A DNA stretch of 64,000 nucleotides from Terriglobia bacterium (GTDB lineage Bacteria; Acidobacteriota; Terriglobia; Terriglobales; Acidobacteriaceae), in assembly GCA_020072845.1 (NCBI GenBank), contig JAIQGF010000004.1:47957-111956 (forward strand), given 5' to 3'. Numbering within the stretch: position 1 is the first letter of the stretch; each line of letters opens with the position of its first letter. The notes below the pieces were generated by a model. It did not search any database and had not been told where the DNA came from. It was given only the letters and a program-made list of their open reading frames with translations. Below are positions 1 to 64,000 of this stretch, one piece after another. Made by a program: the position numbers and the translations under genes.

Positions 1-132
1 GCGGCGGCTGGGGTGGTTTTTTTTTATCGCACGCATCGAAAATTTGCGTTCACGGTGAGAGCGGCGCGCCCGCGAAGCGCCGCTGTTCGAGCACGCTGCG
101 GCTGAAAGCAGGCCGGAGCTGTGACTGGATAA

Positions 133-154
133 GTCCCTCGCTGCGCTCGGGATT
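133..154. repeat. Degenerate REP-like palindrome copy
   Basis: The block CCTCGCTGCGCTCGGGATT is a diverged version of the CCTCGCTCCGCTCGGAATGACA element found again near 24.5, 29.3 and 63.7 kb. It lies downstream of msrB, outside any convincing reading frame. Bases 1-160 otherwise hold a T-tract and GC-rich sequence in which I see no gene. Confidence 0.45.
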
Positions 155-160
155 TCGGCA

Positions 161-199
161 GCGGGCTCCCGCTTCGCTCACGCCCGCTAAGCGCCTCAA
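161..199 (-). repeat. REP-like hairpin at the 3' end of msrB
   Basis: Read on the minus strand this begins TTGAGGCGCTTAGCGGGCG and ends GGGAGCCCGC, so the GCGGGC and GCCCGC ends can pair as a hairpin. The same sequence, with a few substitutions, overlaps the stop codon of the acyl-CoA ligase gene near 27.2 kb, and a partial copy lies near 27.1 kb. Here the TGA of msrB falls inside the element. It may act as a transcript end or mRNA stabiliser; that is inference. Confidence 0.5.
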
Positions 200-609
200 C
201 TTATCTTCTTTTCCGGCGGGGGTATGAACTTCAGGGCGGCGGAGTTGATGCAGTGACGCATGCCGGTAGGCGCCGGCCCGTCCGGAAAAACATGACCCAG
301 GTGGGCCTCGCAGCGGGCACAGCGCACTTCGGTCCGCGCCATGCCAAAACTGCGGTCGGTCACCGTCCCAATGCTCTCTTCCTTCACCGGCGCGTAGAAG
401 CTCGGCCATCCCGTGCCCGAGTCGAACTTGGTCTCGGAGCTGTAGAGCGGCTCGCCGCAGCAGACGCAGGCGTACACCCCCGGGTCCTTGCGGTTCCAGT
501 ACTCGCCGGTAAAAGCCCGCTCGGTGCCATGTTCGCGGGTCACGTGGTACTGCTCGGGCGAAAGCTGCTTGCGCCATTCCGCGTCGGGTTTCTCTAGTTT
601 GTCGGCCAT
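196..609 (-). CDS. msrB: Peptide-methionine (R)-S-oxide reductase MsrB
   Basis: Reduces free or protein-bound methionine-R-sulfoxide using thioredoxin; a cytoplasmic repair enzyme, since no signal peptide is visible. The 137-residue length is normal for a single-domain MsrB. Two CxxC zinc pairs are present (CVCC near residue 49 and CARC near residue 98), followed by the family motifs [17 protein letters not shown] and the catalytic-Cys motif RHCINSAAL near the C-terminus. The active-site residue is Cys, not Sec. It ends about 10 bp from the multicopper oxidase stop in the same orientation and is probably cotranscribed with it. msrPQ, the periplasmic counterpart, lies about 20 kb away. The stop codon lies within a REP-like repeat. 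Confidence 0.96.
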
Positions 610-619
610 GCTGCGGACC

Positions 620-1837
620 TCACGGCAATACCTGGTAATGCGTGGTCATGCCGCCGGTCATGTGGTCGGAGACGTGACAGTGAAACATCCAAATGCCGGG
701 ATTATCCGGCACCATGTCGGCGGTGACGAACGTAGCCGGCGATAGCGGCAGGATGTCGGTGCGCTGCCCGTTCACCGTGACCACGTTCCCGTGCCAGTGC
801 GGCGTGTGGAAGTTGAAGCCATCACCCATCGCGAGCAGGTACCAGCGCACGTGTTCGCCGACTTTCATGGTCATCATCGGCCCGTTGCCGTACAAATACC
901 CGTTGATCGTGAACTTGTGATTCACCAAGGCAAAGCCCTTGCCCAGCACCAGGTGCGCGTTGCCATCGGGGTCGGCGGGAACAAGCTCCAGCTTTTCGAC
1001 TGACTTGGGATCGCCGGCGTACGTATCTATGTTGTGTTGCTCGTACTGCGACTGGTTCTCGTCAATGATCATGAATAGCACAGCAAACTCGCGGTCCACG
1101 TCCTTGGGGCTGCCGTCGGCGCGCGCCATGCCCTTGCGCGTAATCACTAACGCACCTATCAGCCCGGCATTCACGTCCTTGGGCTCGTAGTTGTGCGAGT
1201 GATACAACCACACGATCGAGCTGGGATCATTCGGGCCCGGACCGGCGCGCTCCGGCACCTCCCAGGTGTAGGTGTGGGTCTCGTGAGGCGGCACCAGACC
1301 GCTCTGCTGCATGGTCAACCCCGGATACGGCGCCCCCTCCGAGTCTTTCTTGTAGGACACGCCATGCGGGTGCATGCCGTAGGGGTTCGACGTGTTATTG
1401 CGGAAGAGAATTTTGATCGTGTCGCCAACCTCGGCGCGGATCAGCGGCCCCATCAGGCCCAGGTGTTCCCACTCCGGAGGACGTTTCTTCAGGGTTGCGA
1501 ACGTGCCGTCGGTGTACTCGCGATACACGGCTTTGAGGTAGACCTTGCCGATGCGATTCTTGCCTTGTTCGACAAAGATCTTTCCGTAGGCGTCAAACTT
1601 TCCGCCGTCGTTCATGTGGTCTTGGTTGCTGGGCGCATAGTCCCACTCCACCTCGTCGGCGGCGATGTAGTAGGTGCGGACCTTGCCCGCTGCGGCGCGG
1701 TGCACGGTGCTCATCTTCTTGACTGGTACTGCCTTTGCAGGTTTCGGTGGGTCTTGCGCCGAGGCACTGAGAGCGGCGGCCCAGAGCAGCAGGCCACACC
1801 AGAGCAGCCACACGCGCGCGCGGGGATTCCTTGCCAT
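620..1837 (-). CDS. Secreted two-domain multicopper oxidase
   Basis: Laccase/ceruloplasmin-like enzyme expected to couple one-electron oxidation of a substrate (phenolics, Cu(I) or Fe(II)) to reduction of O2 to water. All four copper-ligand motifs are present in the 405-residue protein: HPHG near 155, HSH near 215, HTPHWHG near 350 and [12 protein letters not shown] near 392. The last carries the T1 Cys-His-Met ligands, so T1 copper is in domain 2. A signal peptide follows MARNPRAR (hydrophobic to about residue 27). I chose the start preceded by AGGAGG at 8 bp; an upstream in-frame start would add 34 residues of non-signal sequence. The substrate cannot be told from sequence. Divergent from the next gene. 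Confidence 0.9.
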
Positions 1838-1998
1838 TTTGCCATCCTCCTGACAAATGTGCGGGTGGTGAATTCTGCTCCGGGAAGCTCCCGGAAGGCA
1901 AGCAAGCTTTTCGGCCCAAGGCGGCGAGCCGGCGCTCATTTTTTGTGAGTTCCTCTGCGGGCATTTAGGTTCATAATGACGGCCCCGGAGGTAGAACC

Positions 1999-2544
1999 AT
2001 GGCCACTGCCCTGTTCATCCTGGCGCTGCTGCTGCAGGCCCCGCCGGCGGCGCCCGGTCCGGTAACGATCTTGGCCGAATTGAAAAAGGAAATCACGTCC
2101 CGCCGCTCCCACGCCGGCCAGGATGTACGGCTGGTCGTGACTGAGGACATCCTCGCCGCCGACGGCTCGGTGTTGATTCCGTCCGGCGCCAAGCTTTCCG
2201 GCAAGATTGCCGTCGCACACAAGCGTAGCGGCAACGAGCCGGCGGCGCTCGGCTTCGTCGTGGACAAGGCTGAGTGGAAGGACGTCAGCATTCCCCTGAA
2301 CGCCACCCTCGAGCGATTACAGGCGCTGGGCAGCACCGATTCGTCCGCCTGCGGGCCCAACCTCAACCGCGGCGGCCTATCCGCGTGCGGAGGCTCGTCA
2401 ACCAATTTCGTGCCCGTGCCTTCGGATTGCAGCGTGGAGAAGGTGGACGACCCTGGGCAGATGGCGGTCGTCTGCAAGAAGCGCGAGGTCGAGTTGGGAC
2501 GGGGCTCCATCTTTATGCTCAAGAACAGCCCGCCGAAGACATAA
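1999..2544 (+). CDS. Secreted hypothetical protein
   Basis: Function not recognised. The 181-residue product starts with a short hydrophobic stretch ending in a Pro/Ala-rich cleavage-like region. It continues with a beta-rich segment containing LIPSGAKLSGKI and a Cys-containing second half (Cys pairs in SSACGPN, SACGG, SDCS, VVCKK) that could form disulfides outside the cytoplasm. GGAGG sits just before the ATG. The middle segment resembles a stretch of the 46.0-46.8 kb protein (MIRAGSRMSGRV followed by a strand ending in INTSLRAL), so the two probably share a domain. It is divergent from the multicopper oxidase and about 95 bp upstream of the OsmC gene. Confidence 0.7.
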   Translation: MATALFILALLLQAPPAAPGPVTILAELKKEITSRRSHAGQDVRLVVTEDILAADGSVLIPSGAKLSGKIAVAHKRSGNEPAALGFVVDKAEWKDVSIPLNATLERLQALGSTDSSACGPNLNRGGLSACGGSSTNFVPVPSDCSVEKVDDPGQMAVVCKKREVELGRGSIFMLKNSPPKT

Positions 2545-2639
2545 TCGGCCGGTCCGCTCGCGTGCTGTGAGGCCCAACGCCGCACCGATGGCGTGTGCGG
2601 CCGAGTCACAGCGCGCGTTGATACGTTGCGAGGTGAACC

Positions 2640-3119
2640 ATGGGCGAAGTGGTCTATGTATCGAATGTGAAGATTGAGCGGAAGTCGGGGCCCTTGCGCG
2701 TGGCGGAACTCCCGGGCGAATCGCAGCCGGTCAGCTTCAGCGTGCACGGCGCCATTGCCAAGCACTATGGACTCGACCCCGCCCGGCTGAAGGAATCGCA
2801 TGCCGCGACCATCGACTACGTGGTCGCCGGGCTGGGCGGTTGAATGCTCGGCACATTTGCCGGTGCGCTGGATGCGCGCCAAATCGATGCCAAGCATGGC
2901 CGCCTGATTGCCGAAGTCAGGGGCGAAATCGAGGAGTCCGATGACAAAGTGCTGGTCATCCGCCGCGTGCACGTGCGCTTCCTGCTCAAGGCCGCCGAGG
3001 ACGTGCGTGACACCGTGGAGCGCGTGCACTCGGTTTACAAAGACAAGTGCCCGGTGTACCGCAGCCTGCGTCCGGCATTCGAGATCACATCCGCTTACGA
3101 ACTTGTGGCCGAAGCCTGA
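2640..3119 (+). CDS. OsmC-family peroxiredoxin-like selenoprotein (UGA = Sec68)
   Basis: OsmC/Ohr-fold proteins detoxify organic hydroperoxides using two redox cysteines. Here a 67-codon frame ends in GG-TGA and is followed in the same frame, with no gap, by a 91-codon frame starting MLGTFAGALD. Together they make one complete 159-residue OsmC protein. In the family the residue at this position is the conserved peroxidatic Cys (GGC followed by M/L), so the TGA replaces exactly the catalytic codon. The resolving Cys is kept in DKCPVY (residue 137). Both halves keep coding character, no frameshift is needed, and a SECIS-like hairpin lies just downstream. Sec decoding is therefore much more likely than a pseudogene. 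The start follows GCGAGGTGAACC. Confidence 0.85.
2855..2884 (+). promoter_or_regulatory. Bacterial SECIS-like hairpin of the OsmC gene
   Basis: GGTGCGC and GCGCGCC form a 7-bp stem (one G-U) closing the loop TGGAT. A flanking ATTT/AAAT pairing is separated from it by a GCC bulge. The loop begins 25 nt after the TGA at 2841-2843. Bacterial SECIS elements are known to place a small apical loop containing G roughly 16-37 nt after the UGA, so distance and shape fit. The hairpin is inside the coding sequence, as expected for SelB recognition. Confidence 0.7.
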
Positions 3120-3131
3120 AATTAGGAAGTA

Positions 3132-3155
3132 GGCGTTGGGCGTTGGGCGTTGGGC
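3132..3155. repeat. Intergenic 7-bp tandem repeat
   Basis: Three head-to-tail copies of GCGTTGG lie in the gap between the convergent OsmC and permease genes. It is one of several intergenic short-period repeats in this window, each with a different unit. No hairpin or promoter is evident. Confidence 0.7.
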
Positions 3156-3156
3156 T

Positions 3157-4599
3157 TTAGGTCCCCTGCTTGCCAAAGGGCCATTCCTTCCGCCGCAGCG
3201 AGCGCACCATGTACACCACGATACCGGCGATCAAGAGAACCACCGCGTACCGGATTTCCTTCAGGAAATTTTTTCTTTCCACCAGCACAAACAGGAATCC
3301 CATCGTCGCCAGCAGCGCGGGCACCGGATAGAGCCACATGCGGAACGGCCGCGGCAGGTCGGGACGCCGCACGCGCAGCACGATTACGCCCACGGTCTGG
3401 AACAAGAACTGGATCATGATGCGGATGACCACCAGGGCGGCAATGATGTCGGCCAACCGCAGAAAGCAGGCGGCAATCGCAACCGCCCCCAGCGCCAGCA
3501 TCGAAATGTGGGGAAATTTTCCCTTGGGATGCAGGCGCGCGAACGCCCGGAAGTAGTTGCCGTCGAGCGCCGCCGCGTAAGGAACACGCGAGTAGCCAAG
3601 CAGCAGCGAAAACACCGACGCGAACGCCGTCCACATGATCAGCACCGTCACCAACCGCGCCGCCCACGGGCCGTAAATCCTCTCCATGAACGTGGACGCC
3701 ACGTAGAAGCGCGTTCCCGAATGTGCCGCCGACTGCAATTCCTGCCAGGGCAGCACGCCCACAATGCTGATGTTCATCACCACGTAAAGGCAGGCGACCA
3801 GGGCGATGGAAAGCAGAAGCGCGCGCGGAATCGTGCGCCCCGGGTCCTTCACTTCCCCGCCGAGAAAGCAAATGTTGTAGTAGCCCCAATAGTCGTAGGT
3901 CGCGACCAGCATGGCGGAGCCGAGTCCCAGGAAAAATTCCGGCGACAGGTGGAACGCACCCGCCGGGAAGCTGAAGGCGCGCGCGGCGTCGAAGTGGGTC
4001 AGACCGGCGAAGATGATCCAAAGAACGGTGCCGATGACGCCAACCCAAAGCAGGCGCGAGATCCACCCGACAACGGTGATTTTGCGGTACAGCAACAGGA
4101 CGGCGGCGATGACGCCGGCGATGGCGACCAACGTTCCGGCAGTGACCACCACGCGCGCCTCCAGCGGGCCCAGCAGCGGCAGTACCAGGCGGAAATCGTG
4201 GCCGGCAAGCGTGCGCTCCAGCGCCGGCCAGTAATAGCTGCCGTACTGCGCCAGGCCGATGCACCCCGACGCAATGGAGAGCGGCGCGCTGAACGAGAGC
4301 TGCCAGATAAACAGGAAGGAGAGCAGCCGCCCGAGACGTTGCGGCCCGTAGATTTCCTTCAGGTAGCGGTACGAACCGCCCGAGCCCGGCAGCGCGGCGC
4401 CGAGTTCGGCCCAGACCAGGCCGTCACACATGGCGAAGAAGGCGCCCAGAATCCAGCCCAGCATCGCCTGCGGGCCGCCCATCGCGCTGACGATCAGCGG
4501 CATGGTGATGAACGGCCCCACCCCGATCATGTCAATCATGTTCAGGGCCGTGGCGTTGACCAGGCCGACCCCGCGAATCAGCTCGCGGTCATTTTCCAT
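3157..4599 (-). CDS. APC-superfamily amino acid permease
   Basis: Inner-membrane amino acid/polyamine transporter of the APC superfamily. The 480-residue product has about twelve hydrophobic segments. TM1 carries GVGPFITMP, like the unwound-helix substrate motif (G-x-G-x-F/I), and GLVWAELGAALPGSGGSYRYL matches the conserved TM2/TM3 region of APC permeases. Substrate cannot be inferred. The ATG chosen overlaps the end of the PIG-L gene by 11 bp; an in-frame GTG 15 bp further upstream is possible. Neither start has a clear Shine-Dalgarno, which suggests translational coupling. It is the last gene of the run that begins with the his genes, although a his role for it is unproven. Confidence 0.9.
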   Translation of the reverse strand: MENDRELIRGVGLVNATALNMIDMIGVGPFITMPLIVSAMGGPQAMLGWILGAFFAMCDGLVWAELGAALPGSGGSYRYLKEIYGPQRLGRLLSFLFIWQLSFSAPLSIASGCIGLAQYGSYYWPALERTLAGHDFRLVLPLLGPLEARVVVTAGTLVAIAGVIAAVLLLYRKITVVGWISRLLWVGVIGTVLWIIFAGLTHFDAARAFSFPAGAFHLSPEFFLGLGSAMLVATYDYWGYYNICFLGGEVKDPGRTIPRALLLSIALVACLYVVMNISIVGVLPWQELQSAAHSGTRFYVASTFMERIYGPWAARLVTVLIMWTAFASVFSLLLGYSRVPYAAALDGNYFRAFARLHPKGKFPHISMLALGAVAIAACFLRLADIIAALVVIRIMIQFLFQTVGVIVLRVRRPDLPRPFRMWLYPVPALLATMGFLFVLVERKNFLKEIRYAVVLLIAGIVVYMVRSLRRKEWPFGKQGT

Positions 4600-7336
4600 G
4601 TCCGCTGGCGTCACCGCCGATGGTGCCGCCGCTCACTTTCTGCTGTGCGGCGCTCGCGCTCAGCAGGTTGACGAACAGTCGCACCGCCCCCGGCACTCCC
4701 GCCGGCAGTTGCCGGAAGAACGCGTAACCGGTGTAGATGTACAGTCCCTTGCCGTAGGGCGCGACCAGCAAGCCGCCCTCGCGCGGCGGCTCGCCGGGAT
4801 CGTGCGAGGCCAGCAGCGGCTTGAATTGCGGGTCCCACGAGCTCATGAAATATAAGCCGCGCTCTTGTACCCACCCGGCGAAGTCGCTCGCCGCAATGGG
4901 GTTGGGAGAGTGGAAGATGGGGTTCGCGGTATCGAGAATCTGCACCGGCGCTTCCTCCACCGTCACGCGCTCGTTGCTCAGCGATGCGGGATAGGGCGTG
5001 AAGTGGCCGGAGTTAAACACGCCGATGGAGGCGTTGTACTGCACGATCAGCGTTCCCCCGTTGTGGACGTAATCGAGCAGGCGCCGGTTGTACTCGCGAA
5101 CATCAGTGCGCACGTCGTAGGCGCGGATGCCGAGCACCACAGTGTGGAAGCGGCTGAGATTGCCCGCAGCCAGTTCGGCGGGCGTGATGATCTCGACGCG
5201 CACCCCCAGTTGCTGCAGCACGGTCGGGATTTCGTCGCCCGCGCCCATCACGTAGCCGACACGCAGGTCCGCAGGCACCACCACATTGACGGCGCTGATC
5301 TTCTGCACCGCTGGGCGGTAATAGTAGAAATCGCCGATGTCGTGCCGGCCGATGATCTCATAGCCTTCCTTGTACTGCTTGCCCTCGTGGTCGAGCACGG
5401 CCTGCAGTGTGACCACACCCTCGCGCAACTCGCCCGGCGTGACATCAAAAGCAAAATTCTTAGAGCCGCCCGCGGCCGTGAAATCCGCCGGCTGCGATTG
5501 CGGCGTGACGCGCCATCCCACCGGCGCCTGCAAGCGCACCGTGCCGCGCGCCGCGCCATTCACGTCGTTGCGCACGCCGACCGTCACCGAGATCGGACCG
5601 CTGCGGTGGGTGGATGTGACCTGCACCGGCGGATCCACTTCGACCGAAAGCGGTGGGCCCACTGCGAGCGGCCGCTGGGACTGGCCGTAGGTCGGATCAA
5701 CGTACTTCACCAGCACCGGCGCAGCGATCTCGCTCTGTGCGCCGGCGATCTCGTACACCGCCCGCGCGCGCAGCGGCGGCGGCGGCAGCGGCAGGGTTGC
5801 GTCTGTGGGATCGTCGATCGTGTAGACCGCCTGCTGCGGGTTTTCGCGGTGCCAGTACGGCCGCGTGTAACGCGCATCACTCGGCACGGTGACGCGAAAT
5901 TGCGCCCAAGCCTGATCGTTGGAAACCAGCGTGCGCAGGTCGGATTTCAGCTTCGCCGCCTGCCATCCCGCCGGCACCTCCAACTCGATGTCCTTCGCCG
6001 TCACCGTCTGCCGGCCTCGATTGTAGAGCCGCGCCGTGACCGTGAACGTCTGCCCCGGCACCGCCATCAGGAACGTCTCTTCCTGCTGCTCTTCCTTCTC
6101 TTCATGCCGGAAAAATCCCAGGAACGATTGCTGCCGCTCGGGGTCAACCGAGGCATCCAGTTCCATGCCGAGTGCGAAGTTGACCGCCTCCTGAAATTGA
6201 TTTCGCTTGGTCCGCAGCTCGGTCAATACGCTGGCCTTGGTAGCGGGCGAAAGTTGCGCCCCGTTGACCTGCGGGATCAGTGTCTCAAGTTGCTGGAGCC
6301 CGTTCAGCAGCGGCGGCGCCGAGGTCGACGGATCGTTCACCTTGAACACCGCCACGGCGTCGTCCACCTTCTTAGCGATCGCTGCCAGTGCAGGACGCAG
6401 GAATGGCGCCTTCGCTTCCTCACTTCCCAGCCGCGAAGCAAGCCCGGGCAGCGTGGTGTCAACGCCGTCGAAGAAGCTGCTTTCGGTTCCGGTGGCCGCA
6501 GGAAGCACCGAATCCACCAGCTTGTAGGTGCGGAAAAGATTGCCCGGCGCATTGTAGAAACCGCCGACTCCCTGCGACATCTGGTGCCTCAATCCCTCGG
6601 TGGCAAACTGCGCGTACGACATGCCCAGGAGCGGGTCGTAGGTGCCGACGTTCAACCGCAGGTTCGGGTTGTCTTCCCCGCGCACGTTTCCGATGTACAG
6701 CTTCTTCGCCTGCCACGGCCGCAGGCCTTCCCGGATCTGCTCGGGAAACCGGTTGGGATCGGCGGCAGCGCGAAATGCTTCGCGCGACAGAATGCCCGCG
6801 GCCTGGTGATTACCGTGGCCGTCGCGCCCGCTGCCGTCAAATCGCGAGACGATTACGTCCGGCCTGAAGGTGCGGATCACGCGCACCACGTCGGCCAGCG
6901 CCGTGTCGTGCCCGCCCCATTTCTCGAAAGTCTCTTCCGATGACTTGGAAAAACCGAAATCCGCAACCCGCGTGAAGCGCTGCTCGACACCGTAGAACCG
7001 GTCGGCTTCGAGCAGCTCGAGCGTGCGCAGGATGCCGAGTTCGTCCAGCAGCGCGGCGCCGAACTTGTTCTGTCCGCCCTCGCCGCGGTTCAGGGTCAGC
7101 ATCACCGTCTCGGTGCCCTGGCCGCGCGATTCGTATACCAGCATGCTGCCGTCGTCGTCGTCCGGATGTGCGGTGGTGTGCAGCAGGCGTGCGGTGCTGC
7201 GCAGGCGCGCGAACATCTGCGCCAGCGCGTCAGAACCGCGGTCCTGGGGAGGAATTTCTTGCGCAGCCGCCAAGCCGCAGGCGAGCGACAACAACAACAC
7301 AAGACTAATCAGACTGGACCGCAAGCCGTGGACCAT
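4589..7336 (-). CDS. Secreted PIG-L family deacetylase with amidotransferase-like C-terminus
   Basis: Large 915-residue exported protein. A signal peptide (GLRSSLISLVLLLSLACG) is followed by a PIG-L/LmbE metal-dependent N-deacetylase domain with the zinc motifs AHPDDDDG (about residues 55-62) and GHGNHQ (about 175-180). The middle part is beta-rich, probably Ig/FN3-like. The C-terminal 200 residues (VGYVMGAGDEIP..., YNRRLLDYVHNGGTLIVQYN) resemble a class I glutamine-amidotransferase-like fold. Substrate is probably an N-acetyl sugar. The start has a strong GAGGAGAGAGG just upstream. It lies 63 bp after hisA on the same strand and overlaps the permease, so it may be cotranscribed with the his operon. 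Confidence 0.85.
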   Translation of the reverse strand: MVHGLRSSLISLVLLLSLACGLAAAQEIPPQDRGSDALAQMFARLRSTARLLHTTAHPDDDDGSMLVYESRGQGTETVMLTLNRGEGGQNKFGAALLDELGILRTLELLEADRFYGVEQRFTRVADFGFSKSSEETFEKWGGHDTALADVVRVIRTFRPDVIVSRFDGSGRDGHGNHQAAGILSREAFRAAADPNRFPEQIREGLRPWQAKKLYIGNVRGEDNPNLRLNVGTYDPLLGMSYAQFATEGLRHQMSQGVGGFYNAPGNLFRTYKLVDSVLPAATGTESSFFDGVDTTLPGLASRLGSEEAKAPFLRPALAAIAKKVDDAVAVFKVNDPSTSAPPLLNGLQQLETLIPQVNGAQLSPATKASVLTELRTKRNQFQEAVNFALGMELDASVDPERQQSFLGFFRHEEKEEQQEETFLMAVPGQTFTVTARLYNRGRQTVTAKDIELEVPAGWQAAKLKSDLRTLVSNDQAWAQFRVTVPSDARYTRPYWHRENPQQAVYTIDDPTDATLPLPPPPLRARAVYEIAGAQSEIAAPVLVKYVDPTYGQSQRPLAVGPPLSVEVDPPVQVTSTHRSGPISVTVGVRNDVNGAARGTVRLQAPVGWRVTPQSQPADFTAAGGSKNFAFDVTPGELREGVVTLQAVLDHEGKQYKEGYEIIGRHDIGDFYYYRPAVQKISAVNVVVPADLRVGYVMGAGDEIPTVLQQLGVRVEIITPAELAAGNLSRFHTVVLGIRAYDVRTDVREYNRRLLDYVHNGGTLIVQYNASIGVFNSGHFTPYPASLSNERVTVEEAPVQILDTANPIFHSPNPIAASDFAGWVQERGLYFMSSWDPQFKPLLASHDPGEPPREGGLLVAPYGKGLYIYTGYAFFRQLPAGVPGAVRLFVNLLSASAAQQKVSGGTIGGDASGHGK

Positions 7337-7399
7337 CCTCTCTCCTCGGAACACACGAGTATAAAGAAGATGAGCCCGCGGCTACGAGCGCTTCACAAA

Positions 7400-8074
7400 T
7401 CAGGCCTTCATCCGGCCGGTGTAGATGGCCATGCCGACCACGGCATCCACCCGCATCGCGTCCAGCACATCCACTTCTTCCTGCGAACAAATGCCGCCGG
7501 CGACGATCAACTGGCGCGAGGTGGCGCGGCGCAATTCGCGTACCACGTCGAGCGGGATGCCCTGCATCAGCCCCTCGGTCTCGATGTGGGTGTACAGAAA
7601 CCCGCCGCAGTAAGGTTCCACTTCACGCAACATCGTGACCGGTGTCATGGCCGCGAGTTCACGCCACCCGTGCACCGCGACTTTGCCGCCCCGGGAATCG
7701 AGCGCCGCGATAACCCGGTCGGCGCCGACGGCTTGCGCCAGTTCCGCGGCGAACGCGGTGTTCACGTCGTTGCCCCGCACCAGGGCCGAGCCGACGATGA
7801 TCTTTCGCGCCCCGGCAGCCAGGGCCTCCTGCGCTGCTTCCACGCTGCGAATACCTCCGCCGACCTGGCATGGCAGGCGCGACGTGAACCGCGTCAGCAG
7901 ATCGCGGTTGCTGCCGGTTCCGATTGCCGCGTCCAGGTCGATCAACTGCACCATCGGATAGCCGGCGAAGCGCTCGATCCAGGCATCGAAATCGGAGAAC
8001 TCCAGCGCCTTCCGCTCTCCCTGGACCAACTGGACGATCTTCCCACCCATCAGGTCAATCGAAGGGATCAGCAC
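7400..8074 (-). CDS. hisA: ProFAR isomerase HisA
   Basis: Catalyses the Amadori isomerisation of ProFAR to PRFAR, the fourth step of histidine synthesis. The 224-residue TIM barrel has the first catalytic Asp in IPSIDLMGG, the second in AALDSRGG, the phosphate-binding loops VGGGIRS and VAGGICS, and the essential Thr in LYTHIETEG. The start is a GTG preceded by GGTGAGG at 5 bp, overlapping hisF by 7 bp; no ATG gives a correct N-terminus. The usual Asp after YT is His here, but the catalytic Asp-Asp-Thr set known from Thermotoga HisA is intact, so it should be active. Confidence 0.95.
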
Positions 8075-8832
8075 GGAAACCTCACCGGGATCGAGGCGGC
8101 TTGCAACTCCTGCTTGAGCTGGCGAATGTCGTGGATGCCAAAGTGGAAAATCGAGGCGGCTAAAGCGGCGTCGGCGCGGCCCGCCTGGAACACTTCGACA
8201 AAATGCGCCACGCACCCCGCTCCGCCGGAGGCGATCACCGGAATCGACACCGCCGATTCGATGCCAGCCGTGAGTTCGCAATCGAACCCGGCGCGCGTGC
8301 CGTCGCGGTCCATGGACGTGAGCAGGATCTCGCCCGCCCCGCGCTGTTCCGCCTCGCGCGCCCAATCCACCGCCGTGCGGTTGACCGGCGTCCGTCCGCC
8401 AGAGACATGGACCTGGTGATGGCCGTCACCGTGCGCCTTGGCATCGATGGCGACGACCACGGCTTGCGACCCGAACCGGCCGGCAATTTCCGTGATCAGC
8501 TCCGGCCGGCGCACGGCGGCGGAGTTGATGGCGATCTTGTCGGCGCCGGAATCGAACACGGCCGAGGCTTCGTCCAGCGAACCGATACCGCCGCCAACCG
8601 TAAAAGGAACGAACAGTTCGCGCGCCGTCCGGCGGACGGTTTCCAGCAGCGTGCCCCGGCGCTGGTGCGTGGCGGTGATGTCGAGCAGAACAATTTCATC
8701 CGCGCCCCCGGCGGCATGCGCGGCCGCCAACTCGGCCGGATCGCCGGCATCGCGCAGATCGAGAAACTGCGTGCCCTTCACCACGCGGCCGGCGTCCACG
8801 TCGAGGCATGCGATGATTCTCTTGGTCAGCAT
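8068..8832 (-). CDS. hisF: Imidazole glycerol phosphate synthase cyclase subunit HisF
   Basis: Uses ammonia from HisH to close the imidazole ring, giving IGP and AICAR. The 254-residue length is normal. The TIM-barrel landmarks are present: first catalytic Asp in IIACLDVD, second in VVAIDAK, and phosphate loops TVGGGI and IASGGAG. The canonical VVKGVNF appears as VVKGTQF. The gene overlaps hisH by 7 bp and hisA by 7 bp, consistent with translational coupling and stoichiometric HisH:HisF production. Confidence 0.97.
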
Positions 8833-9416
8833 TGCAGGAAGTTCCCCAGCAGCCGCAGTCCCGCTTCCGCCGATTTCTCCGGGTGGAACTGCACGCCGAA
8901 AATATTGTCCTGCTCGACGACCGCTGCAAACTCGCCGCCGTATTCGGTGCAGCCCACGGTGCCCTTGCCGGCTGGCGCGCGATACGAGTGCGTGTAGTAA
9001 ACGAAGAATTCGGCATCACTGCCCCGCAGCAAGCGTGAATCGGCCGCGCAACGCACCGTATTCCAGCCCACATGCGGCGCCTTCACACCCGCCGGAAAGC
9101 GCGCGCATGCGCCCGGAAAAGCTCCGAGACCGCAGACTCCAGGCGCTTCCTCGCTGCCCGCAAACAGCCATTGCATGCCGACGCAGATGCCCAGGAACGG
9201 CACGCCGCGGGCAATCGCGTCCTCGATGGCCCGGCGAACTCCCGACTCCGCCAGGACCGACGTGGCCGAAAAATTCCCGACTCCGGGCAACACCAGCCGC
9301 GAGGCGCGCGCCACCACCTCCGGATCGCTGGTGATCTCGGTCACACACCCGAGGTAGGCGAACGCTTTCTGCACCGATGCCAGATTGCCGGCCTTGTAAT
9401 CGATGATGGTTATCAC
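8826..9416 (-). CDS. hisH: Imidazole glycerol phosphate synthase glutaminase subunit HisH
   Basis: Class I glutamine amidotransferase that hydrolyses glutamine and channels ammonia to HisF. The 196-residue product begins [11 protein letters not shown], has the nucleophile elbow GICVGMQ (Cys near residue 79) and the catalytic His-Glu in [10 protein letters not shown]. The oxyanion region LPGVGNF is present. It overlaps hisB by an ATGA junction and hisF by 7 bp. Confidence 0.97.
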
Positions 9417-10000
9417 AACAGTCCCTTGGTGCTGGGCAGCATGCGCCGCAGCCGCCGGTCGCGCGAACAGGCCACGCGCAGCGCCCGCGCGAACGCCTTG
9501 AATAGCGCCTCGATCTTGTGGTGGCTGGAGCGGCCATACATCACTTTCAGGTGGACATTGGCGCGTGCCCCGCGAGCGAATCCTTCAAAGAAGTCGTGGA
9601 CCAGCTCCGCTTGCAGGTCGCCGACCAGCCGCGTCCGCACCTTCGTCTCCACCACCGCGTGCGAGCGCCCACCGAAGTCCACGGCAGCCAGCCCCAGCGT
9701 CTCGTCCATCGGCATCAGGAAATATCCGGCGCGCAAAATGCCGCGCTTGTCTCCCAGTGCGGTGTTGAAGGCCTCCCCCAGCGCGATCCCTGCGTCCTCA
9801 ACGGTGTGGTGCTGGTCCACATCGAGGTCACCGACGGCGGTGAGCTCCAGGTCGAAACCGCCGTGCCGCGCGAACAGCTCCAGCATGTGATCGAGAAAGC
9901 GGATTCCTGTGGAAACGCGGTAGCGGCCGCCGCCGTCCAGCCGCAGGACCACGCGGATGTCGGTTTCGTTGGTCTTGCGATGCAGCCTCGCTATTCTCAT
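9413..10000 (-). CDS. hisB: Imidazoleglycerol-phosphate dehydratase HisB
   Basis: Dehydrates IGP to imidazole acetol phosphate in a manganese-dependent reaction. The 195-residue protein is the monofunctional form: signature metal-binding His clusters DQHHTVED and [14 protein letters not shown], plus [12 protein letters not shown]. The N-terminal histidinol-phosphatase domain of the enterobacterial fusion is absent, so that step must be done by another protein outside this window. ATGA overlaps join it to hisC and hisH. Confidence 0.97.
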
Positions 10001-11073
10001 GCCGGTACCTCCGCCGCCCGACTGCCCTGCCGGGCATAGTCGCGCAACGCTGCGATCAGTTCATCGGTGTGCGCATCCGTGCCGACGGTAATGCGCACGC
10101 ATCCCGCACAGCCCGGATCGTGATGGCGGTCGCGCACGAGAATGCCGCGGCGCCGCATGGCGGAGACGAACTTCTCGTGCGCTGCGCCGAATTGCGCGAG
10201 CACGAAGTTGGCCTGGCTCGGCCAGAATGGGATCTCGAGCGCGCGCAGTTCAGCTTCCAGCCGCGCACGTCCCCGGCGGACGCTTTCCACGTACGCGCGC
10301 ACATACACGTGATCCTCCAGCGCCGCCGGCAAACACGCCAGCGCGACGCCATTCACGTTGTACGGCGACGCAATTCGCCGCACCTCAGCCATCTGCGCCG
10401 CCGGCCCGGCCAGCACCCCGATCCGCAACCCTGCCATGCCATACGCCTTAGAAAACGTTCGCGCGACGAACAAATTCTTGCGCCTGCTCACTTCCGAAAT
10501 CAGGCCCTGACCGTAGAAATCGAAGTACGCTTCATCGACCAGCACGGCGGCATCGGCGGCGCGTTCCACGATCGCGAGCAGATCCTCCGCCTGCGCGACG
10601 GCGCCCGTGGGGTTATTGGGATTGGCGATGGCGATCAGGCGCGTGCGCGGCGCAATGTGCGCCAGCACGCCGGCGGCAGGAAAGTTGAACGCTGCGCCTG
10701 CGGCCACCGTGGCGACCGTCGCTCCCGTCGCTGACGCGTACACTTCGTACATGCCGAACGTGGGCACGGCAACGATGGCTTCGTCGCCCGCTTGCAAATA
10801 CGTCTCGCACAGCAGATGAATGGCTTCATCCACGCCGTTGGTCAGCAACACCTCGGCCGGCGGCAGCCCCAGCCAGTCGGCCACGACCTGCTCCACCGGC
10901 TCCCGCTCCGGATAACGCGTCAGTTGCTCAGCCGTGATGTTGTGGAGCCGCTCCATGACGCGCGGCGAGCAACCTGCGGTGTTCTCGTTGAAATCCAGGC
11001 GCAGGCCGGTGCGTCCGCCGAGCGGCGGATGGTACTGCTTGACGCGAGTAATGGAATCAGCCGGCTTAAGCAT
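9997..11073 (-). CDS. hisC: Histidinol-phosphate aminotransferase HisC
   Basis: PLP-dependent class II-type (fold I) aminotransferase converting imidazole acetol phosphate and glutamate to histidinol phosphate. The 358-residue protein has LDFNENTAG near the N-terminus, ANPNNPTG for substrate/cofactor binding, DEAYFDF, and the Schiff-base lysine in [14 protein letters not shown]. It overlaps hisD by 8 bp and hisB by 4 bp. Confidence 0.96.
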
Positions 11074-12313
11074 GGGCGCACCTCACGCGCACAGATTGCG
11101 CGTGCGCGACCAGGCCCTCGGCGGCCGCCAGCCTTTCAATGGCGGATGCGGCGCGCTCCAGTCCGGGCCGCGTCACCTCCTGCACGGTGATGAGCTTTAC
11201 AAAATCCATGACGCTCAGCCCGCCGCGAAACCGGGCCGAGCCGCCGGTCGGCAGCACATGGTTCGGACCGCAGCCGTAATCCCCGAACGCCTGCGGCGAG
11301 TAATCGCCGACGAACACCGAACCGGCGTTGGTGATCGCGGCCACATCCTCGCGTGACACCGTGATGTGCTCGGGAGCGACCTGGTTGGCGATCGCCAGCG
11401 CTTCCGCATCCGATGCGGCAACCACAATCAGGCCATTCCGCCGCAACGATTCCTGGGCGGTGCGGTTGCCGCGCGCGGCGCGCCGAGTTTCCTTTTGCAC
11501 CGCGCGCGCCAGCGTCGCGGATGGCGTAATGAAAATCGGGACCGCCTCCGCATCGTGCTCCGCCTGCGCCACCAGGTCAGCGGCGATGAATTCCGGATTG
11601 CCGTCGCCGCTGACGATGACGACTTCCGTCGGACCCGCGAGCATGTCGATGGCGCAATCGAATGCCACCTGCTTTTTCGCCTCGGTCACGAAACGGTTTC
11701 CCGGCCCGACAATCTTGCTGACGCGCGGCACGCTCTCGGTTCCGTACGCCAGCGCCGCAATCGCCTGCGCCCCTCCGATGCGAAAGAAATTTTCGACTCC
11801 CAGCAGAGCCGCCGCCGCCAAGGTTTCCTGGGCCGGCCGCGGCGATGCGACTACGATGCGCGGCACGCCCGCGACCTGCGCCGGGATCACCGTCATCAAC
11901 AACGAGGACGGCAGCGGGTACCGCCCGCCCGGGACGTAGCATCCGACCGAATCCACCGGGCGGATCAGTTGCCCGACCGAGACTCCTGGCTGGATTTCGC
12001 GCATGAAATTCCGCGGCATCTGCCACCGGCAAAACCGGCGGATGTTGCGCGCCGCTGTCTCCAGAGCCGCGCGAAATTCCGGCGCTACCGAACGCAGCGC
12101 CTGCTTCATTTCTTCGCCTGTCACTTGCAGGTCCGCACCGTCGCTCAGACTGTCCCAGCGCTCGGCGTAGCCGCGCACGGCGACGTCACCGCGGCGGCGG
12201 ACCTCGGTCACAATGCGCTGTACTTTCCTTGCGAGGGACCTATCCGCCGAAAGCGCGCGTCCGGCAAGCCGCTCCACTTGCGCCCTGACACCGCGTCCAC
12301 GCACCATCCGCAT
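11066..12313 (-). CDS. hisD: Histidinol dehydrogenase HisD
   Basis: Zinc-dependent NAD enzyme oxidising L-histidinol to histidine in two steps. The 415-residue protein shows GPGNRFVTEAKKQV, AGPTEVVIVS, the zinc/base region QAEHDAEA, NHVLPTGG and GGLSVMDF. The chosen ATG shares its first base with the last base of the hisG stop (TGATG). A longer frame of 39 extra residues upstream is only hisG read in another frame. Confidence 0.97.
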   Translation of the reverse strand: MRMVRGRGVRAQVERLAGRALSADRSLARKVQRIVTEVRRRGDVAVRGYAERWDSLSDGADLQVTGEEMKQALRSVAPEFRAALETAARNIRRFCRWQMPRNFMREIQPGVSVGQLIRPVDSVGCYVPGGRYPLPSSLLMTVIPAQVAGVPRIVVASPRPAQETLAAAALLGVENFFRIGGAQAIAALAYGTESVPRVSKIVGPGNRFVTEAKKQVAFDCAIDMLAGPTEVVIVSGDGNPEFIAADLVAQAEHDAEAVPIFITPSATLARAVQKETRRAARGNRTAQESLRRNGLIVVAASDAEALAIANQVAPEHITVSREDVAAITNAGSVFVGDYSPQAFGDYGCGPNHVLPTGGSARFRGGLSVMDFVKLITVQEVTRPGLERAASAIERLAAAEGLVAHAQSVRVRCAHA

Positions 12314-13182
12314 CACACCACCACCTTGTTGAGCGGATACTCGACGATGCCCTGCGCGTTGGCCGCTTTGAGCTTTGGAATCACGTCGCGGACCACCGCT
12401 TCTTCGATGATGGTGTTCACCGCAACCCACTCGTCATCGGAGAGCGCGGAAATGGTAGGGCGCTTGAGCGCGGGCAGCACGGCCAGCACGCCGGCAAGAT
12501 CCGCCTTCTGCACGTTGAGCATCAATCCGACGCGGCCCTGCGCTGCGATGGCGCCGCACAGCATCAGCGCGACGTTCTGGATCTTCTGCCGCTTGGCATC
12601 GTCCTGCCAGGCGCGCGTGTTGGCGATGAGCTGCGTATTCGATTCCAGCACCGTGTCCAGGATCCTCAAGCGGTTCGCCCGCAACGAGCTGCCGGTCTCG
12701 GTCACCTCGACGATCGCGTCGGCCAGCATCGGCGGCTTCACCTCCGTCGCGCCCCAGGAGAACTCGACCTTCACCGGAATGCCGCGCGCCTCAAAATAGC
12801 TGCGCGTCACATTCACCAATTCGGTGGCGATGATGCAGTTCGCCAGGTCCTCCGGGCGCCGGTACGGCGAGTCCTCCGGCGCGGCCAGCACCCAGCGCAC
12901 TTTCCCGCGGCTCTGCTTGGCGTACACCAGGTCGGCGACGGTCATTACCTCCAGGCCGCTTTCGATCACCCAATCGCGGCCGGTCAGCCCGGCATCCAGC
13001 GCGCCATGCTCGACGTACCGCGCCATCTCTTGCGCGCGAATCAGCATGCATTCGATCTCCGGATCGTCGGTGCCGGCGCAATACGAGCGCCCGTTGGCGT
13101 AAATCTTGAAGCCGGCGCGGTCGAACAACTGGATGGTTGCCTCCTGCAGGCTGCCTTTGGGAATTCCCAGTTGGATTTTCAT
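12313..13182 (-). CDS. hisG: ATP phosphoribosyltransferase HisG, long form
   Basis: Condenses ATP and PRPP, the first committed step of histidine synthesis. At 289 residues it is the long form: a periplasmic-binding-protein-like catalytic part ([35 protein letters not shown]) and a C-terminal domain of about 75 residues ([17 protein letters not shown]... to [12 protein letters not shown]) that confers histidine feedback in this family. HisZ is therefore not expected. The ATG overlaps the hisI stop (ATGA). Confidence 0.96.
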
Positions 13183-13523
13183 CGTGCGCCGCCTTCGCTC
13201 GCCAGCGGCAAGGGCCGCGTAAAGCACGACCGCGTGCCTTCGTGGCAGACGTTGCCCTCACCCTCCACCTGCACGCGCACCAGCACCGAGTCCTGGTCAC
13301 AGTCGGTGGTGAGGGCGGTCACCTTCAGGCGGTTGCCGGAGGTTTCGCCCTTCCTCCACAGCTTGCCGCGGGTGCGGCTGAAAAAGGTCGCGTAACCGGA
13401 ATCCAGCGTCATCCGCAGCGCCTCCCGGTTCATGAACCCGAGCATCAGGACCTCGCCGCTGGCCTCATCCTGCACGATCGCCGGCGCCAGGCCCTGCATT
13501 TTGTCGAAATCAATTTCCACCAT
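13179..13523 (-). CDS. hisI: Phosphoribosyl-AMP cyclohydrolase HisI
   Basis: Hydrolyses the adenine ring of PR-AMP. The 114-residue product has the metal-binding motif [11 protein letters not shown] and the zinc cysteines CHEGTRSCF, with [12 protein letters not shown] in between. It is HisI alone: the HisE pyrophosphatase domain found in bifunctional HisIE proteins is missing, and no hisE is in the window. GAGGGAGACC precedes the ATG. As the first gene of the operon it directly follows the attenuator. Confidence 0.97.
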
Positions 13524-13535
13524 GGTCTCCCTCGC

Positions 13536-13573
13536 AAAAACAAAAAGCCCGCGGGCTCTGTGCCAGCGGGCTT
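13536..13573 (-). terminator. his operon attenuator terminator
   Basis: On the minus strand AAGCCCGC (13573-13566) pairs with GCGGGCTT (13552-13545) across a 13-nt loop, followed by a T-rich run with one G. It lies between the leader peptide stop and hisI, as expected for an intrinsic terminator that aborts his transcription when histidine is plentiful. A second perfect palindrome (AGCCCGCGGGCT) uses the same 3' arm. Confidence 0.85.
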
Positions 13574-13662
13574 GATCTTCTTAGGATTGCTTACTGCTTA
13601 AGCGCAAACCTCCGCTGACACGTTGTCGCCGTGGTGATGGTGATGATGGCGATGGGTCAGCG
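13560..13662 (-). promoter_or_regulatory. his attenuator antitermination segments 1, 2 and 3
   Basis: Segment 1 CGCTGAC (13662-13656) lies just before the His codons. Segment 2 GTGTCAGCGG (13621-13612) lies after them. Segment 3 CCGCTGGCAC (13569-13560) overlaps the 5' arm of the terminator. Segments 1 and 2 pair over 7 bp; segments 2 and 3 pair over 10 bp with one G-U. A ribosome stalled on the His codons would cover segment 1 and let 2:3 form, preventing the terminator. The pairings are read from the sequence; the mechanism is the established his/trp attenuation model. Confidence 0.8.
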
Positions 13663-13669
13663 AGGTCAT
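13598..13669 (-). CDS. hisL: Histidine leader peptide HisL
   Basis: A 23-residue frame opens with MTSLTHR, continues with six consecutive His codons and ends GDNVSAEVCA before TAA. With the His before the Arg there are seven His in eight codons, using both CAT and CAC. It lies between a good promoter and an intrinsic terminator directly upstream of hisI, the arrangement of his leader peptides. It has no clear Shine-Dalgarno, and the predicted transcript start is only a few bases upstream. Confidence 0.9.
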   Translation of the reverse strand: MTSLTHRHHHHHHGDNVSAEVCA

Positions 13670-13679
13670 ATTCGTCACA

Positions 13680-13707
13680 ATAATACGTGACATCGCGTGC
13701 TTGTCAA
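13680..13707 (-). promoter_or_regulatory. his operon promoter
   Basis: On the minus strand a perfect TTGACA (13707-13702) is separated by 16 bp from TATTAT (13685-13680), a five-of-six match to TATAAT. The transcript should start near 13673, within about 3-6 bases of the leader-peptide ATG, so translation of the leader may be nearly leaderless. Confidence 0.8.
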
Positions 13708-13762
13708 ATGGAAAACCGCCGCTGCGGGCAGAGTTGCGTGATCGGCGTCACAATTCCTGGGG

Positions 13763-15091
13763 TCACCGCCTTACCGACCAGGTCAGGCCGGCGTCGCTGG
13801 TCATCCACGTCTCACCCGAGACCGTCATCAGCGCCCCGTGCTGCGCGTCGGTGAACTCGACGCGAACGATGTCGGAATCAAGTACCCTGTCGCCGGCTTT
13901 CACCGTCACCCGCGCCCATGTCCGGCCATAGTCGGCGGAACGATAGAGCGCGCCACCGCTGCCGCCTGCCCAGATGTCGCGGCCGAGTGAGGAGAAAGAG
14001 CGCAAGATTGTAGGTGTCGCGGCCACGCGCACCAACTGCCACGTCCGTCCGGCATCGGTGGAACGTTCGAGAGCCCCTTCCGAGGAGAGCCGCCAGTGCG
14101 GCGGAATGCTGATTGCGGCTTTCATCAACGGTCCGCCGGTCACCGTCGCGGTGGAGGGAGCAATGGCGTCCCGAGCCACTCCACTTGGCGCGCCCGCTTT
14201 TGTCCGTGCCTCGGCTGCTCGCGGCGCAGCCGAGCCGCTCACGCGGCCGAACTGGACTCGCTCATTGTCCTGTGATTTCGCTTTCTGTACTGCAGCCACA
14301 TCCGCTTGCTGTACCGCCGCCGCATCCGGGACAACCTCGACCGTTTGGCTTGCGCTCGGCGCCGGTGCAGCCGCCTGCTGCTGCTGCTTCTGCTCCATCG
14401 CTACCGCACCGGCAGCCCCCGCACCAGCTACCGTAGAGCCACGTTGCTGCACTCTCGCCGGCTGCGCCGCGGCGTACGATCCCGTCGCCGCCTGCAACTG
14501 CACCGGCTCATTGATTTCCGCGAGCTTGTTTGCCAGCGCCGGAGCAGGAGCGGAGTTCGAATTCGCAAACTGGCCGGCAGCTGCATCCTTCTTCTTGTCT
14601 GTCCTGCTTTCTGCCTTCGCCCGCATGTCCCGCTCCGCGACGACCTCTTTTCTCGGCGTGCGGTCAGCCAAAACCGGCGCAACCTCATTGGCCACTGCGG
14701 GTTTTGCGGGCTCCTTCGCCTGCTCTGGTTTCGCTGCCGGTGCTGCCAGGCTCGGTCGCTGAACCTCCGCCGAGCGCCGCGAACTTTGGATTACTACCGC
14801 TGCCGCGACCACCACAACGGCAGCGCCGACTCCGGCCCAGCGCAACATCGGCCAGCGCAACCATCGCGTGCCCGACGGCGCCGCAGCCGGCTGCACAGCG
14901 CTAACCTCGGGGATCGCGACCGCCAGCGTTTCGCGACACGTGGCGCATTTTCCCAGGTGCGACAGCACCTGTTCACGCTCGCGCCCGGTCAGCCCGCCCT
15001 CGGCAAACGCTGCCAGCAGGTTTGCCTCCGGATGATCTCCGCCCACCGGCTGCACCATCCTCTGCCGCACGAATTTCGGTACGTCCTTCAT
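13763..15091 (-). CDS. Anti-sigma factor with extracytoplasmic BNR/Ycf48-like domain
   Basis: A 442-residue predicted single-pass membrane protein. The N-terminal cytoplasmic part has a zinc-finger anti-sigma (zf-HC2-like) motif, HLGKCATC near residues 45-52. A membrane segment follows (AGVGAAVVVVAAAVVI, about 88-103). Then comes a low-complexity Ala/Pro/Gln-rich linker, and last a domain with repeats GALERSTDAGRTW, GALYRSADYGRTW and TWMTSDAGLTW. These S/T-x-D-x-G-x-T-W units are BNR/Ycf48-type propeller blades. The gene starts 12 bp after the sigma factor gene, so it should hold that sigma factor at the membrane. The propeller may sense an extracytoplasmic ligand; this is inference. Confidence 0.82.
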   Translation of the reverse strand: MKDVPKFVRQRMVQPVGGDHPEANLLAAFAEGGLTGREREQVLSHLGKCATCRETLAVAIPEVSAVQPAAAPSGTRWLRWPMLRWAGVGAAVVVVAAAVVIQSSRRSAEVQRPSLAAPAAKPEQAKEPAKPAVANEVAPVLADRTPRKEVVAERDMRAKAESRTDKKKDAAAGQFANSNSAPAPALANKLAEINEPVQLQAATGSYAAAQPARVQQRGSTVAGAGAAGAVAMEQKQQQQAAAPAPSASQTVEVVPDAAAVQQADVAAVQKAKSQDNERVQFGRVSGSAAPRAAEARTKAGAPSGVARDAIAPSTATVTGGPLMKAAISIPPHWRLSSEGALERSTDAGRTWQLVRVAATPTILRSFSSLGRDIWAGGSGGALYRSADYGRTWARVTVKAGDRVLDSDIVRVEFTDAQHGALMTVSGETWMTSDAGLTWSVRR

Positions 15092-15103
15092 CTCACTCCA
15101 ATC

Positions 15104-16027
15104 CTATTCGTTTCTCCCGGCGCGCTCGTTCCCACCGGAGAACGCCGGCGGAGGCGATTCTTGCGCCAGCCGCGCGCGCACATCCACCCGGACATCGCGG
15201 ACGTCCGCCTCCAGCGCCTCTTCCGCCTGTCGCTTGCTCATGCCGCGCGCCGTCAACCCGCTGCGGATCCGCTTGCGCAACGCCGCCGTGATTTTCTCCA
15301 GCTTTCGGCTGACCGTGGACTCATGCACGCCCAGCATGCGTCCGATCTCGGCCAGCGTCCGACCATCGAGAAAATATGCCGACAACACAAATCTCTCTTC
15401 CGCGCTCAACAGCGCCAGCGCCTCATCGGTCGCCGCCTCCACGCGCGCATCGACAGCAACCATCGCAGCCGGCTCCGCCGCCGCGAACTGCACGCCGGCT
15501 TCGTCCTTCTCCTCCAGGCTGACCAGGCGGCGCTGCCGGCGATACCGGTTCACGAATTCCTGTGCCAGCACGGTGCGCAGCCATCCTTCCAGGGAACCGC
15601 GCCCGGTGTACGACTCCAGCTTCGACACGCGCCGCCCATCGCGCGCCGTCGTGCCATAAAGGTCGGCATAGAGCGAGTCGGCCAGCTCGCGGCCGGTCGC
15701 GTCATCCTTGGTGATGGCCAGCGCCGCGTCATACAGCTTCTCGCGAAATTTCGTCAGGAAGTCCTGCCACGCGCGCTCGTCCCCCGCAGCACAGGCTCGC
15801 GCCAACGCCAGCTCTTCCACGCGCAGCGTGACCAACAATTCGCGCGTCTCTTCCAGCGCGGCTTCGGCCGGCAGGTACTTGGCGGCGATCGCGTTCAGCA
15901 CGCGCTCGAATTCCGGCGGCGATATTCCGTAGCGCGCGGCGCCGCTTCGTTCAAACAATTCCGCGACCAGCGGCTCCAGGCCTGCAAGTCGCGCACGCGC
16001 CGGGGCGGATTGGGGACTCCCGCTCAT
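15104..16027 (-). CDS. ECF-like RNA polymerase sigma factor
   Basis: A 307-residue sigma-70-family regulator. Region 2 is around residues 95-165 (RAWQDFLTKFREKLYDAALAITKD, then SLEGWLRTVLAQEFVNRYRR). Region 4 with its helix-turn-helix is LSAEERFVLSAYFLDGRTLAEIGRMLGVHESTVSRKLEKI. An N-terminal extension of about 85 residues is longer than in typical ECF factors. The start chosen is an ATG; two earlier in-frame starts would only add residues from the divergent promoter region. It is cotranscribed with the downstream anti-sigma gene. Confidence 0.88.
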   Translation of the reverse strand: MSGSPQSAPARARLAGLEPLVAELFERSGAARYGISPPEFERVLNAIAAKYLPAEAALEETRELLVTLRVEELALARACAAGDERAWQDFLTKFREKLYDAALAITKDDATGRELADSLYADLYGTTARDGRRVSKLESYTGRGSLEGWLRTVLAQEFVNRYRRQRRLVSLEEKDEAGVQFAAAEPAAMVAVDARVEAATDEALALLSAEERFVLSAYFLDGRTLAEIGRMLGVHESTVSRKLEKITAALRKRIRSGLTARGMSKRQAEEALEADVRDVRVDVRARLAQESPPPAFSGGNERAGRNE

Positions 16028-16173
16028 CAGAATGGCTGATGGTAGCAAATCATTGCCTGCCGCGTTGTGCGCCCGCGTGCTCATTTTTTCTGCAAGGTCC
16101 GCGTACCCTGCCGTTCTTCGTTCGAGCAGGAGCGAAAAGCTCACCAGCTCCGCTCCAGCTAAGGAGAACGGTC

Positions 16174-17232
16174 ATGGCTCGCAAACTTGCGATCTTTATT
16201 TTTGCCGTCGTGTCGCTGGCCACCACCTTTGCCGGCGAAGTTCGCTCCGGCTACCGGGTCCTGGCGCCGATCAGCCACGGTAACCTCACCATCTTTCCCG
16301 TCGTCGCCTCCTACACGCACGACACCTCGGAATTCCTCACCCTCGACGAAGGCCTCCGCTCCGGCGACGTCATCGTCACCGAAGCCGGCCGCATTCAGCC
16401 TCTCGTACGCCGCGGTGGGCGCCCGATTCCCGTCGGCGGTGGCGAAGTCAACCGCCTCGTGCTGGTCAACAACTCGAATCGGCCGCTGCTGTTGCTTGCC
16501 GGCGAGATCGTCACCGGCGGCAAGCAGGACCGCGTCATCGGGAAGGACCGCCTCGTGCCCGCGCACAGCGATCCCATCGATCTCAGCGTTTTTTGCGTCG
16601 AGCACGGCCGTTGGACCGAGGTGAGCAGCAATTTCAAGGGCATGTCGTCGCAGATGGCACAGCCCAGCGTGCGTCGTAAAGCGATGGCCGACAAGAACCA
16701 GCAGGCGGTATGGGATTCAGTACGTTCCGCACAGGAAACAGTCGCCGTGACCGGCGGAGCGCCAGTTGCTGCCGGGATCGCCGGTACCACCTCCTACGCC
16801 CGCGTGATGGACAATTCCGAGGTTAAGCGGCAAGTGGACGAGATCGCCGCGCCGGTGCAGCGCGATTACCAGGGGCTGATCCGCGAGCTGCGCGCGCGCA
16901 ACGCGGTGGGCGTGGTGGCGGCGGTGAATGGACGCATCATCTGGGCCGACGTCTTCGCCAGCACTCACCTGCTGGAGAAATATTGGCCCAAGCTGGTGCG
17001 CTCCTACGCCGCCGAAGCGTACATCGTGCGCACCGCGTCATTCGCCAATCCCGACACGCGCGCCGCGCAGGACTTTCTCGATAACCTCGAAGGCCGCCGG
17101 CAGGTGTCGGAAGTCGAGCCCGGCGTCTTTCGCCAGACGGAAATAACCGGCGACGGCTTCAAGGTCTTCGAACTGACCTCGCTGCTGCCGAAAACCGGCT
17201 TTGACCTGCACCTCGCCAAGGCCGCGGAATAA
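16174..17232 (+). CDS. Secreted ARPP-1 / DUF6569 family protein
   Basis: A 352-residue protein whose family I identify as ARPP-1 (DUF6569); its biochemical role is not established. A signal peptide ends near residue 21 (ATTFAG). The conserved core includes ISHGNLTIFPV, EFLTLDEGLRSGDVIVTE, the run LVLVNNSNRPLLLLAGEIVTGGKQDRVIGKD and FCVEHGRW, all typical of this family. AAGGAGAACGGTC precedes the ATG. It is divergent from the sigma factor gene and could belong to its regulon, which is inference. Confidence 0.75.
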   Translation: MARKLAIFIFAVVSLATTFAGEVRSGYRVLAPISHGNLTIFPVVASYTHDTSEFLTLDEGLRSGDVIVTEAGRIQPLVRRGGRPIPVGGGEVNRLVLVNNSNRPLLLLAGEIVTGGKQDRVIGKDRLVPAHSDPIDLSVFCVEHGRWTEVSSNFKGMSSQMAQPSVRRKAMADKNQQAVWDSVRSAQETVAVTGGAPVAAGIAGTTSYARVMDNSEVKRQVDEIAAPVQRDYQGLIRELRARNAVGVVAAVNGRIIWADVFASTHLLEKYWPKLVRSYAAEAYIVRTASFANPDTRAAQDFLDNLEGRRQVSEVEPGVFRQTEITGDGFKVFELTSLLPKTGFDLHLAKAAE

Positions 17233-17275
17233 TCGAGCCAGCGCGTTGTTATGGTGACACCCTGGCGTTCGAAAT

Positions 17276-17374
17276 CGTTCTCGGTTGTCGGTTCCCGGTT
17301 ATCGGTGCCCGTCGCAAACGATTGCGAAAGGCTCGAACCGCAAACCGCCAACCGAAAACCGAAAACCGAGAACG
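17276..17374. repeat. 30-bp imperfect inverted repeat
   Basis: The left arm (17276-17305) begins CGTTCTCGGTT, and the right arm (17345-17374) is its reverse complement with about five mismatches. Both are built of a degenerate CGGTT-based unit (CGGTTnTCGGTTnTCGG). The arms would form a long hairpin after the ARPP-1 stop. It lies between two plus-strand genes, so it may terminate or stabilise the first transcript. It is one of the short-unit intergenic repeats typical of this window. Confidence 0.75.
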
Positions 17375-17429
17375 GTTTTGCAACCTTTCGCTCGCCCGAC
17401 CCTCTAAACCGGATGTCAGGAGGAGAGCC

Positions 17430-17756
17430 ATGTCGGAACTCGCGAGCCTTACCTGCGTGCCCTGCCGCGGCGGCGTCCCCGCACTGAAGGGAAAAAATCT
17501 GGAAGCGATCAAGCGCAAGCTGCCCGGTTGGGAGGTGGTCAACGAGCACCACCTTCACAAGGCATTCACCTTTCCCGATTTCGTGCAAGCGCTCGCCTTG
17601 GTGAACCGCATCGGCGACCTCGCCGAGCAGCAAGGCCATCATCCCGACATCCTGCTCAAATGGGGCAAGGTCGAGATCACCATCTGGACGCACAAGATTG
17701 ACGGCCTGACGGAGAGCGATTTCATCCTGGCCGCCAAGATCGACCAGCTGGTCTAG
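17430..17756 (+). CDS. phhB: 4a-hydroxytetrahydrobiopterin dehydratase
   Basis: Pterin-4a-carbinolamine dehydratase, which recycles the 4a-hydroxy-tetrahydropterin made by aromatic amino acid hydroxylases. The 108-residue length is typical. The signature EQQGHHPDILLKWGKVEI carries the catalytic His pair, and an aromatic strand (TIWTHKIDGL) follows. AGGAGGAGAGCC precedes the ATG. No phenylalanine hydroxylase is in the window. In other bacteria homologues occur without one and are thought to act on molybdopterin or other pterins. Confidence 0.93.
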   Translation: MSELASLTCVPCRGGVPALKGKNLEAIKRKLPGWEVVNEHHLHKAFTFPDFVQALALVNRIGDLAEQQGHHPDILLKWGKVEITIWTHKIDGLTESDFILAAKIDQLV

Positions 17757-17780
17757 AAACTGGCAACTGGAAACTGTTAT

Positions 17781-18386
17781 TCACACATGCCCGTTGCCCC
17801 CGGACTTCCGCCGCGCTTTCACCGCGCGACGCAGGCTGGGCAGGATGGTTTCGTAGTACTCCAGCACCGCCTCGACGCGCTTCGCTTCCGAGCGCATCGC
17901 CAGCAGCGTCTGCTTGAAATCCAGATCGAACGGCATGGCGCCTGCGATCATGAACGAAAGTTCTTTTGCGTCCGCCGGCGGCGCTTCGGCTGTCGCTCCC
18001 AGCAGGGTGAGGGCCTCAGCGTGAATCTCGATGAGCCGGGCATTCTTGTCCTGGGCCGGCGGCTCCGGCTCATCCACGAAGTACAGCACTTCCCCGCGAT
18101 AGAAATTCCGCTCGGTGTTGATGTCCATCACCTCGAAGCGATCGCGCCCTTCGGTGACGATGTCCATGCGCCCGTCCTCATACTGCTTGGTGACGGCGAC
18201 AATGTCCGCCGTGCAGCCCACACTGGCCACGCCCTGCTCGGTGGCGCGCACCACCCCGAACTTCTCTTTCGACTGCAGCAGCTCGCCGATCATTTCCTTG
18301 TAGCGCGGCTCGAAAATATGCAGCGGCATCGCCACGTTGGGGAACAACACCAGGTCGAGCGGGAACAATGGGAGCAGGCGGCTCAC
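17781..18386 (-). CDS. Lon N-terminal-domain (LON substrate-binding) protein
   Basis: A 201-residue stand-alone LON domain without the AAA+ or protease parts. It opens SRLLPLFPLDLVLFPN, followed by MPLHIFEPRYKEMIGELL, the conserved start of Lon N-terminal domains, and ends in a helical region (FKQTLLAMRSEAKRVEAVLEYYE). Such proteins are cytosolic and of unknown role, probably binding unfolded or specific proteins. A GTG start fits the domain edge best; an upstream TTG would add 17 unrelated residues. Convergent with phhB. Confidence 0.85.
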   Translation of the reverse strand: MSRLLPLFPLDLVLFPNVAMPLHIFEPRYKEMIGELLQSKEKFGVVRATEQGVASVGCTADIVAVTKQYEDGRMDIVTEGRDRFEVMDINTERNFYRGEVLYFVDEPEPPAQDKNARLIEIHAEALTLLGATAEAPPADAKELSFMIAGAMPFDLDFKQTLLAMRSEAKRVEAVLEYYETILPSLRRAVKARRKSGGNGHV

Positions 18387-18479
18387 CGCTGCATTGTATC
18401 GAATCGCCCCACTGCCAGGCGGGTCGCTCCGGCCCAAAACGCGCGTTGCGTTACCATGGACACAGGCGTAGGGGTTCGC

Positions 18480-19904
18480 ATGTCAGGCGTCAAAGTTCTC
18501 CTCATCTCGACCTACGAACTCGGCCGCCAGCCCTTCGGCCTCGCCTCCCCGGCCGCCTGGCTGCGCGCCGAAGGCGGCGAGGTCTTCTGCCTCGACCTCT
18601 CGCAACAGGACCTCAATGAGGAGCACGTCCGCGCTGCCGACCTGATCGCCTTCTATCTCCCGATGCACACCGCGACCCGCATCGCGCTCAGCGCGATCAG
18701 GAAAGTGCGCGCCTTCAACCCGTCAGCGCAGCTCTGCGCTTACGGCCTCTACGCGCCGCTCAATGCCGCGCACCTGCGCGCGGCGGGGGTCGGCGCGATT
18801 TTCGGCGGCGAATTTGAGCCCGGCCTCGCGGCTGCCGCGCGCGCCATCGCCGGCAATGGCCGCCGGCTGCCGCCGCAGGCGCAACCCGACGTCTCGCTCG
18901 ATCGCCTGCAATTCCGCGTTCCCGACCGCACCGGCTTGCCCCCGCTCCAGGATTACGCCCGGCTGGTCATGCCCAACGGCGCCCTCCGCACTGTCGGCTA
19001 CACCGAGGCGAGCCGCGGCTGCAAGCACCTGTGCCGCCACTGCCCCATCGTGCCCGTGTACGAAGGCAAATTTCGTATCGTGCAACGAGATATCGTTCTC
19101 GAGGACATCCGCCAGCAGATCGCCTCCGGCGCCGAACACATCACCTTCGGCGATCCCGACTTCTTCAACGGCGTCACCCACGGGCTGGAACTGGTGCGCG
19201 CGCTGCATCGTGAATTTCCGCGCGTTACCTACGACGTGACCATCAAGGTGGAGCACCTGCTCAAGCACGCCGAACATCTTCCCGTGTTGCGCGACACCGG
19301 CTGCGGCTTCGTGACCACCGCCGTCGAGTCGCTCGACGACCACGCGCTCGCCCTCCTCGACAAAGGGCACACGCGCGCCGACTTCGTCCGGCTCGTCTCG
19401 CTGTTCCGCGACATCGGCCTTGCCCTCGCCCCGACGTTTGTTGCCTTCACACCGTGGATCACGCTCGAGGGCTACAGCGATCTGCTCGTGACCATCGCGG
19501 ACCTCGGCCTGGTTGAGAACGTCAGCCCGGTGCAACTCGCCATCCGCCTGCTGATTCCCGCCGGTTCGCGCTTGCTGGAACTGCCCGAGGTTCGCGGCAT
19601 GGTGGGTCCATTCGACGCGGTCGCGCTCAGCTACCGCTGGGACCATCCTGATCCGCGGGTTGACGCGCTGCAGCGCGAGATCGAACGCCGCGTGCAGGCG
19701 CTCACTGCCGCCGGTCACGGCCGCCGCAGCATCTTCGAAAGCGTTCGCCACATGGTTGGAGCGCACTCGGCCTCGAGCGCGAACAGCGAGGCGTCGCGGC
19801 TTCCGAATCTCCCTCCCATCGCGTCACGCGCCACTGTGCCCTATCTCACCGAACCCTGGTACTGTTGAGCCGAGCCCACGACGGGGCAGTTGGCCCCGTT
19901 CTGA
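18480..19904 (+). CDS. CUAEP-tail radical SAM selenoprotein (UGA = Sec463)
   Basis: A 474-residue protein if TGA at 19866-19868 is read as Sec. The N-terminal 130 residues look like a cobalamin-binding-type Rossmann domain (VKVLLISTYELG, DLIAFYLPMHTATR). The radical SAM 4Fe-4S motif CxxxCxxC is CKHLCRHC at residues 181-188. The frame ends EPWYC-TGA, and reading on gives Cys-Sec-Ala-Glu-Pro and nine further residues before a second TGA. That is the tail of the family known as CUAEP/CCAEP-tail radical SAM (seleno)proteins, in which either Cys or Sec occupies this position. A SECIS-like hairpin follows. The reaction is unknown. An alternative ATG 24 bp upstream is possible. Confidence 0.87.
19881..19899 (+). 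promoter_or_regulatory. Bacterial SECIS-like hairpin of the CUAEP gene
   Basis: ACGGGGC and GCCCCGT form a perfect 7-bp stem closing the loop AGTTG. The loop starts 19 nt after the TGA at 19866-19868 and contains a GU dinucleotide, as in known bacterial SECIS loops. The hairpin ends just before the second stop codon. Its geometry matches the hairpin in the OsmC gene. Confidence 0.72.
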
Positions 19905-19933
19905 GCGTTCCGGAGCCATAGGGGTCGAGTTTT

Positions 19934-19954
19934 CAATCGACAATCGACAATCGG
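19934..19954. repeat. 7-bp tandem repeat upstream of msrP
   Basis: Three copies of CAATCGA lie between the CUAEP gene and msrP. No function can be assigned; it belongs to the short-unit intergenic repeat class seen across the window. Confidence 0.65.
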
Positions 19955-20057
19955 AAATGGTTGTGCTTTCGTACGAATCCGCTGCCTGTAACTTCCCTCT
20001 CCGCACTTCATCTCATAGCGTGAAGGTGCTAGGATTTATGAAAGGTGTGGGGCAGTC

Positions 20058-20999
20058 ATGCTGATCAAGAAGGCGGAAGAGATCCGCTCCTCGGAAATCA
20101 CCGGTCAGAAACTCTACCTCGATCGCCGCAAGTTCCTGGCAGGCGCTGCAACGCTGGCCGGCGCGGCTGCGATCGGGGCGGCCTTCCCTCTGCGCGCCGA
20201 AGCGGGTGAAAAGCTTCCCGGCGTCGTCAAGGGCCAGTTCAGCACCGACGAGAAGCAGACTCCCTACAAGGACATCACCAACTACAACAACTTCTACGAA
20301 TTCTCCACCGATAAGTACGAGCCCGCGGGACTGGCCAAGAATTTCCGTACGCGCCCGTGGACGGTGAAGGTCGAAGGCATGGTGCAGAAGCCCAGGACCT
20401 TCGATATTGATTCCTTGCTCAAGCTGGCCACGCTGGAAGACCGCGTCTATCGCCATCGTTGCGTTGAAGGCTGGTCCATGGTGATTCCCTGGGTTGGCTA
20501 TTCCTTCAGCAAGCTGGTCAGCCAGGTGCAGCCGCTGGGCAGCGCCAAGTACGTCGAGTTCACCACGCTCGACGATCCCGCACAAATGCCGGGCGTACGC
20601 CGCAGCGTGCTCGACTGGCCCTACACCGAAGGCCTGCGGCTCGACGAAGCCAATCACCCGCTGGCGCTGCTCACCTTCGGCCTCTACGGCGAGGTGCTGC
20701 CCAACCAAGACGGCGCGCCGGTGCGCATCGTGCTGCCGTGGAAGTACGGATTCAAGAGCTGCAAGTCCATCGTGCGCATCCGCTTCACCGACAAGCAGCC
20801 CGCGACCGCGTGGAACAAGGCCGCGTCCAACGAGTACGGCTTCTACTCGAATGTGAATCCGAACGTGGACCATCCGCGCTGGAGCCAGGCGAAAGAGCGC
20901 CGCATCGGCGAGTTCTTCAAGCGCTCGACGCTGATGTTCAACGGCTACGACCAGGTTGCATCGCTGTACGCGGGAATGGATCTAAAGAAGTATTACTGA
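20058..20999 (+). CDS. msrP: Periplasmic methionine sulfoxide reductase catalytic subunit MsrP
   Basis: Molybdenum-cofactor enzyme that repairs oxidised methionine in periplasmic proteins with electrons from MsrQ. The 313-residue precursor has a twin-arginine-type signal ([19 protein letters not shown], about residues 22-40) for export of the folded cofactor protein. The Mo-ligand Cys is in [15 protein letters not shown], and the C-terminal substrate region includes [21 protein letters not shown]. Length and order are typical of YedY/MsrP. msrQ follows after 75 bp containing a strong hairpin. Confidence 0.96.
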
Positions 21000-21017
21000 A
21001 ACGTTCCGCGTTTCGAA

Positions 21018-21060
21018 GTTTCACGTTTCACGTTGTCGTGCGTGGCGTGAAACGTGAAAC
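21018..21060. repeat. Perfect 15-bp inverted repeat between msrP and msrQ
   Basis: GTTTCACGTTTCACG (21018-21032) is exactly complementary to CGTGAAACGTGAAAC (21046-21060) across a 13-nt loop. Further GTGAAAC-like units run up to the msrQ start. No T-tract follows, so it is not a classic terminator. It could lower msrQ expression relative to msrP or define an mRNA processing point; that is inference. Confidence 0.85.
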
Positions 21061-21074
21061 GTGAAACCTGAAAA

Positions 21075-21710
21075 GTGAAACTGAAACTCTTCAAAGCCGC
21101 TGTATTCCTCGCCGCCCTTATCCCGCTGGCGCGCCTGGCGTGGAAAGGCTACCAGCAGATGCTGGGCGCCAATCCCATCGAGGTCATTACCCACTCGACC
21201 GGCGACTGGACCTTGATCTTCCTGATGCTGACGCTCAGCATCACGCCGCTGCGCAAGCTCACCGGCCAGCACTGGCTCATCCGCTTCCGCCGCATGCTCG
21301 GCCTGTTCGCCTTCTTCTACGCCGCGCTACACTTCACCACCTACATCTTCCTGGACAAATTTTTCGACGTGCACGAGATGGTGAAGGACATCGGCAAGCG
21401 GAAGTTCATCACCATCGGCTTCACTGCCTTCGTGTTGCTGATCCCGCTGGCTGCAACCTCCACCGCCGGCATGATCCGACGCCTGGGCAAGCGCTGGCAG
21501 ATGCTGCACCGCCTGATCTATGTCAGCGCCATCGCCGGCGTGATCCACTACTGGTGGCTGGTGAAAGCCGACGTCCGCAAGCCGCAGTACTATGCCATCG
21601 CGCTGATCCTGCTGCTCGGCTACCGCCTGCTGGCCGCGCACCGGAAGAAGACCGCCACGCCCATGCGCGTTCCTGCACCCCCGCGCACCCAGACTGCAAC
21701 CGGCGATTAA
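21075..21710 (+). CDS. msrQ: MsrQ haem-binding membrane subunit
   Basis: Inner-membrane b-haem protein that passes electrons from the quinone pool or flavin reductase to MsrP. The 211-residue protein has about six hydrophobic segments and the ferric-reductase-like landmarks GDWTLIFLMLTLSITPLR, RRMLGLFAFFYAALHFTTY and WQMLHRLIYVSAIAGVIHYWW, whose His residues are haem ligand candidates. The start is GTG in an A-rich context without a clear Shine-Dalgarno, just after the hairpin region. Confidence 0.94.
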   Translation: MKLKLFKAAVFLAALIPLARLAWKGYQQMLGANPIEVITHSTGDWTLIFLMLTLSITPLRKLTGQHWLIRFRRMLGLFAFFYAALHFTTYIFLDKFFDVHEMVKDIGKRKFITIGFTAFVLLIPLAATSTAGMIRRLGKRWQMLHRLIYVSAIAGVIHYWWLVKADVRKPQYYAIALILLLGYRLLAAHRKKTATPMRVPAPPRTQTATGD

Positions 21711-21741
21711 CCGATTGCAACGTCAGTCTTGAGGATTGCCC

Positions 21742-22233
21742 TCACTCCGCCTTGACCTTGGGCGCGTCGCCCGTCTGGTGGTCCGCGATCTGGAATTTCA
21801 GAAACTCGTGGATGGCCGCAACCGCCGCCGCATCCTTGCTGCTGATGCGCAATCTGCCGCCGCGCTCGATCTCTTCGCACTTGTAGGTGATCGAGGATTT
21901 CAGCGTCTGCATCTGCGGCGTGCCCGGAAGAACGCGATCATGGGTCATTTCAGACAAGCTGAAATCGCCGGCGGCAAACCTCTTCGCCTGCTCCTGCAAG
22001 TGCATGCGGATGTGGTCGCGGTCCATAGCGTCATCGGCCGAGTTCGCCTGCACCTGGATGTAGCCGCCATCGGGCAGCAGCGTGAAATGGTGCGTGGTGG
22101 CGGTTTGCGAGAAGCCCATCGCCTTTTCGCCGCGGGCATTCACGGCGTCGTGATGGTGCATGTGTTCGCTTTCCTGGGCGAACGCGAGCAACGAGAAGAC
22201 AACAATCGAAAGGGTCAGTTGTGAGAGTCGCAT
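21742..22233 (-). CDS. Secreted hypothetical protein
   Basis: Not recognised. The 163-residue product has a signal peptide (MRLSQLTLSIVVFSLLAFA) followed by a His-rich start (ESEHMHHHD). A conserved-looking core reads MGFSQTATTHHFTLLPDGGYIQVQAN, and a lysine-rich C-terminus ends APKVKAE. The His cluster might bind metal, which is inference. I chose the ATG before the signal peptide; a longer frame upstream adds 70 residues of intergenic sequence. It is convergent with msrQ and follows the ABC permease stop region on the same strand. Confidence 0.72.
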   Translation of the reverse strand: MRLSQLTLSIVVFSLLAFAQESEHMHHHDAVNARGEKAMGFSQTATTHHFTLLPDGGYIQVQANSADDAMDRDHIRMHLQEQAKRFAAGDFSLSEMTHDRVLPGTPQMQTLKSSITYKCEEIERGGRLRISSKDAAAVAAIHEFLKFQIADHQTGDAPKVKAE

Positions 22234-22325
22234 CACGCAATAAGATTGGCTGGTGAAGCGAGTGGACGCAGTTTTTTGTGCGACGTTGCGATCCGTGTGA
22301 ATCGGTGGCGATCCGTGGCTAGGAA

Positions 22326-23696
22326 TCATTCGTAGCGCAGCGCCTGCACCGGATCTAGTTTCGCGGCGCGCGATGCCGGATAAATTCCTGACCCGAGGCT
22401 CACGACCACGGCAAACGCCAGCGCGGCCGCGACCAGCCACCACGGCACCGACCAGAAGGTTTCCGGCGTCATGTCCAGGCGCTTGAGATAAATGTTGGTG
22501 CCGGCATTGATGGCGCGGCCGATGGCCCAGCCCAGACTGACGCCGACCAATCCGCCGAGAAAGCCCATCACGCCGGCCTCGGCGAAGAACAGCGCCTTGA
22601 TATCGCCATCGCCCGCGCCAATCGCCTTCATGATGCCGATTTCGCGGCGGCGTTCCAGGATAGCCATGACCAGCGTGTTGACGATGCCGAGCAGCGCCAC
22701 CGCCAGCGCCAGGCTGCCGAAGATGCCGAGGAACATGTCGAGGATGGTGAAGAAGCGGCGCAGGCTGCGGGTGGCGTCCAGCAGCGAGAAGGTGGAGAAG
22801 CCCATGTTCTTGATGGCGTTTTCGGCGGGCTCCACTTGCGACGGCTTGTCCACGCGCACGGCCAGCGCCATGTAAGCGCGCCCGCGATAGGAGGTGCGCA
22901 CCATCTCGCGCAGGTCGCTGCCGAGCATGACGTTCAGCTTGTTGGCGAGCGCGGTGGGCACGAACACGCGCCCGCGCCCCATCGCTCCGAAACCCGCGCC
23001 GGGCTCGTGCTCGACGATGCCGACCACACGCAGCGCCTTCTCGCGGCGATTCACAGAAAATCCCGAGGCGATCAGCTCGCCGACCGTGTTCGATTCGTCG
23101 CCGCTATTGCTGGGCGGCGCGGCGCTTCCCTTCTGCTGCGGAGATCCGCCGCGCTCGGCGTATTGCAGGATGATTTCCTTGCCGACCAGCGATTTGGGAT
23201 CGGGCGCAAGGTCCTTGGCGAAATCCGATTCGAGAATGACTTCTTCGGCGTCCGGCCCGGAGAAAAACTTCCCGGTCATTCCATCGAAGGCCTCGCGATC
23301 GCGCGCCGACGGCGGCAGCGCGGCCACCATGATGAACCGGGACTTGTCGGCGTAACGGGCTTCGGCCATGAATCGCATCTCGGGATTGACTTCGGCGACG
23401 TGGGCCACGCGGCCGATGTCGGCAACCGCGGCATCGTCGAGCGGGCGCGCGGGCGTATTGGGCTGGTTACGGCGCGAGGGCCCGCGGTCCACGTCGCGCG
23501 GCATGACGTAGATGGTGTTGAACAGCCCGGAGCGGGTGAGGCGGCGATTGGCGAGCTGCTGCAAGCCGATGCCGAGCGAAAGCATGGCTACCAGCGAAGC
23601 CACGCCGACGGCGATTCCGACGGTGGTGAGCGAATTGCGCAGCACCGATTCGCGCAGGTTGCGCGCCGCCAGTTCGACGACGTCGTGGGCTTTCAT
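22326..23696 (-). CDS. MacB/FtsX-type ABC transporter permease
   Basis: A 456-residue permease of the MacB family. A first membrane helix (residues 24-45, TTVGIAVGVASLVAMLSLGIG) is followed by a periplasmic MacB-core-like domain of about 250 residues. A C-terminal FtsX domain has three helices (MFLGIFGSLALAVALLGIVNTL, VMGFLGGLVGVSLGWAIG, WLVAAALAFAVVVSLGSGIYPA). The ending DPVQALRYE is typical of these permeases. It probably works in mechanotransmission or export of lipoproteins, peptides or small molecules; the substrate is unknown. It overlaps the ATPase gene by ATGA. Confidence 0.9.
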   Translation of the reverse strand: MKAHDVVELAARNLRESVLRNSLTTVGIAVGVASLVAMLSLGIGLQQLANRRLTRSGLFNTIYVMPRDVDRGPSRRNQPNTPARPLDDAAVADIGRVAHVAEVNPEMRFMAEARYADKSRFIMVAALPPSARDREAFDGMTGKFFSGPDAEEVILESDFAKDLAPDPKSLVGKEIILQYAERGGSPQQKGSAAPPSNSGDESNTVGELIASGFSVNRREKALRVVGIVEHEPGAGFGAMGRGRVFVPTALANKLNVMLGSDLREMVRTSYRGRAYMALAVRVDKPSQVEPAENAIKNMGFSTFSLLDATRSLRRFFTILDMFLGIFGSLALAVALLGIVNTLVMAILERRREIGIMKAIGAGDGDIKALFFAEAGVMGFLGGLVGVSLGWAIGRAINAGTNIYLKRLDMTPETFWSVPWWLVAAALAFAVVVSLGSGIYPASRAAKLDPVQALRYE

Positions 23697-24430
23697 CGCT
23701 CACCTCGCTGGGCCTGCGCGGCTATGGTTTCGACGCGAGTGTCATCCACCAACCGTCCATCGGCGAGGGTGAGGACGCGCTGCGCGTAGCGGTCGGCGAG
23801 CGCGCGCTCGTGCGTGACCAGCAGGACCGTGAGCCGCTGCGAGTCGTGACATTCGCGCAGGTAATTCATGATCTCTTCGCCGGTGCGGCTGTCGAGGTTT
23901 CCCGTGGGCTCGTCGGCCAGCAGGAGCGTCGGGCGGTTGACCAGCGCGCGCGCGATGGAGGCGCGCTGTTGCTCGCCGCCGGAAAGCTCGACCGGCCGGT
24001 GCGTGACCCGGGCGGAAAGTCCGACCCGTTGCAAGGCTTCGCGGGCGCGCACGGCGCGCTCGGCGCGGTCTACTTCGGCGAAGCGCATGGGTAGTTCGAC
24101 GTTTTCCAGCAGCGTCATGCTGGGAATCAGGTTGAATGCCTGGAAGACCATGCCGACGGTGAAGCGGCGATAACGCGCCAGTTCCTCGGCGGACATTTGC
24201 GCGACGTCGCGGCCGTTCACGGTCATGGAGCCGGAGGTCGGGCGGTCGAGGCCGGCAATCAGGTTGAGCAGCGTGGATTTTCCCGAGCCCGAGGCGCCGA
24301 GCAGCGCAACAAACTCGCCGCTCTCGATGTGCAGCGAGATGCCGTTGACGGCGCGGATGAGCGTCTCGCCCATGCGGTATTCGCGAGTGAGATCGCGGGC
24401 GGAAACGGCCGTGGAGTTGGACGAGGACAT
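23693..24430 (-). CDS. LolD/MacB-type ABC transporter ATP-binding protein
   Basis: A 245-residue ATPase partner of the adjacent permease. Walker A is GASGSGKST, the Q-loop is [12 protein letters not shown], the signature is LSGGEQQR, Walker B is [13 protein letters not shown] and the switch His is in LLVTHE. The ATG chosen starts the domain ([18 protein letters not shown]); upstream in-frame sequence is intergenic REP-like DNA and unlikely to be translated. No periplasmic adaptor (MacA-like) gene is next to it. Confidence 0.93.
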
Positions 24431-24499
24431 TGTTCTGATATTACTGGAAACCAAAACCGCACACATGACAGCCGGCGGAAACCTGAAAAGAAGAAACCC

Positions 24500-24535
24500 A
24501 GATTCCTCGCGGGCTGAAGCCCGCTCGGAATGACA
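24500..24535 (+). repeat. REP-like palindromic element, copy 2
   Basis: A variant of the AGATTCCTCGC...GCTCGGAATGACA element in which the centre has become GGGCTGAAGCCC, giving a longer hairpin. It lies between the ion channel and ABC genes. Confidence 0.75.
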
Positions 24536-24548
24536 AATATCCTGAAAT

Positions 24549-24564
24549 GCCCTGCCGGCAGGGC
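24549..24564 (-). terminator. Perfect 16-bp palindrome after the ion channel gene
   Basis: GCCCTGCCGGCAGGGC is perfectly self-complementary. It lies about 27 bp past the ion-channel stop on the minus strand. There is no strong T-tract, so terminator activity is plausible but not certain. Confidence 0.45.
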
Positions 24565-24590
24565 TGAAGCCGCGCCCCTTCAAAACGGTC

Positions 24591-25688
24591 TCACACCGTA
24601 AATGCACCGCCCCAGCGGCTGGTGCGCCAATTGTCGCGCGCTTGCGGCGGGCGGAACCATGGCGGCAAAGGAACCAGCAAATACTCCGCCAGGGCCGTGA
24701 CGTAGGGCTCATACATGCTACGCAGTTTGGCGAGCCGTTGTTCCGTCTCCGGGGTCAGCGACAACTGGACGCCGGCCTCGGCCAACTGGGAGCGCAACAC
24801 CTCCAACGAATCGCGGGTCAAACGCGGCTCCGGCGGATCGTGCGGCGGGGTGTTGAACACCTGCGCCAGGTCCACGACGGCGTGGCGGGCCATGGCGAAG
24901 GTGAGCTGTGCCTGGCGGGCGGGAGCGCCGTCAATGCCGGCCTGGCAGAGCGCGGTGGCGTCGAGGATGGCGGTGAGCGCTGAGATCCAGGACTGGTTGT
25001 CGTGCTGCGAGCGGAAGTATCCGAGCACGGGATAGGAGATGTGGCTCTCCAGCATCTCGGCCGCCGAGTGTTCCCACTCGTGTAGGATTTCGCGGAGGTT
25101 CCCGTCCTGCGGATCGCTGTTGCGGCGGAGCAGTTCGGCCGCGGTGGGCGGCGTGCCCGCGCGCCCGTCGAGCAGCGACACGTTAAGCTCGCGGCGCGAG
25201 AACCCTTGATAGAGTACAGGCAGATAGCTGATGACCATGGCGAGAAAGCCGAAGCCCATGCCGGCCTCGACCACGGCGAGGAGGCGTGACACGGAAGCAT
25301 GCGGCGTCACGTCGCCCATGCCGAGAGTGAAAAAGGTGCTGCCGCTGAAGTAGAGATCGGTGGTGAAGCTGCGGCCCAAGCCCGAGCCTTCCAGGGTGGA
25401 GCCCGCGGCCCACTGCAAGAGCGCGAAGCCGAAAACCATGCCGACGGCCCAGAGTGCAATCAGCAGCAGCAGCGACATGGGACCGTAGAGGGCGAGCAGG
25501 CCCTCGCGGCGTTTTACCTTCTGGATGCGGCGTGCGACGGCGGAAAATGGCGCCCACGTGTAACGATAGAACGCTCTGGTCAGGCGGAAGCGGCGGGTGA
25601 CGCGGCGAGGCAGAACGACGGTTTCGAAGGCCTCAACCAGAACCCCGACCACGATCACCGTCCCCAAGATCGCGGCCAAAGCAACCAT
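24591..25688 (-). CDS. Two-TM potassium-channel-like protein with C-terminal helical domain
   Basis: A 365-residue membrane protein. There is an N-terminal hydrophobic helix (VALAAILGTVIVVGVLVEAF), then a channel module: TM helix LLLLIALWAVGMVFGFALLQ, pore loop with TFFTLGMGD near residue 130 in place of TVGYGD, and TM helix LAVVEAGMGFGFLAMVISYL. The roughly 190-residue remainder is helical and soluble. The loop position and GMGD ending fit the ion channel family (Ion_trans_2), but the altered filter leaves ion selectivity open. No Shine-Dalgarno is obvious at either candidate start. Confidence 0.8.
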   Translation of the reverse strand: MVALAAILGTVIVVGVLVEAFETVVLPRRVTRRFRLTRAFYRYTWAPFSAVARRIQKVKRREGLLALYGPMSLLLLIALWAVGMVFGFALLQWAAGSTLEGSGLGRSFTTDLYFSGSTFFTLGMGDVTPHASVSRLLAVVEAGMGFGFLAMVISYLPVLYQGFSRRELNVSLLDGRAGTPPTAAELLRRNSDPQDGNLREILHEWEHSAAEMLESHISYPVLGYFRSQHDNQSWISALTAILDATALCQAGIDGAPARQAQLTFAMARHAVVDLAQVFNTPPHDPPEPRLTRDSLEVLRSQLAEAGVQLSLTPETEQRLAKLRSMYEPYVTALAEYLLVPLPPWFRPPQARDNWRTSRWGGAFTV

Positions 25689-25854
25689 GCTGGCATGGTA
25701 ATTGTTGCAGCCGTGGCGCGCCAAGGCAGATCAAAAGGAAAGTTTCAGTTTCGGTTGCCGGGGGTTCGCAAGCTGGGCAGGCGTTGCATGGAACCTGTAA
25801 CAAGTTCGGTCGCGGGCAGCAAGGCAACGTGGGTGGCGCGCATTGGCCGCTGAG

Positions 25855-27069
25855 ATGACAGACCGCCGCGACCTGTTGCTGATCTACGCCGCGGCATCCT
25901 TGCGCTCTGCCGGGGTCGGCGTGATGGGCGTTTTGCTAGGCGTTTATCTGGCGCGCGCGGGACTGTCGACCTCCAGCATCGGCGTCGTCATCGCGGCGGG
26001 ATTGGTCGGGACCAGCGCGGCGACGGCGCTGATCGGCTGGAAGGGCGACCGCCTGGGACGGCGGATCATACTGATCATCTTTGCGCTGTTCACCGCCATG
26101 GGCGGCGTGGCGCTGGCGCTGACCACGCGAGCCGCGATCCTGCTGCCCCTGGCGGTGCTGGGGATGATCAACGGCACCGGCACGGACCGCAGCGCCGCGT
26201 TCGCGCTGGAGCAGGCGGTGATTCCCGGGTTGACGACGGCGAAGTCGCGGACGTGGTCGCTGTCCTGGTACAACGTTGTGCTCGACGGCAGCGGCGCGAT
26301 GGGCGCGCTGGCGGCGGGCGCGCCGGCGATGTTTCATGCGCGGATGGGCATCGCGATCGGAGACGCTTACCGCCTGGCGTTCGCCGCCTTTGCCGTCGCC
26401 AACCTGGCCGCGGCGGTGCTGTATGCGTGCTTGTCGGAGCGAGTCGAAGCCGCGCGACCACGCGCGGAAACAGCGCCGGTTTCGGAGCGGACGCGGCGGA
26501 TCGTGCGCAACCTGGCCGCATTATTCGCGATTGACGCTTTCGGCGGCGGCTTCCTGACCGACGCGCTGGTGGCGTACTGGTTTTTTCAGCGCTTCGGCGT
26601 GTCGGTGCAGGTGCTGGGCGTGGTGTTCGCGGTGGTGCACGTGCTGAACGCGCTGTCGCACCTGGGCGCGGCGTGGCTGGCGCAGAGAATCGGGCTGCTG
26701 AACACGATGGTTTTCACCCATCTGCCGTCAAGTGTATTCCTGATCCTGGTTCCGTTGGCGCCGAATTTCCACCTGGCGGCAGCGTTGTTTTTCCTGCGCG
26801 AGGCGCTGGTGGAGATGGATGTGCCGTCGCGGCAATCCTACGTCGCCGCAGTGGTGGAGCCGCAGGAGCGCACGTTTGCCAGCGGTGTCACCAATTTGAC
26901 GCGGAACTTGATGTGGGCGGCGGGATCGTCGGTGGCCGGCGTGTTCATGCAGAGTGTCGCGTTCTCGGCGCCGCTGATCGCAGGAGGGTCGATCAAGATT
27001 ATGTACGACGCGCTGCTGTATAGAGCGTTTCGCAAGGTCAAGCCGCCGGAAGAGCAGAAACATTTGTGA
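25855..27069 (+). CDS. Major facilitator superfamily transporter
   Basis: A 404-residue MFS permease with about twelve hydrophobic segments. The loop-2 motif GWKGDRLGRR matches the MFS consensus G-x-x-x-D-R-x-G-R-R, with RTRRIVRN in the central cytoplasmic loop. Substrate unknown; the first half resembles drug or metabolite exporters. The ATG chosen (MTDRRDLLL) is 12 bp after a TTG also in frame. It is divergent from the ion channel gene, and its stop overlaps a tandem repeat. Confidence 0.86.
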   Translation: MTDRRDLLLIYAAASLRSAGVGVMGVLLGVYLARAGLSTSSIGVVIAAGLVGTSAATALIGWKGDRLGRRIILIIFALFTAMGGVALALTTRAAILLPLAVLGMINGTGTDRSAAFALEQAVIPGLTTAKSRTWSLSWYNVVLDGSGAMGALAAGAPAMFHARMGIAIGDAYRLAFAAFAVANLAAAVLYACLSERVEAARPRAETAPVSERTRRIVRNLAALFAIDAFGGGFLTDALVAYWFFQRFGVSVQVLGVVFAVVHVLNALSHLGAAWLAQRIGLLNTMVFTHLPSSVFLILVPLAPNFHLAAALFFLREALVEMDVPSRQSYVAAVVEPQERTFASGVTNLTRNLMWAAGSSVAGVFMQSVAFSAPLIAGGSIKIMYDALLYRAFRKVKPPEEQKHL

Positions 27070-27093
27070 TTTAGTGATTTGTGATTTAGTGAT
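27064..27093. repeat. 15-bp tandem duplication
   Basis: TTGTGATTTAGTGAT occurs twice in tandem, beginning with the last codon and TGA stop of the MFS gene. Each unit is itself made of TGATTT-like subunits. Confidence 0.8.
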
Positions 27094-27095
27094 TT

Positions 27096-27228
27096 GCGGG
27101 CTCAGACGCCCGCTAAGCGCAAGATCCTTCGGCTCCGCCTCAGGATTTCCCTTCGACTTCGCTCAGGGCAGGCTCCGCAGGCTCCCGTTCCGCTACGCGT
27201 CGCTCACGCCTGCTATGCGCCTCAACTT
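27096..27228 (-). repeat. REP-like cluster overlapping the acyl-CoA ligase 3' end
   Basis: On the minus strand AAGTTGAGGCGCATAGCAGG (27228 downward) matches the element at the msrB 3' end, then continues through further palindromic GC-rich units to a second CGCTTAGCGGGCG copy (27120-27096). The ligase stop codon falls inside, so its last ten residues (LRRIAGVSDA) are encoded by repeat sequence. Confidence 0.6.
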
Positions 27229-28758
27229 GAAACGCTGAACTTTGCCGGTCGCGGTCTTCGGCAATGCGGGCAGGAATTCCACCCAGCGCGGGCGCTTGTA
27301 GGACGCCAGGCGAGTGGCGACAAATTCCTGGAGTTGCCCGGCGAGGTCAGGCGCGGGCACGTGCTCCTCGCGCAGGACGACAAAGGCAACGGGCTTGACG
27401 AGCGCGTCTTTGTCTTTGCGGCCGACCACCGCGGCTTCCAGCACTGCGGGATGATCCAGCAACGTGCATTCGATCTCGATGGGACTCACCCACACGCCGC
27501 TGACCTTCAGCATGTCGTCGCTGCGGCCGGCGTACCAGAAATAGCCCTCGGCATCCAGGCGATACTTGTCGCCAGTGCGCAGCCATTGGCCGTCAATCGT
27601 GTCTTTCGTCTTCTCGTGCTGGTTCCAGTAGCCGGCGCAGACGGCGTCGCTCCTTATATACAGGTTGCCGATGTCGCCCGTGGGGACGGGACGGCCATCG
27701 TCGTCAACGATGCGGGCGTCCATGCCGGGAACGATCTGGCCGCTGGAGCCGGGGCGGGCGAATCCCGGGCGGTTGGCGATGAACATGTGCAAGGCTTCGG
27801 TGGAGCCGATGGCGTCGAGGATTTCGATGCCGAAGCGCGACTTGAAGCGCTCGAAGATGGCGGCGGGGAGAGCCTCGCCGGCCGAGACGCCGTGGCGGAT
27901 GCTGGAGAGATCGAAGTCGCCGCCGGGACGCGTGTGCGCCAAGAGCGCAGCGTAGTTGGAAGGGACGGAGAAGAACAGCGTGGGCCGGTGACGCTCGATG
28001 ATGTCGAACACGTGCGCCGGATGCGGCGGTCCGGGCAACAGGATGCTGGTGCCGCCGACGGCGAGAGGAAAATAGAGACCGTTACCGAGGCCGTAGGCGA
28101 AGAACAGTTTCGCGACACTGAAGAAGCGGTCGCTCTCGGCGACGTGGAGAATTTGCCTGGCGTACAGCTCGGAGGTGACCACCATGTCGTGCTGCAAATG
28201 CACGCAGGCCTTGGGCGGGCCGGTGCTGCCGGAGGAGTAGAGCCAGAAGGCGGCATCGTCCTTGTGAGTGGGCGCGGGATCGAGCTCGGCCGGCGCGGCG
28301 TTGACCAGCTCGGAAAAGGAATGTGTTCCGTGGGCGGGATCGCCGACGACGACAACGTGCTCGAGGAACGGCAGGTTGTTACGCGGGATGGCTTCCACCT
28401 GCGGCAGAAGCGCCTGGCTGACGATCGCCACACGCGCGCGGCTGTCGTTGAGCAGGTACTGGTAGTCGTTCGGCCGCAGCAGGGTGTTGACGGGCACGGG
28501 GACGGCGCCGATTTTGATAGCGCCGAAAAAGCACGGGGCAAAATCGGGCGTGTCGAGCAGGAGCAGCAGGACGCGCTCTTCCATGCGGACACCGAGCGCG
28601 CCGCGCAAGGCATTGCCGACGCGATGGACGCGGGCGACGAGCTCGCCGTAGGTGACGCGCTCATCGCCACATTCGATGGCAACTCGGTCCGGGCGCAAGC
28701 GCGCGTGCGGATCTATGAAATGAGCGGCGGCGTTGAAGCGGTCGGGAATGGACAACAT
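27193..28758 (-). CDS. Benzoate-CoA-ligase-like acyl-CoA synthetase
   Basis: An ANL-superfamily adenylate-forming enzyme that activates a carboxylic acid with ATP and CoA. The 521-residue protein carries the phosphate loop YSSGSTGPPK, the A5-type region DAIGSTEALHMFI, the hinge region LRTGDKYRLDAEGYFWYAGRSDDMLKVSGVWVSP and the catalytic lysine in LPKTATGKVQRFKLR. The overall pattern (FDPHARLRPD..., FFAYGLGN) is closest to benzoate/aromatic-acid CoA ligases as I know them. It is cotranscribed with coxG (TGATG overlap) and downstream of cox-like genes, so its acid may be linked to the hydroxylase. The C-terminus is altered by a REP-like element. Confidence 0.85.
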   Translation of the reverse strand: MLSIPDRFNAAAHFIDPHARLRPDRVAIECGDERVTYGELVARVHRVGNALRGALGVRMEERVLLLLLDTPDFAPCFFGAIKIGAVPVPVNTLLRPNDYQYLLNDSRARVAIVSQALLPQVEAIPRNNLPFLEHVVVVGDPAHGTHSFSELVNAAPAELDPAPTHKDDAAFWLYSSGSTGPPKACVHLQHDMVVTSELYARQILHVAESDRFFSVAKLFFAYGLGNGLYFPLAVGGTSILLPGPPHPAHVFDIIERHRPTLFFSVPSNYAALLAHTRPGGDFDLSSIRHGVSAGEALPAAIFERFKSRFGIEILDAIGSTEALHMFIANRPGFARPGSSGQIVPGMDARIVDDDGRPVPTGDIGNLYIRSDAVCAGYWNQHEKTKDTIDGQWLRTGDKYRLDAEGYFWYAGRSDDMLKVSGVWVSPIEIECTLLDHPAVLEAAVVGRKDKDALVKPVAFVVLREEHVPAPDLAGQLQEFVATRLASYKRPRWVEFLPALPKTATGKVQRFKLRRIAGVSDA

Positions 28759-29222
28759 TATGCAAAACGCGCTGCGTCGGCGGCGGCATTCAACTCGCGC
28801 GCGAGGTTGGCAAAGGTGTCGCGGATGTTTTTCTGTGCGGCGGCCTCGACCAGGCGTCCACCAACAGAGGCGAGCATGCCGCCGACTTTCGCCTCGCAGC
28901 TGAAGCGAACGACGGTCGTCCCGTCGCCGTTTCCTTCGAGTTCGACGCGCCCGATACCCTCGACGAAACCGGCAGTGGAATTGGCGCGCGAGGTCAGGGT
29001 GTAGCTTTTCTCCGGCACGATGTCGGCAATGTTAATGTCGCCGTGAAACGTGCCCTTGACCGGGCCCACGCCCGCCTTGAGCACGGCGCGGTATTGATTG
29101 GGCGCTTTCTCTTCCAGCTTTTGGCAGCCCGGCATGGCACGTTGCAGCACGGCCGGATCCATCAGGTTGCGCCAGACGGCGTCGAGCGGAGCGGCGATGG
29201 TGTAAGTGCCTTCGAGTTTCAT
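28758..29222 (-). CDS. coxG: CoxG/SRPBCC family protein
   Basis: A 154-residue START-like (SRPBCC) domain protein of the carbon monoxide dehydrogenase subunit G family. It begins MKLEGTYTIAAPLDAVWRNLMDP and has GCQKLEEKAPNQYRAVLKAGVGPVKGTFHGD, typical of CoxG. In Oligotropha CoxG is not part of the enzyme but helps membrane attachment of CODH. It lies downstream of coxSLM. The ATG has no Shine-Dalgarno; instead (CTGAAA)n repeats abut it. It overlaps the acyl-CoA ligase by one base. Confidence 0.9.
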   Translation of the reverse strand: MKLEGTYTIAAPLDAVWRNLMDPAVLQRAMPGCQKLEEKAPNQYRAVLKAGVGPVKGTFHGDINIADIVPEKSYTLTSRANSTAGFVEGIGRVELEGNGDGTTVVRFSCEAKVGGMLASVGGRLVEAAAQKNIRDTFANLARELNAAADAARFA

Positions 29223-29223
29223 G

Positions 29224-29290
29224 GTTTCAGTTTCAGTTTCAGTTTCAGTTTCGGGTTGCGAGTACCGAGTACCTAGTACCGAGTACCGAG
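29224..29290. repeat. Two short tandem repeats upstream of coxG
   Basis: About five copies of TTTCAG (29224-29253) are followed by four copies of a GAGTACC-type unit (29260-29290). They occupy the 5' untranslated region of coxG, where a ribosome binding site would be expected. Confidence 0.85.
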
Positions 29291-29296
29291 CAAAAG

Positions 29297-29324
29297 CAGA
29301 TTCCTCGCTCCGCTCGGAATGACA
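29297..29324 (+). repeat. REP-like palindromic element, copy 3
   Basis: CAGATTCCTCGCTCCGCTCG followed by GAATGACA. It differs by one base from the copy inside the hydantoinase gene at 63.7 kb. It lies in the gap between coxM and coxG. Confidence 0.85.
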
Positions 29325-29372
29325 AAACGGCTGGAACCGAGCCTCGCCGCGTCACCTTGGATGCTTCGGTTA

Positions 29373-30224
29373 CTACTTTCGACTCGCAGCGCACTCCTGC
29401 ACTGCCCGGCGGGTGTAAACGCGCGCCAGATGACTGCGATATTCAACGGACGCGAAGTAATCACCGAGCACTTCGACTCCGTCGGCGGCGAAGTCACAAG
29501 CGGCAGCAATCCCACTCGCTGACTTGCCGGCGAGGGCCTTCTCCACGGCGGTGGCGCGGTAGGCGAACTGCGCCACGCCGGTAATGCCGATGGCGGCGCT
29601 CCCGATGGTGGCGGCGCGCATCTTCACAACCACGGCAACGCCGACGACAGCCATGCCGGATGCGGGGTGGGCGAACTTCTTGTACGCGGTCGCCGCCGGC
29701 GCCGTGACCGGCACCCGCACCTCGGTGATGACCTCATCCGGCGCAAGCGCGGTGGTGAAGAGGCCGGTGAAGAAATCGCGAGCCGGAATGATACGCTCGC
29801 CGCGCGTGCTCATGGCGACCACGTCGGCATCGAGAGCGAGGGCGGCTGCCGGATAATCCGCCGAGGGATCGGCATGCGCCAAGCTGCCACCGATGGTGCC
29901 GCGGTTGCGCACCTGCACGTCGCCGATTTCTCGCGCTGCCTGCGACAGCAGCGGCGACGATTTGTACAGCAGCGAGGAAGCGGCAATCTCGGCGTGCGTG
30001 GTCATGGCGCCGATGCGCATGATGCCGCCGGCTTCGCGAATGTAGTTGAGACCGGCGACGCGCGAGAGGTCCACCAGCAAGGCGGGCGAGGCCAGGCGCA
30101 GTTTCATCGCGGGCAGCAGGCTGTGGCCGCCGGCGAGCAGCTTGGCGTCTTCGCGGGAGGCGAGCAGCGCCAGGATTTCGTTGAGTTCGCGAGGTGATTC
30201 GTATTCGAACTGGGCGGGAATCAT
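29373..30224 (-). CDS. coxM: CO dehydrogenase-type FAD-binding subunit
   Basis: FAD subunit (283 residues) of a molybdenum hydroxylase. The FAD motifs of the family are present: KLLAGGHSLLPAMKLRL near residues 32-48 and GTIGGSLAHADPSADYP near 108-124. The usual C-terminal CO_deh_flav_C region follows. The absence of extra cysteines rules out the 4Fe-4S-containing 4-hydroxybenzoyl-CoA reductase beta type. The start overlaps the coxL stop by ATGA. Confidence 0.93.
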   Translation of the reverse strand: MIPAQFEYESPRELNEILALLASREDAKLLAGGHSLLPAMKLRLASPALLVDLSRVAGLNYIREAGGIMRIGAMTTHAEIAASSLLYKSSPLLSQAAREIGDVQVRNRGTIGGSLAHADPSADYPAAALALDADVVAMSTRGERIIPARDFFTGLFTTALAPDEVITEVRVPVTAPAATAYKKFAHPASGMAVVGVAVVVKMRAATIGSAAIGITGVAQFAYRATAVEKALAGKSASGIAAACDFAADGVEVLGDYFASVEYRSHLARVYTRRAVQECAASRK

Positions 30225-32686
30225 GCGCGCCTTCCGTGTTTCCTGGCGCCTTTTGCGGCGGCGGCCTTGAGCACCGCGGTCGCTTTGGTCTCGTTGTGAC
30301 TGGGCTTGATGTGGGCGTCGTGCACGGCCCGCCAGACGCGCTCCGGCTTCAGCGGCATGTCGATGTGGCGAATCCCGAGGGGCGTGAGCGCGTCGCACAC
30401 GGCGTTGACCACGGCGGGCGTACAACCGATGGTGCCGGCTTCGCCAACGCCCTTCACGCCCATGGGGTTCACCGGCGAGGGCGTGCAGGTGCGCGCGAGG
30501 TGAAGCTCCGGAATATCGGGCGCGCGCGGCAGTGCGTAGTCCATCAGCGTGCCGGTCACGAGCTGGCCGTCGCTGTTGTAGATGACTTCCTCGTACAGCG
30601 CCTGCGCCATGCCCTGCACGATGCCGCCGTGCACCTGGCCTTCCACCAGCATCGGGTTGATGACGTTGCCGCAGTCGTCTACGGCGATGTACTTGTCGAA
30701 CTTGATCTCGCCGGTTTCGATGTCCACCTCGCAGGAGATGAGGTGCGCGCCGAAGGGGAAGGTGAAATTCGAAGGCTCGAAGAAGTGCGTCGCCTCAAGG
30801 CCGGGCTCAACTCCCGCGGGAAGCGACCTGGCGGAGTAGGCGGCGCCGACGACTTCGCCGAAGGCAAGCGATTTCCGGCTGCCCTTCTGGCCGATGCGGC
30901 CGTCATAGAATTCCATCTGCTCGGGCTTGGCGCCCAGCAGGTGCGCCGCGATGGCCGCCATCTTGGTTGTCAGCTTGCCGGTCGCAATGTAGAGCGCACT
31001 GCCGCCGACAGCGGTGCCGCGGCTGCCAAAGGTGCCGATGCCGTAGGGAACCACCGCGGTGTCGCCATGAACGACGTTCACATCTTCGGGATTGATGCCG
31101 AGCAGGTCGGCGATCATCTGCGCGAACGTGGTCTCCTGGCCTTGACCGTGCGGCGACGCGCCGGTGAGCGCGGTCACCTTGCCGGTGGGCTCAATGCGGA
31201 CCGTGCCGCTCTCCCAGCCGCCCGCCGGCATCGCGGCCGAAGGACCCATGGCGCAAATTTCGACATACGTGGAGAGCCCGATGCCGTAGTACTTGCCCTG
31301 CTTCCAGCCGGCTTTCTGGCGGGCGCGCAGCTTGTCGTAGCCGGCGAGATCGAGCGCGCGCTTGAGGCTGCGCTGGTAGTTGCCCGAGTCGTAGATCACG
31401 CCAGTGGCGGCGGTGTAGGGAAATTCCGTGGGCTTGGGGAAATTGCGGCGGCGGATTTCCGCGGTATCCAGATTCAGATCGCGGGCCGCAACGTCAATGA
31501 TGCGCTCGATCAGGTAGGTGGCCTCGGGACGCCCGGCGCCGCGGTAGGCGTCGGTGGACATCTTGTTGGTGAAGACGCCGAGAACTTCAAATTCGATCGC
31601 CGGAATTTTGTAGCAGCCGGTACTCATGAGTCCGGTGAGGGTGGCGATGATCGGCGTCAGCAACTGGTGGTAGGCGCCGAGATCGGCGAAAACGCGGGTG
31701 CGCATGCCGAGGATGACGCCGTCTTTCCTGAGCGCAAGTTCGACGTCGTTGATCTGGTCGCGGCCGTGAATGGTGGCGGAGATATTTTCGCGGCGCGTTT
31801 CCACCCACTTCACCGGACGGCCGAGCTTCATGGCCAGCCAGGGCACGACGGCCTCTTCGCCGTACACGTTCAGCTTGCTGCCAAAGCCGCCGCCGACTTC
31901 GGGGGTGATGACGCGCACCGACGTTTCCGGCAACCCGAGCATGACGGAAATCTGGGTGCGCAGAAGGTGGGGAATCTGGGTGGAGGACCACACGGTGAGT
32001 TGCTTTTCGCCCGCGAGATACTGCGCCACCACGCCGCGCGTCTCCATGGCAATGGGCGCCAGCCGCTGGTTGACAAGCCGCTGCTTGACGACGCGGTCGG
32101 CGCGCTTGAAGGCGGCCGCGACATCGCCGTTCTTGATGACATGGGTGAAGGCCAGATTGGTTTTGAATTCTTCATGGACCAGCGCGCTGCTGAGGGCCAC
32201 GGCCTTTTCCATGTCCACGACGGCGGGCAGAGGATCGTAATCGATCTCCACCAGGTCGGCGGCATCGCGGGCGGCGTAGGGATTGTCCGCGACAATGGCG
32301 ACCACGGGCTCACCGACGTAGCGCACCTGGTCTTTGGCGAGCACATAGTGATGGGGGATTTTCAGTCCGGGCAGGCTGCCGGCGCAGGGAACGCAGCCGA
32401 TGCCGGCGACCTCGGCATGCGTGACCACCATCACCACCCCGGGTGCGGTGCGCGCCGCTTCCACGTCCACCGAGAGGATCAGCGCATTGGCGTGCGGGGA
32501 ACGCACAAAGACACAGTGCAGCAGGTCGGGCAGGCGCAGGTCGCCGACATAATGGCTGATGCCCTGGATGAGGCGCGGGTCTTCTTTGCGCTTGAGGCGT
32601 TGGCCGACCCAGCGGCGGTGGGGGACCGCAGTACCGCTTCCGCCACTCGCGCCTGATTTTCCCTTCGACCTGGATTTGCTTGCCAT
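30221..32686 (-). CDS. coxL: Form-II-type molybdopterin-binding large subunit (CoxL-like)
   Basis: The Moco-binding catalytic subunit of a xanthine oxidase-family hydroxylase, 821 residues. Landmarks: GISHYVGDLRLPDLLHCVFVRS at the N-terminus, VTPEVGGGFGSK as the Moco glycine loop, and GVKGVGEAGTIGCTPAVVNA near the C-terminus with the catalytic Glu in GEAG. The active-site loop reads AYRGAGR. True aerobic CO dehydrogenases (form I) have AYxCSFR there, with the Cu-binding Cys. This protein is therefore form II, whose CO oxidation activity is doubtful. Upstream in-frame sequence before MASKSRS is not needed. Confidence 0.92.
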   Translation of the reverse strand: MASKSRSKGKSGASGGSGTAVPHRRWVGQRLKRKEDPRLIQGISHYVGDLRLPDLLHCVFVRSPHANALILSVDVEAARTAPGVVMVVTHAEVAGIGCVPCAGSLPGLKIPHHYVLAKDQVRYVGEPVVAIVADNPYAARDAADLVEIDYDPLPAVVDMEKAVALSSALVHEEFKTNLAFTHVIKNGDVAAAFKRADRVVKQRLVNQRLAPIAMETRGVVAQYLAGEKQLTVWSSTQIPHLLRTQISVMLGLPETSVRVITPEVGGGFGSKLNVYGEEAVVPWLAMKLGRPVKWVETRRENISATIHGRDQINDVELALRKDGVILGMRTRVFADLGAYHQLLTPIIATLTGLMSTGCYKIPAIEFEVLGVFTNKMSTDAYRGAGRPEATYLIERIIDVAARDLNLDTAEIRRRNFPKPTEFPYTAATGVIYDSGNYQRSLKRALDLAGYDKLRARQKAGWKQGKYYGIGLSTYVEICAMGPSAAMPAGGWESGTVRIEPTGKVTALTGASPHGQGQETTFAQMIADLLGINPEDVNVVHGDTAVVPYGIGTFGSRGTAVGGSALYIATGKLTTKMAAIAAHLLGAKPEQMEFYDGRIGQKGSRKSLAFGEVVGAAYSARSLPAGVEPGLEATHFFEPSNFTFPFGAHLISCEVDIETGEIKFDKYIAVDDCGNVINPMLVEGQVHGGIVQGMAQALYEEVIYNSDGQLVTGTLMDYALPRAPDIPELHLARTCTPSPVNPMGVKGVGEAGTIGCTPAVVNAVCDALTPLGIRHIDMPLKPERVWRAVHDAHIKPSHNETKATAVLKAAAAKGARKHGRRA

Positions 32687-32703
32687 AAATGATCCTCGGC
32701 GGA

Positions 32704-33198
32704 TTACTGCTTCCCCGCACCGGCAGCCGCCCGGCGCGTCAACTTGCGAGAGGCCGACTTCACTGCGCTCACGATGTTCTGGTAACCGGTGCAGCGGCAC
32801 AGATTGCCGCTGATGCCATCGCGGATTTCGGCGTCACTGGGGGCGGCGTTGTGGGCGAGCAGGTCGGTGGCGCACATGATCATGCCGGGTGTGCAGAAGC
32901 CGCACTGCAGGGCATGTTCTTCCCAGAAACTTTCCTGCAAAGGATGCAGCTTTTCCGCAGCGGCGAGCGCTTCGATAGTGGTGACGGAATGGCCGTCCGC
33001 CTGCACGGCAAGCACGGTGCACGATTTCACCGCGCGGCCGTCGAGCATCACGGTGCAAGCGCCGCAGAGAGACGTCTCGCAGCCGATGTGGGTGCCGGTG
33101 AGCCCGGCCGTGTCGCGCAGGAAATGCACCAGCAACATGCGCGGCTCCACCTGGGCGCGGCGCTCCACGCCGTTGACAACGATTTCGACCGATTTCAT
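32704..33198 (-). CDS. coxS: CoxS-like 2Fe-2S subunit
   Basis: The iron-sulfur subunit (164 residues) of the same hydroxylase. Plant-ferredoxin-type cluster: [22 protein letters not shown]. Second helical-domain cluster: [10 protein letters not shown] and [13 protein letters not shown]. All eight expected Cys are present. It is the first gene of the coxSLM-coxG-ligase set. [10 protein letters not shown] fits the domain start better than an upstream in-frame start. Confidence 0.95.
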
Positions 33199-33374
33199 GA
33201 GGCCCCCCACGGGCGGTTCGAGCGACCTCACCCCAGGACGCGCTCAAGCGGCGCTGTCCTTGGACCCTGCCGCAGTCTTCGCTCGATGGGCGGGAACGAT
33301 AGCAAACTTTCGCGTTGCAGCACAAGGCGCGCGGGGACACAGGCCTGGCGAGAATACCGGTGTTGGCGAGGAGT

Positions 33375-33989
33375 CTATACCGCGGGCCGGGCCCAGGGCG
33401 GTTGGGAGTGGCGCGCTTCGTAGGCGGCGATTTCGGCTTCGCGCTGCAGCGTGAGGCCGATCTCATCCAGACCTTCCAGCAGACAGTGCCGGCGGAAATC
33501 GTCGATGGGAAACGCAGCCGAAAAACCATGCTCGTCGGAGACCGTGCGCGATTCCAGATCGATGGTGAGGCTGTAGGAAGCGTGCTTCTGCGCGCGCCGC
33601 AGGAGTTGGGCGACGGCGTTTTCCGGCAGAACGACCGTGAGCAGGCCGTTCTTAAAACAATTGGTGGTAAAGATGTCGGCGAACGACGGCGCGACGACGG
33701 CGCGAAAGCCATGGTCCATCAGCGCCCAGGGCGCGTGTTCGCGTGAGGAGCCACAGCCGAAATTGGCGCCCGCGATCAGAATGCTGGCGCGCTGGTAACG
33801 GGTGTCGTTGAGGACGAAGTCCGGATTGGGGCGGCCGTCGGGAAGAAGGCGCCAGTCATGAAACAGAAACTCGCCGAAGCCGGTGCGCTCGATACGCTTG
33901 AGGAATTGCTTGGGGATGATCTGGTCGGTGTCGACGTTAAGGCGATCGAGCGGCGCGGCGACTCCGGTATGTTTGCGGAACGGTTCCAT
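33375..33989 (-). CDS. leuD: 3-isopropylmalate dehydratase small subunit LeuD
   Basis: Swivel-domain subunit of isopropylmalate isomerase. The 204-residue protein starts [33 protein letters not shown] and includes [17 protein letters not shown], the family signature. It begins 3 bp after the leuC stop and is the last leu gene. The length matches the bacterial LeuD1 type that pairs with an iron-sulfur LeuC. Confidence 0.96.
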
Positions 33990-33991
33990 GA

Positions 33992-35425
33992 CTATTTGGC
34001 CTTGGCGCCTGAGTTGCGGAACTTCCATCCGCGGACGTCGACAAAATGCCCGGCGATGGCGGCCGCCGCCGCCATTTCGGGGCTGACCAGGTGGGTGCGC
34101 CCGCCGCGGCCCTGGCGCCCTTCAAAATTGCGATTGCTGGTGGAAGCGCAGCGCTGGCCGGGTTCAAGCACGTCGGGGTTCATGCCGAGGCACATGGAGC
34201 AGCCCGCTTCGCGCCACTCGAAGCCGGCGGCGCGGAAAACGGCGTCGAGTCCTTCGGCTTCGGCCGCCGCTTTCACGGCTTGCGAACCGGGCACGACCAG
34301 CGCCTGCACCTTGGGGTGAATGTGGTAGCCGCGGATGACGCGGGCTGCAGCGCGCAGATCCTCCAGGCGCGAATTGGTGCAGGAACCGATGAACACGCGA
34401 TCGATGAGGATGTCCTGGATGAGCGTGCCGGGCTCAAGCGCCATGTACTCCAGCGCCCGCTCCCAAGCGCGGCGTTCGGCCTCATTCCTGGCGGCCGACA
34501 AAGCGGGCACCCGGTCGGTGACGGAGGTCACCATGCCGGGGTTGGTGCCCCAGGTGACGCAGGGCGGCAGCGCAGCGGCGTCAATGTCGGCGGTGGTGTC
34601 GAACTCCGCGCCGTCGTCGCTGGGCAGAGTGCGCCAGTAGTCAATGGCGCGGGCCAGGTCGGGTCCCGGCGGGGCAAAGCGGCGGCCGCGAATCCAGGCA
34701 AACGTGGTGTCGTCGGGGGCGACCATGCCGGCGCGCGCGCCGGACTCGATGCTCATGTTGCACAGCGTCATGCGCTCCGGCATGGAAAGCGCGGCGACGG
34801 CTTTACCGGCGTACTCGATGACGTGCCCGGTGGCGCCGCTGGTGCCGATCTGGCCAATGATGCCCAGCGCCAGGTCCTTGGCCGTGACGCCCGGCCCCAG
34901 CAGGCCGTGAACCCGGACCTGCATGGTGCGCGGCTTGCGCTGTGGCAAGGTTTGGGTGGCGAGCACGTGCTCGACTTCCGAAGTTCCGATGCCGAAGGCG
35001 AGCGCGCCGAAGGCGCCGTGCGTGCTGGTATGACTGTCGCCGCACACGATGGTCATGCCGGGCTGCGTGACGCCAAGCTCCGGGCCGATGACGTGCACGA
35101 TGCCCTGCTCCGGCGAGTCGATGTCGAAGAGACGAATGCCGAATTCGCCGCAGTTCTTGCGCAGCGCTTCCACCTGCCGCGCCGCCACCGGATCCGAGAT
35201 CACAGTCCGCGGCGATGTTGTGGGGACGTTGTGGTCCACGGTGGCAAGGGTGCGTTCGGGACAGCGGACGCGGCGTCCGGCAGCGCGCAGGCCGTCGAAT
35301 GCCTGCGGCGTGGTGACCTCGTGTACCAGGTGGAGGTCAATGTAGAGCAGCGCGGGCTCGCCGGGCGGTTCGCAGACCAAGTGCCCAGTCCAGAGTTTGT
35401 CAAACATGGTCCGCGGTGTCGGCAT
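33992..35425 (-). CDS. leuC: 3-isopropylmalate dehydratase large subunit LeuC
   Basis: 4Fe-4S aconitase-family subunit that isomerises 2-isopropylmalate to 3-isopropylmalate with LeuD. The 477-residue protein has the cluster ligands in FIGSCTNSR and GCSMCLG, plus [31 protein letters not shown] and [14 protein letters not shown]. Starts 2 bp after leuB; a second in-frame ATG (MFDKLWTG) 18 bp downstream is also possible. Confidence 0.97.
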
Positions 35426-35427
35426 CC

Positions 35428-36534
35428 TTACACCGCGTGGTAGGCGTGGCGGCGGTCGCCGATGCCGGCGAGCGCGTCCTCGACGGCAGCGCCCATCTGT
35501 TCGGTGGTCGCGGGCGGCGTGCGCCGGTCGCGAATCAGATCCGCGGTGCGATAACCGCGGTCCAGCACCTCGGCAATGGCAGCTTCTACGTCGCGCGCTT
35601 CCTGCTCCATTCCGCCGGCAAAGCGCAGCAGCAGCGCCGCGGTGGCAATCGCGCCGAGCGGATTGGCAATGCCGCGGCCCGCAATGTCAGGCGCGGAACC
35701 GTGGACGGGCTCGAACAAGCCGACTTTTCCGCCGATGCTTGCCGAAGCCAGCATGCCGAGCGAGCCGCTGATCACCGCCGATTCGTCGGAAAGAATGTCG
35801 CCAAACAAGTTTTCCGTGAGGATGACATCGAAGCGGCACGGGTTCGAGACCAGGTGCATGGCGCAGGCGTCCACGTACATGTGATCGAGCGCGACGTCGG
35901 GGAATTCGTGCGCCACACCGCTGACGACCTTGCGCCACAGTTGCGAGGTCTCCAGCACGTTCGCCTTGTCCACCGAGGTCACCTTGTGCCGGCGCGTCCG
36001 CGCCTGCTGGAAGGCAATGCGCGCGATGCGTTCGATTTCTTCGCTGGAATAACGCATGGTGTTGAACGCGGCGGAATCGGACCTGAAACCGCGCGGCTGG
36101 CCGAAGTAGAGCCCGCCGAGCAATTCGCGGACGACCAGAATATCGGCGCCGCGCACCACCTCGGAGCGGAGCGGCGAGCAGTCCTCGATGGCGCGGTGAG
36201 AGGACGCGGGGCGCAGGTTGGCAAACGCGCCGAGCCGGCTGCGCAGCGCCAGCAGCCCGGATTCCGGCTTGCGGTCGGAAGGCAGCGAATCGAATTCCGG
36301 CCCGCCGACCGCGCCCAGCAGCACCGCATCGCTGCCCAGGCACGCGTCCAGGGTTGAAGGGGGGAGGGGAAAGCCGGTTTCGCGAATCGCTGCTCCGCCG
36401 ATCGGTTCGGAACGGAAGTGGAAGTCGTAGCCCTGGATTTCGGCGACGGCACGCAGCACGCGTACCGCTTCGCGCGTCACTTCGACGCCAATGCCGTCGC
36501 CAGGAAGAACGGTAATGCTCAGCCCGGTCCCCAT
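35428..36534 (-). CDS. leuB: 3-isopropylmalate dehydrogenase LeuB
   Basis: NAD-dependent oxidative decarboxylation of 3-isopropylmalate to 2-oxoisocaproate. The 368-residue protein has [21 protein letters not shown] at the N-terminus, [13 protein letters not shown], the catalytic Lys/Tyr region, and the metal/substrate motif [24 protein letters not shown], then [21 protein letters not shown]. The first base of the ATG is shared with the last base of the leuA stop. Confidence 0.97.
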
Positions 36535-37736
36535 CAGTCTCCGTAGGCCTGCGCGGCGCCCGCAATCGGCGGCGATGGAGGCACACCGCGTCGCGGCAGC
36601 AGCGCGATCAAATCCCGATCATAGATGTTTTTCTTGCGGTCCGCGAGTTCGGTGAAGCGCTGGTACACCGAATTGAGTTCGTCGCCGGCGAGCGGATGTC
36701 CGAGCTCGGCGTAGCGGCGCGCGAGCGCGTGGCGGCCGGAATGTTTGCCGAGGACGATGCGGTTGGACGACAGGCCGACGGATTCGGGCGTCATGATCTC
36801 GTAACACAGCGGATTGCTGAGCACGCCATGCTGGTGAATGCCGGCTTCATGCGCGAACGCGTTGCAGCCGACGATGGCCTTGTTAGGCTGCACCGGAAAC
36901 CCGAGAATGGCAGAGAGCGCCTGGCTGGCGGGCGAGATGTGCTCGGTGCGAATGCCGGTGGTGAACGGGAGGCGGTCGGCGCGGACCCGCATCGCCATCA
37001 CGATTTCCTCCAGCGCAGCGTTGCCGGCGCGTTCGCCGATGCCATTGACGGTGCACTCCACCTGCCGGGCGCCGGCTTCAATCGCGGCCAGGCTGTTGGC
37101 GACGGCGAGCCCGAGATCGTTGTGGCAGTGCACGGAGATGGTTGCCTTCTCGATGCCGCGCACGCGCTCGCGGATGTTCGCGATCAGGCGCGTGAACTCC
37201 GACGGGACGGTGTAGCCGACGGTGTCGGGAATGTTGAGCGTGGTGGCGCCGGCCTCGATCACACCCTCGAGGACCGAGTTAAGGAATTCCGGGTCGGAGC
37301 GGGTGGCGTCCTCGGGGGAGAACTCGACGTCGTCACACAGGGTACGGGCATAGGTCACAGCATCGCGTGACTGCGCCAGGGCGTCGTGGCGGGAGATCTT
37401 GAGTTTGTACTGGAGGTGGATGTCGGAGGTGGCGAGGAAGATGTGGATGCGGGGGCGCTCGGCGCCGCGAATGGCCTCCCAGGCGCGATCGATGTCCTTG
37501 CGGGTACAGCGCGCCAGGGCGGCGATCTTGGGCCGCCGAATGCAGGCGGCGACCGCTTGGACGCCACGGAAATCACCATCGGAGGCGATGGGGAACCCGG
37601 CCTCGATGACGTCTACCCCAAGCCGGTCGAGATGACCGGCTATCAGCACCTTTTCGTCCAGGTTCATGCTGCACCCGGGCGACTGCTCGCCGTCGCGCAG
37701 CGTGGTATCGAAGATCGTAATGCGATTGTCGCTCAC
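36534..37736 (-). CDS. leuA: 2-isopropylmalate synthase-like protein lacking the regulatory domain
   Basis: Condenses acetyl-CoA with 2-oxoisovalerate to begin leucine synthesis. At 400 residues it has the TIM-barrel catalytic domain ([13 protein letters not shown], metal ligands in [13 protein letters not shown] and [14 protein letters not shown]) and the linker subdomains ([28 protein letters not shown]). It stops about 100-120 residues short of ordinary LeuA: the C-terminal leucine-binding allosteric domain is absent. It abuts leuB, so this is not an assembly end. GTG is the likely start with GGGAGG 5 bp before it; the longer TTG start overlaps this Shine-Dalgarno. Homocitrate- or citramalate-type activity is an alternative, but the leuBCD context favours LeuA. 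Confidence 0.88.
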
Positions 37737-37821
37737 TGCGCCTCCCGTCAAAGTGGATCACACGACTATGTGCGGAGGGCCCCAGGCAAATGTGAGGCGT
37801 CCCGGTATCCTCGGTAACTGC

Positions 37822-37902
37822 CATAATCGTAAGCCGCCGGAGGCCCGATACTCCAAGTTATAATTCTTTTGGTTATCATTAGGTTTTTTGATGGCATAAT
37901 CG
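37822..37902. promoter_or_regulatory. leuA/LysR divergent control region
   Basis: The AT-rich core between the divergent genes holds ATAA-N9-TTAT (37860-37876), which fits the LysR-type box T-N11-A with dyad symmetry. It also holds the word CATAATCG twice (37822-37829 and 37895-37902). TTATCA (37873) to CATAAT (37895) at 16-bp spacing is a possible promoter for the LysR gene. Function is inferred from position and pattern only. Confidence 0.45.
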
Positions 37903-37943
37903 CGGGGCACCCCCGGGCAAACATCCTTGAATAGAGGGCACGG

Positions 37944-38855
37944 ATGGACCTGTTCCAACTGGAAGTGTTCGTCATGGTGGCGCGCGAGGGCAGCTTCTCG
38001 CGGGCGGCGGAAAAACTGTACCGCACGCAGCCGGCGGTGAGCCAGGCGATCCGCAAGCTGGAAGACGAACTCAGCGAACCGCTGTTCGACCGCTCGTCGC
38101 GCGACGGCCATCTCACCGACGCCGGGCGCGTCCTGCACGAGTACGCGCAAAAGTTGCTCAACCTGCGGGGAGAGGCCACCGAGGCGCTGGTGGAAATGCG
38201 CGAGATGCGGAAAGGCAAGCTGAACGTCGCCGCCAACGAGTACACCTGCCTTTACCTGCTGCCGGTGCTGGCGGAATTCCGGCGGCTGTACCCGCTGGTG
38301 AAGACGACGGTGGAGCGTTCGCTGGCCAGCCGCATTCCCCAGGAAATCCTGGAACACAACGTGGAGTGCGGCGTGCTCTCCTTCAATCCCGAGGACCCGT
38401 TGCTGCGCAGCATCGTGGTGTACCGGGACGAGCTGGCGTTTGTCGTGTACCCGCGGCACACGCTGGCCAAGGCCCGCCAAGTGAGCATCAAGCAGCTCGG
38501 GGTGGAATCGTTCGTGGCGCACCACGTGCCCTCGCCGTACCGCGACAAGGTCATCCAGTCATTCAAGCGCCACAAGACGCCGCTCAACATGGACACCGAG
38601 TTGCCGACGATCGAGGCGATCAAGAAGTTCGTGATGATGGAGAACGGCGTGGCGCTGGTGCCGGGGATCTGCGTGCAAGACGAACTGCAGCGTGGCGACC
38701 TGGTTCGCGTGCCCATCGCCGACCTCAAGCTGGAACGACGGCTGCGCCTCGTGTACCGCAAGCATGCGAACCTGTCGCACGCTGCGCGCGCATTCATGAA
38801 GGTGGCGGAGGCGATGGCGGACGGCCAGAGATATCTTTTCCAGCCGGAGCGGTAA
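37944..38855 (+). CDS. LysR-type transcriptional regulator
   Basis: A 303-residue LysR protein: N-terminal winged HTH (LEVFVMVAREGSFSRAAEKLYRTQPAVSQAIRKLE, residues 6-40), a coiled linker (AQKLLNLRGEATEALVEM), and a periplasmic-binding-protein-like effector domain from about residue 90. It is divergent from leuA, the classic LysR layout, so it probably controls the leu operon and itself; a leu pathway intermediate is the likely co-inducer. A role in another regulon is not excluded. Confidence 0.9.
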   Translation: MDLFQLEVFVMVAREGSFSRAAEKLYRTQPAVSQAIRKLEDELSEPLFDRSSRDGHLTDAGRVLHEYAQKLLNLRGEATEALVEMREMRKGKLNVAANEYTCLYLLPVLAEFRRLYPLVKTTVERSLASRIPQEILEHNVECGVLSFNPEDPLLRSIVVYRDELAFVVYPRHTLAKARQVSIKQLGVESFVAHHVPSPYRDKVIQSFKRHKTPLNMDTELPTIEAIKKFVMMENGVALVPGICVQDELQRGDLVRVPIADLKLERRLRLVYRKHANLSHAARAFMKVAEAMADGQRYLFQPER

Positions 38856-38856
38856 T

Positions 38857-41800
38857 TTACGAGCCAGCAGGCGTGCCCGAGGGCACAGTCAGCACCGGCA
38901 CACCGGTCTTGCGCATGAGATCGTTGAGCGCCGGCAGATCGCGATCCAGCAGCTCGCGCAGGGCCTTCAGTTGCTCCTGAAGTTTGCCGTTGAGAACGTC
39001 ATACACGGCGTACTGCGGCCGGGTCGGCGCGGCATCGGCGTACTCAATGGTGTGGCTGAGGGAGTCGAACTGCTCGTTGAGCTGGTTGGGATAACGCAGG
39101 TTGCCCTCCGAGCTCTTCATCTGCACCTGCATCAATTTTTCTTCGATGGGAGTCATTTTCTTGTTGAGCTCGTCGGCCGCGGCCACTACCTGTTTCGCCG
39201 GGGTGCTCTCGCCCGCCCATTTCTTCAACGTGTCGAGTTCGCCGCGGAGCTGGCGAATCTGATTCACCGCGAGGTGCAGTTCCCGGTTGCTGCGGTCGAT
39301 CTTCACGGCCAGATCGAATTCCTTCTGCAAGTCCGCCTGGGTAACGTTTTTCAACCGCGGATCGATGAGCAGTTCCAGCGGCACGGTTTGGGTGAAGGAC
39401 CCGGCGGTCAGCTTCACCTGGTATGTGCCGGGAAGCGCGAGCGGTCCCACCGGTCCCAACCCCGAATAAAACGCGCCCGGAATCTTGACCGGCGATTCGT
39501 AGCGCAGGTCCCAGGGGTAGCGGTTCATGCCGGCCTCGGCAGGAATCGTAGGATTGGGAATTTCCTGGTCGGGCCACTCCGGCGGCTGTTCGTAGGTTTT
39601 CTTTTCCTTGCTGGAGAGGTGGCGCACGAGTTTTCCCTGCGCGTCGGTGATGTCGAGCGTCACTTCTTCTTTCGGCTTGGCCGCAAAGTAATAATCAATG
39701 ACGGCGCCCTTGGGCGGGTTTTCGCCCACCGGACGACGGCGGTCCACCTGGTCCGGATAGTGGAAACGCACCGCAGGCTGCGGCTTGTAAAGGATCGCGG
39801 GCGCAGAGGCGCTTGCCGCCGTGAGCTGGCGCAACGGCGTGATGTCGTCCAGGATCCAGAACGAGCGGCCGTGGGTTGCGACCACGAGATCGTTGTCGTG
39901 CACGACAAGGTCGTGAATCGGCGAAACCGGCAGGTTAAGTTGCAGCGACTGCCAGTGCGCGCCGTCGTCGAAGGATGCGTACACGCCGCGCTCCGTGCCG
40001 GCAAACAGCAGGCCCTTGCGTCCGGGGTCTTCCCGCACCGAGCGCACGTAAAAGTTTTGCGGGATTCCGTTCACCACCAGCGTCCAGGTCTTGCCGAAAT
40101 CGGAGGTCTTGTAGATGTACGGCTTCTGATCGTCCGACTTGTGGCGGTCCACGGCAATGTAGGCGCTGCCGGCGTCGTGCGGCGACGGATCGATGATGCT
40201 CACCAGGCTCCACTCCGGCATCGCCTTGGGCGTGACGTTGGTCCAGGTGGTGCCGCCGTCGCGGGTGAGCCAGACGAGGCCGTCGTCAGTGCCCGCCCAA
40301 AGCTCGCCCTGCTGCACGGGCGACTCGGCGAGCGTGAAGACGGTGTCGTAGTACTCGACGCTGGTGATGTCGAGCGTGATCGGGCCGCCGGAGGGCAACT
40401 GCTTGGATTTGTCGTTGCGCGTCAGATCCTTGCTGATGGCGGTCCAGGTCATGCCGGCGTCGGCGCTCTTGTACACCTTGTCGCCGGCGGTATAAAGGGT
40501 CGTTTTATCGTGAGCCGATATAAACAACGGGGACGTCCAGTTGAAGCGCAGCACGTCGAGATCGACGGCGCCGTGGCCGGCCACGTCCAGCGGCCACACG
40601 GAAACGTCCTGCGTCTGCTGGTTCGCCTTGTTGAAGCGGAAAATGGTGGCCTCGTTGTTGCCGTAGATGGTGTTGGTGTCGCGCGGGTCGGGCGCGATGA
40701 AGCCGGTCTCGCCGCCGAATTCGAACCAGTTCTGCATCGTAATCACGCCCTCGTCGGCATAGCTGGCAATACCCACGCTGCTGTTGTCCTGCTGCGCACC
40801 GTAGACGAAGTACGGAAATTGCTGGTCGGCAATGACGTGGTAGAACTGCGCGGTCGGCTGGTTCAGCAGCGTGCTCCAGGTCTGCCCGCCGTCCAGGCTG
40901 ATGGTGGCGCCGCCGTCGTTGCCGTTGATGATGCTTTTGGGATTGGTGGGATCGATCCACAGACCGTGATGATCGCCGTGGGGCGCGGGGAGCAGCGTAA
41001 AGGTCTTGCCGCCGTCCACCGAGCGGAACAGGCCGGTGTTCTCGACGTACACGGTGTCCACCGTCTTCGGGTCGGCGAAGATGTGGGTGAAATACCAGGC
41101 GCGCTGGCGGTAGCGCTCGTCGTCGTTGACGCGAACCCAGGTGTCGCCGCCATCGTCGGAGCGGAATAGCCCGCCCTCTTTCGCCTCGATGAGCGCGTAC
41201 ACGCGGTTGGAATCCGCGCCGGAGACGGATACGCCGATGCGCCCGAGCACGCCGTCGGGAAGGCCGTGTGCTTCGAGCCGCTTCCAGGTGTTGCCGCCGT
41301 CGGTGGAGCGGAACAGGCCGCTGCCCGGCCCGCCGCTGGACAGGCTCCACGGCGTGCGGTTCACTTCCCACATGGCGGCAAACAAAGTGTTCGGGTTCTG
41401 CGGGTCGAAGACGACGTCAATACCGCCGGTCTTGTCATTGACGAACAGAACTTTTTGCCAGGAGGCGCCGCCGTCGGTGGTGCGGTAAATGCCGCGCTCG
41501 GCGCTGGGTGCGTACACATGTCCCAGGGCCGCGACGTAAACGATATTGGGATTGGAGGGGTGAACGATGACGGCGCCGATCTGCCGCGAATCCGGCAGGC
41601 CAACATGGGTCCAGTTCTTACCGCCATCCACGGACTTGTACACGCCATCGCCGTAGGTAATGTTGCCGCGGATGCACGCCTCGCCGGTGCCGGCATACAG
41701 CAGGTTGTGATCGGAGTCGGCCACGGCCAGCGCACCGATGGAGGTGAAGGGCTGCTTGTCCGTCAACGGCCGCCAAGTGGCGCCGGCATCGGTGGTCTTC

Positions 41801-41997
41801 CATATGCCGCCGGCGACGCCTCCGAAATAAAACGTATTGGGCTCGCCCGGCACGCCGCTGACGGCTATGACGCGTCCGCCGCGATAGGGACCGATGCCTC
41901 TCCACTTCATCCCGCTGAAGAGCGCCTGGTTGTAGGTTTGGGCAAACAGCACGGAAGCGAGACACACAAACAGCAGGATGGCGACACGCCTGAACAT
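38857..41997 (-). CDS. Large secreted BNR/VPS10-like propeller protein
   Basis: A 1046-residue exported protein with signal peptide MFRRVAILLFVCLASVLFA and at least ten BNR-like units of the pattern S/T-x-D-x-G-x-T-W (for example KTTDAGATW, KSVDGGKNW, RTTDGGASW, RSTDGGNTW). They are expected to build one or two beta-propellers of the VPS10/sortilin or BNR glycosyl-hydrolase type. The C-terminal third has a beta domain (KEEVTLDITDAQGKLVRHL) and a helical coiled region rich in Lys/Glu/Gln (about 900-1020). No glycosidase catalytic residues can be assigned. AGGAGG lies before the ATG. A paralogue lies at 50.9-54.4 kb. Confidence 0.85.
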   Translation of the reverse strand: MFRRVAILLFVCLASVLFAQTYNQALFSGMKWRGIGPYRGGRVIAVSGVPGEPNTFYFGGVAGGIWKTTDAGATWRPLTDKQPFTSIGALAVADSDHNLLYAGTGEACIRGNITYGDGVYKSVDGGKNWTHVGLPDSRQIGAVIVHPSNPNIVYVAALGHVYAPSAERGIYRTTDGGASWQKVLFVNDKTGGIDVVFDPQNPNTLFAAMWEVNRTPWSLSSGGPGSGLFRSTDGGNTWKRLEAHGLPDGVLGRIGVSVSGADSNRVYALIEAKEGGLFRSDDGGDTWVRVNDDERYRQRAWYFTHIFADPKTVDTVYVENTGLFRSVDGGKTFTLLPAPHGDHHGLWIDPTNPKSIINGNDGGATISLDGGQTWSTLLNQPTAQFYHVIADQQFPYFVYGAQQDNSSVGIASYADEGVITMQNWFEFGGETGFIAPDPRDTNTIYGNNEATIFRFNKANQQTQDVSVWPLDVAGHGAVDLDVLRFNWTSPLFISAHDKTTLYTAGDKVYKSADAGMTWTAISKDLTRNDKSKQLPSGGPITLDITSVEYYDTVFTLAESPVQQGELWAGTDDGLVWLTRDGGTTWTNVTPKAMPEWSLVSIIDPSPHDAGSAYIAVDRHKSDDQKPYIYKTSDFGKTWTLVVNGIPQNFYVRSVREDPGRKGLLFAGTERGVYASFDDGAHWQSLQLNLPVSPIHDLVVHDNDLVVATHGRSFWILDDITPLRQLTAASASAPAILYKPQPAVRFHYPDQVDRRRPVGENPPKGAVIDYYFAAKPKEEVTLDITDAQGKLVRHLSSKEKKTYEQPPEWPDQEIPNPTIPAEAGMNRYPWDLRYESPVKIPGAFYSGLGPVGPLALPGTYQVKLTAGSFTQTVPLELLIDPRLKNVTQADLQKEFDLAVKIDRSNRELHLAVNQIRQLRGELDTLKKWAGESTPAKQVVAAADELNKKMTPIEEKLMQVQMKSSEGNLRYPNQLNEQFDSLSHTIEYADAAPTRPQYAVYDVLNGKLQEQLKALRELLDRDLPALNDLMRKTGVPVLTVPSGTPAGS

Positions 41998-42051
41998 GCT
42001 TACGATCCTCCCCACGACGAAACCGAGCATCGTAGCACGAGGCATGGGGAC

Positions 42052-42082
42052 AAAAAAATCCCGGCCCGCAGACCGGGCCGGG
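42052..42082 (-). terminator. Intrinsic terminator of the cytochrome bc operon
   Basis: On the minus strand CCCGGCCCG pairs perfectly over 9 bp with CGGGCCGGG across a GTCTG loop, followed by A and seven T. It is 26 bp past the stop of the nonaheme cytochrome gene. Confidence 0.93.
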
Positions 42083-42107
42083 TTCAGGAGGTCATGATGA
42101 CCAAGAC

Positions 42108-43442
42108 TTATTTCCGTGACTCGATTCTGCTGATGTACAGCTTCAGTCCGATCAGCATCGCCACGATGGTGAGCAGCGAAATGCCGAGTCCGGCGCGGCG
42201 GTAGTCGCGTTCGCGCAGGGCCTTCTCGCCAGCCTGGCGGGTCTTCTCCGCGGTCTCCTGGCCCACTTTGACGTCGGCGTCGATTTTCGCCAGGGTGAAG
42301 CTGTGCAGGGTGACGCGCGCTTTGGTGAGCTGGTCGCGCGCGGAAGTCAAATCGAGTTGCGCCTGGCTCACCTCCATGCCCGATTGCTCGGCGCGCGTCA
42401 GAACCTCGTCGGATTTCACGATCGCATTTTGTAACGCGGCGAACTGCTGCTGGATTTTACCGGCGACGGCGAATCCGGCATCGCCCTGGGAGTGACACTG
42501 TGTGCACACGGCCTGCGGGCCGGTGCCCACCATGGCGTCGCTGGGATGGGTGATGCGGTGGTTGCTGTGACAGGTGACGCAACCGGGCAGCCCGGCGGCC
42601 GCGAATGCCGCCTTATGCGGGCTGGTGTCGAATAACTGCGCCTGGAAGACGTGGCAGGTGGAGCAGACATTGGTCACGCTGGCGACGCCCGGTGGCGCCG
42701 CTCCGTGATTGCCGTGGCACGTGGTGCAGGTGGGCGCGCTCAGGTCGCCGCGCACCGCCAGCGCGTCGTGATGCACGCTGCTGCTGTAGCCGGCGAACTG
42801 GTCGTGCTTGATGGGATACGCCTGCATGTACTTGCCGTCGGCATGGCAGCGCGCACAAGTGTCCGCCACGTTCAGCGGATACACCTTCGACCGCGGATCC
42901 TTCACCGCGCGGATGCCGTGCACGCCGTGGCAATCAATGCAGACCGCGACCTTGGAATCGCCGCCCGCCAGCCGCTTGCCGTGCACGCTGGTCTTGTACT
43001 GCGCCAACTGGTCGGTGCGCAGCGACGGGTTGTACTGCCGCATGTAAGCGCCGTCGGCGTGGCACTTGGCGCACAGTTCTGGGATCGCCTTGCGGTCAAT
43101 GTGCCCCTTAAAGCCCTTCTTCTTGTCCATGGCCTCCATGCTGGTGGGATCGCCGCCGTGACACGCGGCACAGGTGAGGCCCTTTTGCGCGTGAATGTCC
43201 TGCGCGTACTGCTCGCCGGTGACTTTCAGGTTGGCGTCCAGCGCCGAGTGGCAGTCCACGCACGTGCTCTGCACCGCTGGCGGCAGCGCGGCGGCATGCG
43301 CCCGCGACGCGGCGAACAGCGCGACCACGATCCAGATTGCCACCGCCAGCAGGAACATCCACTGCGATGCGCGCGCGGGGGCAGTCCCCCTCGCTTGCCC
43401 CCCATCGCGCGCTTGCATGATTTGGTTATCAATGGCGCTCAT
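42108..43442 (-). CDS. Membrane-anchored nonaheme c-type cytochrome
   Basis: A 444-residue multihaem protein. An N-terminal signal/anchor (WMFLLAVAIWIVVALFAA) is followed by nine CxxCH haem c sites in about 310 residues: CVDCH, CAACH, CAKCH, CIDCH, CARCH, CTTCH, CSTCH, CVTCH and CTQCH. A helical stretch and a C-terminal membrane helix (GISLLTIVAMLIGLKLYI) follow. The predicted location is the periplasmic face of the inner membrane. It is the last gene of the cyt c - Rieske - cyt b set, so it probably takes electrons from the bc complex. It starts 20 bp from the cytochrome b stop. Confidence 0.9.
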   Translation of the reverse strand: MSAIDNQIMQARDGGQARGTAPARASQWMFLLAVAIWIVVALFAASRAHAAALPPAVQSTCVDCHSALDANLKVTGEQYAQDIHAQKGLTCAACHGGDPTSMEAMDKKKGFKGHIDRKAIPELCAKCHADGAYMRQYNPSLRTDQLAQYKTSVHGKRLAGGDSKVAVCIDCHGVHGIRAVKDPRSKVYPLNVADTCARCHADGKYMQAYPIKHDQFAGYSSSVHHDALAVRGDLSAPTCTTCHGNHGAAPPGVASVTNVCSTCHVFQAQLFDTSPHKAAFAAAGLPGCVTCHSNHRITHPSDAMVGTGPQAVCTQCHSQGDAGFAVAGKIQQQFAALQNAIVKSDEVLTRAEQSGMEVSQAQLDLTSARDQLTKARVTLHSFTLAKIDADVKVGQETAEKTRQAGEKALRERDYRRAGLGISLLTIVAMLIGLKLYISRIESRK

Positions 43443-43462
43443 GAATTCTTCTCCCGCCCGGC

Positions 43463-44548
43463 TCACTTGGCCACGTATCCGTACATCGTCATGGTGACGA
43501 TGTACGCCAGCGCGAACACGCCGAACCCGGTCACGAACGCGCGCGCCAGCCTCCATTTGCATCCCTCGACAAATGGGAGCAGCACCCAAACCGCGCCGGC
43601 TAGTCCGAAACCGAGCACGCCCAACAACTCGCCGTCAATGAACCAGATCTTGGCAGGAATCAGTTTCAGCGTCTGGAACATGAACAGGAAGTACCACTCG
43701 GGCTTGATGCCGGCGGGCGCCGAAGCAAAAGGATCGGCCTTCGCACCCAGACCCCAGGGCGACAACGCGGCCAGTGCGCCCAAAACTCCCAGCGCGATGT
43801 ACCAGGCGAACATTTCGCGCAGGGCGAAGTTGGGAAAAAACTTCATTTCGCGCGCGGCCGAAGGATCGCGCTGCCACTGCTCTTCCACCGACGGCGGCAC
43901 GCTGATGCCGAATTTCTGCACCAGCAGGATATGGATCGCGAGCAGCAGGGTGGTAATCCCCGGCAGCACCGCGACGTGGAAGCCAAAGAAGCGCGTCAGG
44001 GTGGCGCCCGTGACGTCCTCGCCGCCGCGCAGGAAAATGACGATCCATTTGCCGATCACCGGCACTTGCCCGGCGACTTCGGTTCCGACTTTGGTGGCGA
44101 AGAAGGCCAGCGTATTCCACGGCAGCAGGTAGCCGCTAAACCCAAAGCCCATGGCCAGCAACAGCAGCACCGCACCCGTGACCCACGTCAATTCGCGGGG
44201 CTTGCGGTACGACTTCAGGAACAGGACGCTGAACATGTGGGCGAACACCGTCAGGATCATCAGGTTCGCCGACCAGGAATGAATCGACCGCACCAGCCAG
44301 CCGAACTGCACTTGGGTGGTGATGTACTGCACGCTTTCGAAGGCCTCATTGGCGCTGGCGCGGTAATACAGCAGGAGGAGAATGCCGGTACAAACCTGAA
44401 TCATGAAAAGGAACAGCGTGATCCCGCCCAGGAAGTACCAGTACGAAAGCCGGTGCATGGGGACGGTCTTCTTGCGCAGCGGCTTGGTGAGTTCGGCCCA
44501 GCCGAAGCGCTCGTCGAGCCAGTTCTTGACGAGAACGAATGGGCTCAT
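43463..44548 (-). CDS. Cytochrome b of a bc-type complex
   Basis: A 361-residue inner-membrane quinol-oxidising subunit with about eight hydrophobic segments. The b-haem His residues are in [23 protein letters not shown] and [21 protein letters not shown], and the Qo-site motif PEWYF is in [19 protein letters not shown]. The N-terminal b6-like and C-terminal subunit-IV-like parts are fused. It starts 1 bp after the Rieske gene and shares its operon. Confidence 0.94.
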
Positions 44549-44549
44549 C

Positions 44550-45044
44550 TCACGCCTCCCGTTTCCGGCGCACGACGATCTCCTCGCCCTGCACGTGCAC
44601 GTCGAACAGTTCCAGCGGACGCGGCGGCGGACCCGAGACGTTGCGTCCCGCCAGATCGTAGGTGCCGTTGTGGCAGGCGCACCACACCTGCTTCAGGTCG
44701 CTGCGGTATTGCACGGTACAACTCAGGTGGGTACAGGTGGCGGACATGGCGCGGTATTCACCGCTGCTGTCGAGAATCAGTAGCCCAAGCCGGCTGCCGA
44801 AGCGAAAGATTTTGGCGCTATTCGGTTTCAGTTCGCCGACGTGCGCGGCCACCACCGTGTCGCCGCCCATGTCGGTGGCGGCCGGCGGGACCAGGTAACG
44901 CAGGACGGGATAAATGAAGGACGCGGCGGATGCGAGCAATCCTCCGCCCAGAAGAATCTGCACGAAACGCCGACGGGCGGGACTGTCCGGACCGGCGTGT
45001 CCACCCGCGCCGCGGGGTGCAGTTGTAGCCTCAAACGCTTGCAT
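44550..45044 (-). CDS. Rieske 2Fe-2S protein
   Basis: The Rieske subunit of the bc complex, 164 residues: a membrane anchor near residues 30-52 ([25 protein letters not shown], with a twin-arginine-like RRRFVQ) and a C-terminal 2Fe-2S domain with CTHLSC and CACHNGTY (two Cys and two His ligands). Two adjacent in-frame ATGs follow GGGAGG. The second is better spaced and is used here; the first is 3 bp upstream. Confidence 0.94.
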
Positions 45045-45075
45045 CATGGCCTCCCGAAATGTGCCGCTGGCTGCG

Positions 45076-45684
45076 CTACTTCTTGGCCAAGCCCTTGACG
45101 TAGGCGGCCAGTTGCGCAATCTCGTCCTTGGTCAGCTTGCCATCATACGCCTGCATTTTGTTTTTGCCCTTGGCGATGGTCTGGGAAAGCTCGGCGACGG
45201 ACTGCTTCTGCACTTCGGGTGAGGTCAGGCTCTTGAGGTTGAATTTGGCGCCCATCGGCGTCTTGCCTTGCCCGTCGGCGCCGTGACACATGACGCACTT
45301 GCTGGTGAAAACGGCGGCGGCGGTATCGGCCGCGTAGGACTGCGCAATAAACAGCGATGAGAGCAGTATGAGAACTACCAACGTGCTGTAAACGGGTACC
45401 TTTCGCATTCTTGGCTCCAGGGGTATTTCGTAATCGTGTTCCAGGAAATTACTCACTTGGACGGGCTGCACCTCGGTTTCTTCCTGGCGCGCGGCCTCGG
45501 GAGCGGGCACGAACAGCCGCCACAGCATCCATGAGATCAGGACGGCGAAACCCAGGTACCAGAGCAGCGGACCCACCAGCCACACTACCCACAGAGGCAG
45601 GGCGCTGTACTTGCCCAGGAAGGTGCCGGCGCCGGCAAACAGCAGGAAAAGTCCTATGAAGGCAAGCACGTCCACGCGTCTCAT
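45076..45684 (-). CDS. Membrane-bound monohaem cytochrome c
   Basis: A 202-residue protein with two N-terminal membrane helices (VLAFIGLFLLFAGAGTFL, LWVVWLVGPLLWYLGFAVLI) and a third near residue 105 (VYSTLVVLILLSSLFIAQSYA). The periplasmic c domain has one CVMCH site near residue 126 and a distal Met candidate (NKMQAYDGKL). It is the first gene of the bc operon and could be a fused cytochrome c subunit of the complex. The ATG is preceded by AAAGGAG. A second ATG 99 bp upstream in frame has a perfect AGGAGG and would add 33 hydrophilic residues; which is used is unclear. Confidence 0.85.
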   Translation of the reverse strand: MRRVDVLAFIGLFLLFAGAGTFLGKYSALPLWVVWLVGPLLWYLGFAVLISWMLWRLFVPAPEAARQEETEVQPVQVSNFLEHDYEIPLEPRMRKVPVYSTLVVLILLSSLFIAQSYAADTAAAVFTSKCVMCHGADGQGKTPMGAKFNLKSLTSPEVQKQSVAELSQTIAKGKNKMQAYDGKLTKDEIAQLAAYVKGLAKK

Positions 45685-45814
45685 GGCGAAGACTCCTTTA
45701 ATCGGGGAGGGAGAAAGGGAATTTGTCGATGAGTTGACGTCCACCGGAGAGGCCGACCAAGGCTCACGGCTGTTATCAGGCATCGCTTCCCTTCCTCCTG
45801 TATCCCTCGATATA

Positions 45815-45828
45815 CGAACGTACGTTCG
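45815..45828. promoter_or_regulatory. Perfect 14-bp palindrome upstream of the bc operon
   Basis: CGAACGTACGTTCG is a perfect palindrome, flanked by TAT on one side. It lies about 130 bp before the cytochrome c start and 215 bp before the divergent secreted protein gene, where an operator would be expected. A second, weaker dyad (GGACGATCGTTCG) lies near 45973. No matching regulator is adjacent. Confidence 0.5.
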
Positions 45829-46043
45829 CACGCGTGGGGCCGTCCGGGACGCCACTGTGCAAAAGCGCGTATGTGATTGGCAGAGTGACGCTTAGGAGAG
45901 TTCAACATAGCAGCACAGGGCAGCCGAACGGGGGTTTGTCTGTCCGAGAATCGGGCGGCGTCAGAAAATCGGACGATCGTTCGAATCAGGCGGGGGCAGA
46001 TGCGCCACACGGCTCACCTGATTATCGGTTAGAGTGCTCTGTC
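45829..46043. other. Remaining part of the 359-bp divergent intergenic region
   Basis: No gene is supported between the cytochrome bc operon and the divergent secreted protein gene. Besides the palindrome described separately, it contains a partial dyad near 45973. I see no Shine-Dalgarno-led reading frame longer than 30 codons other than the alternative N-terminus of the cytochrome c gene. Promoters for both divergent genes should lie here. Confidence 0.5.
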
Positions 46044-46781
46044 ATGAGCGGACTTAGAATCGCTATGGCCGTGCTCCTGGCCTCGGCAGCCAGCGCTTGT
46101 GCCCAGGAGATTCCATCCGGGACCGCATTGCCGGTAAGGCTGAACACCAAGCTTGATGAGAAGTCCGCCACGTCCGGCCAGCCGATTACCGCCAGCATTG
46201 CGCAGGACGTGCCCTTGCCGTCAGGAGGCATGATTCGCGCCGGCTCGCGCATGAGTGGACGCGTGCTGCAGGCCGGGAGGAAGGGCGATGGCAGCTCGTA
46301 CGTGCGCCTGCGATTTGATTCCGTGCACAGCAATGGCCGAGACATTGCGATCAACACCAGCTTGCGCGCGCTCGCGCCGCCGCGGGACGTGCTGGACGCG
46401 CAAATGCCGGACCATAGCCCGGACCGTGGCGAATCGCCGGCGAACTGGACAACCACCCAGATCGGCGGTGACTCGGTGTATCGCGGAGGCGGCCATGTCA
46501 TGCATGGAGACGTGGTCGTCGGCGACCCGGTCAACGATGGTGTGATGGCCGTGCTACTGGCAGTACCATATCCCGGATGTGACGCGGGCAGCAACGGTCG
46601 CCGGCTGGCGCTATGGGTGTTTTCGTCATCCGCCTGCGGCGCTTATGGCTTCGGTCGCTTCGACATTGCGCATGCCGGGGACACAAACCCGATTGGCGAG
46701 ATCGTTCTGCAATCAAGAAAAAACGTGCGTGTCTACGCTGGCAGCGGAATGCTGCTGATTACGGTGAGCTCGATCCAATAG
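46044..46781 (+). CDS. Secreted hypothetical protein
   Basis: Not recognised. The 245-residue product has a signal peptide (MSGLRIAMAVLLASAASACA) whose Cys could be lipidated. It then has a beta-rich domain with IPSGTALPVRLNTKLDEKSATSGQ and GGMIRAGSRMSGRV, patterned like the 2.0-2.5 kb secreted protein. The C-terminal half has RKNVRVYAGSGMLLITVSSI. Such LNTKLDEKSATSGQ-type domains recur in acidobacterial secreted proteins, as I recall. It is divergent from the bc operon and convergent with the tetraheme cytochrome gene, with only 1 bp between stops. Confidence 0.7.
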   Translation: MSGLRIAMAVLLASAASACAQEIPSGTALPVRLNTKLDEKSATSGQPITASIAQDVPLPSGGMIRAGSRMSGRVLQAGRKGDGSSYVRLRFDSVHSNGRDIAINTSLRALAPPRDVLDAQMPDHSPDRGESPANWTTTQIGGDSVYRGGGHVMHGDVVVGDPVNDGVMAVLLAVPYPGCDAGSNGRRLALWVFSSSACGAYGFGRFDIAHAGDTNPIGEIVLQSRKNVRVYAGSGMLLITVSSIQ

Positions 46782-46782
46782 G

Positions 46783-48036
46783 CTATTTACGCGTCTCGAT
46801 CGGCGTATTCAAAAACGACAGCAGGTCTCCCACATCGCTCTCCTGCAAGACCGGCCACGATTGCCCCACCTTGCGGCTCTGCTCGTACATTTTTGCGCCG
46901 TGCCGCCAGAGATTGTTGGCCAGCCGTACCGCGGTGTAGGCTTGGCCGCGTCCGCGCAAAGCCGGGCCGCGTGCGGCGCCTTGCGCCCGCGTGCCGTGGC
47001 AGTCGGCGCATCCCCGCCACGCGAAGATGCTGGCCCCGACCTGCGGCGATCCGGATGGCTCCTGGTAATGCAGGCTATAAAGAAACACCGCCAGGTCGGC
47101 CATCTCCTGCGACTCAAACGTTGGCGGCGCCTGCCCCACGGAGCGCATGGCGCGATGCATGTCGGGAAAATGATTCAGCATCGTCTCCCCGAATTGCGAA
47201 AACGTGGGCGGCAGCTTGCCGTCGGCCCCTAGCACCGGCCCGACCGGCCGCGGAGGCGGACCGCCGACAGGCACCACTGCCGGCGTGGGAGGGTTGCGAA
47301 GCGCGTGGCAGTTGATGCAATACTTCGTCTGGAAGACCTGCCATCCGCGGTCGGGGTCCGCCGCCGGGACGGACGGTTCGGCGGCCGCGTTCCCGCTTTG
47401 TTGCCGCAGGTAGGCAAACAGGTCGCGCAGTTCGTTCACCTGAAAATGAGGCCACGCAATGCCCAGGGCGCGCATGCTGCTTTCCATCGCCGCGGCGTGG
47501 TTCCAAAGGACCTGCGTCCAGGTGATCGGCGAATCGGCCCGCGCCAGCTCCTGCACCGTGGGCGCGGCTCCGGCCTTGCCCTCCGAGCTGTGGCAACGGG
47601 CACAATTCTTGGTGACGAACAACTGCTGCCCGCGCGCCGCGTCTCCCGGCTCGTCGGAATAACCGGTCAGGTAGAGGTAGGCGACCAGTTGTCCCGTCTC
47701 GTCATAGGACAGCGTGGGATAGGGAAGCTTGGCCTGTTGCATGGCCTCGTACATACGGGGGGCATGGTTCCACATGGCCGTGACCAACTGGGGCAGCGTG
47801 GCGGCGCGTTGCCGCAGCGGCGGCCCCAACTGACCTCCACCGGCCCGGCCGTCGTGGCAGTTGGCGCATCCTTTGTCGCGGAAGACGGCGCTGCCCTGGG
47901 CGGGCTTGGGCGCGACCGTAATCGCCCAGCGGTTCTGGGTGTTGCTGTACTGAACGCGGAGGATCACCGCGAAGACCAGCAGCGCCGCGGTCGCGATTGC
48001 CATCCAGAGCACGAATTCCCGCCGCGGCTGCGTCAT
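46783..48036 (-). CDS. Membrane-anchored tetraheme c-type cytochrome
   Basis: A 417-residue protein with an N-terminal anchor ([19 protein letters not shown]). Four repeated cytochrome c modules each carry a CxxCH: CANCH near 57, CARCH near 145, CINCH near 240 and CADCH near 345. Each module contains an MWNHAP/LWNHAA/MLNHFP/LWRHGA segment followed by a Met that may be the distal ligand, indicating duplication of one class I module. It is the third gene of the kinase-activator operon (ATGA overlap). Confidence 0.88.
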   Translation of the reverse strand: MTQPRREFVLWMAIATAALLVFAVILRVQYSNTQNRWAITVAPKPAQGSAVFRDKGCANCHDGRAGGGQLGPPLRQRAATLPQLVTAMWNHAPRMYEAMQQAKLPYPTLSYDETGQLVAYLYLTGYSDEPGDAARGQQLFVTKNCARCHSSEGKAGAAPTVQELARADSPITWTQVLWNHAAAMESSMRALGIAWPHFQVNELRDLFAYLRQQSGNAAAEPSVPAADPDRGWQVFQTKYCINCHALRNPPTPAVVPVGGPPPRPVGPVLGADGKLPPTFSQFGETMLNHFPDMHRAMRSVGQAPPTFESQEMADLAVFLYSLHYQEPSGSPQVGASIFAWRGCADCHGTRAQGAARGPALRGRGQAYTAVRLANNLWRHGAKMYEQSRKVGQSWPVLQESDVGDLLSFLNTPIETRK

Positions 48037-49418
48037 TTCGCCTGCTCCGCTTCATCGCGGACTTTCAAATCGCGCATCTTGCGGTACAGCGTGTCGCGCG
48101 AAATGCCGAGCAGCGCCGCCGCCTTGGTGCGGTTGCCTTGGCACATGCGCAACGAGCGCTCGATGGCAATTCGTTCCATCTCGTCCAGCGCCAGCGGATG
48201 TTCCTCGAAGCGCGCGGCCGCGGCCGGCGTGGCCACCAGCGTCTTCACGTCCTTATCGGTAATCGTCTGCGGATCCGCTTGCGAGAGCGCGGCCACGCTC
48301 TCCAGCACGTTTTGCAACTCGCGGACATTGCCGGCAAAGCTGTGGTTCAGCAGCAACTCGGTGGCGGCGCGCGCCAGCGTGATGTGACGCCCGTAACGGT
48401 CCGACAACTGCGCGGCAAAATGCTGCGCCAGGACGAGGATGTCCTCGCGGCGCGCGCGCAGGGGCGGGATTTCGATGACCACAGTCGCGATTCGGAAATA
48501 CAAATCGTCGCGCAGGAATTCCGACCGCAACTGCGCCAGCGGCCGGTTGGTGGCGGCGACGATGCGCACATCCACCTGCACCGGGCGCGTGCTTCCCACC
48601 GGCCGCAGCTCTTTCTCCTGCAGCACGCGCAAGAGTTTGACCTGCGCGTCCTTGGGCATTTCGCCGATCTCGTCGAGAAACACGGTGCCGCGGCCCGCCG
48701 AGACGAAGACGCCGGGCGCATCGTTGTAGGCGCCGGTAAAGGCGCCGCGACGGAAGCCGAACAGCTCGCTTTCCACCAGGTCGCGCGGCAACGCCCCGCA
48801 ATTGATGGCCACGAAGGGCTCTCCCGCCCTGCGGCTGGCACCGTGCATGGCGCGGGCCAGCATTTCCTTGCCGGTTCCGGTTTCGCCGACGATCAGCACC
48901 GCCGCATCGCTGGCCGCCGCCGCCCGCGCGCGTTCCACCACGCGTTGCATTTGCGGCGAGACGAACACCAGGTTCTCGAACGGGTCGTGGATTTCCTTCA
49001 GGTTGGCTTCCAGTTGCGCCACCCGCTGCCGCAGCCGGTGCACTTCCATGAGGCGCCCGATTTTCTTCTTCACCGCCTGCCGGTCGAAGGGCTTGGTGAG
49101 ATAGTCCTCGGCGCCGCGCTTGATCGCCTCCACCGCCGTCTCCACCGTCGCGTATCCGGTCATGATCACGACCGGCAGATCGGGATTGCGCTGGTGAATC
49201 TGCTCCATCAGCGTCAAACCATCGGTGAGCGGCATGACCAGGTCAACCAGCGCGACCGCGAGCCCGGGATTCTCCTCGGTGGCGGCCATCGCCTCCGCGC
49301 CTGACAGCGCGACCACCACGGTGTATCCCTGCTCCACCAGGAAATCGCGCAGCGTGCCCGCCAGGCCGGCATCGTCGTCAATAATCAGGATTTCCGCGCT
49401 GCTCTGGTCCGGGCTCAT
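48033..49418 (-). CDS. Sigma-54-dependent response regulator (NtrC family)
   Basis: A 461-residue activator: receiver domain (ILIIDDDAG, phosphoacceptor Asp in VALVDLVMP, K in YLTKPF), AAA+ sigma-54 interaction domain (Walker A GETGTGKE, GAFTGA loop in RRGAFTGAYNDAP, Walker B TVFLDEIGEM), and a Fis-type HTH (GNRTKAAALLGISRDTLYRKM). Cognate kinase upstream with ATGA overlap. GGAGGCGGGAGC precedes the ATG. Targets are unknown, but the cotranscribed cytochrome suggests respiratory control. Confidence 0.95.
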   Translation of the reverse strand: MSPDQSSAEILIIDDDAGLAGTLRDFLVEQGYTVVVALSGAEAMAATEENPGLAVALVDLVMPLTDGLTLMEQIHQRNPDLPVVIMTGYATVETAVEAIKRGAEDYLTKPFDRQAVKKKIGRLMEVHRLRQRVAQLEANLKEIHDPFENLVFVSPQMQRVVERARAAAASDAAVLIVGETGTGKEMLARAMHGASRRAGEPFVAINCGALPRDLVESELFGFRRGAFTGAYNDAPGVFVSAGRGTVFLDEIGEMPKDAQVKLLRVLQEKELRPVGSTRPVQVDVRIVAATNRPLAQLRSEFLRDDLYFRIATVVIEIPPLRARREDILVLAQHFAAQLSDRYGRHITLARAATELLLNHSFAGNVRELQNVLESVAALSQADPQTITDKDVKTLVATPAAAARFEEHPLALDEMERIAIERSLRMCQGNRTKAAALLGISRDTLYRKMRDLKVRDEAEQAK

Positions 49419-50746
49419 GCTCCCGCCTCCTGCGCGAACGCCGCGGCATTCATCCGGCTGCCCAGCCACAACGGCAACTGCACCGTGGCGACAGCGCCTC
49501 CAGCGGGGGCGGCATGCAGGCCAATCGTGCCGCCGTGTTCCGCCACGATATTGCGCGCAATCGCCAGTCCCAGCCCGGTACCCTTGCCCGGCGGCTTGGT
49601 GGTGAAGAAGGGCTCGAAGACGCGCGCGAAGTCAGCGTCGGAAATGCCGCAGCCGTTGTCGGCAATTTCGATGGCGAGTTTCCCGTCTGTCTGGCGGCAG
49701 GTGATGCGGATTTCACCGCCGGTGGAAACCGCGTCCAGCGCGTTGCTCAGCAGGGTCAGCAGCAGAGTTTCGATCTGGTTGCGATCGGCCAGCACCTTGG
49801 CGCCCACGATCTCCGCCAGATCGGCGCTCGCCCGCACCTTTTTGGCGCTGAACGATGGCGCCATGAATCCGAGCACCGCCTCGACCAGCGGCCCCACTTC
49901 TTCCGGCTGCTTCTGCGGAGCGGGCTTGCGCGAGAAATCGAGCAGCCGTCTCACAAACTGCTGGCAGAAGCCGATGGTGTTCTCCAGTTGTTCCAGGTCC
50001 GAGGCGCACCCGTTCTTGTGCTCCGCCCGCGCGCGCATCATCTGCACCCGCAGCAGCATGGATGCCATGGGCGTGTTGAGGTGATGCGCCGTGCCCGCCG
50101 CCATCTTGCCCATGGTGGTGAGCTTTTCCAGCTCGAGCAAGGTCTGGCGCAACCGTACCCGCTCACGGATGTCATAGGTGACTTCCATGACGTACTGGCG
50201 GCCGCCCTCGCGGAACGGCAAAAGGCTGAGCTGGACCTCGATGGCATCGCCTCTGTGATTGCGGCGCTGCGTCTCCTGGTCGAATACCGCATCGCCGGCG
50301 TCCACCGAATGCAAGAACGAGTGCAGCTCTTGGTCCTTGTCCAGCGGCACCGTGGGCAGCGCGTTCCCGATGACCTCCGCCTTGGTGAACCCGTAAAGCT
50401 GCTCCGCCGCCGCGTTCCATTCCCAAACCCGCAGCGCGCCGTCATACAGCGCCACCGCGCCCGGCGACGATTCCAGCAGGCCGCGGTAGCGCTCACGCGA
50501 GCGGCGCAACTCCTCTTCCGCGATGCGCCGCTGCCGCAGCACGAACCACGCCGCCCACGAGGCCAGCAGCAGCGACGACGCGATCCCCCGGCTGATGTAG
50601 AGGTAGTGCAGCGAGACGTAATTCAAATCGCGGAAATAGTGGTTCTCCACCAGCTCCCAGAATGCGAACACCAGCGCGATGATGCTGATGCTGGAGAGCA
50701 CCAGGGTCGCCCAAAACCATCGCCGTCCGTGTTCGCTTTCCCGCAC
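49415..50746 (-). CDS. PAS-domain sensor histidine kinase
   Basis: A 443-residue membrane kinase: two TM helices (ATLVLSSISIIALVFAFWEL and ASSLLLASWAAWFVL) bracketing a short periplasmic loop, a PAS domain (residues about 85-200, YRGLLESSPGAVALYDGALRV), the H-box GTAHHLNTPMASML with the phosphorylatable His near 218, and an ATPase domain with N-box TLLLTLLSNALDAV, G1 IADNGCGIS, F-box FEPFFTTKPPGKGTGLGL. It pairs with the adjacent response regulator. Confidence 0.94.
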   Translation of the reverse strand: MRESEHGRRWFWATLVLSSISIIALVFAFWELVENHYFRDLNYVSLHYLYISRGIASSLLLASWAAWFVLRQRRIAEEELRRSRERYRGLLESSPGAVALYDGALRVWEWNAAAEQLYGFTKAEVIGNALPTVPLDKDQELHSFLHSVDAGDAVFDQETQRRNHRGDAIEVQLSLLPFREGGRQYVMEVTYDIRERVRLRQTLLELEKLTTMGKMAAGTAHHLNTPMASMLLRVQMMRARAEHKNGCASDLEQLENTIGFCQQFVRRLLDFSRKPAPQKQPEEVGPLVEAVLGFMAPSFSAKKVRASADLAEIVGAKVLADRNQIETLLLTLLSNALDAVSTGGEIRITCRQTDGKLAIEIADNGCGISDADFARVFEPFFTTKPPGKGTGLGLAIARNIVAEHGGTIGLHAAPAGGAVATVQLPLWLGSRMNAAAFAQEAGA

Positions 50747-50924
50747 AAAACCTCGCCTGGCAGGGATGCCGGAGCCGTGAAGCGGTAGACGGATAGACCT
50801 TCACCGCCGCACTGATGTTGCTTTGGACAGCGCACACCGGTCAGTGACAGAGGTCACGAGCGCCTGTGAGGGCCGCACGCGGGTCGAACGGCCACGGGCC
50901 AACGACCATCGACCAACGACTGCT

Positions 50925-53900
50925 TTATTGTCCCGAGGACGTCGCCGCCCCTGCCTTCAACTCGATCGGACCGCCGGCAAACAGGGTGTTCGCTCCCTTC
51001 TCCAGCGCCAGCTTGTTGAAGGCGGCCACGTCGGTCCGCAACAGCTCGTTAAAAGCGGCGAGGTACGCGTCGAGTTCCCGTTTAACCGCCGTCACATCTT
51101 CCATCACCAAGGGAGTCGGCGCCTGGTTATAGGGCTGTGAGACCGCGCGGTACGCGCTCTGCAGGCGATCGTGGGGGCGTGCCAGGTTATGCAGGCGCGC
51201 GAGCGGATCGCCCACCGCGGCCACATTGAACACCGTCTCCTCCACCGTGTTCAGCTTGCGCCGCAAGGCCCGCGCCTGCGCCAGCACCGGCTGATAGGCG
51301 ACGTTTTCCACGCCGCTGTTCTCCGCCTCCGGCCCGAGCAGCCGCTGCACGGTCGCGATTTGCGCTTTCAAGCTGTCAATCCGGTTGATCGACTCGTTCA
51401 TGGCATTCATCCAGTCGCGCAGTTCCAGGGCCTGCTGCAACTGCGCCCGCCCGGCCTCCATGTCGAACGGCATGCGCGGATCGGCCTCCACCGCGGCCTC
51501 GGTGTTCTCCGTTTTTCCTGCCGCCGTGACCGCGACCTTGTATTTGCCCGGCAGCGCCGCCGGTCCGCCAGGATTGAAGAACTCGTTCTCTTCATCCGGA
51601 CGGCGCGCGGAATTGAGCCGCTTGGCGTCGTCGTAGCGCATGTTCCACGTGACTCGATTCAGGCCCTGCTTCCCCGGCCCGTACAGCGTGCGCACCACCT
51701 GCCCGCCGGCATCGGTGACCACGATCTTCACCGGCCCGCGACGCTCGCGACCCTCGCCCGCCGGCTCAGCGCGCTCTCCGGCAGGCTGCTCCTCTCGCTC
51801 CGTCCCCGCCTCCTCCGCGCGCGCCGATTCCGCGCTTCCCTGTGCCGGCGCGGGCGCTTGCGGTTGCCCCACCCTTGTCTCGCCCGGTGGAGCCTGCCCC
51901 GAAGCGGAGCGAGGTGGCGAGACAGGGTGGGGGTTTTCCGTCCCGCGTCCTTGCTGCTCCGCCCGCGCGGCTGGTTCCAGCGCTTTCGCCAGGTAATAGG
52001 AAATCACCACGCCATTCGGAGGATTGGGGGTGGAGAAATCCCCGCGCGCGCTGAACCCATGCTTCTCACCCGGCCACAAGCGCCACTTCACACCCGGCTG
52101 CGACGAGTACAGGTGGAAGTCCTGCGCCAGCACCTGCGCCGAGGTCTCCTCCAGCGGCGTGATGTCGTCGAGCACGAACAGCCCGCGCCCGTGGGTCGCC
52201 ACGATCAGGTCGTGGTTCGCCTTGTGGAACTTGAGGTCGTAGATCGGCGCCGTCGGGAAATTGCTCTTCAGCGGCGTCCAGCGCTCGCCTTCGTCATGGG
52301 AATAGAACAAGCCGGCATCGGTGCCGAGCACCAGCATGCCTTTCTGGTTGGGGTTTTCGCGCGCCACGCGCGCCGGATCGTTCCCCGGCAGACCGCTCGT
52401 GATCGACGTCCACGTCTTGCCGTAATCGTGCGTCTTGAAAACGTACGGCTTGTTGTTCTCGACCTCGTGATAATCCAGCGCCACGTACGCTGTCCCCGGC
52501 GCGAACGGCGACACCTCGATCTGCTGCAAGCGGCCCCACTCCGGCACCTTGGCCGGGGTGACGTTGGCCCAGCTCTTGCCGCCGTCGCGCGTCACCTGCA
52601 CCAGGCCGTCGTCGGTGCCGACCCAGATCACATTCGGATCGCTCGCCGACAGCGCCATGGACAGGATGGCGTCGAAGGTCTCCGCTCCGCTCATGTCCAG
52701 TTCCACCGGCCCGCCGCTGGGCAGTTGCTTGGATTTGTCGTTGCGCGTCAGGTCGGGGCTGATCGGCGTCCAGGTCTTACCGGCGTCGGTGGACTTGAAC
52801 AGCACGTTGCCGCCGAGATAAACGGTCTTCCAGTCGTTCGGCGCCACCGCGATGGGCGACGTCCAGTTAAACCGGTACTTCAGATCCTTGGGCGCCAGGT
52901 CGGTCACGCCCTGCAGGTACGGACGCATGTAATCCGCCACGCCCGTCGCCCTATCCATACGCGAGATGGACCCATTCTGCGAGTCGGCATAGATGATGTT
53001 CGACTTGTTTCCCGCCGGCACGATGTACTCGCCATCGCCTCCGGTAGCGGTCCACCAGTCCGCGCCCACGATCCCGCCGCGCGACAGGCTGTTCGACGGA
53101 CCGCACCACCCGTTGTTGTCCTGCAACCCTCCGCACAGCAGGTACGGACTACGGTCATCGAAGGCCACCATGTAGAACTGCTCGATGGGAATGTTGTCCA
53201 GGTAGCGCCAACTCTTGCCGGCATCGGTGGAGACGTAGGCGCCGCCATCGTTGCCGTTGATCATGCGGCTGGGATCCTTGGGATCAATCCAGAGCCAATG
53301 ATGGTCCACGTGCACCGCCCGCCCGATCACCTGCGCCGACTTGCCGCCGTCGTGCGACTCCAACATCTGGTACGACAGGAAATAAATGTGGGTTTCGCTG
53401 TCGGGCGACACATACAGGGTGGTGAAGTAGAAGCCGCGATAGACGTATCGCGGATCGGAGCTGACCAGCTTCCAGTGCTCGCCCATGTCGGTGGAGTCCC
53501 ACAGCGTGCCCTTCTTGGCCTCGATCAGGGCGTAGACGTGATTGCCGTTGGTCGGCGCGACGGAGAGTCCAATCCGCCCCAGCGGGCCCTTGGGCAATCC
53601 CTCGCTTAATTTTTTCCAGGTGGCGCCGGCATCGGTGGAGCGATAGATTCCGGTGTTACTGCCGCCGCTCACCAACATCCAGGGTTGACGCGTGAACTCC
53701 CACATTCCGGCGAACAGCACCATCGGGTTCGACGGGTCCATGACCAGGTCGCTGGCGCCCGTGGTGTCGCCCACGTACAGCACCTTCTGCCACGTCTTGC
53801 CGCCATCCAGAGTGCGAAAAACGCCGCGGTCCACATTCGGCCCCCAAACGTGCCCGAGCACGCCGACATACACTATGTCGGAATTCGTCGGGTGCACCAC

Positions 53901-54374
53901 GATCTGCGAAATCTGCCCGGCATTTTCGAGGCCCATGAATTTCCAGCTCGCGCCCGCATCCGGCGAAAAGTACACTCCCTTGCCCGTGACCACGTCATTG
54001 CGCGGATTCGATTCGCCCGTACCGACCCACACGAGGTTGGGATTGGAAGGCGCCAGCGCGATCGCCCCGATGGACGCCGTGGGCTGCTTCTCGAAAATCG
54101 CTTTCCAGGTCAAGCCCGCGTCCGTGGTCTTCCACACGCCGCCCGCCGCCGCGCCGACGTAGTACACGTTGGCATTGCCGGGAATTCCCGCCACCGCGGC
54201 AACGCGTCCGCCCCCGGCCGCGGGACCCAGATTGCGAAACTTCATGTTCTCGAGAATGTCGGGTGGCTTGTTGTCAGGCGCGGCAGTGTTGGCCTGCGCC
54301 ATGGCAACGCCGGCGCAAATCAGGGTTGCCAAGGCAAGGATGAACGCGTGCTTCGCGAATGAGGTGGATGGCAT
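50925..54374 (-). CDS. Large secreted BNR/VPS10-like propeller protein, paralogue
   Basis: A 1149-residue exported protein with signal peptide ending near VAMAQA. It is clearly paralogous to the 38.9-42.0 kb protein (GRVAAVAGIPGN..., VWKTTDAGLTW, RTLDGGKTW, the LTRNDKSKQLPSGGP stretch present in both). About ten S/T-x-D-x-G-x-T-W units form the propeller part. Next are a Pro/Ala/Glu-rich low-complexity insert (about residues 790-870) and a FlgD-like segment (VVRTLYGPGKQGLNRVTWNMRYD). The C-terminus is helical. AGGAG lies 6 bp before the ATG. Function is unknown; binding or processing of extracellular polymers is possible. Confidence 0.85.
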   Translation of the reverse strand: MPSTSFAKHAFILALATLICAGVAMAQANTAAPDNKPPDILENMKFRNLGPAAGGGRVAAVAGIPGNANVYYVGAAAGGVWKTTDAGLTWKAIFEKQPTASIGAIALAPSNPNLVWVGTGESNPRNDVVTGKGVYFSPDAGASWKFMGLENAGQISQIVVHPTNSDIVYVGVLGHVWGPNVDRGVFRTLDGGKTWQKVLYVGDTTGASDLVMDPSNPMVLFAGMWEFTRQPWMLVSGGSNTGIYRSTDAGATWKKLSEGLPKGPLGRIGLSVAPTNGNHVYALIEAKKGTLWDSTDMGEHWKLVSSDPRYVYRGFYFTTLYVSPDSETHIYFLSYQMLESHDGGKSAQVIGRAVHVDHHWLWIDPKDPSRMINGNDGGAYVSTDAGKSWRYLDNIPIEQFYMVAFDDRSPYLLCGGLQDNNGWCGPSNSLSRGGIVGADWWTATGGDGEYIVPAGNKSNIIYADSQNGSISRMDRATGVADYMRPYLQGVTDLAPKDLKYRFNWTSPIAVAPNDWKTVYLGGNVLFKSTDAGKTWTPISPDLTRNDKSKQLPSGGPVELDMSGAETFDAILSMALSASDPNVIWVGTDDGLVQVTRDGGKSWANVTPAKVPEWGRLQQIEVSPFAPGTAYVALDYHEVENNKPYVFKTHDYGKTWTSITSGLPGNDPARVARENPNQKGMLVLGTDAGLFYSHDEGERWTPLKSNFPTAPIYDLKFHKANHDLIVATHGRGLFVLDDITPLEETSAQVLAQDFHLYSSQPGVKWRLWPGEKHGFSARGDFSTPNPPNGVVISYYLAKALEPAARAEQQGRGTENPHPVSPPRSASGQAPPGETRVGQPQAPAPAQGSAESARAEEAGTEREEQPAGERAEPAGEGRERRGPVKIVVTDAGGQVVRTLYGPGKQGLNRVTWNMRYDDAKRLNSARRPDEENEFFNPGGPAALPGKYKVAVTAAGKTENTEAAVEADPRMPFDMEAGRAQLQQALELRDWMNAMNESINRIDSLKAQIATVQRLLGPEAENSGVENVAYQPVLAQARALRRKLNTVEETVFNVAAVGDPLARLHNLARPHDRLQSAYRAVSQPYNQAPTPLVMEDVTAVKRELDAYLAAFNELLRTDVAAFNKLALEKGANTLFAGGPIELKAGAATSSGQ

Positions 54375-54515
54375 GGTGTGCTCCTGCGGGAATTCCATCG
54401 GGCTGCAAACCGATTAGGCTAACGCAAAACTTGGAGGGCGTCATCCTGAGCGCATGGCCGGTAGTGGTTCAACGGCATCGGGCGAGCAATTGAGACTGAG
54501 TTGCTGCACGTATCG

Positions 54516-55670
54516 TCAGACAGCAACTCCGTTCTTGGGAAATGGCAATGCCCCTTGTGTGAACGGATCAACATCGGTTCGACGCTCGTAATTCTTGAGG
54601 TAGATTCCCCGGAGCATTTCAGAAGCTGCGTAAGCTCTCCCCCTCGTCTCGCCCTCTGGGATCAGAAAGCCACTCTCGACTAGGATTCTCAGATCGCGGC
54701 TTGCCACTTGTTCGGAAACATCAGCGGACGTGATGTAGTGAGATCTGCGAATTGCATAACCGAACGCGGCGTCCACGAGGGTAGGCGTCGCTCTATCGTT
54801 GATGCCGCGTTGGTTGACAAGCTCTTCAACCTCATTCCATACACGTTGAGTCATTCTGCTGCGCTGGAGCAACCAGTACCCCTGCCGATAATGCGCAACG
54901 AGGTTAAAGTGAATCCACTTTCGGCAGTCGTTCTCTGGATGAAATTTCCCCTGACCGACTTCCCCTAGGACATCGTAGTACTCTTGAGAGTACCTGCCCA
55001 AGTATTCCTCAATACTGCAGAATGTCGGTTCGATGATCTGCTCACGGCCCAGTATCAACGTTTGCAGACATCGTGCCATTCTTCCGTTTCCGTCTGAGAA
55101 TGGGTGAATCATTACCAAATTCAGGTGCCCCAGGGCCGCTCTGATGATCACCGGCAAATCGGATTTCTCATTCAATGAATTGACCAACTCGCTTACCAGC
55201 TTTGGAACAAGATCAGCGTCTGGGCCCTCATAGACGTTCTGTTGTTTCTTTTCATCCCTGACGTAAACGATGCCGGGGCGATAACGTCCTGGGTGTTTCT
55301 GCAGTTCGTGCTGCATCATCATGAAGTGCAGCCCACGAACTAGTCCTTCGCTGTAAGAAAAGTGCGGGTCATTCGCGAGTTGCAGCACGTATGTCATGGC
55401 ATTCCGATAGCCGACTGTCGCTTGCCACGTTGGCCGTTCAGCGGTCATCGGTTCATCATTCTCCACGGCGGCCATCGCGTCATCTTTTGTGACGTTGATT
55501 CCCTCAATGCTGTTAGAGTGACGGATATTGCGGGCCAATGTGGCACGACGAAGCACGCCAAACCAACGCCCTGGAGTGCTGATGGAATACTTCAAGGATT
55601 GCCGCATAGCGTTGATCTTTTCGATCACTTCCAGCGTGCTTGGCAGTAACTCTGGACTTTGAAACAGCAT
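54516..55670 (-). CDS. Fic family protein (predicted AMPylase)
   Basis: A 384-residue FIDO-domain protein expected to transfer AMP (or another NMP) to a target side chain. The catalytic motif HPFSDGNGRMAR is at residues 189-200 with His189. An N-terminal inhibitory helix motif (S/T-x-x-x-E-G/N) fits SNSIEG at 52-57, indicating self-inhibition (class II). The C-terminal 110 residues look like a winged HTH (SADVSEQVASRDLRILVESGFLIPEGETRGRAYAA), so it may bind DNA. The ATG with AGGAGA is chosen; a TTG 21 bp upstream is also in frame. GC content is visibly lower than its neighbours, suggesting transfer. Confidence 0.9.
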   Translation of the reverse strand: MLFQSPELLPSTLEVIEKINAMRQSLKYSISTPGRWFGVLRRATLARNIRHSNSIEGINVTKDDAMAAVENDEPMTAERPTWQATVGYRNAMTYVLQLANDPHFSYSEGLVRGLHFMMMQHELQKHPGRYRPGIVYVRDEKKQQNVYEGPDADLVPKLVSELVNSLNEKSDLPVIIRAALGHLNLVMIHPFSDGNGRMARCLQTLILGREQIIEPTFCSIEEYLGRYSQEYYDVLGEVGQGKFHPENDCRKWIHFNLVAHYRQGYWLLQRSRMTQRVWNEVEELVNQRGINDRATPTLVDAAFGYAIRRSHYITSADVSEQVASRDLRILVESGFLIPEGETRGRAYAASEMLRGIYLKNYERRTDVDPFTQGALPFPKNGVAV

Positions 55671-55692
55671 CTTGTCTCCTATTTTCAACAAT

Positions 55693-55733
55693 ATACTAAT
55701 ACATAATAATTATGCTGTCAAGACATAATTATT
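55693..55733 (-). promoter_or_regulatory. AT-rich promoter and operator of the Fic gene
   Basis: AATAATTATG (55705-55714) is a perfect inverted repeat with CATAATTATT (55724-55733). Their 9-bp spacer contains TTGACA on the minus strand. TAGTAT follows at 17-bp spacing (55698-55693). The -35 box thus sits between the arms of a dyad, a layout suited to repression, possibly by the Fic protein's own C-terminal HTH. Confidence 0.6.
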
Positions 55734-55778
55734 GTGTTATAGTGTCCTCGTATTGCACTAACCGAAAGGAGTGTGGAC

Positions 55779-56015
55779 GTGGCTTTCAGTGAAGCAACAA
55801 AACAGGCGGCATTCACTCGCGCTGGTGGGCAGTGCGAATGTCGCCGCCTCTCATGTACCGCTCACAACACAGTGCGTTGCCAGACAAAGCTTACAACCGG
55901 ACGCTGGCACGCGCACCACAAAACCGCAGTTTCCTCTGGTGGCGATGACTCACTGAGCAACTGTGAGGCGCTGTGCATCCCTTGCCACGAGCAAACCGAA
56001 ACCTACGGAGCTTAA
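55779..56015 (+). CDS. Small HNH-like protein
   Basis: A 78-residue protein with the arrangement C-x-C...C near the start (GGQCECRRLSC), then HAHHKTAVSSGGDDSLSNCEALCIPCHEQTETYG. This matches HNH nuclease folds: the H-H-K turn, N and the final CxxCH with zinc cysteines. GTG with AAAGGAG 7 bp upstream is preferred; another GTG 6 bp earlier is too close to that site. It is divergent from Fic and overlaps the end of the next gene by 4 bp tail to tail. HNH function is likely, activity untested. Confidence 0.78.
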   Translation: MAFSEATKQAAFTRAGGQCECRRLSCTAHNTVRCQTKLTTGRWHAHHKTAVSSGGDDSLSNCEALCIPCHEQTETYGA

Positions 56016-56476
56016 CACAACACTTCGTTCAGGGCGGAGACTACCATGCCTGTAGCTTCCGCCTTGAAGCTCAGTTTGGCCATTGGCGCATCCGCTGAAG
56101 TTGCCTCTACGTTCAAAGTCACATCTTCTTCCAAGCGGCTCTTGAGGACAGGACCTACTTTTTGAAATACCAACTGGCAGATTTCGCGCCACCCGCCGCA
56201 CGTAAAATACACATATCCGTTTCGGCCACCCACATCGCCTTCGCAGCTCTGAAGCGTTTCCAGGCCACCAACGGAATTGAGCAGCGAGACGATCTCCGCT
56301 ACTCCGGCATCTACTGGAGCATTCACTTTGATCCAGACCTGTTCGTGAGCGGCCACGTTGCAGACAAATTGCCTCTGTCGCGGGTCTGCTGCCAGTAATT
56401 CTGCGGGTACCCTCAATAATTGCCGCTTCCCTGGACGCTTATTGGAAACTGCACCCCTACCCGCGCGGGCCAGCAT
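56012..56476 (-). CDS. Hypothetical protein
   Basis: Not recognised. The 154-residue product has a central segment WIKVNAPVDAGVAEIVSLLNSVGGLETLQSCEGD followed by a glycine-rich strand and a hydrophobic C-terminal end. It looks like a compact alpha/beta soluble domain with three Cys. It has normal codon structure and an ATG but no clear Shine-Dalgarno. It lies in the AT-richer patch beside Fic and HNH and is convergent with the HNH gene; the proximity suggests a common origin. Confidence 0.6.
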   Translation of the reverse strand: MLARAGRGAVSNKRPGKRQLLRVPAELLAADPRQRQFVCNVAAHEQVWIKVNAPVDAGVAEIVSLLNSVGGLETLQSCEGDVGGRNGYVYFTCGGWREICQLVFQKVGPVLKSRLEEDVTLNVEATSADAPMAKLSFKAEATGMVVSALNEVLC

Positions 56477-56563
56477 TGCGGCGTGCTCAGGATCAGTGCA
56501 TTCTTCTCAGACGCTACTCAGGTTGTAAACTGTTGGTCGCCAAATCCATTTTCAAGGTTTGAA

Positions 56564-58006
56564 ATGTCACGATTCGTTTCCGTCGTCTTCATCCTCCTGA
56601 GCTTCATTCCCCTTTTTGCCCAGCGCCCGCGCGAGGCCGCCGCCAATCCATTTCCGCCGCAGGCGATGGACGAGATGAAGCGGGTGCAGCAGGCGGCGTT
56701 GGCCAGCGACTACGCCTACCAGATTACGGCTCATCTCACGGACAACATCGGGCCGCGCCTTGCCGGGTCACCGCAGGCGCAGCAGGCGGTGGAGTACATC
56801 GCCGCCGAGATGCGCAAGCTCGGACTCGAGGTCAGGTTGGAGAAGTGCACCGTGCCGCACTGGGTGCGCGGCGCCGAATCGGGGGAACTGGTTGAATTTC
56901 CCGGCCAGACGCCGAACACCGACCAGAAGATCGTGCTCACCGCGCTGGGCGGCAGCGTCGCGACTCCACCACAAGGCGTGACCGCCGAGGTGGTGGTCGT
57001 CGGCAATTTCGACGAGCTCAATTCCCTGGGCCGCGAAAAAGTTCAGGGCAAGATCGTCCTGTTCAACGTCAAGTTTGATAAACAGCTCGCCGCCGCCGGC
57101 TTCGCGGGGCCGGCGTACGGCCAGGCTGTGGTGTATCGCGGGCGTGGCGCATCGGCGGCAGCACGGCTGGGCGCATCTGCATCCCTGATCCGGTCGGTCG
57201 GCGGCGCCGACTACCGCCTGCCGCACACCGGCGTCATGTCGTATGCGTCTGATGCCCCCAAGATTCCCGCCGGCGCGGTCACCGCCGAAGACGCCGACCT
57301 GATCGAGCATCTCGCGCGCCAGGGCCGCGTCCGCCTGCACCTGACGCTTACCCCGCAGGACCTGCCGCCGGTCGAGAGCTACAACGTGATCGGCGACCTG
57401 AAAGGCAGCGAGCATCCCGAGCAAGTGGTGATCGTCTCCGGCCATCTCGATTCCTGGGACCTGGGCACGGGCGCGATTGACGATGCCGCTGGCGTGGCCG
57501 TCGCCATGCAGGCGGCGCAGGTCATGAAGCAACTCGGGCTGCGGCCCAAGCGCACCCTGCGTGTCATCGCCTGGATGGACGAAGAAGGCGGGCTGCTCGG
57601 GGCGCGCACTTACGTCAAACAGCACGCCGCCGACATCGCCAATCATTTCGCTGCCGTGGAAAGCGATCTTGGAGCTGGGCACGCCATGGGCGTTAATTTT
57701 GCCGGTCCGCCGCAACTCGAACCCCTGCTGCGTCCCGTGGCCGCAGTGCTGCAAAGTTCAGGCGCAGGTACGCTGCGCTCGGCCCAGGACGTCGGGTCCG
57801 ACATTTCGCCCCTCACCGCCGCCGGTGTGCCCAGCTTCAGTCCCATCCAGGATGCACGTTTCTATTTCGATTACCACCACTCCGCCGCCGACACCCTGGA
57901 CAAGATCGTCCCGCGCGAGTTGCAGGAGAATGCCGCCGTCATGAGCGTCCTGGGCTACGCTCTGACCAACATTCCGGTTGACTTGCCGCGGTCGGCGCCG
58001 CGTTAA
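56564..58006 (+). CDS. Secreted M28 family aminopeptidase
   Basis: A 480-residue zinc peptidase with signal peptide SVVFILLSFIPLFA. A PA-like insert lies near residues 110-250 (VVVVGNFDELNSLGREKVQGKIVLFNV). The M28 catalytic domain has the zinc/catalytic residues in SGHLDSWDLGTGAIDDAAG (His, Asp), WMDEEGGLLGA (Glu-Glu), ESDLGAG (Asp) and FDYHHSAADTLDKI (His). Expected to release N-terminal amino acids from extracellular peptides. The start sits directly before the signal peptide; a longer frame begins 144 bp upstream in non-coding sequence. Convergent with the porin gene. Confidence 0.93.
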   Translation: MSRFVSVVFILLSFIPLFAQRPREAAANPFPPQAMDEMKRVQQAALASDYAYQITAHLTDNIGPRLAGSPQAQQAVEYIAAEMRKLGLEVRLEKCTVPHWVRGAESGELVEFPGQTPNTDQKIVLTALGGSVATPPQGVTAEVVVVGNFDELNSLGREKVQGKIVLFNVKFDKQLAAAGFAGPAYGQAVVYRGRGASAAARLGASASLIRSVGGADYRLPHTGVMSYASDAPKIPAGAVTAEDADLIEHLARQGRVRLHLTLTPQDLPPVESYNVIGDLKGSEHPEQVVIVSGHLDSWDLGTGAIDDAAGVAVAMQAAQVMKQLGLRPKRTLRVIAWMDEEGGLLGARTYVKQHAADIANHFAAVESDLGAGHAMGVNFAGPPQLEPLLRPVAAVLQSSGAGTLRSAQDVGSDISPLTAAGVPSFSPIQDARFYFDYHHSAADTLDKIVPRELQENAAVMSVLGYALTNIPVDLPRSAPR

Positions 58007-58054
58007 GCCCTTGCCGGGAAGTGTGCGTGGGCACCGTCTGCGGTAGGGGGGACG

Positions 58055-58087
58055 AAAGAAATTCGGGGCGGCCTCACGACCGCCCCG
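58055..58087 (-). terminator. Terminator of the decaheme-porin operon
   Basis: On the minus strand CGGGGCGG pairs over 8 bp with CCGCCCCG across an 8-nt loop and is followed by AATTTCTTTC. It is 24 bp past the MtrB-like gene stop. Confidence 0.75.
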
Positions 58088-58110
58088 TCGCCTTGCTCGC
58101 GCAAGCGGAA

Positions 58111-60837
58111 TCAGAAGGTGTACTTCAACGAAATAGTTCCAACGTTCGCGTGGAAATCACGAGGAGTGGTTACCCTGAGCAGTGCCAAGGCTGGGACCTC
58201 GTCCTTCGAGTTGTAGTCGTAGTAGTTCCACAGGCCCTTGAACTGGACTCCCTTGGCAACGTCAAAGGCAATCCCTAAATGAGCCTTGTGCCAGTTGATG
58301 GCCTGGGGACCGAGAGGCTGGTCCGCGAACGGACCGGGGTAGGCGCAGCCGACGTTGACACCCGCTGCTGATTTCACTTGCGTGCCTGCAGTACACGCCA
58401 CGGAGTTGCCAGCGATCGGCGGTACGTTGCCGAACACGTCTCCCATCACTTGCAGAGATGCTCCCGTATCGGGACGCAGCCAGTTGGTGCGCCCGTTGTC
58501 GCCAGTAACGTCGTAACCCAGGGTCAGCGTCACGTGCTTGACCGGCCGGTAGGAAATGTTTGCGTAGCCGGAGTTCGTTCTCTCCAGATAGTCCAGAAGC
58601 AACGCCCACGACTGGGTGCCGGTAGCACACGCGTTAGCCGCTGTTGGAGCCGTGAGACCGGCGGGCGTCGACCCGGCGGGGGCGAACGAGGTGGCGGCTA
58701 AGGGCATGCAGGTCGTCGACTCGATATGCTGGTCCAACAAAGTCCACCCAAGATCGAAGGTGAACTTCGAGTTGGGGTTCAGACTCAGTCCGAGGGTGTA
58801 GTAGCGCCAATGGTCTTTGTGGCCGTAGAAAGGCCCGAGCACGCCCGCGGCCGGAAACAGCGAAGTGGTGGTGTTTTCCACGGTCTCTGATGGGGCAAAG
58901 CTATTGTGCGACTCGACGAAATGCATGCCGCCATTCACGCTCATCCAAGGATTCACCTTGATTCTGCTGTAAACCCGGGCCCGTTGCTGGTTACGCGGAC
59001 TGATGTCGGTGAAGGAGTTGTCGGCACTCAGCAACTCCAGATCGCCATTGATCCGCCATCCTTCGGTCGGACGAAGAACCGCACCGAACAGAAGCGTGTG
59101 CTGGTTGATCTGCTCGGTGTCAACGCCGGCGCCTCTACTCAGGGTGGTCGTGGCACAGGTAGCAGGGGAGCCGGTTAGTTGGCAGACATTAGTAATGGTT
59201 GTGGTGTTGGTGAGGAAAATGTTGGGAGGGGGGGTGAGGCTGGCGCCGGCGGCGGTAAGGCCAGTGCCCGTGTTCAGTTCACGACGCCCGTAGCGATACC
59301 CGGCGTAGGCGCTGAACCAACGACTCTGCTGCCAATTCAGCTTCACCGTGTTGAAATACGAGCGCTCACCGATGAGCGTCCCGTAACTGGTTATGGTCTC
59401 GAAGTTTCCACTCGCGGCACCTGAAACAGTCGCGCCCGAATTAACGGCTGTAATCAGAGCCCAAAGGGGCGACCCTGCGGCGTTGCAAGCGGGCAGGAAT
59501 GCACTCAGCAGAGTGCTGCCGGAAGCGTGGCTGCAGCTAAACGTTGTCAGATTGAGAGCGCCCGGCTGGCGCCAGTTCACCCAACGGAACTTGTCGGAAA
59601 CGCTCCAATGCTTGCCGAGGTGGTAGGTCACGCCCAGGTCGGCGTTGGTCGAAACCCGGCTGGTGCTCGCCGGACCCGTCAACAAAGTGGGGGCTGAGCC
59701 GTAGTAGAACTCCTTAAAGTTCAGGAAATCGGAGCTCGACGAACTGTAGATGCCACTGGCGGCGATATCCAGGTTGCGGAAGTAGTTCGACGCGAACGAC
59801 AACTGCCCGGTCGGAATATCGGTGCGGACGTTACCACTCTTCGTCAAGCGCAAGGCAGCAGCGGTACAGGCCGTGGTGAGGGCGAACACAGGAGGAGGGC
59901 CGGCGCTGGTGATGCACGCCGGGTTCAGCGTCGACGGTAAGAAATTCAGGCCAATGTCAACCGGGAGCCCACTGGCGCCGAGCACGAATCCAGGATCGTT
60001 CTGGTAGGCAAAGTCGTTTTTGTCGTGCTCGTAGAATACGTCGGCGCTGAACGTGGTCCGCGGAAGCATCTTCAGGTCCACACCGAACTGGTAACGGTCG
60101 GAACGCCATCCGGAGTCCTCGGTCAGAATCGTGACAAAGGGTTGGCCGGCAGTGGTGTCCATCGTTCCACTGGTGTTGTTGCGCGCGTAACCGAGGCGGA
60201 AGCTAATGGCCGACTCCGGCAACACCGTCAGCAGGAAGTCGCCCATGTTGCGCGTGGTGGTTTGCAGGTGCGGACTATCGGTGTACCACGGCAGGGAGGA
60301 TGCGGTGACGGCCTGCGCGCAACCGGCGGCACATGTGGTGACACCCGCGTTCAGGTTCAGCGGATTGGCGAACAGGTTGTAGTCGAAGTAATTCTTGTCG
60401 CGCCGGTAGAGGGCGACGAAGTTGTACCACTTGTTCTTCGCGATACGCAGGCGGGCCAGGTTTTCCGGGTCGCCGCCGAATCCGAAGCTGCTCATATACA
60501 GGTTGTCGAAGAGCACGCCCGCATGATTCTTCGATTGCATGGACAGTTCCTGGCCGAGAATACGCGGACCGGTCCCCAGGTTGACGAAGGTGGAGTACAT
60601 CTGCGGATTGCCGTCGGCGCCCACGATGTGGCCCCCGAGTTCGATGGACTGGCGCACGGTGTAGCCGCCCCAGTCTTGGCCCTTGTCGTCCTGGTCCTGC
60701 GCCAGGACGAAGAGCGGCAATACTGCCATCAGGAAGGCGACAAGAATTGCATGTTTCCGGTTCATAGGTCCGCTCCCATGCGACGGCTCTTCCCCCAGAA
60801 GGAGAGGCCGTGGCGAATTCTGATTTCGTTTTGCCAT
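58111..60837 (-). CDS. MtrB/PioB-like outer-membrane beta-barrel protein
   Basis: A 908-residue porin expected to hold a multihaem cytochrome within the outer membrane. A signal peptide (HAILVAFLMAVLPLFVLAQ) is preceded by a 28-residue n-region if the ATG with AAGGAG is used; the later ATG (MNRKHAI) would give a normal signal peptide but lacks a ribosome binding site. Next come GGYTVRQSIELGGHIVG and many amphipathic strands with alternating aromatics (FRLGYARNNTSGTM, VTLTLGYDVTGDN). The end VGTISLKYTF has the C-terminal Phe recognised by the BAM machinery. The pairing with a decaheme gene supports the assignment. No MtrC-like outer cytochrome is nearby. Confidence 0.86.
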   Translation of the reverse strand: MAKRNQNSPRPLLLGEEPSHGSGPMNRKHAILVAFLMAVLPLFVLAQDQDDKGQDWGGYTVRQSIELGGHIVGADGNPQMYSTFVNLGTGPRILGQELSMQSKNHAGVLFDNLYMSSFGFGGDPENLARLRIAKNKWYNFVALYRRDKNYFDYNLFANPLNLNAGVTTCAAGCAQAVTASSLPWYTDSPHLQTTTRNMGDFLLTVLPESAISFRLGYARNNTSGTMDTTAGQPFVTILTEDSGWRSDRYQFGVDLKMLPRTTFSADVFYEHDKNDFAYQNDPGFVLGASGLPVDIGLNFLPSTLNPACITSAGPPPVFALTTACTAAALRLTKSGNVRTDIPTGQLSFASNYFRNLDIAASGIYSSSSSDFLNFKEFYYGSAPTLLTGPASTSRVSTNADLGVTYHLGKHWSVSDKFRWVNWRQPGALNLTTFSCSHASGSTLLSAFLPACNAAGSPLWALITAVNSGATVSGAASGNFETITSYGTLIGERSYFNTVKLNWQQSRWFSAYAGYRYGRRELNTGTGLTAAGASLTPPPNIFLTNTTTITNVCQLTGSPATCATTTLSRGAGVDTEQINQHTLLFGAVLRPTEGWRINGDLELLSADNSFTDISPRNQQRARVYSRIKVNPWMSVNGGMHFVESHNSFAPSETVENTTTSLFPAAGVLGPFYGHKDHWRYYTLGLSLNPNSKFTFDLGWTLLDQHIESTTCMPLAATSFAPAGSTPAGLTAPTAANACATGTQSWALLLDYLERTNSGYANISYRPVKHVTLTLGYDVTGDNGRTNWLRPDTGASLQVMGDVFGNVPPIAGNSVACTAGTQVKSAAGVNVGCAYPGPFADQPLGPQAINWHKAHLGIAFDVAKGVQFKGLWNYYDYNSKDEVPALALLRVTTPRDFHANVGTISLKYTF

Positions 60838-60853
60838 GGTTGTTCTCCTTCCT

Positions 60854-61750
60854 TCACCTGCGAAGAGTCGTGCTGACGTTGGAGCCGTGAATGCTCGCGT
60901 GGCACATGATGCAAGTCTGCACTCTCGGATTGGTGTGCGGGCCTTGCGGGATTTGGACATGGCACTGGAGGCAAAGTGTGTCGACGCGCGCGGTGAGCAA
61001 CATGCGCGGATAGACCGAGGAGTGCGGGGTGTGGCAGGCCATGCAGCCCTCAACCCGGACGGGTTCGTGCTCAAAGACGAACGGTCCACGTTTGTCGGCG
61101 TGGCACTTGTAGCAGACCAGGTCCTGATTGGGCGCTGACCGCACTTGGCGATCGCGCAGCGCGCCGTGCACATTGTGGCAATCGGTGCACTTGATCAAGC
61201 CCTCGTCCACGCGATGGCGGAACGTCTTCTGGAAATCGGCCCTCTGTTCCGTGTGGCACGAGTAACACAGCGCGGGCTGCTTGCTCGCCAGTAGATATTC
61301 CGTCTTGGTGTGGTGGATGGAGTGGCAGCTCGTGCAACTGACGCCGTTCTCGTTGTGCGGTGAACGCATGAATTCGCGCTGTTCAGGCTTGGCTTCGTGG
61401 CAGGTCAGGCAGCGCTTGGTGATGTCGTTGCTCTTGGCCCCGACGAAGGTGAAGATCTTGGTCTTATCACCGCCGCCTTCCACGTGCGCCGCCCCCGGAC
61501 CATGGCACGCTTCGCAACCGTGCGCGCCGTGGGTCATCTTGGTTTCCTGTGTGGTAATCCAGTGCGGCGACGACTCGAATCCCTTGTACAGTTCGTCGTG
61601 GCACCCCTGGCAGGTGGTCGCGCCAACATATTGGCCCGAATCGGCTCCCTGCGCGGATGGCATTGCGGCTTTAGCTTTGTCCTGCGCGGCATTGGCGCTC
61701 AACGCCAGAGCCGCAACAAAAGCAAGTAGGGCTGCTGTTCGAAATCTCAT
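60854..61750 (-). CDS. DmsE/MtrA-like periplasmic decaheme cytochrome c
   Basis: A 298-residue exported cytochrome (signal peptide MRFRTAALLAFVAALALSANA) with ten CxxCH sites: CQGCH, CEACH, CLTCH, CTSCH, CYSCH, CTDCH, CYKCH, CMACH, CLQCH and CIMCH. Regular spacing of about 27 residues matches the MtrA/DmsE family, which threads through an MtrB-type barrel to carry electrons across the outer membrane. It is the first gene of the pair, 16 bp from the barrel gene. Confidence 0.94.
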   Translation of the reverse strand: MRFRTAALLAFVAALALSANAAQDKAKAAMPSAQGADSGQYVGATTCQGCHDELYKGFESSPHWITTQETKMTHGAHGCEACHGPGAAHVEGGGDKTKIFTFVGAKSNDITKRCLTCHEAKPEQREFMRSPHNENGVSCTSCHSIHHTKTEYLLASKQPALCYSCHTEQRADFQKTFRHRVDEGLIKCTDCHNVHGALRDRQVRSAPNQDLVCYKCHADKRGPFVFEHEPVRVEGCMACHTPHSSVYPRMLLTARVDTLCLQCHVQIPQGPHTNPRVQTCIMCHASIHGSNVSTTLRR

Positions 61751-62337
61751 GGCCGGCTTCGCCTGCCCCCTTTAGGTGAAATTCGCTGGTAAGTCCGGTT
61801 GTAACGGGTGCTGCAGGTGTCCAGGCCGCCGCTGCTGTCGTCAGGCTTGGACGAAGGTATTGTGGTCGCGGCCTTGGTTGGACAGCAGATAAATTAGCCC
61901 CCGTATTTTGTGGCGGTTCGGAGCGAGCAGCGGGAGTCGCCAGAAAAACGGCCGCTAGAGTACAGATCGCAACGACTGGAAGACGCCGAACCAGAGCTAT
62001 GCGGCCCTGCGCGGGGAAGAACCTGTTTGGGGTCACAAGTTTCCTCCGTCATACTGCGGTTGTGCGGGCCCGTGCTGCGCTGTTCATAGAACCGGCCTGA
62101 GTATCTGTAGGTTGTCTGGCGACGATTGGGTGCGTCAAAGTGCGCCACCAACCCGGACAGGATAGACAATTTTCCGATATTGGGAAGTGATTTGAATCAC
62201 ACATTTAACATTATTTTTGCGGGCACCAAATGACCCGGGCATATGGCACAAAACGGGAGCACGCGAGGCCTTGAGCGGATGCGCTAGGATAACGGTCCGA
62301 ATCACTGCCTTTAATTCGCGAACCGGACAGGCGAAGC
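61751..62337. other. 587-bp divergent intergenic region
   Basis: Separates the decaheme-porin operon from the FAD oxidoreductase gene. Apparent small frames here lack Shine-Dalgarno sequences and coding character. It becomes AT-rich near 62195-62220 (ACATTTAACATTATTTTTG), next to the dyad described separately. Promoters for both directions are expected but I could not identify them with confidence. Confidence 0.5.
62186..62201. promoter_or_regulatory. CRP/FNR-type dyad
   Basis: AGTGATTTGAATCACA matches TGTGA-N6-TCACA at nine of ten positions, and its core GTGATT-TG-AATCAC is a perfect dyad. It lies in a divergent promoter region, which suits a CRP/FNR-family activator. No such regulator is in the window, so this is inference from pattern and position. 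Confidence 0.5.
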
Positions 62338-63495
62338 ATGGAGACGGCAGACGTAGTCATCGTCGGAGGCGGAATCGTCGGGTCGAGCATTGCCTACCAC
62401 CTGACGGCGGCGGGATGCCGCAATGTGCTGGTGATCGAGCGCGGGACGTCGCTGGGTAAAGGCTCGACCGGCAAAAGCATGGGCGGCGTGCGGGCGCAGT
62501 TCGCCACGCCGGTCAACATCCAGATGTCGCTGTACTCGATTCCCTTTTACGCCGCATTCGAAGAGACGCTGGGATATCCCTGCGGCTACCGCGCGCAAGG
62601 TTACCTGTTCATGGCCACGCGAGAATCGCATATGAATTACTTGCGCGCCAACCTGGAGCGGCAAGTGGCGCTGGGATTGAAGACGGCGCGGCTGGTCTCG
62701 GCCGACGAGATCAGGACGCTGTACCCGCAGTTGCGCGGCGACGATATTGTGGGCGGGAGTTATTGCTCGACCGACGGATTTGTCGATCCCTACAGCGCGA
62801 TGAATGGTTTCATGAGTTGGGCCGCGGACCACGGCGCGCGCCTTTGGAAAAATACGGCCGTGACGGAAATCAAAGTCGAGCGGAGGCGCGTCACGGCGGT
62901 GGAAACCACGCGCGGTACGGTTCAGACCAACACGGTGGTGAATGCCGCGGGTGCTTGGGCGGCCGAGATCGCGAGCCAGGTGGGAGTCGAACTGCCGGTC
63001 GTGCCGCTGCGGCGGATGCTGGTCCCGACCGAGCCGTTCGATCAATTCCCGCACACCGCCCCGATGATCATTGACATGACCAATGGCTTTCATTTCCGGC
63101 CCGAGTCGCTGGGATTTCTGCTGGCGTGGAACGATCCGGAAGAGACCCCGGGGTTCAAGACGGAATTCGAGCCGTCGTTTATTGAGAAGGTGTTGACGCG
63201 GGCGGCGGACCGCGTGCCCGTATTCGAGAATGTGGCGGTCAATCCCAAGCGCGCCTGGGCCGGACTGTACGAAGTGACCCCGGACCACCACTGTATCCTG
63301 GGCGCCGTGGACGAGGTGCGCGGGTTCTTCCTCGCCAATGGATTCAGCGGGCACGGGGTGATGCACGCGCCGTCGACGGGGAAAATCCTGAGCGACCTGA
63401 TTTTGACCGGGAGCACCAGCGTGGTGAATCCGGAGTTGCTGAGCGTGAACCGGTTCGCGACGGGAAGACTCCTGGAGGAAACAGCGGTTCTGTAA
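62338..63495 (+). CDS. FAD-dependent amine/amino acid oxidoreductase (DAO family)
   Basis: A 385-residue flavoprotein of the D-amino acid oxidase/sarcosine oxidase superfamily. The Rossmann motif is DVVIVGGGIVGSSIAYHL (GxGxxG at residues 10-15), with ERGTSLGKGSTGKSMGGVR around the isoalloxazine, NAAGAWAAEIAS, and the C-terminal FAD motif GFFLANGFSGHGVMHAP. Acts on a secondary amine or amino acid; substrate unknown. The hydantoinase A gene follows 15 bp later on the same strand, suggesting a sarcosine/creatinine or hydantoin degradation route. Confidence 0.9.
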   Translation: METADVVIVGGGIVGSSIAYHLTAAGCRNVLVIERGTSLGKGSTGKSMGGVRAQFATPVNIQMSLYSIPFYAAFEETLGYPCGYRAQGYLFMATRESHMNYLRANLERQVALGLKTARLVSADEIRTLYPQLRGDDIVGGSYCSTDGFVDPYSAMNGFMSWAADHGARLWKNTAVTEIKVERRRVTAVETTRGTVQTNTVVNAAGAWAAEIASQVGVELPVVPLRRMLVPTEPFDQFPHTAPMIIDMTNGFHFRPESLGFLLAWNDPEETPGFKTEFEPSFIEKVLTRAADRVPVFENVAVNPKRAWAGLYEVTPDHHCILGAVDEVRGFFLANGFSGHGVMHAPSTGKILSDLILTGSTSVVNPELLSVNRFATGRLLEETAVL

Positions 63496-63510
63496 GACAG
63501 TGGCCAGTGC

Positions 63511-64000
63511 ATGAGGATTGCAGTTGATACCGGCGGGACGTTCACCGATTGCGTGTACCTGCGCGACGGGAAGGTTCACGTCCTGAAAGTCTTTTCGACA
63601 CCGGCAAACCCGGCGGACGCCATCATTGGCGCGCTGCGCAAGATTGTTAAGGCTGGTGGCCAAACTTCGAGAAAGCAGATTCCTCGCTCCGCTCGGAACG
63701 ACAAGCGTGAAGTTTTGGAGGTCCGTCACGGGACCACAGTAGGAACGAACACCCTGCTGGAGCGCAAGGGAGCGCGGGTGGCGTTCGTCACCACCGCAGG
63801 GTTCGAGGACACGATCGCCATCGGGCGGCAGGCCCGGCCGCGGCTGTACGACTGGTTTGTAGTTCCCGATCCGCCGCTGGCGCCGCCGGAGTTGCGGTTC
63901 GGCGCCCAGGAGCGAACGTCGGCAACCGGCGAGATTCTGAAGGCGCCGAGCGCGGAGGATCTGCAAACTCTGTGCGCTGCGGTGGCGGCGGCGCGGCCGG
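63511..64000 (+). CDS. Hydantoinase/oxoprolinase A subunit, partial (runs off window)
   Basis: Only the first 163 residues are visible. It begins MRIAVDTGGTFTDCVYLRDG, the ATP-binding N-terminal motif of the hydantoinase A/oxoprolinase family, and continues VRHGTTVGTNTLLERKGARVAFVTTAGFEDTIAIGRQARPRLYD. ATP-dependent opening of a cyclic amide is expected, usually with a B subunit. Residues 55-65 are encoded by an in-frame REP-like repeat; the frame stays open through it. No stop is reached, so the gene continues past the right edge. Confidence 0.9.
   Translation, partial: MRIAVDTGGTFTDCVYLRDGKVHVLKVFSTPANPADAIIGALRKIVKAGGQTSRKQIPRSARNDKREVLEVRHGTTVGTNTLLERKGARVAFVTTAGFEDTIAIGRQARPRLYDWFVVPDPPLAPPELRFGAQERTSATGEILKAPSAEDLQTLCAAVAAARP
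63676..63703 (+). repeat. REP-like palindromic element inside a coding sequence, copy 4
   Basis: The same 28-bp element as at 29297-29324 with one substitution (GGAACGACA for GGAATGACA). Here it is inside the hydantoinase gene, encoding QIPRSARND and part of the flanking residues without breaking the frame. Confidence 0.9.

Follow-up and report, generated by a model that had tools for sequence, protein, structure and literature searches.

Near the start of the 64,000-nt stretch of DNA analyzed here (the window), a reading frame opens at ATG 2640, meets an in-frame TGA at 2841–2843, continues in the same frame from ATG 2844, and closes at a second TGA, 3117–3119. Does the first TGA end a gene, mark the loss of one, or encode selenocysteine (Sec)? 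Read through, the frame comprises 67 codons from the ATG, the TGA, and then 91 codons plus the stop, and its product carries the motifs GG-U-MLGTF and DKCPVY. An earlier note on this DNA had joined the two abutting frames into a single complete OsmC protein. This proposal stands, as the 159-residue product matches the Pfam OsmC model (PF02566) over residues 58–150, across the TGA, at 45.9 bits against a cut-off of 27.5. On the comparative sequence evidence set out below, we are nearly certain that Sec would be inserted at residue 68 of an OsmC-fold protein. The parts of the locus are as follows.

2640..3119 (+): predicted selenoprotein gene of the OsmC family, coding for 159 residues and ending in a stop, UGA 2841–2843 read as Sec
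2628..2637 (+): possible ribosome-binding site GCGAGGTGAA, just 5′ of the ATG, as read from the sequence
2697..2699 (+): Arg20 codon, without variation across the 34 rows of alignment A2; may correspond to the catalytic Arg in Ohr
2841..2843 (+): predicted Sec68 codon UGA, at the position of the first redox Cys in OsmC proteins
2862..2880 (+): SECIS-type hairpin, stem of 7 bp, UGGAU as apical loop (2869–2873), −12.8 kcal/mol
3048..3050 (+): Cys137 codon (DKCPVY), probable resolving Cys, invariant in A2

The predicted protein and its possible role

Sequence comparison with solved structures yielded no match at E 0.1 for the single-protein query, and the profile returned matches of E 0.018 and weaker; the structural assignment is therefore carried by comparison of folds. 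An AlphaFold2 model of the read-through protein, built from the 34-row alignment, reached a mean pLDDT of 95.3, and its closest structural neighbors are OsmC, Ohr, and their relatives. These include 2onf (Thermoplasma Ta0195; Z 14.7, rmsd 2.4, 140 aligned residues, 16% identity), 1ml8 (Z 13.9, 18% identity), which we take to be E. coli YhfA, E. coli OsmC 1nye (Z 13.0, 12% identity), and Xylella Ohr 1zb9 (Z 12.4, 15% identity). In the model, Sec68 lies inside predicted helix 57–79 and Cys137 follows just after helix 120–136. As had been claimed, the TGA falls at the conserved redox-Cys codon, though in weak profile matches: residue 68 coincides with the first redox Cys in both 1ukk (E 0.02) and 1ml8 (E 0.18), and Cys137 also aligns with a Cys of 1ukk. 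The second Cys, also said to be kept, is present in the read-through product and invariant in A2. Four other OsmC-family matches in the same genome (L125–L127, L129) have TGT or TGC at the aligned codon. No PHROGs family matches the protein.

By analogy with characterized members of the superfamily, we infer that Sec68 would stand for the peroxidatic Cys of OsmC/Ohr proteins and would probably attack an organic or lipid hydroperoxide. Cys137 would then resolve Sec68 as a selenenylsulfide, to be reduced in turn by a dithiol, for example a lipoylated protein. The model for this cycle is Xylella Ohr, in which, according to the relevant passage of PMC5962072, Arg19 and Glu51 keep peroxidatic Cys61 in place; this Cys forms a disulfide with Cys125, and lipoylated proteins are the reductant. 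With the Ohr/OsmC hydroperoxide reductases (1zb9, 1nye) the protein has in common its predicted fold and the order of its two redox residues; it differs in that Sec would replace the peroxidatic Cys. Invariant in A2, whose 34 rows were hand-chosen, are Sec68, Cys137, and Arg20, and also His36, Asp59, and Glu99. Arg20 would be the equivalent of Arg19 in Xylella Ohr, whereas A2 contains no invariant Glu at the place expected for a counterpart of Glu51. Taken as an argument from analogy, this makes a hydroperoxide-reductase role somewhat more probable than not.

The main rival to hydroperoxide reduction is a YhfA-like or other thiol or selenol role, in which the protein would be a Sec-containing OsmC acting, for example, as a disulfide- or selenium-handling enzyme. 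We regard this as a serious possibility. Its case is that 2onf and 1ml8 are at least as near to the model as Ohr is, that no invariant Glu matches Glu51, and that no neighboring gene points to a pathway. Against it, the trio of Sec68, Cys137, and invariant Arg20 resembles the three residues of Ohr that comprise its peroxidatic and resolving Cys and its Arg. The two closest structures are Cys proteins in the alignment.

Across 98 stretches, the window included, we found no generally conserved neighbor gene; the widest neighbor cluster covers 10 of the 98 and does not include the window's stretch. Two genes of the window, for a multicopper oxidase and an APC permease, each recur in 4 stretches, again counting the window; two of these stretches, L017 and L049, are one sequence. 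A methionine sulfoxide reductase B gene (SelR domain) lies at 196–609 (−), ∼2 kb upstream of the OsmC gene, and a relative of it adjoins the gene in a same-genus genome (L018). Histidine biosynthesis genes occupy 7400–9416 (−), namely two His_biosynth proteins, presumably of HisA/HisF type, and a glutamine amidotransferase, presumably of HisH type. A mobile origin was considered and rejected, as there was no plasmid match and no relative in viral contigs.

Selenocysteine machinery and the downstream hairpin

The host genome (4.23 Mb, 27 contigs, 100% complete) contains all of the Sec machinery that the earlier note had proposed to search for. Its tRNA-Sec, with anticodon UCA, gives a full-length Rfam match at 66.8 bits and is also called by ARAGORN; a genome-wide tRNA-Sec search is weak evidence alone, since it matched in 14/14 controls, 5 of them above cut-off. 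SelA scores 563.7 bits, SelB 364.7 bits, and SelD 352 bits when its parts are joined. These Sec genes sit on different contigs. SelD (L045, G000:C11:217393-218031) has its own in-frame TGA in a GUASK motif and is predicted to be a selenoprotein itself, which would bring the genome to at least two UGA-Sec genes. By gene content, then, the cell would be able to make selenocysteine.

The gene also keeps company with SelA in other genomes. In the family sample, where 22 of 200 genomes have a match to the gene, SelA was above cut-off in all 22 of these but in only 95 of the 178 others (p 3.6e-6). In Gemmatimonadota, SelA at E 0.001 was found in 89/91 genomes with the gene and 137/207 without it (p 5e-11); both values come from Fisher tests that ignore kinship. 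In the Acidobacteriota sample, SelA scored above cut-off in 28 of the 31 genomes that carry a strong match. Five gene-bearing genomes of the two phylum samples in which SelA is absent or fragmentary (G491, G488, G273, G715, and G779) were examined further, and SelB was above cut-off in G488 and G715. The other three, G491, G273, and G779, possess the gene with neither SelA nor SelB above cut-off, which counts against the Sec reading. An incomplete assembly is a likely cause for G273, which is 75% complete and has part of SelA, scoring 59 bits, at the edge of a contig, and a less likely one for G491, which is 93% complete. The gene of G491 (L087) keeps both the UGA and the hairpin, yet SelA and SelB are not above cut-off there.

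Established bacterial Sec biology suggests how the codon would be read. With the ribosome at UGA 2841, the downstream hairpin would bind SelB with Sec-tRNA, and Sec would be inserted at UGA 2841 instead of termination. A bacterial SECIS model, as laid out in the pertinent section of PMC13188914, calls for a loop of 3–9 nt with a G within its first two positions, a stem of 4–16 bp, a distance of 16–37 nt from the UGA, and an MFE of −7.5 or lower. The window hairpin falls within these bounds (loop 5 nt, stem 7 bp, 25 nt, −12.8 kcal/mol). The earlier note had described a 7-bp stem with a G-containing 5-nt loop lying 25 nt after the UGA. Stem and loop (UGGAU) are confirmed; the stem itself starts 18 nt after the UGA, and 25 nt is the distance to the apical loop. 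Hairpins fitting the model follow the UGA in 112/115 loci, as against 718/10623 control codons. The remaining loci, L146, L147, and L148, retain the UGA with no hairpin that fits.

The fold energy of the window hairpin is unremarkable relative to dinucleotide shuffles (z −1.35), and so the case for it rests on comparison among relatives. The loci up to L104 supply 66 distinct downstream stretches, in which 419 of the 462 stem pairs are formed, compared with 290 ± 9 in synonymous-codon shuffles (maximum of 1000: 316), and the hairpin's offset gives the highest z (15.7) among 47 offsets tested. The excess persists in 46 representatives, with 292/322 pairs against 201 ± 7 in synonymous shuffles. 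A wider covariation set of 81 rows at <85% identity, 66 of them distinct, contains 18 cells changed on both stem sides across the distinct rows, versus 3.5 in shuffles. Two further covariation measures, both-side-changed pairs (46/500) and further pair types (283/500), were not clearly above shuffles. When the stem partner is slid, every score drops except further pair types, which one slide equals. The outermost pair is formed in 27 of the 66 distinct rows, and the shared stem is thus 6 bp. Individual exceptions exist: L085 forms only 3/7 pairs at the common place, and two loci of one genus, L097 and L099 (G289, G250), show no pairing there, require another hairpin, and have a downstream fold that looks shifted toward the UGA.

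Compensatory stem changes cross amino-acid changes. Among the 81 representatives, the paired stem codons are Ala/Ala GCG/GCG in 58, Ala/Val GCA/GTG in 16, and Val/Ala GTG/GCA in 2. In this respect the stem is a clear example of amino-acid and codon changes being steered by RNA structure.

These data also bear on whether the UGA might be decoded as an ordinary amino acid, by a near-cognate tRNA or through codon reassignment. The three gene-bearing genomes without SelA or SelB above cut-off would fit such decoding. We nonetheless consider it very improbable, as the gene itself and many of its relatives end in TGA, so that UGA is also a stop; tRNA-Sec, SelA, SelB, and SelD are all encoded in the host genome; SelA co-occurs with the gene; and the hairpin fits SECIS.

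Conservation of the UGA and of the protein around it

Comparison with relatives shows that the UGA is no chance occurrence. Of 129 loci examined at this codon, 115 have TGA, corresponding to 98 distinct genes (L016 and L128 being the window's own gene), and UGA occupies the codon in 98/99 distinct clade genes in which it can be read. The 14 non-TGA loci are of several kinds. L037, L041, and L076 have an N gap at the codon and are one sequence as far as read; L042 and L043, from G059, are one fragment that stops short of the codon; L125–L127 and L129 are the ordinary Cys OsmC proteins of the host genome mentioned above; and L142–L145 are weak Gemmatimonadota matches. That leaves L040 (G086:C278), which has TCA at the codon, loses its frame after residue 80, and is the sole readable clade gene without the UGA. 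Its genome, G086, holds an intact Sec copy (L034) besides this frame-broken second copy.

Around the codon, GT follows at +3/+4 in 98/98 distinct Sec genes, and of the 96 long enough to reach the second Cys, 95 have its CP motif and one has X. A TAG occurs near the end of the aligned part in 2/98 (L081, L094). The clade extends over Acidobacteriota and Gemmatimonadota, with identity to the window protein down to 33% in the 34 rows of A2. In a sample of 298 genomes of Gemmatimonadota, the phylum of G566, 91 contain strong matches, and all 36 loci fetched from the phylum (L105–L124, L130–L141, L146–L149) have UGA at the codon. At least two matches occur in 53 of the 91 genomes, a few of these being pieces of one gene; the pairs typically comprise one match of ∼200 bits to the profile and one of ∼100 bits, and Gemmatimonadota genomes often appear with two Sec-OsmC paralogues. 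One locus, L066, lies on a contig titled Acidimicrobiia (VFZL01000021.1); its genome, G569, shares the place and score of SelA with G418 of Acidobacteriota, and the title looks misnamed.

Selection acts on both sides of the codon. In comparisons of the window gene with three same-genus relatives, at dS of 0.76–1.36, dN/dS is 0.021–0.056 upstream of the UGA and 0.076–0.150 downstream. The downstream range is favored by the placement of a one-codon gap in the window gene for fewest amino-acid changes, and the ranges leave out L023, whose downstream figures are high, probably because of an unaligned one-residue gap. Judged by these substitution rates, the part 3′ of the UGA evolves as protein. 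Decay in close relatives, which the earlier note had raised as a possible objection, is not what we see: in relatives of the same genus the UGA is retained, and the sequence before and after it is under purifying selection.

In a split gene, a first protein would stop at UGA 2841 and a second would restart at the abutting ATG 2844 by termination-reinitiation. In favor of this, an ATG directly follows the UGA both here and in 47/98 distinct Sec-type homologues. The next codon is CTN in the other 51, however, with CTA, CTC, or CTT, which are unusual starts, in 22. Neither half alone matches any NCBIfam OsmC model, and both the Pfam match and predicted helix 57–79 cross the junction. Restart at ATG 2844 was rejected on the CTN codons, and we attach negligible probability to it. 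A nonsense mutation in a pseudogene, or a Cys codon misread in sequencing, is just as far-fetched and was likewise rejected: TGA is one base from both TGC and TGT, and decayed copies do exist (the frame-broken L040 of G086, which has TCA, and the L042/L043 fragments in G059), but purifying selection acts on both sides of the UGA, the hairpin is conserved, and UGA holds the same codon in 98/99 distinct clade genes of two phyla and in so many separate assemblies that error is very unlikely.

A subfamily apparently without cysteine forms

The earlier note had described Sec as taking the place of the catalytic Cys in this one gene. The Sec half of this description is supported. What the searches did not bear out is an isolated Cys-to-Sec swap: they showed the gene to be one of a clade and brought up no intact Cys member of it. 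From 396 Acidobacteriota genomes, a profile search returned 43 matches: 32 at ≥75 bits, every one TGA-flagged and with TGA at the codon in 30/30 of those fetched; one partial match lying beyond the codon (G270); and ten weak ones (≤28 bits) without TGA, which were left unread. In the 298 Gemmatimonadota genomes there were 150 matches, of which 144 are TGA-flagged, with 36/36 fetched reading TGA; the remainder comprises two partials that end before the codon and four weak matches. Three of these four are ordinary Cys OsmC proteins (L142, L143, L145), and L144 looks unrelated. The flag alone is no proof, as L142 and L143 were flagged yet have TGC at the codon. A peptide-pattern scan based on the window protein, covering one genome from each of 84,980 species, found 28 loci, 27 with TGA and one with an N gap (L076). 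Thus, neither the profile in 396 + 298 genomes of two phyla nor peptide patterns in 84,980 species revealed an intact Cys form.

In a tree of 43 Sec rows (<70% identity) and 7 Cys rows, a branch (96/93) separates all the Sec members sampled from the Cys rows. The order of the outgroup is unsafe, given long Cys branches and unsettled bootstrap. One conceivable history, which we advance tentatively, is a Sec-only OsmC branch with a single origin that spread in Acidobacteriota and Gemmatimonadota, diverged to about one-third identity, and did not at any point revert to a functional Cys form. From this lack of reversion it would follow that the chemistry of the branch may need selenium. According to PMC12013277 (2025), Cys homologues now seem to exist for every known selenoprotein, although PMC1794560 (2006) recognizes a few families with very few or no such homologues.

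OsmC-like selenoproteins are not new as a class. As the earlier note stated, they were known from metagenomes: the Sargasso Sea survey of 2005 (PMC1088965) predicts one with motif UxxT, the family is also tabulated in the relevant portions of PMC2398784, PMC9312934, and PMC13188914, and the part of a 2026 review that concerns it counts OsmC-like as one predicted selenoprotein family. The present clade resembles the Sargasso proteins in belonging to the OsmC family (COG1765/PF02566) and in having Sec predicted with a bacterial SECIS. It is set apart by motif, at least as the motif is printed in PMC1088965: UxxT there, U-x-x-G-T in 98/98 distinct Sec genes here. The Sargasso set also apparently includes Cys forms, if its table row of 3, 10, 0, 17 in the same source is taken as 3 Sec and 10 Cys forms, whereas no intact Cys form was seen in the present clade. 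NCBI already has a model for a Sec-capable group of the same superfamily, NF041052 (OsmC_like_Se, "OsmC-related (seleno)protein"). The window protein scores 20.2 bits against it, below the cut-off of 95. Weak matches to it came from 12 of the 15 members of alignment A1 (best E 1.2e-5; row 1 of A1 has one extra residue from the terminal TGA) and from 8/8 distant members (17.4 to 28.7 bits against the same cut-off of 95). By the UxxGT motif and by scores far under the NF041052 cut-off, the clade is a separate subfamily of the known OsmC-like selenoproteins. The open-licence PMC literature yielded no earlier report of an OsmC selenoprotein in Acidobacteria, and a report elsewhere is possible; PMC12013277 lists 3 known selenoprotein genes for one isolate of Acidobacteriota.

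The subfamily spans two phyla and is uncaptured by the current NCBI naming model, with the possible result that its genes are often recorded as split or disrupted. A subfamily that has no Cys partners would also escape prediction methods that demand Cys homologues. If Cys forms are truly absent, the branch would be a natural test of why evolution keeps Sec, with a Sec68Cys enzyme as the direct comparison.
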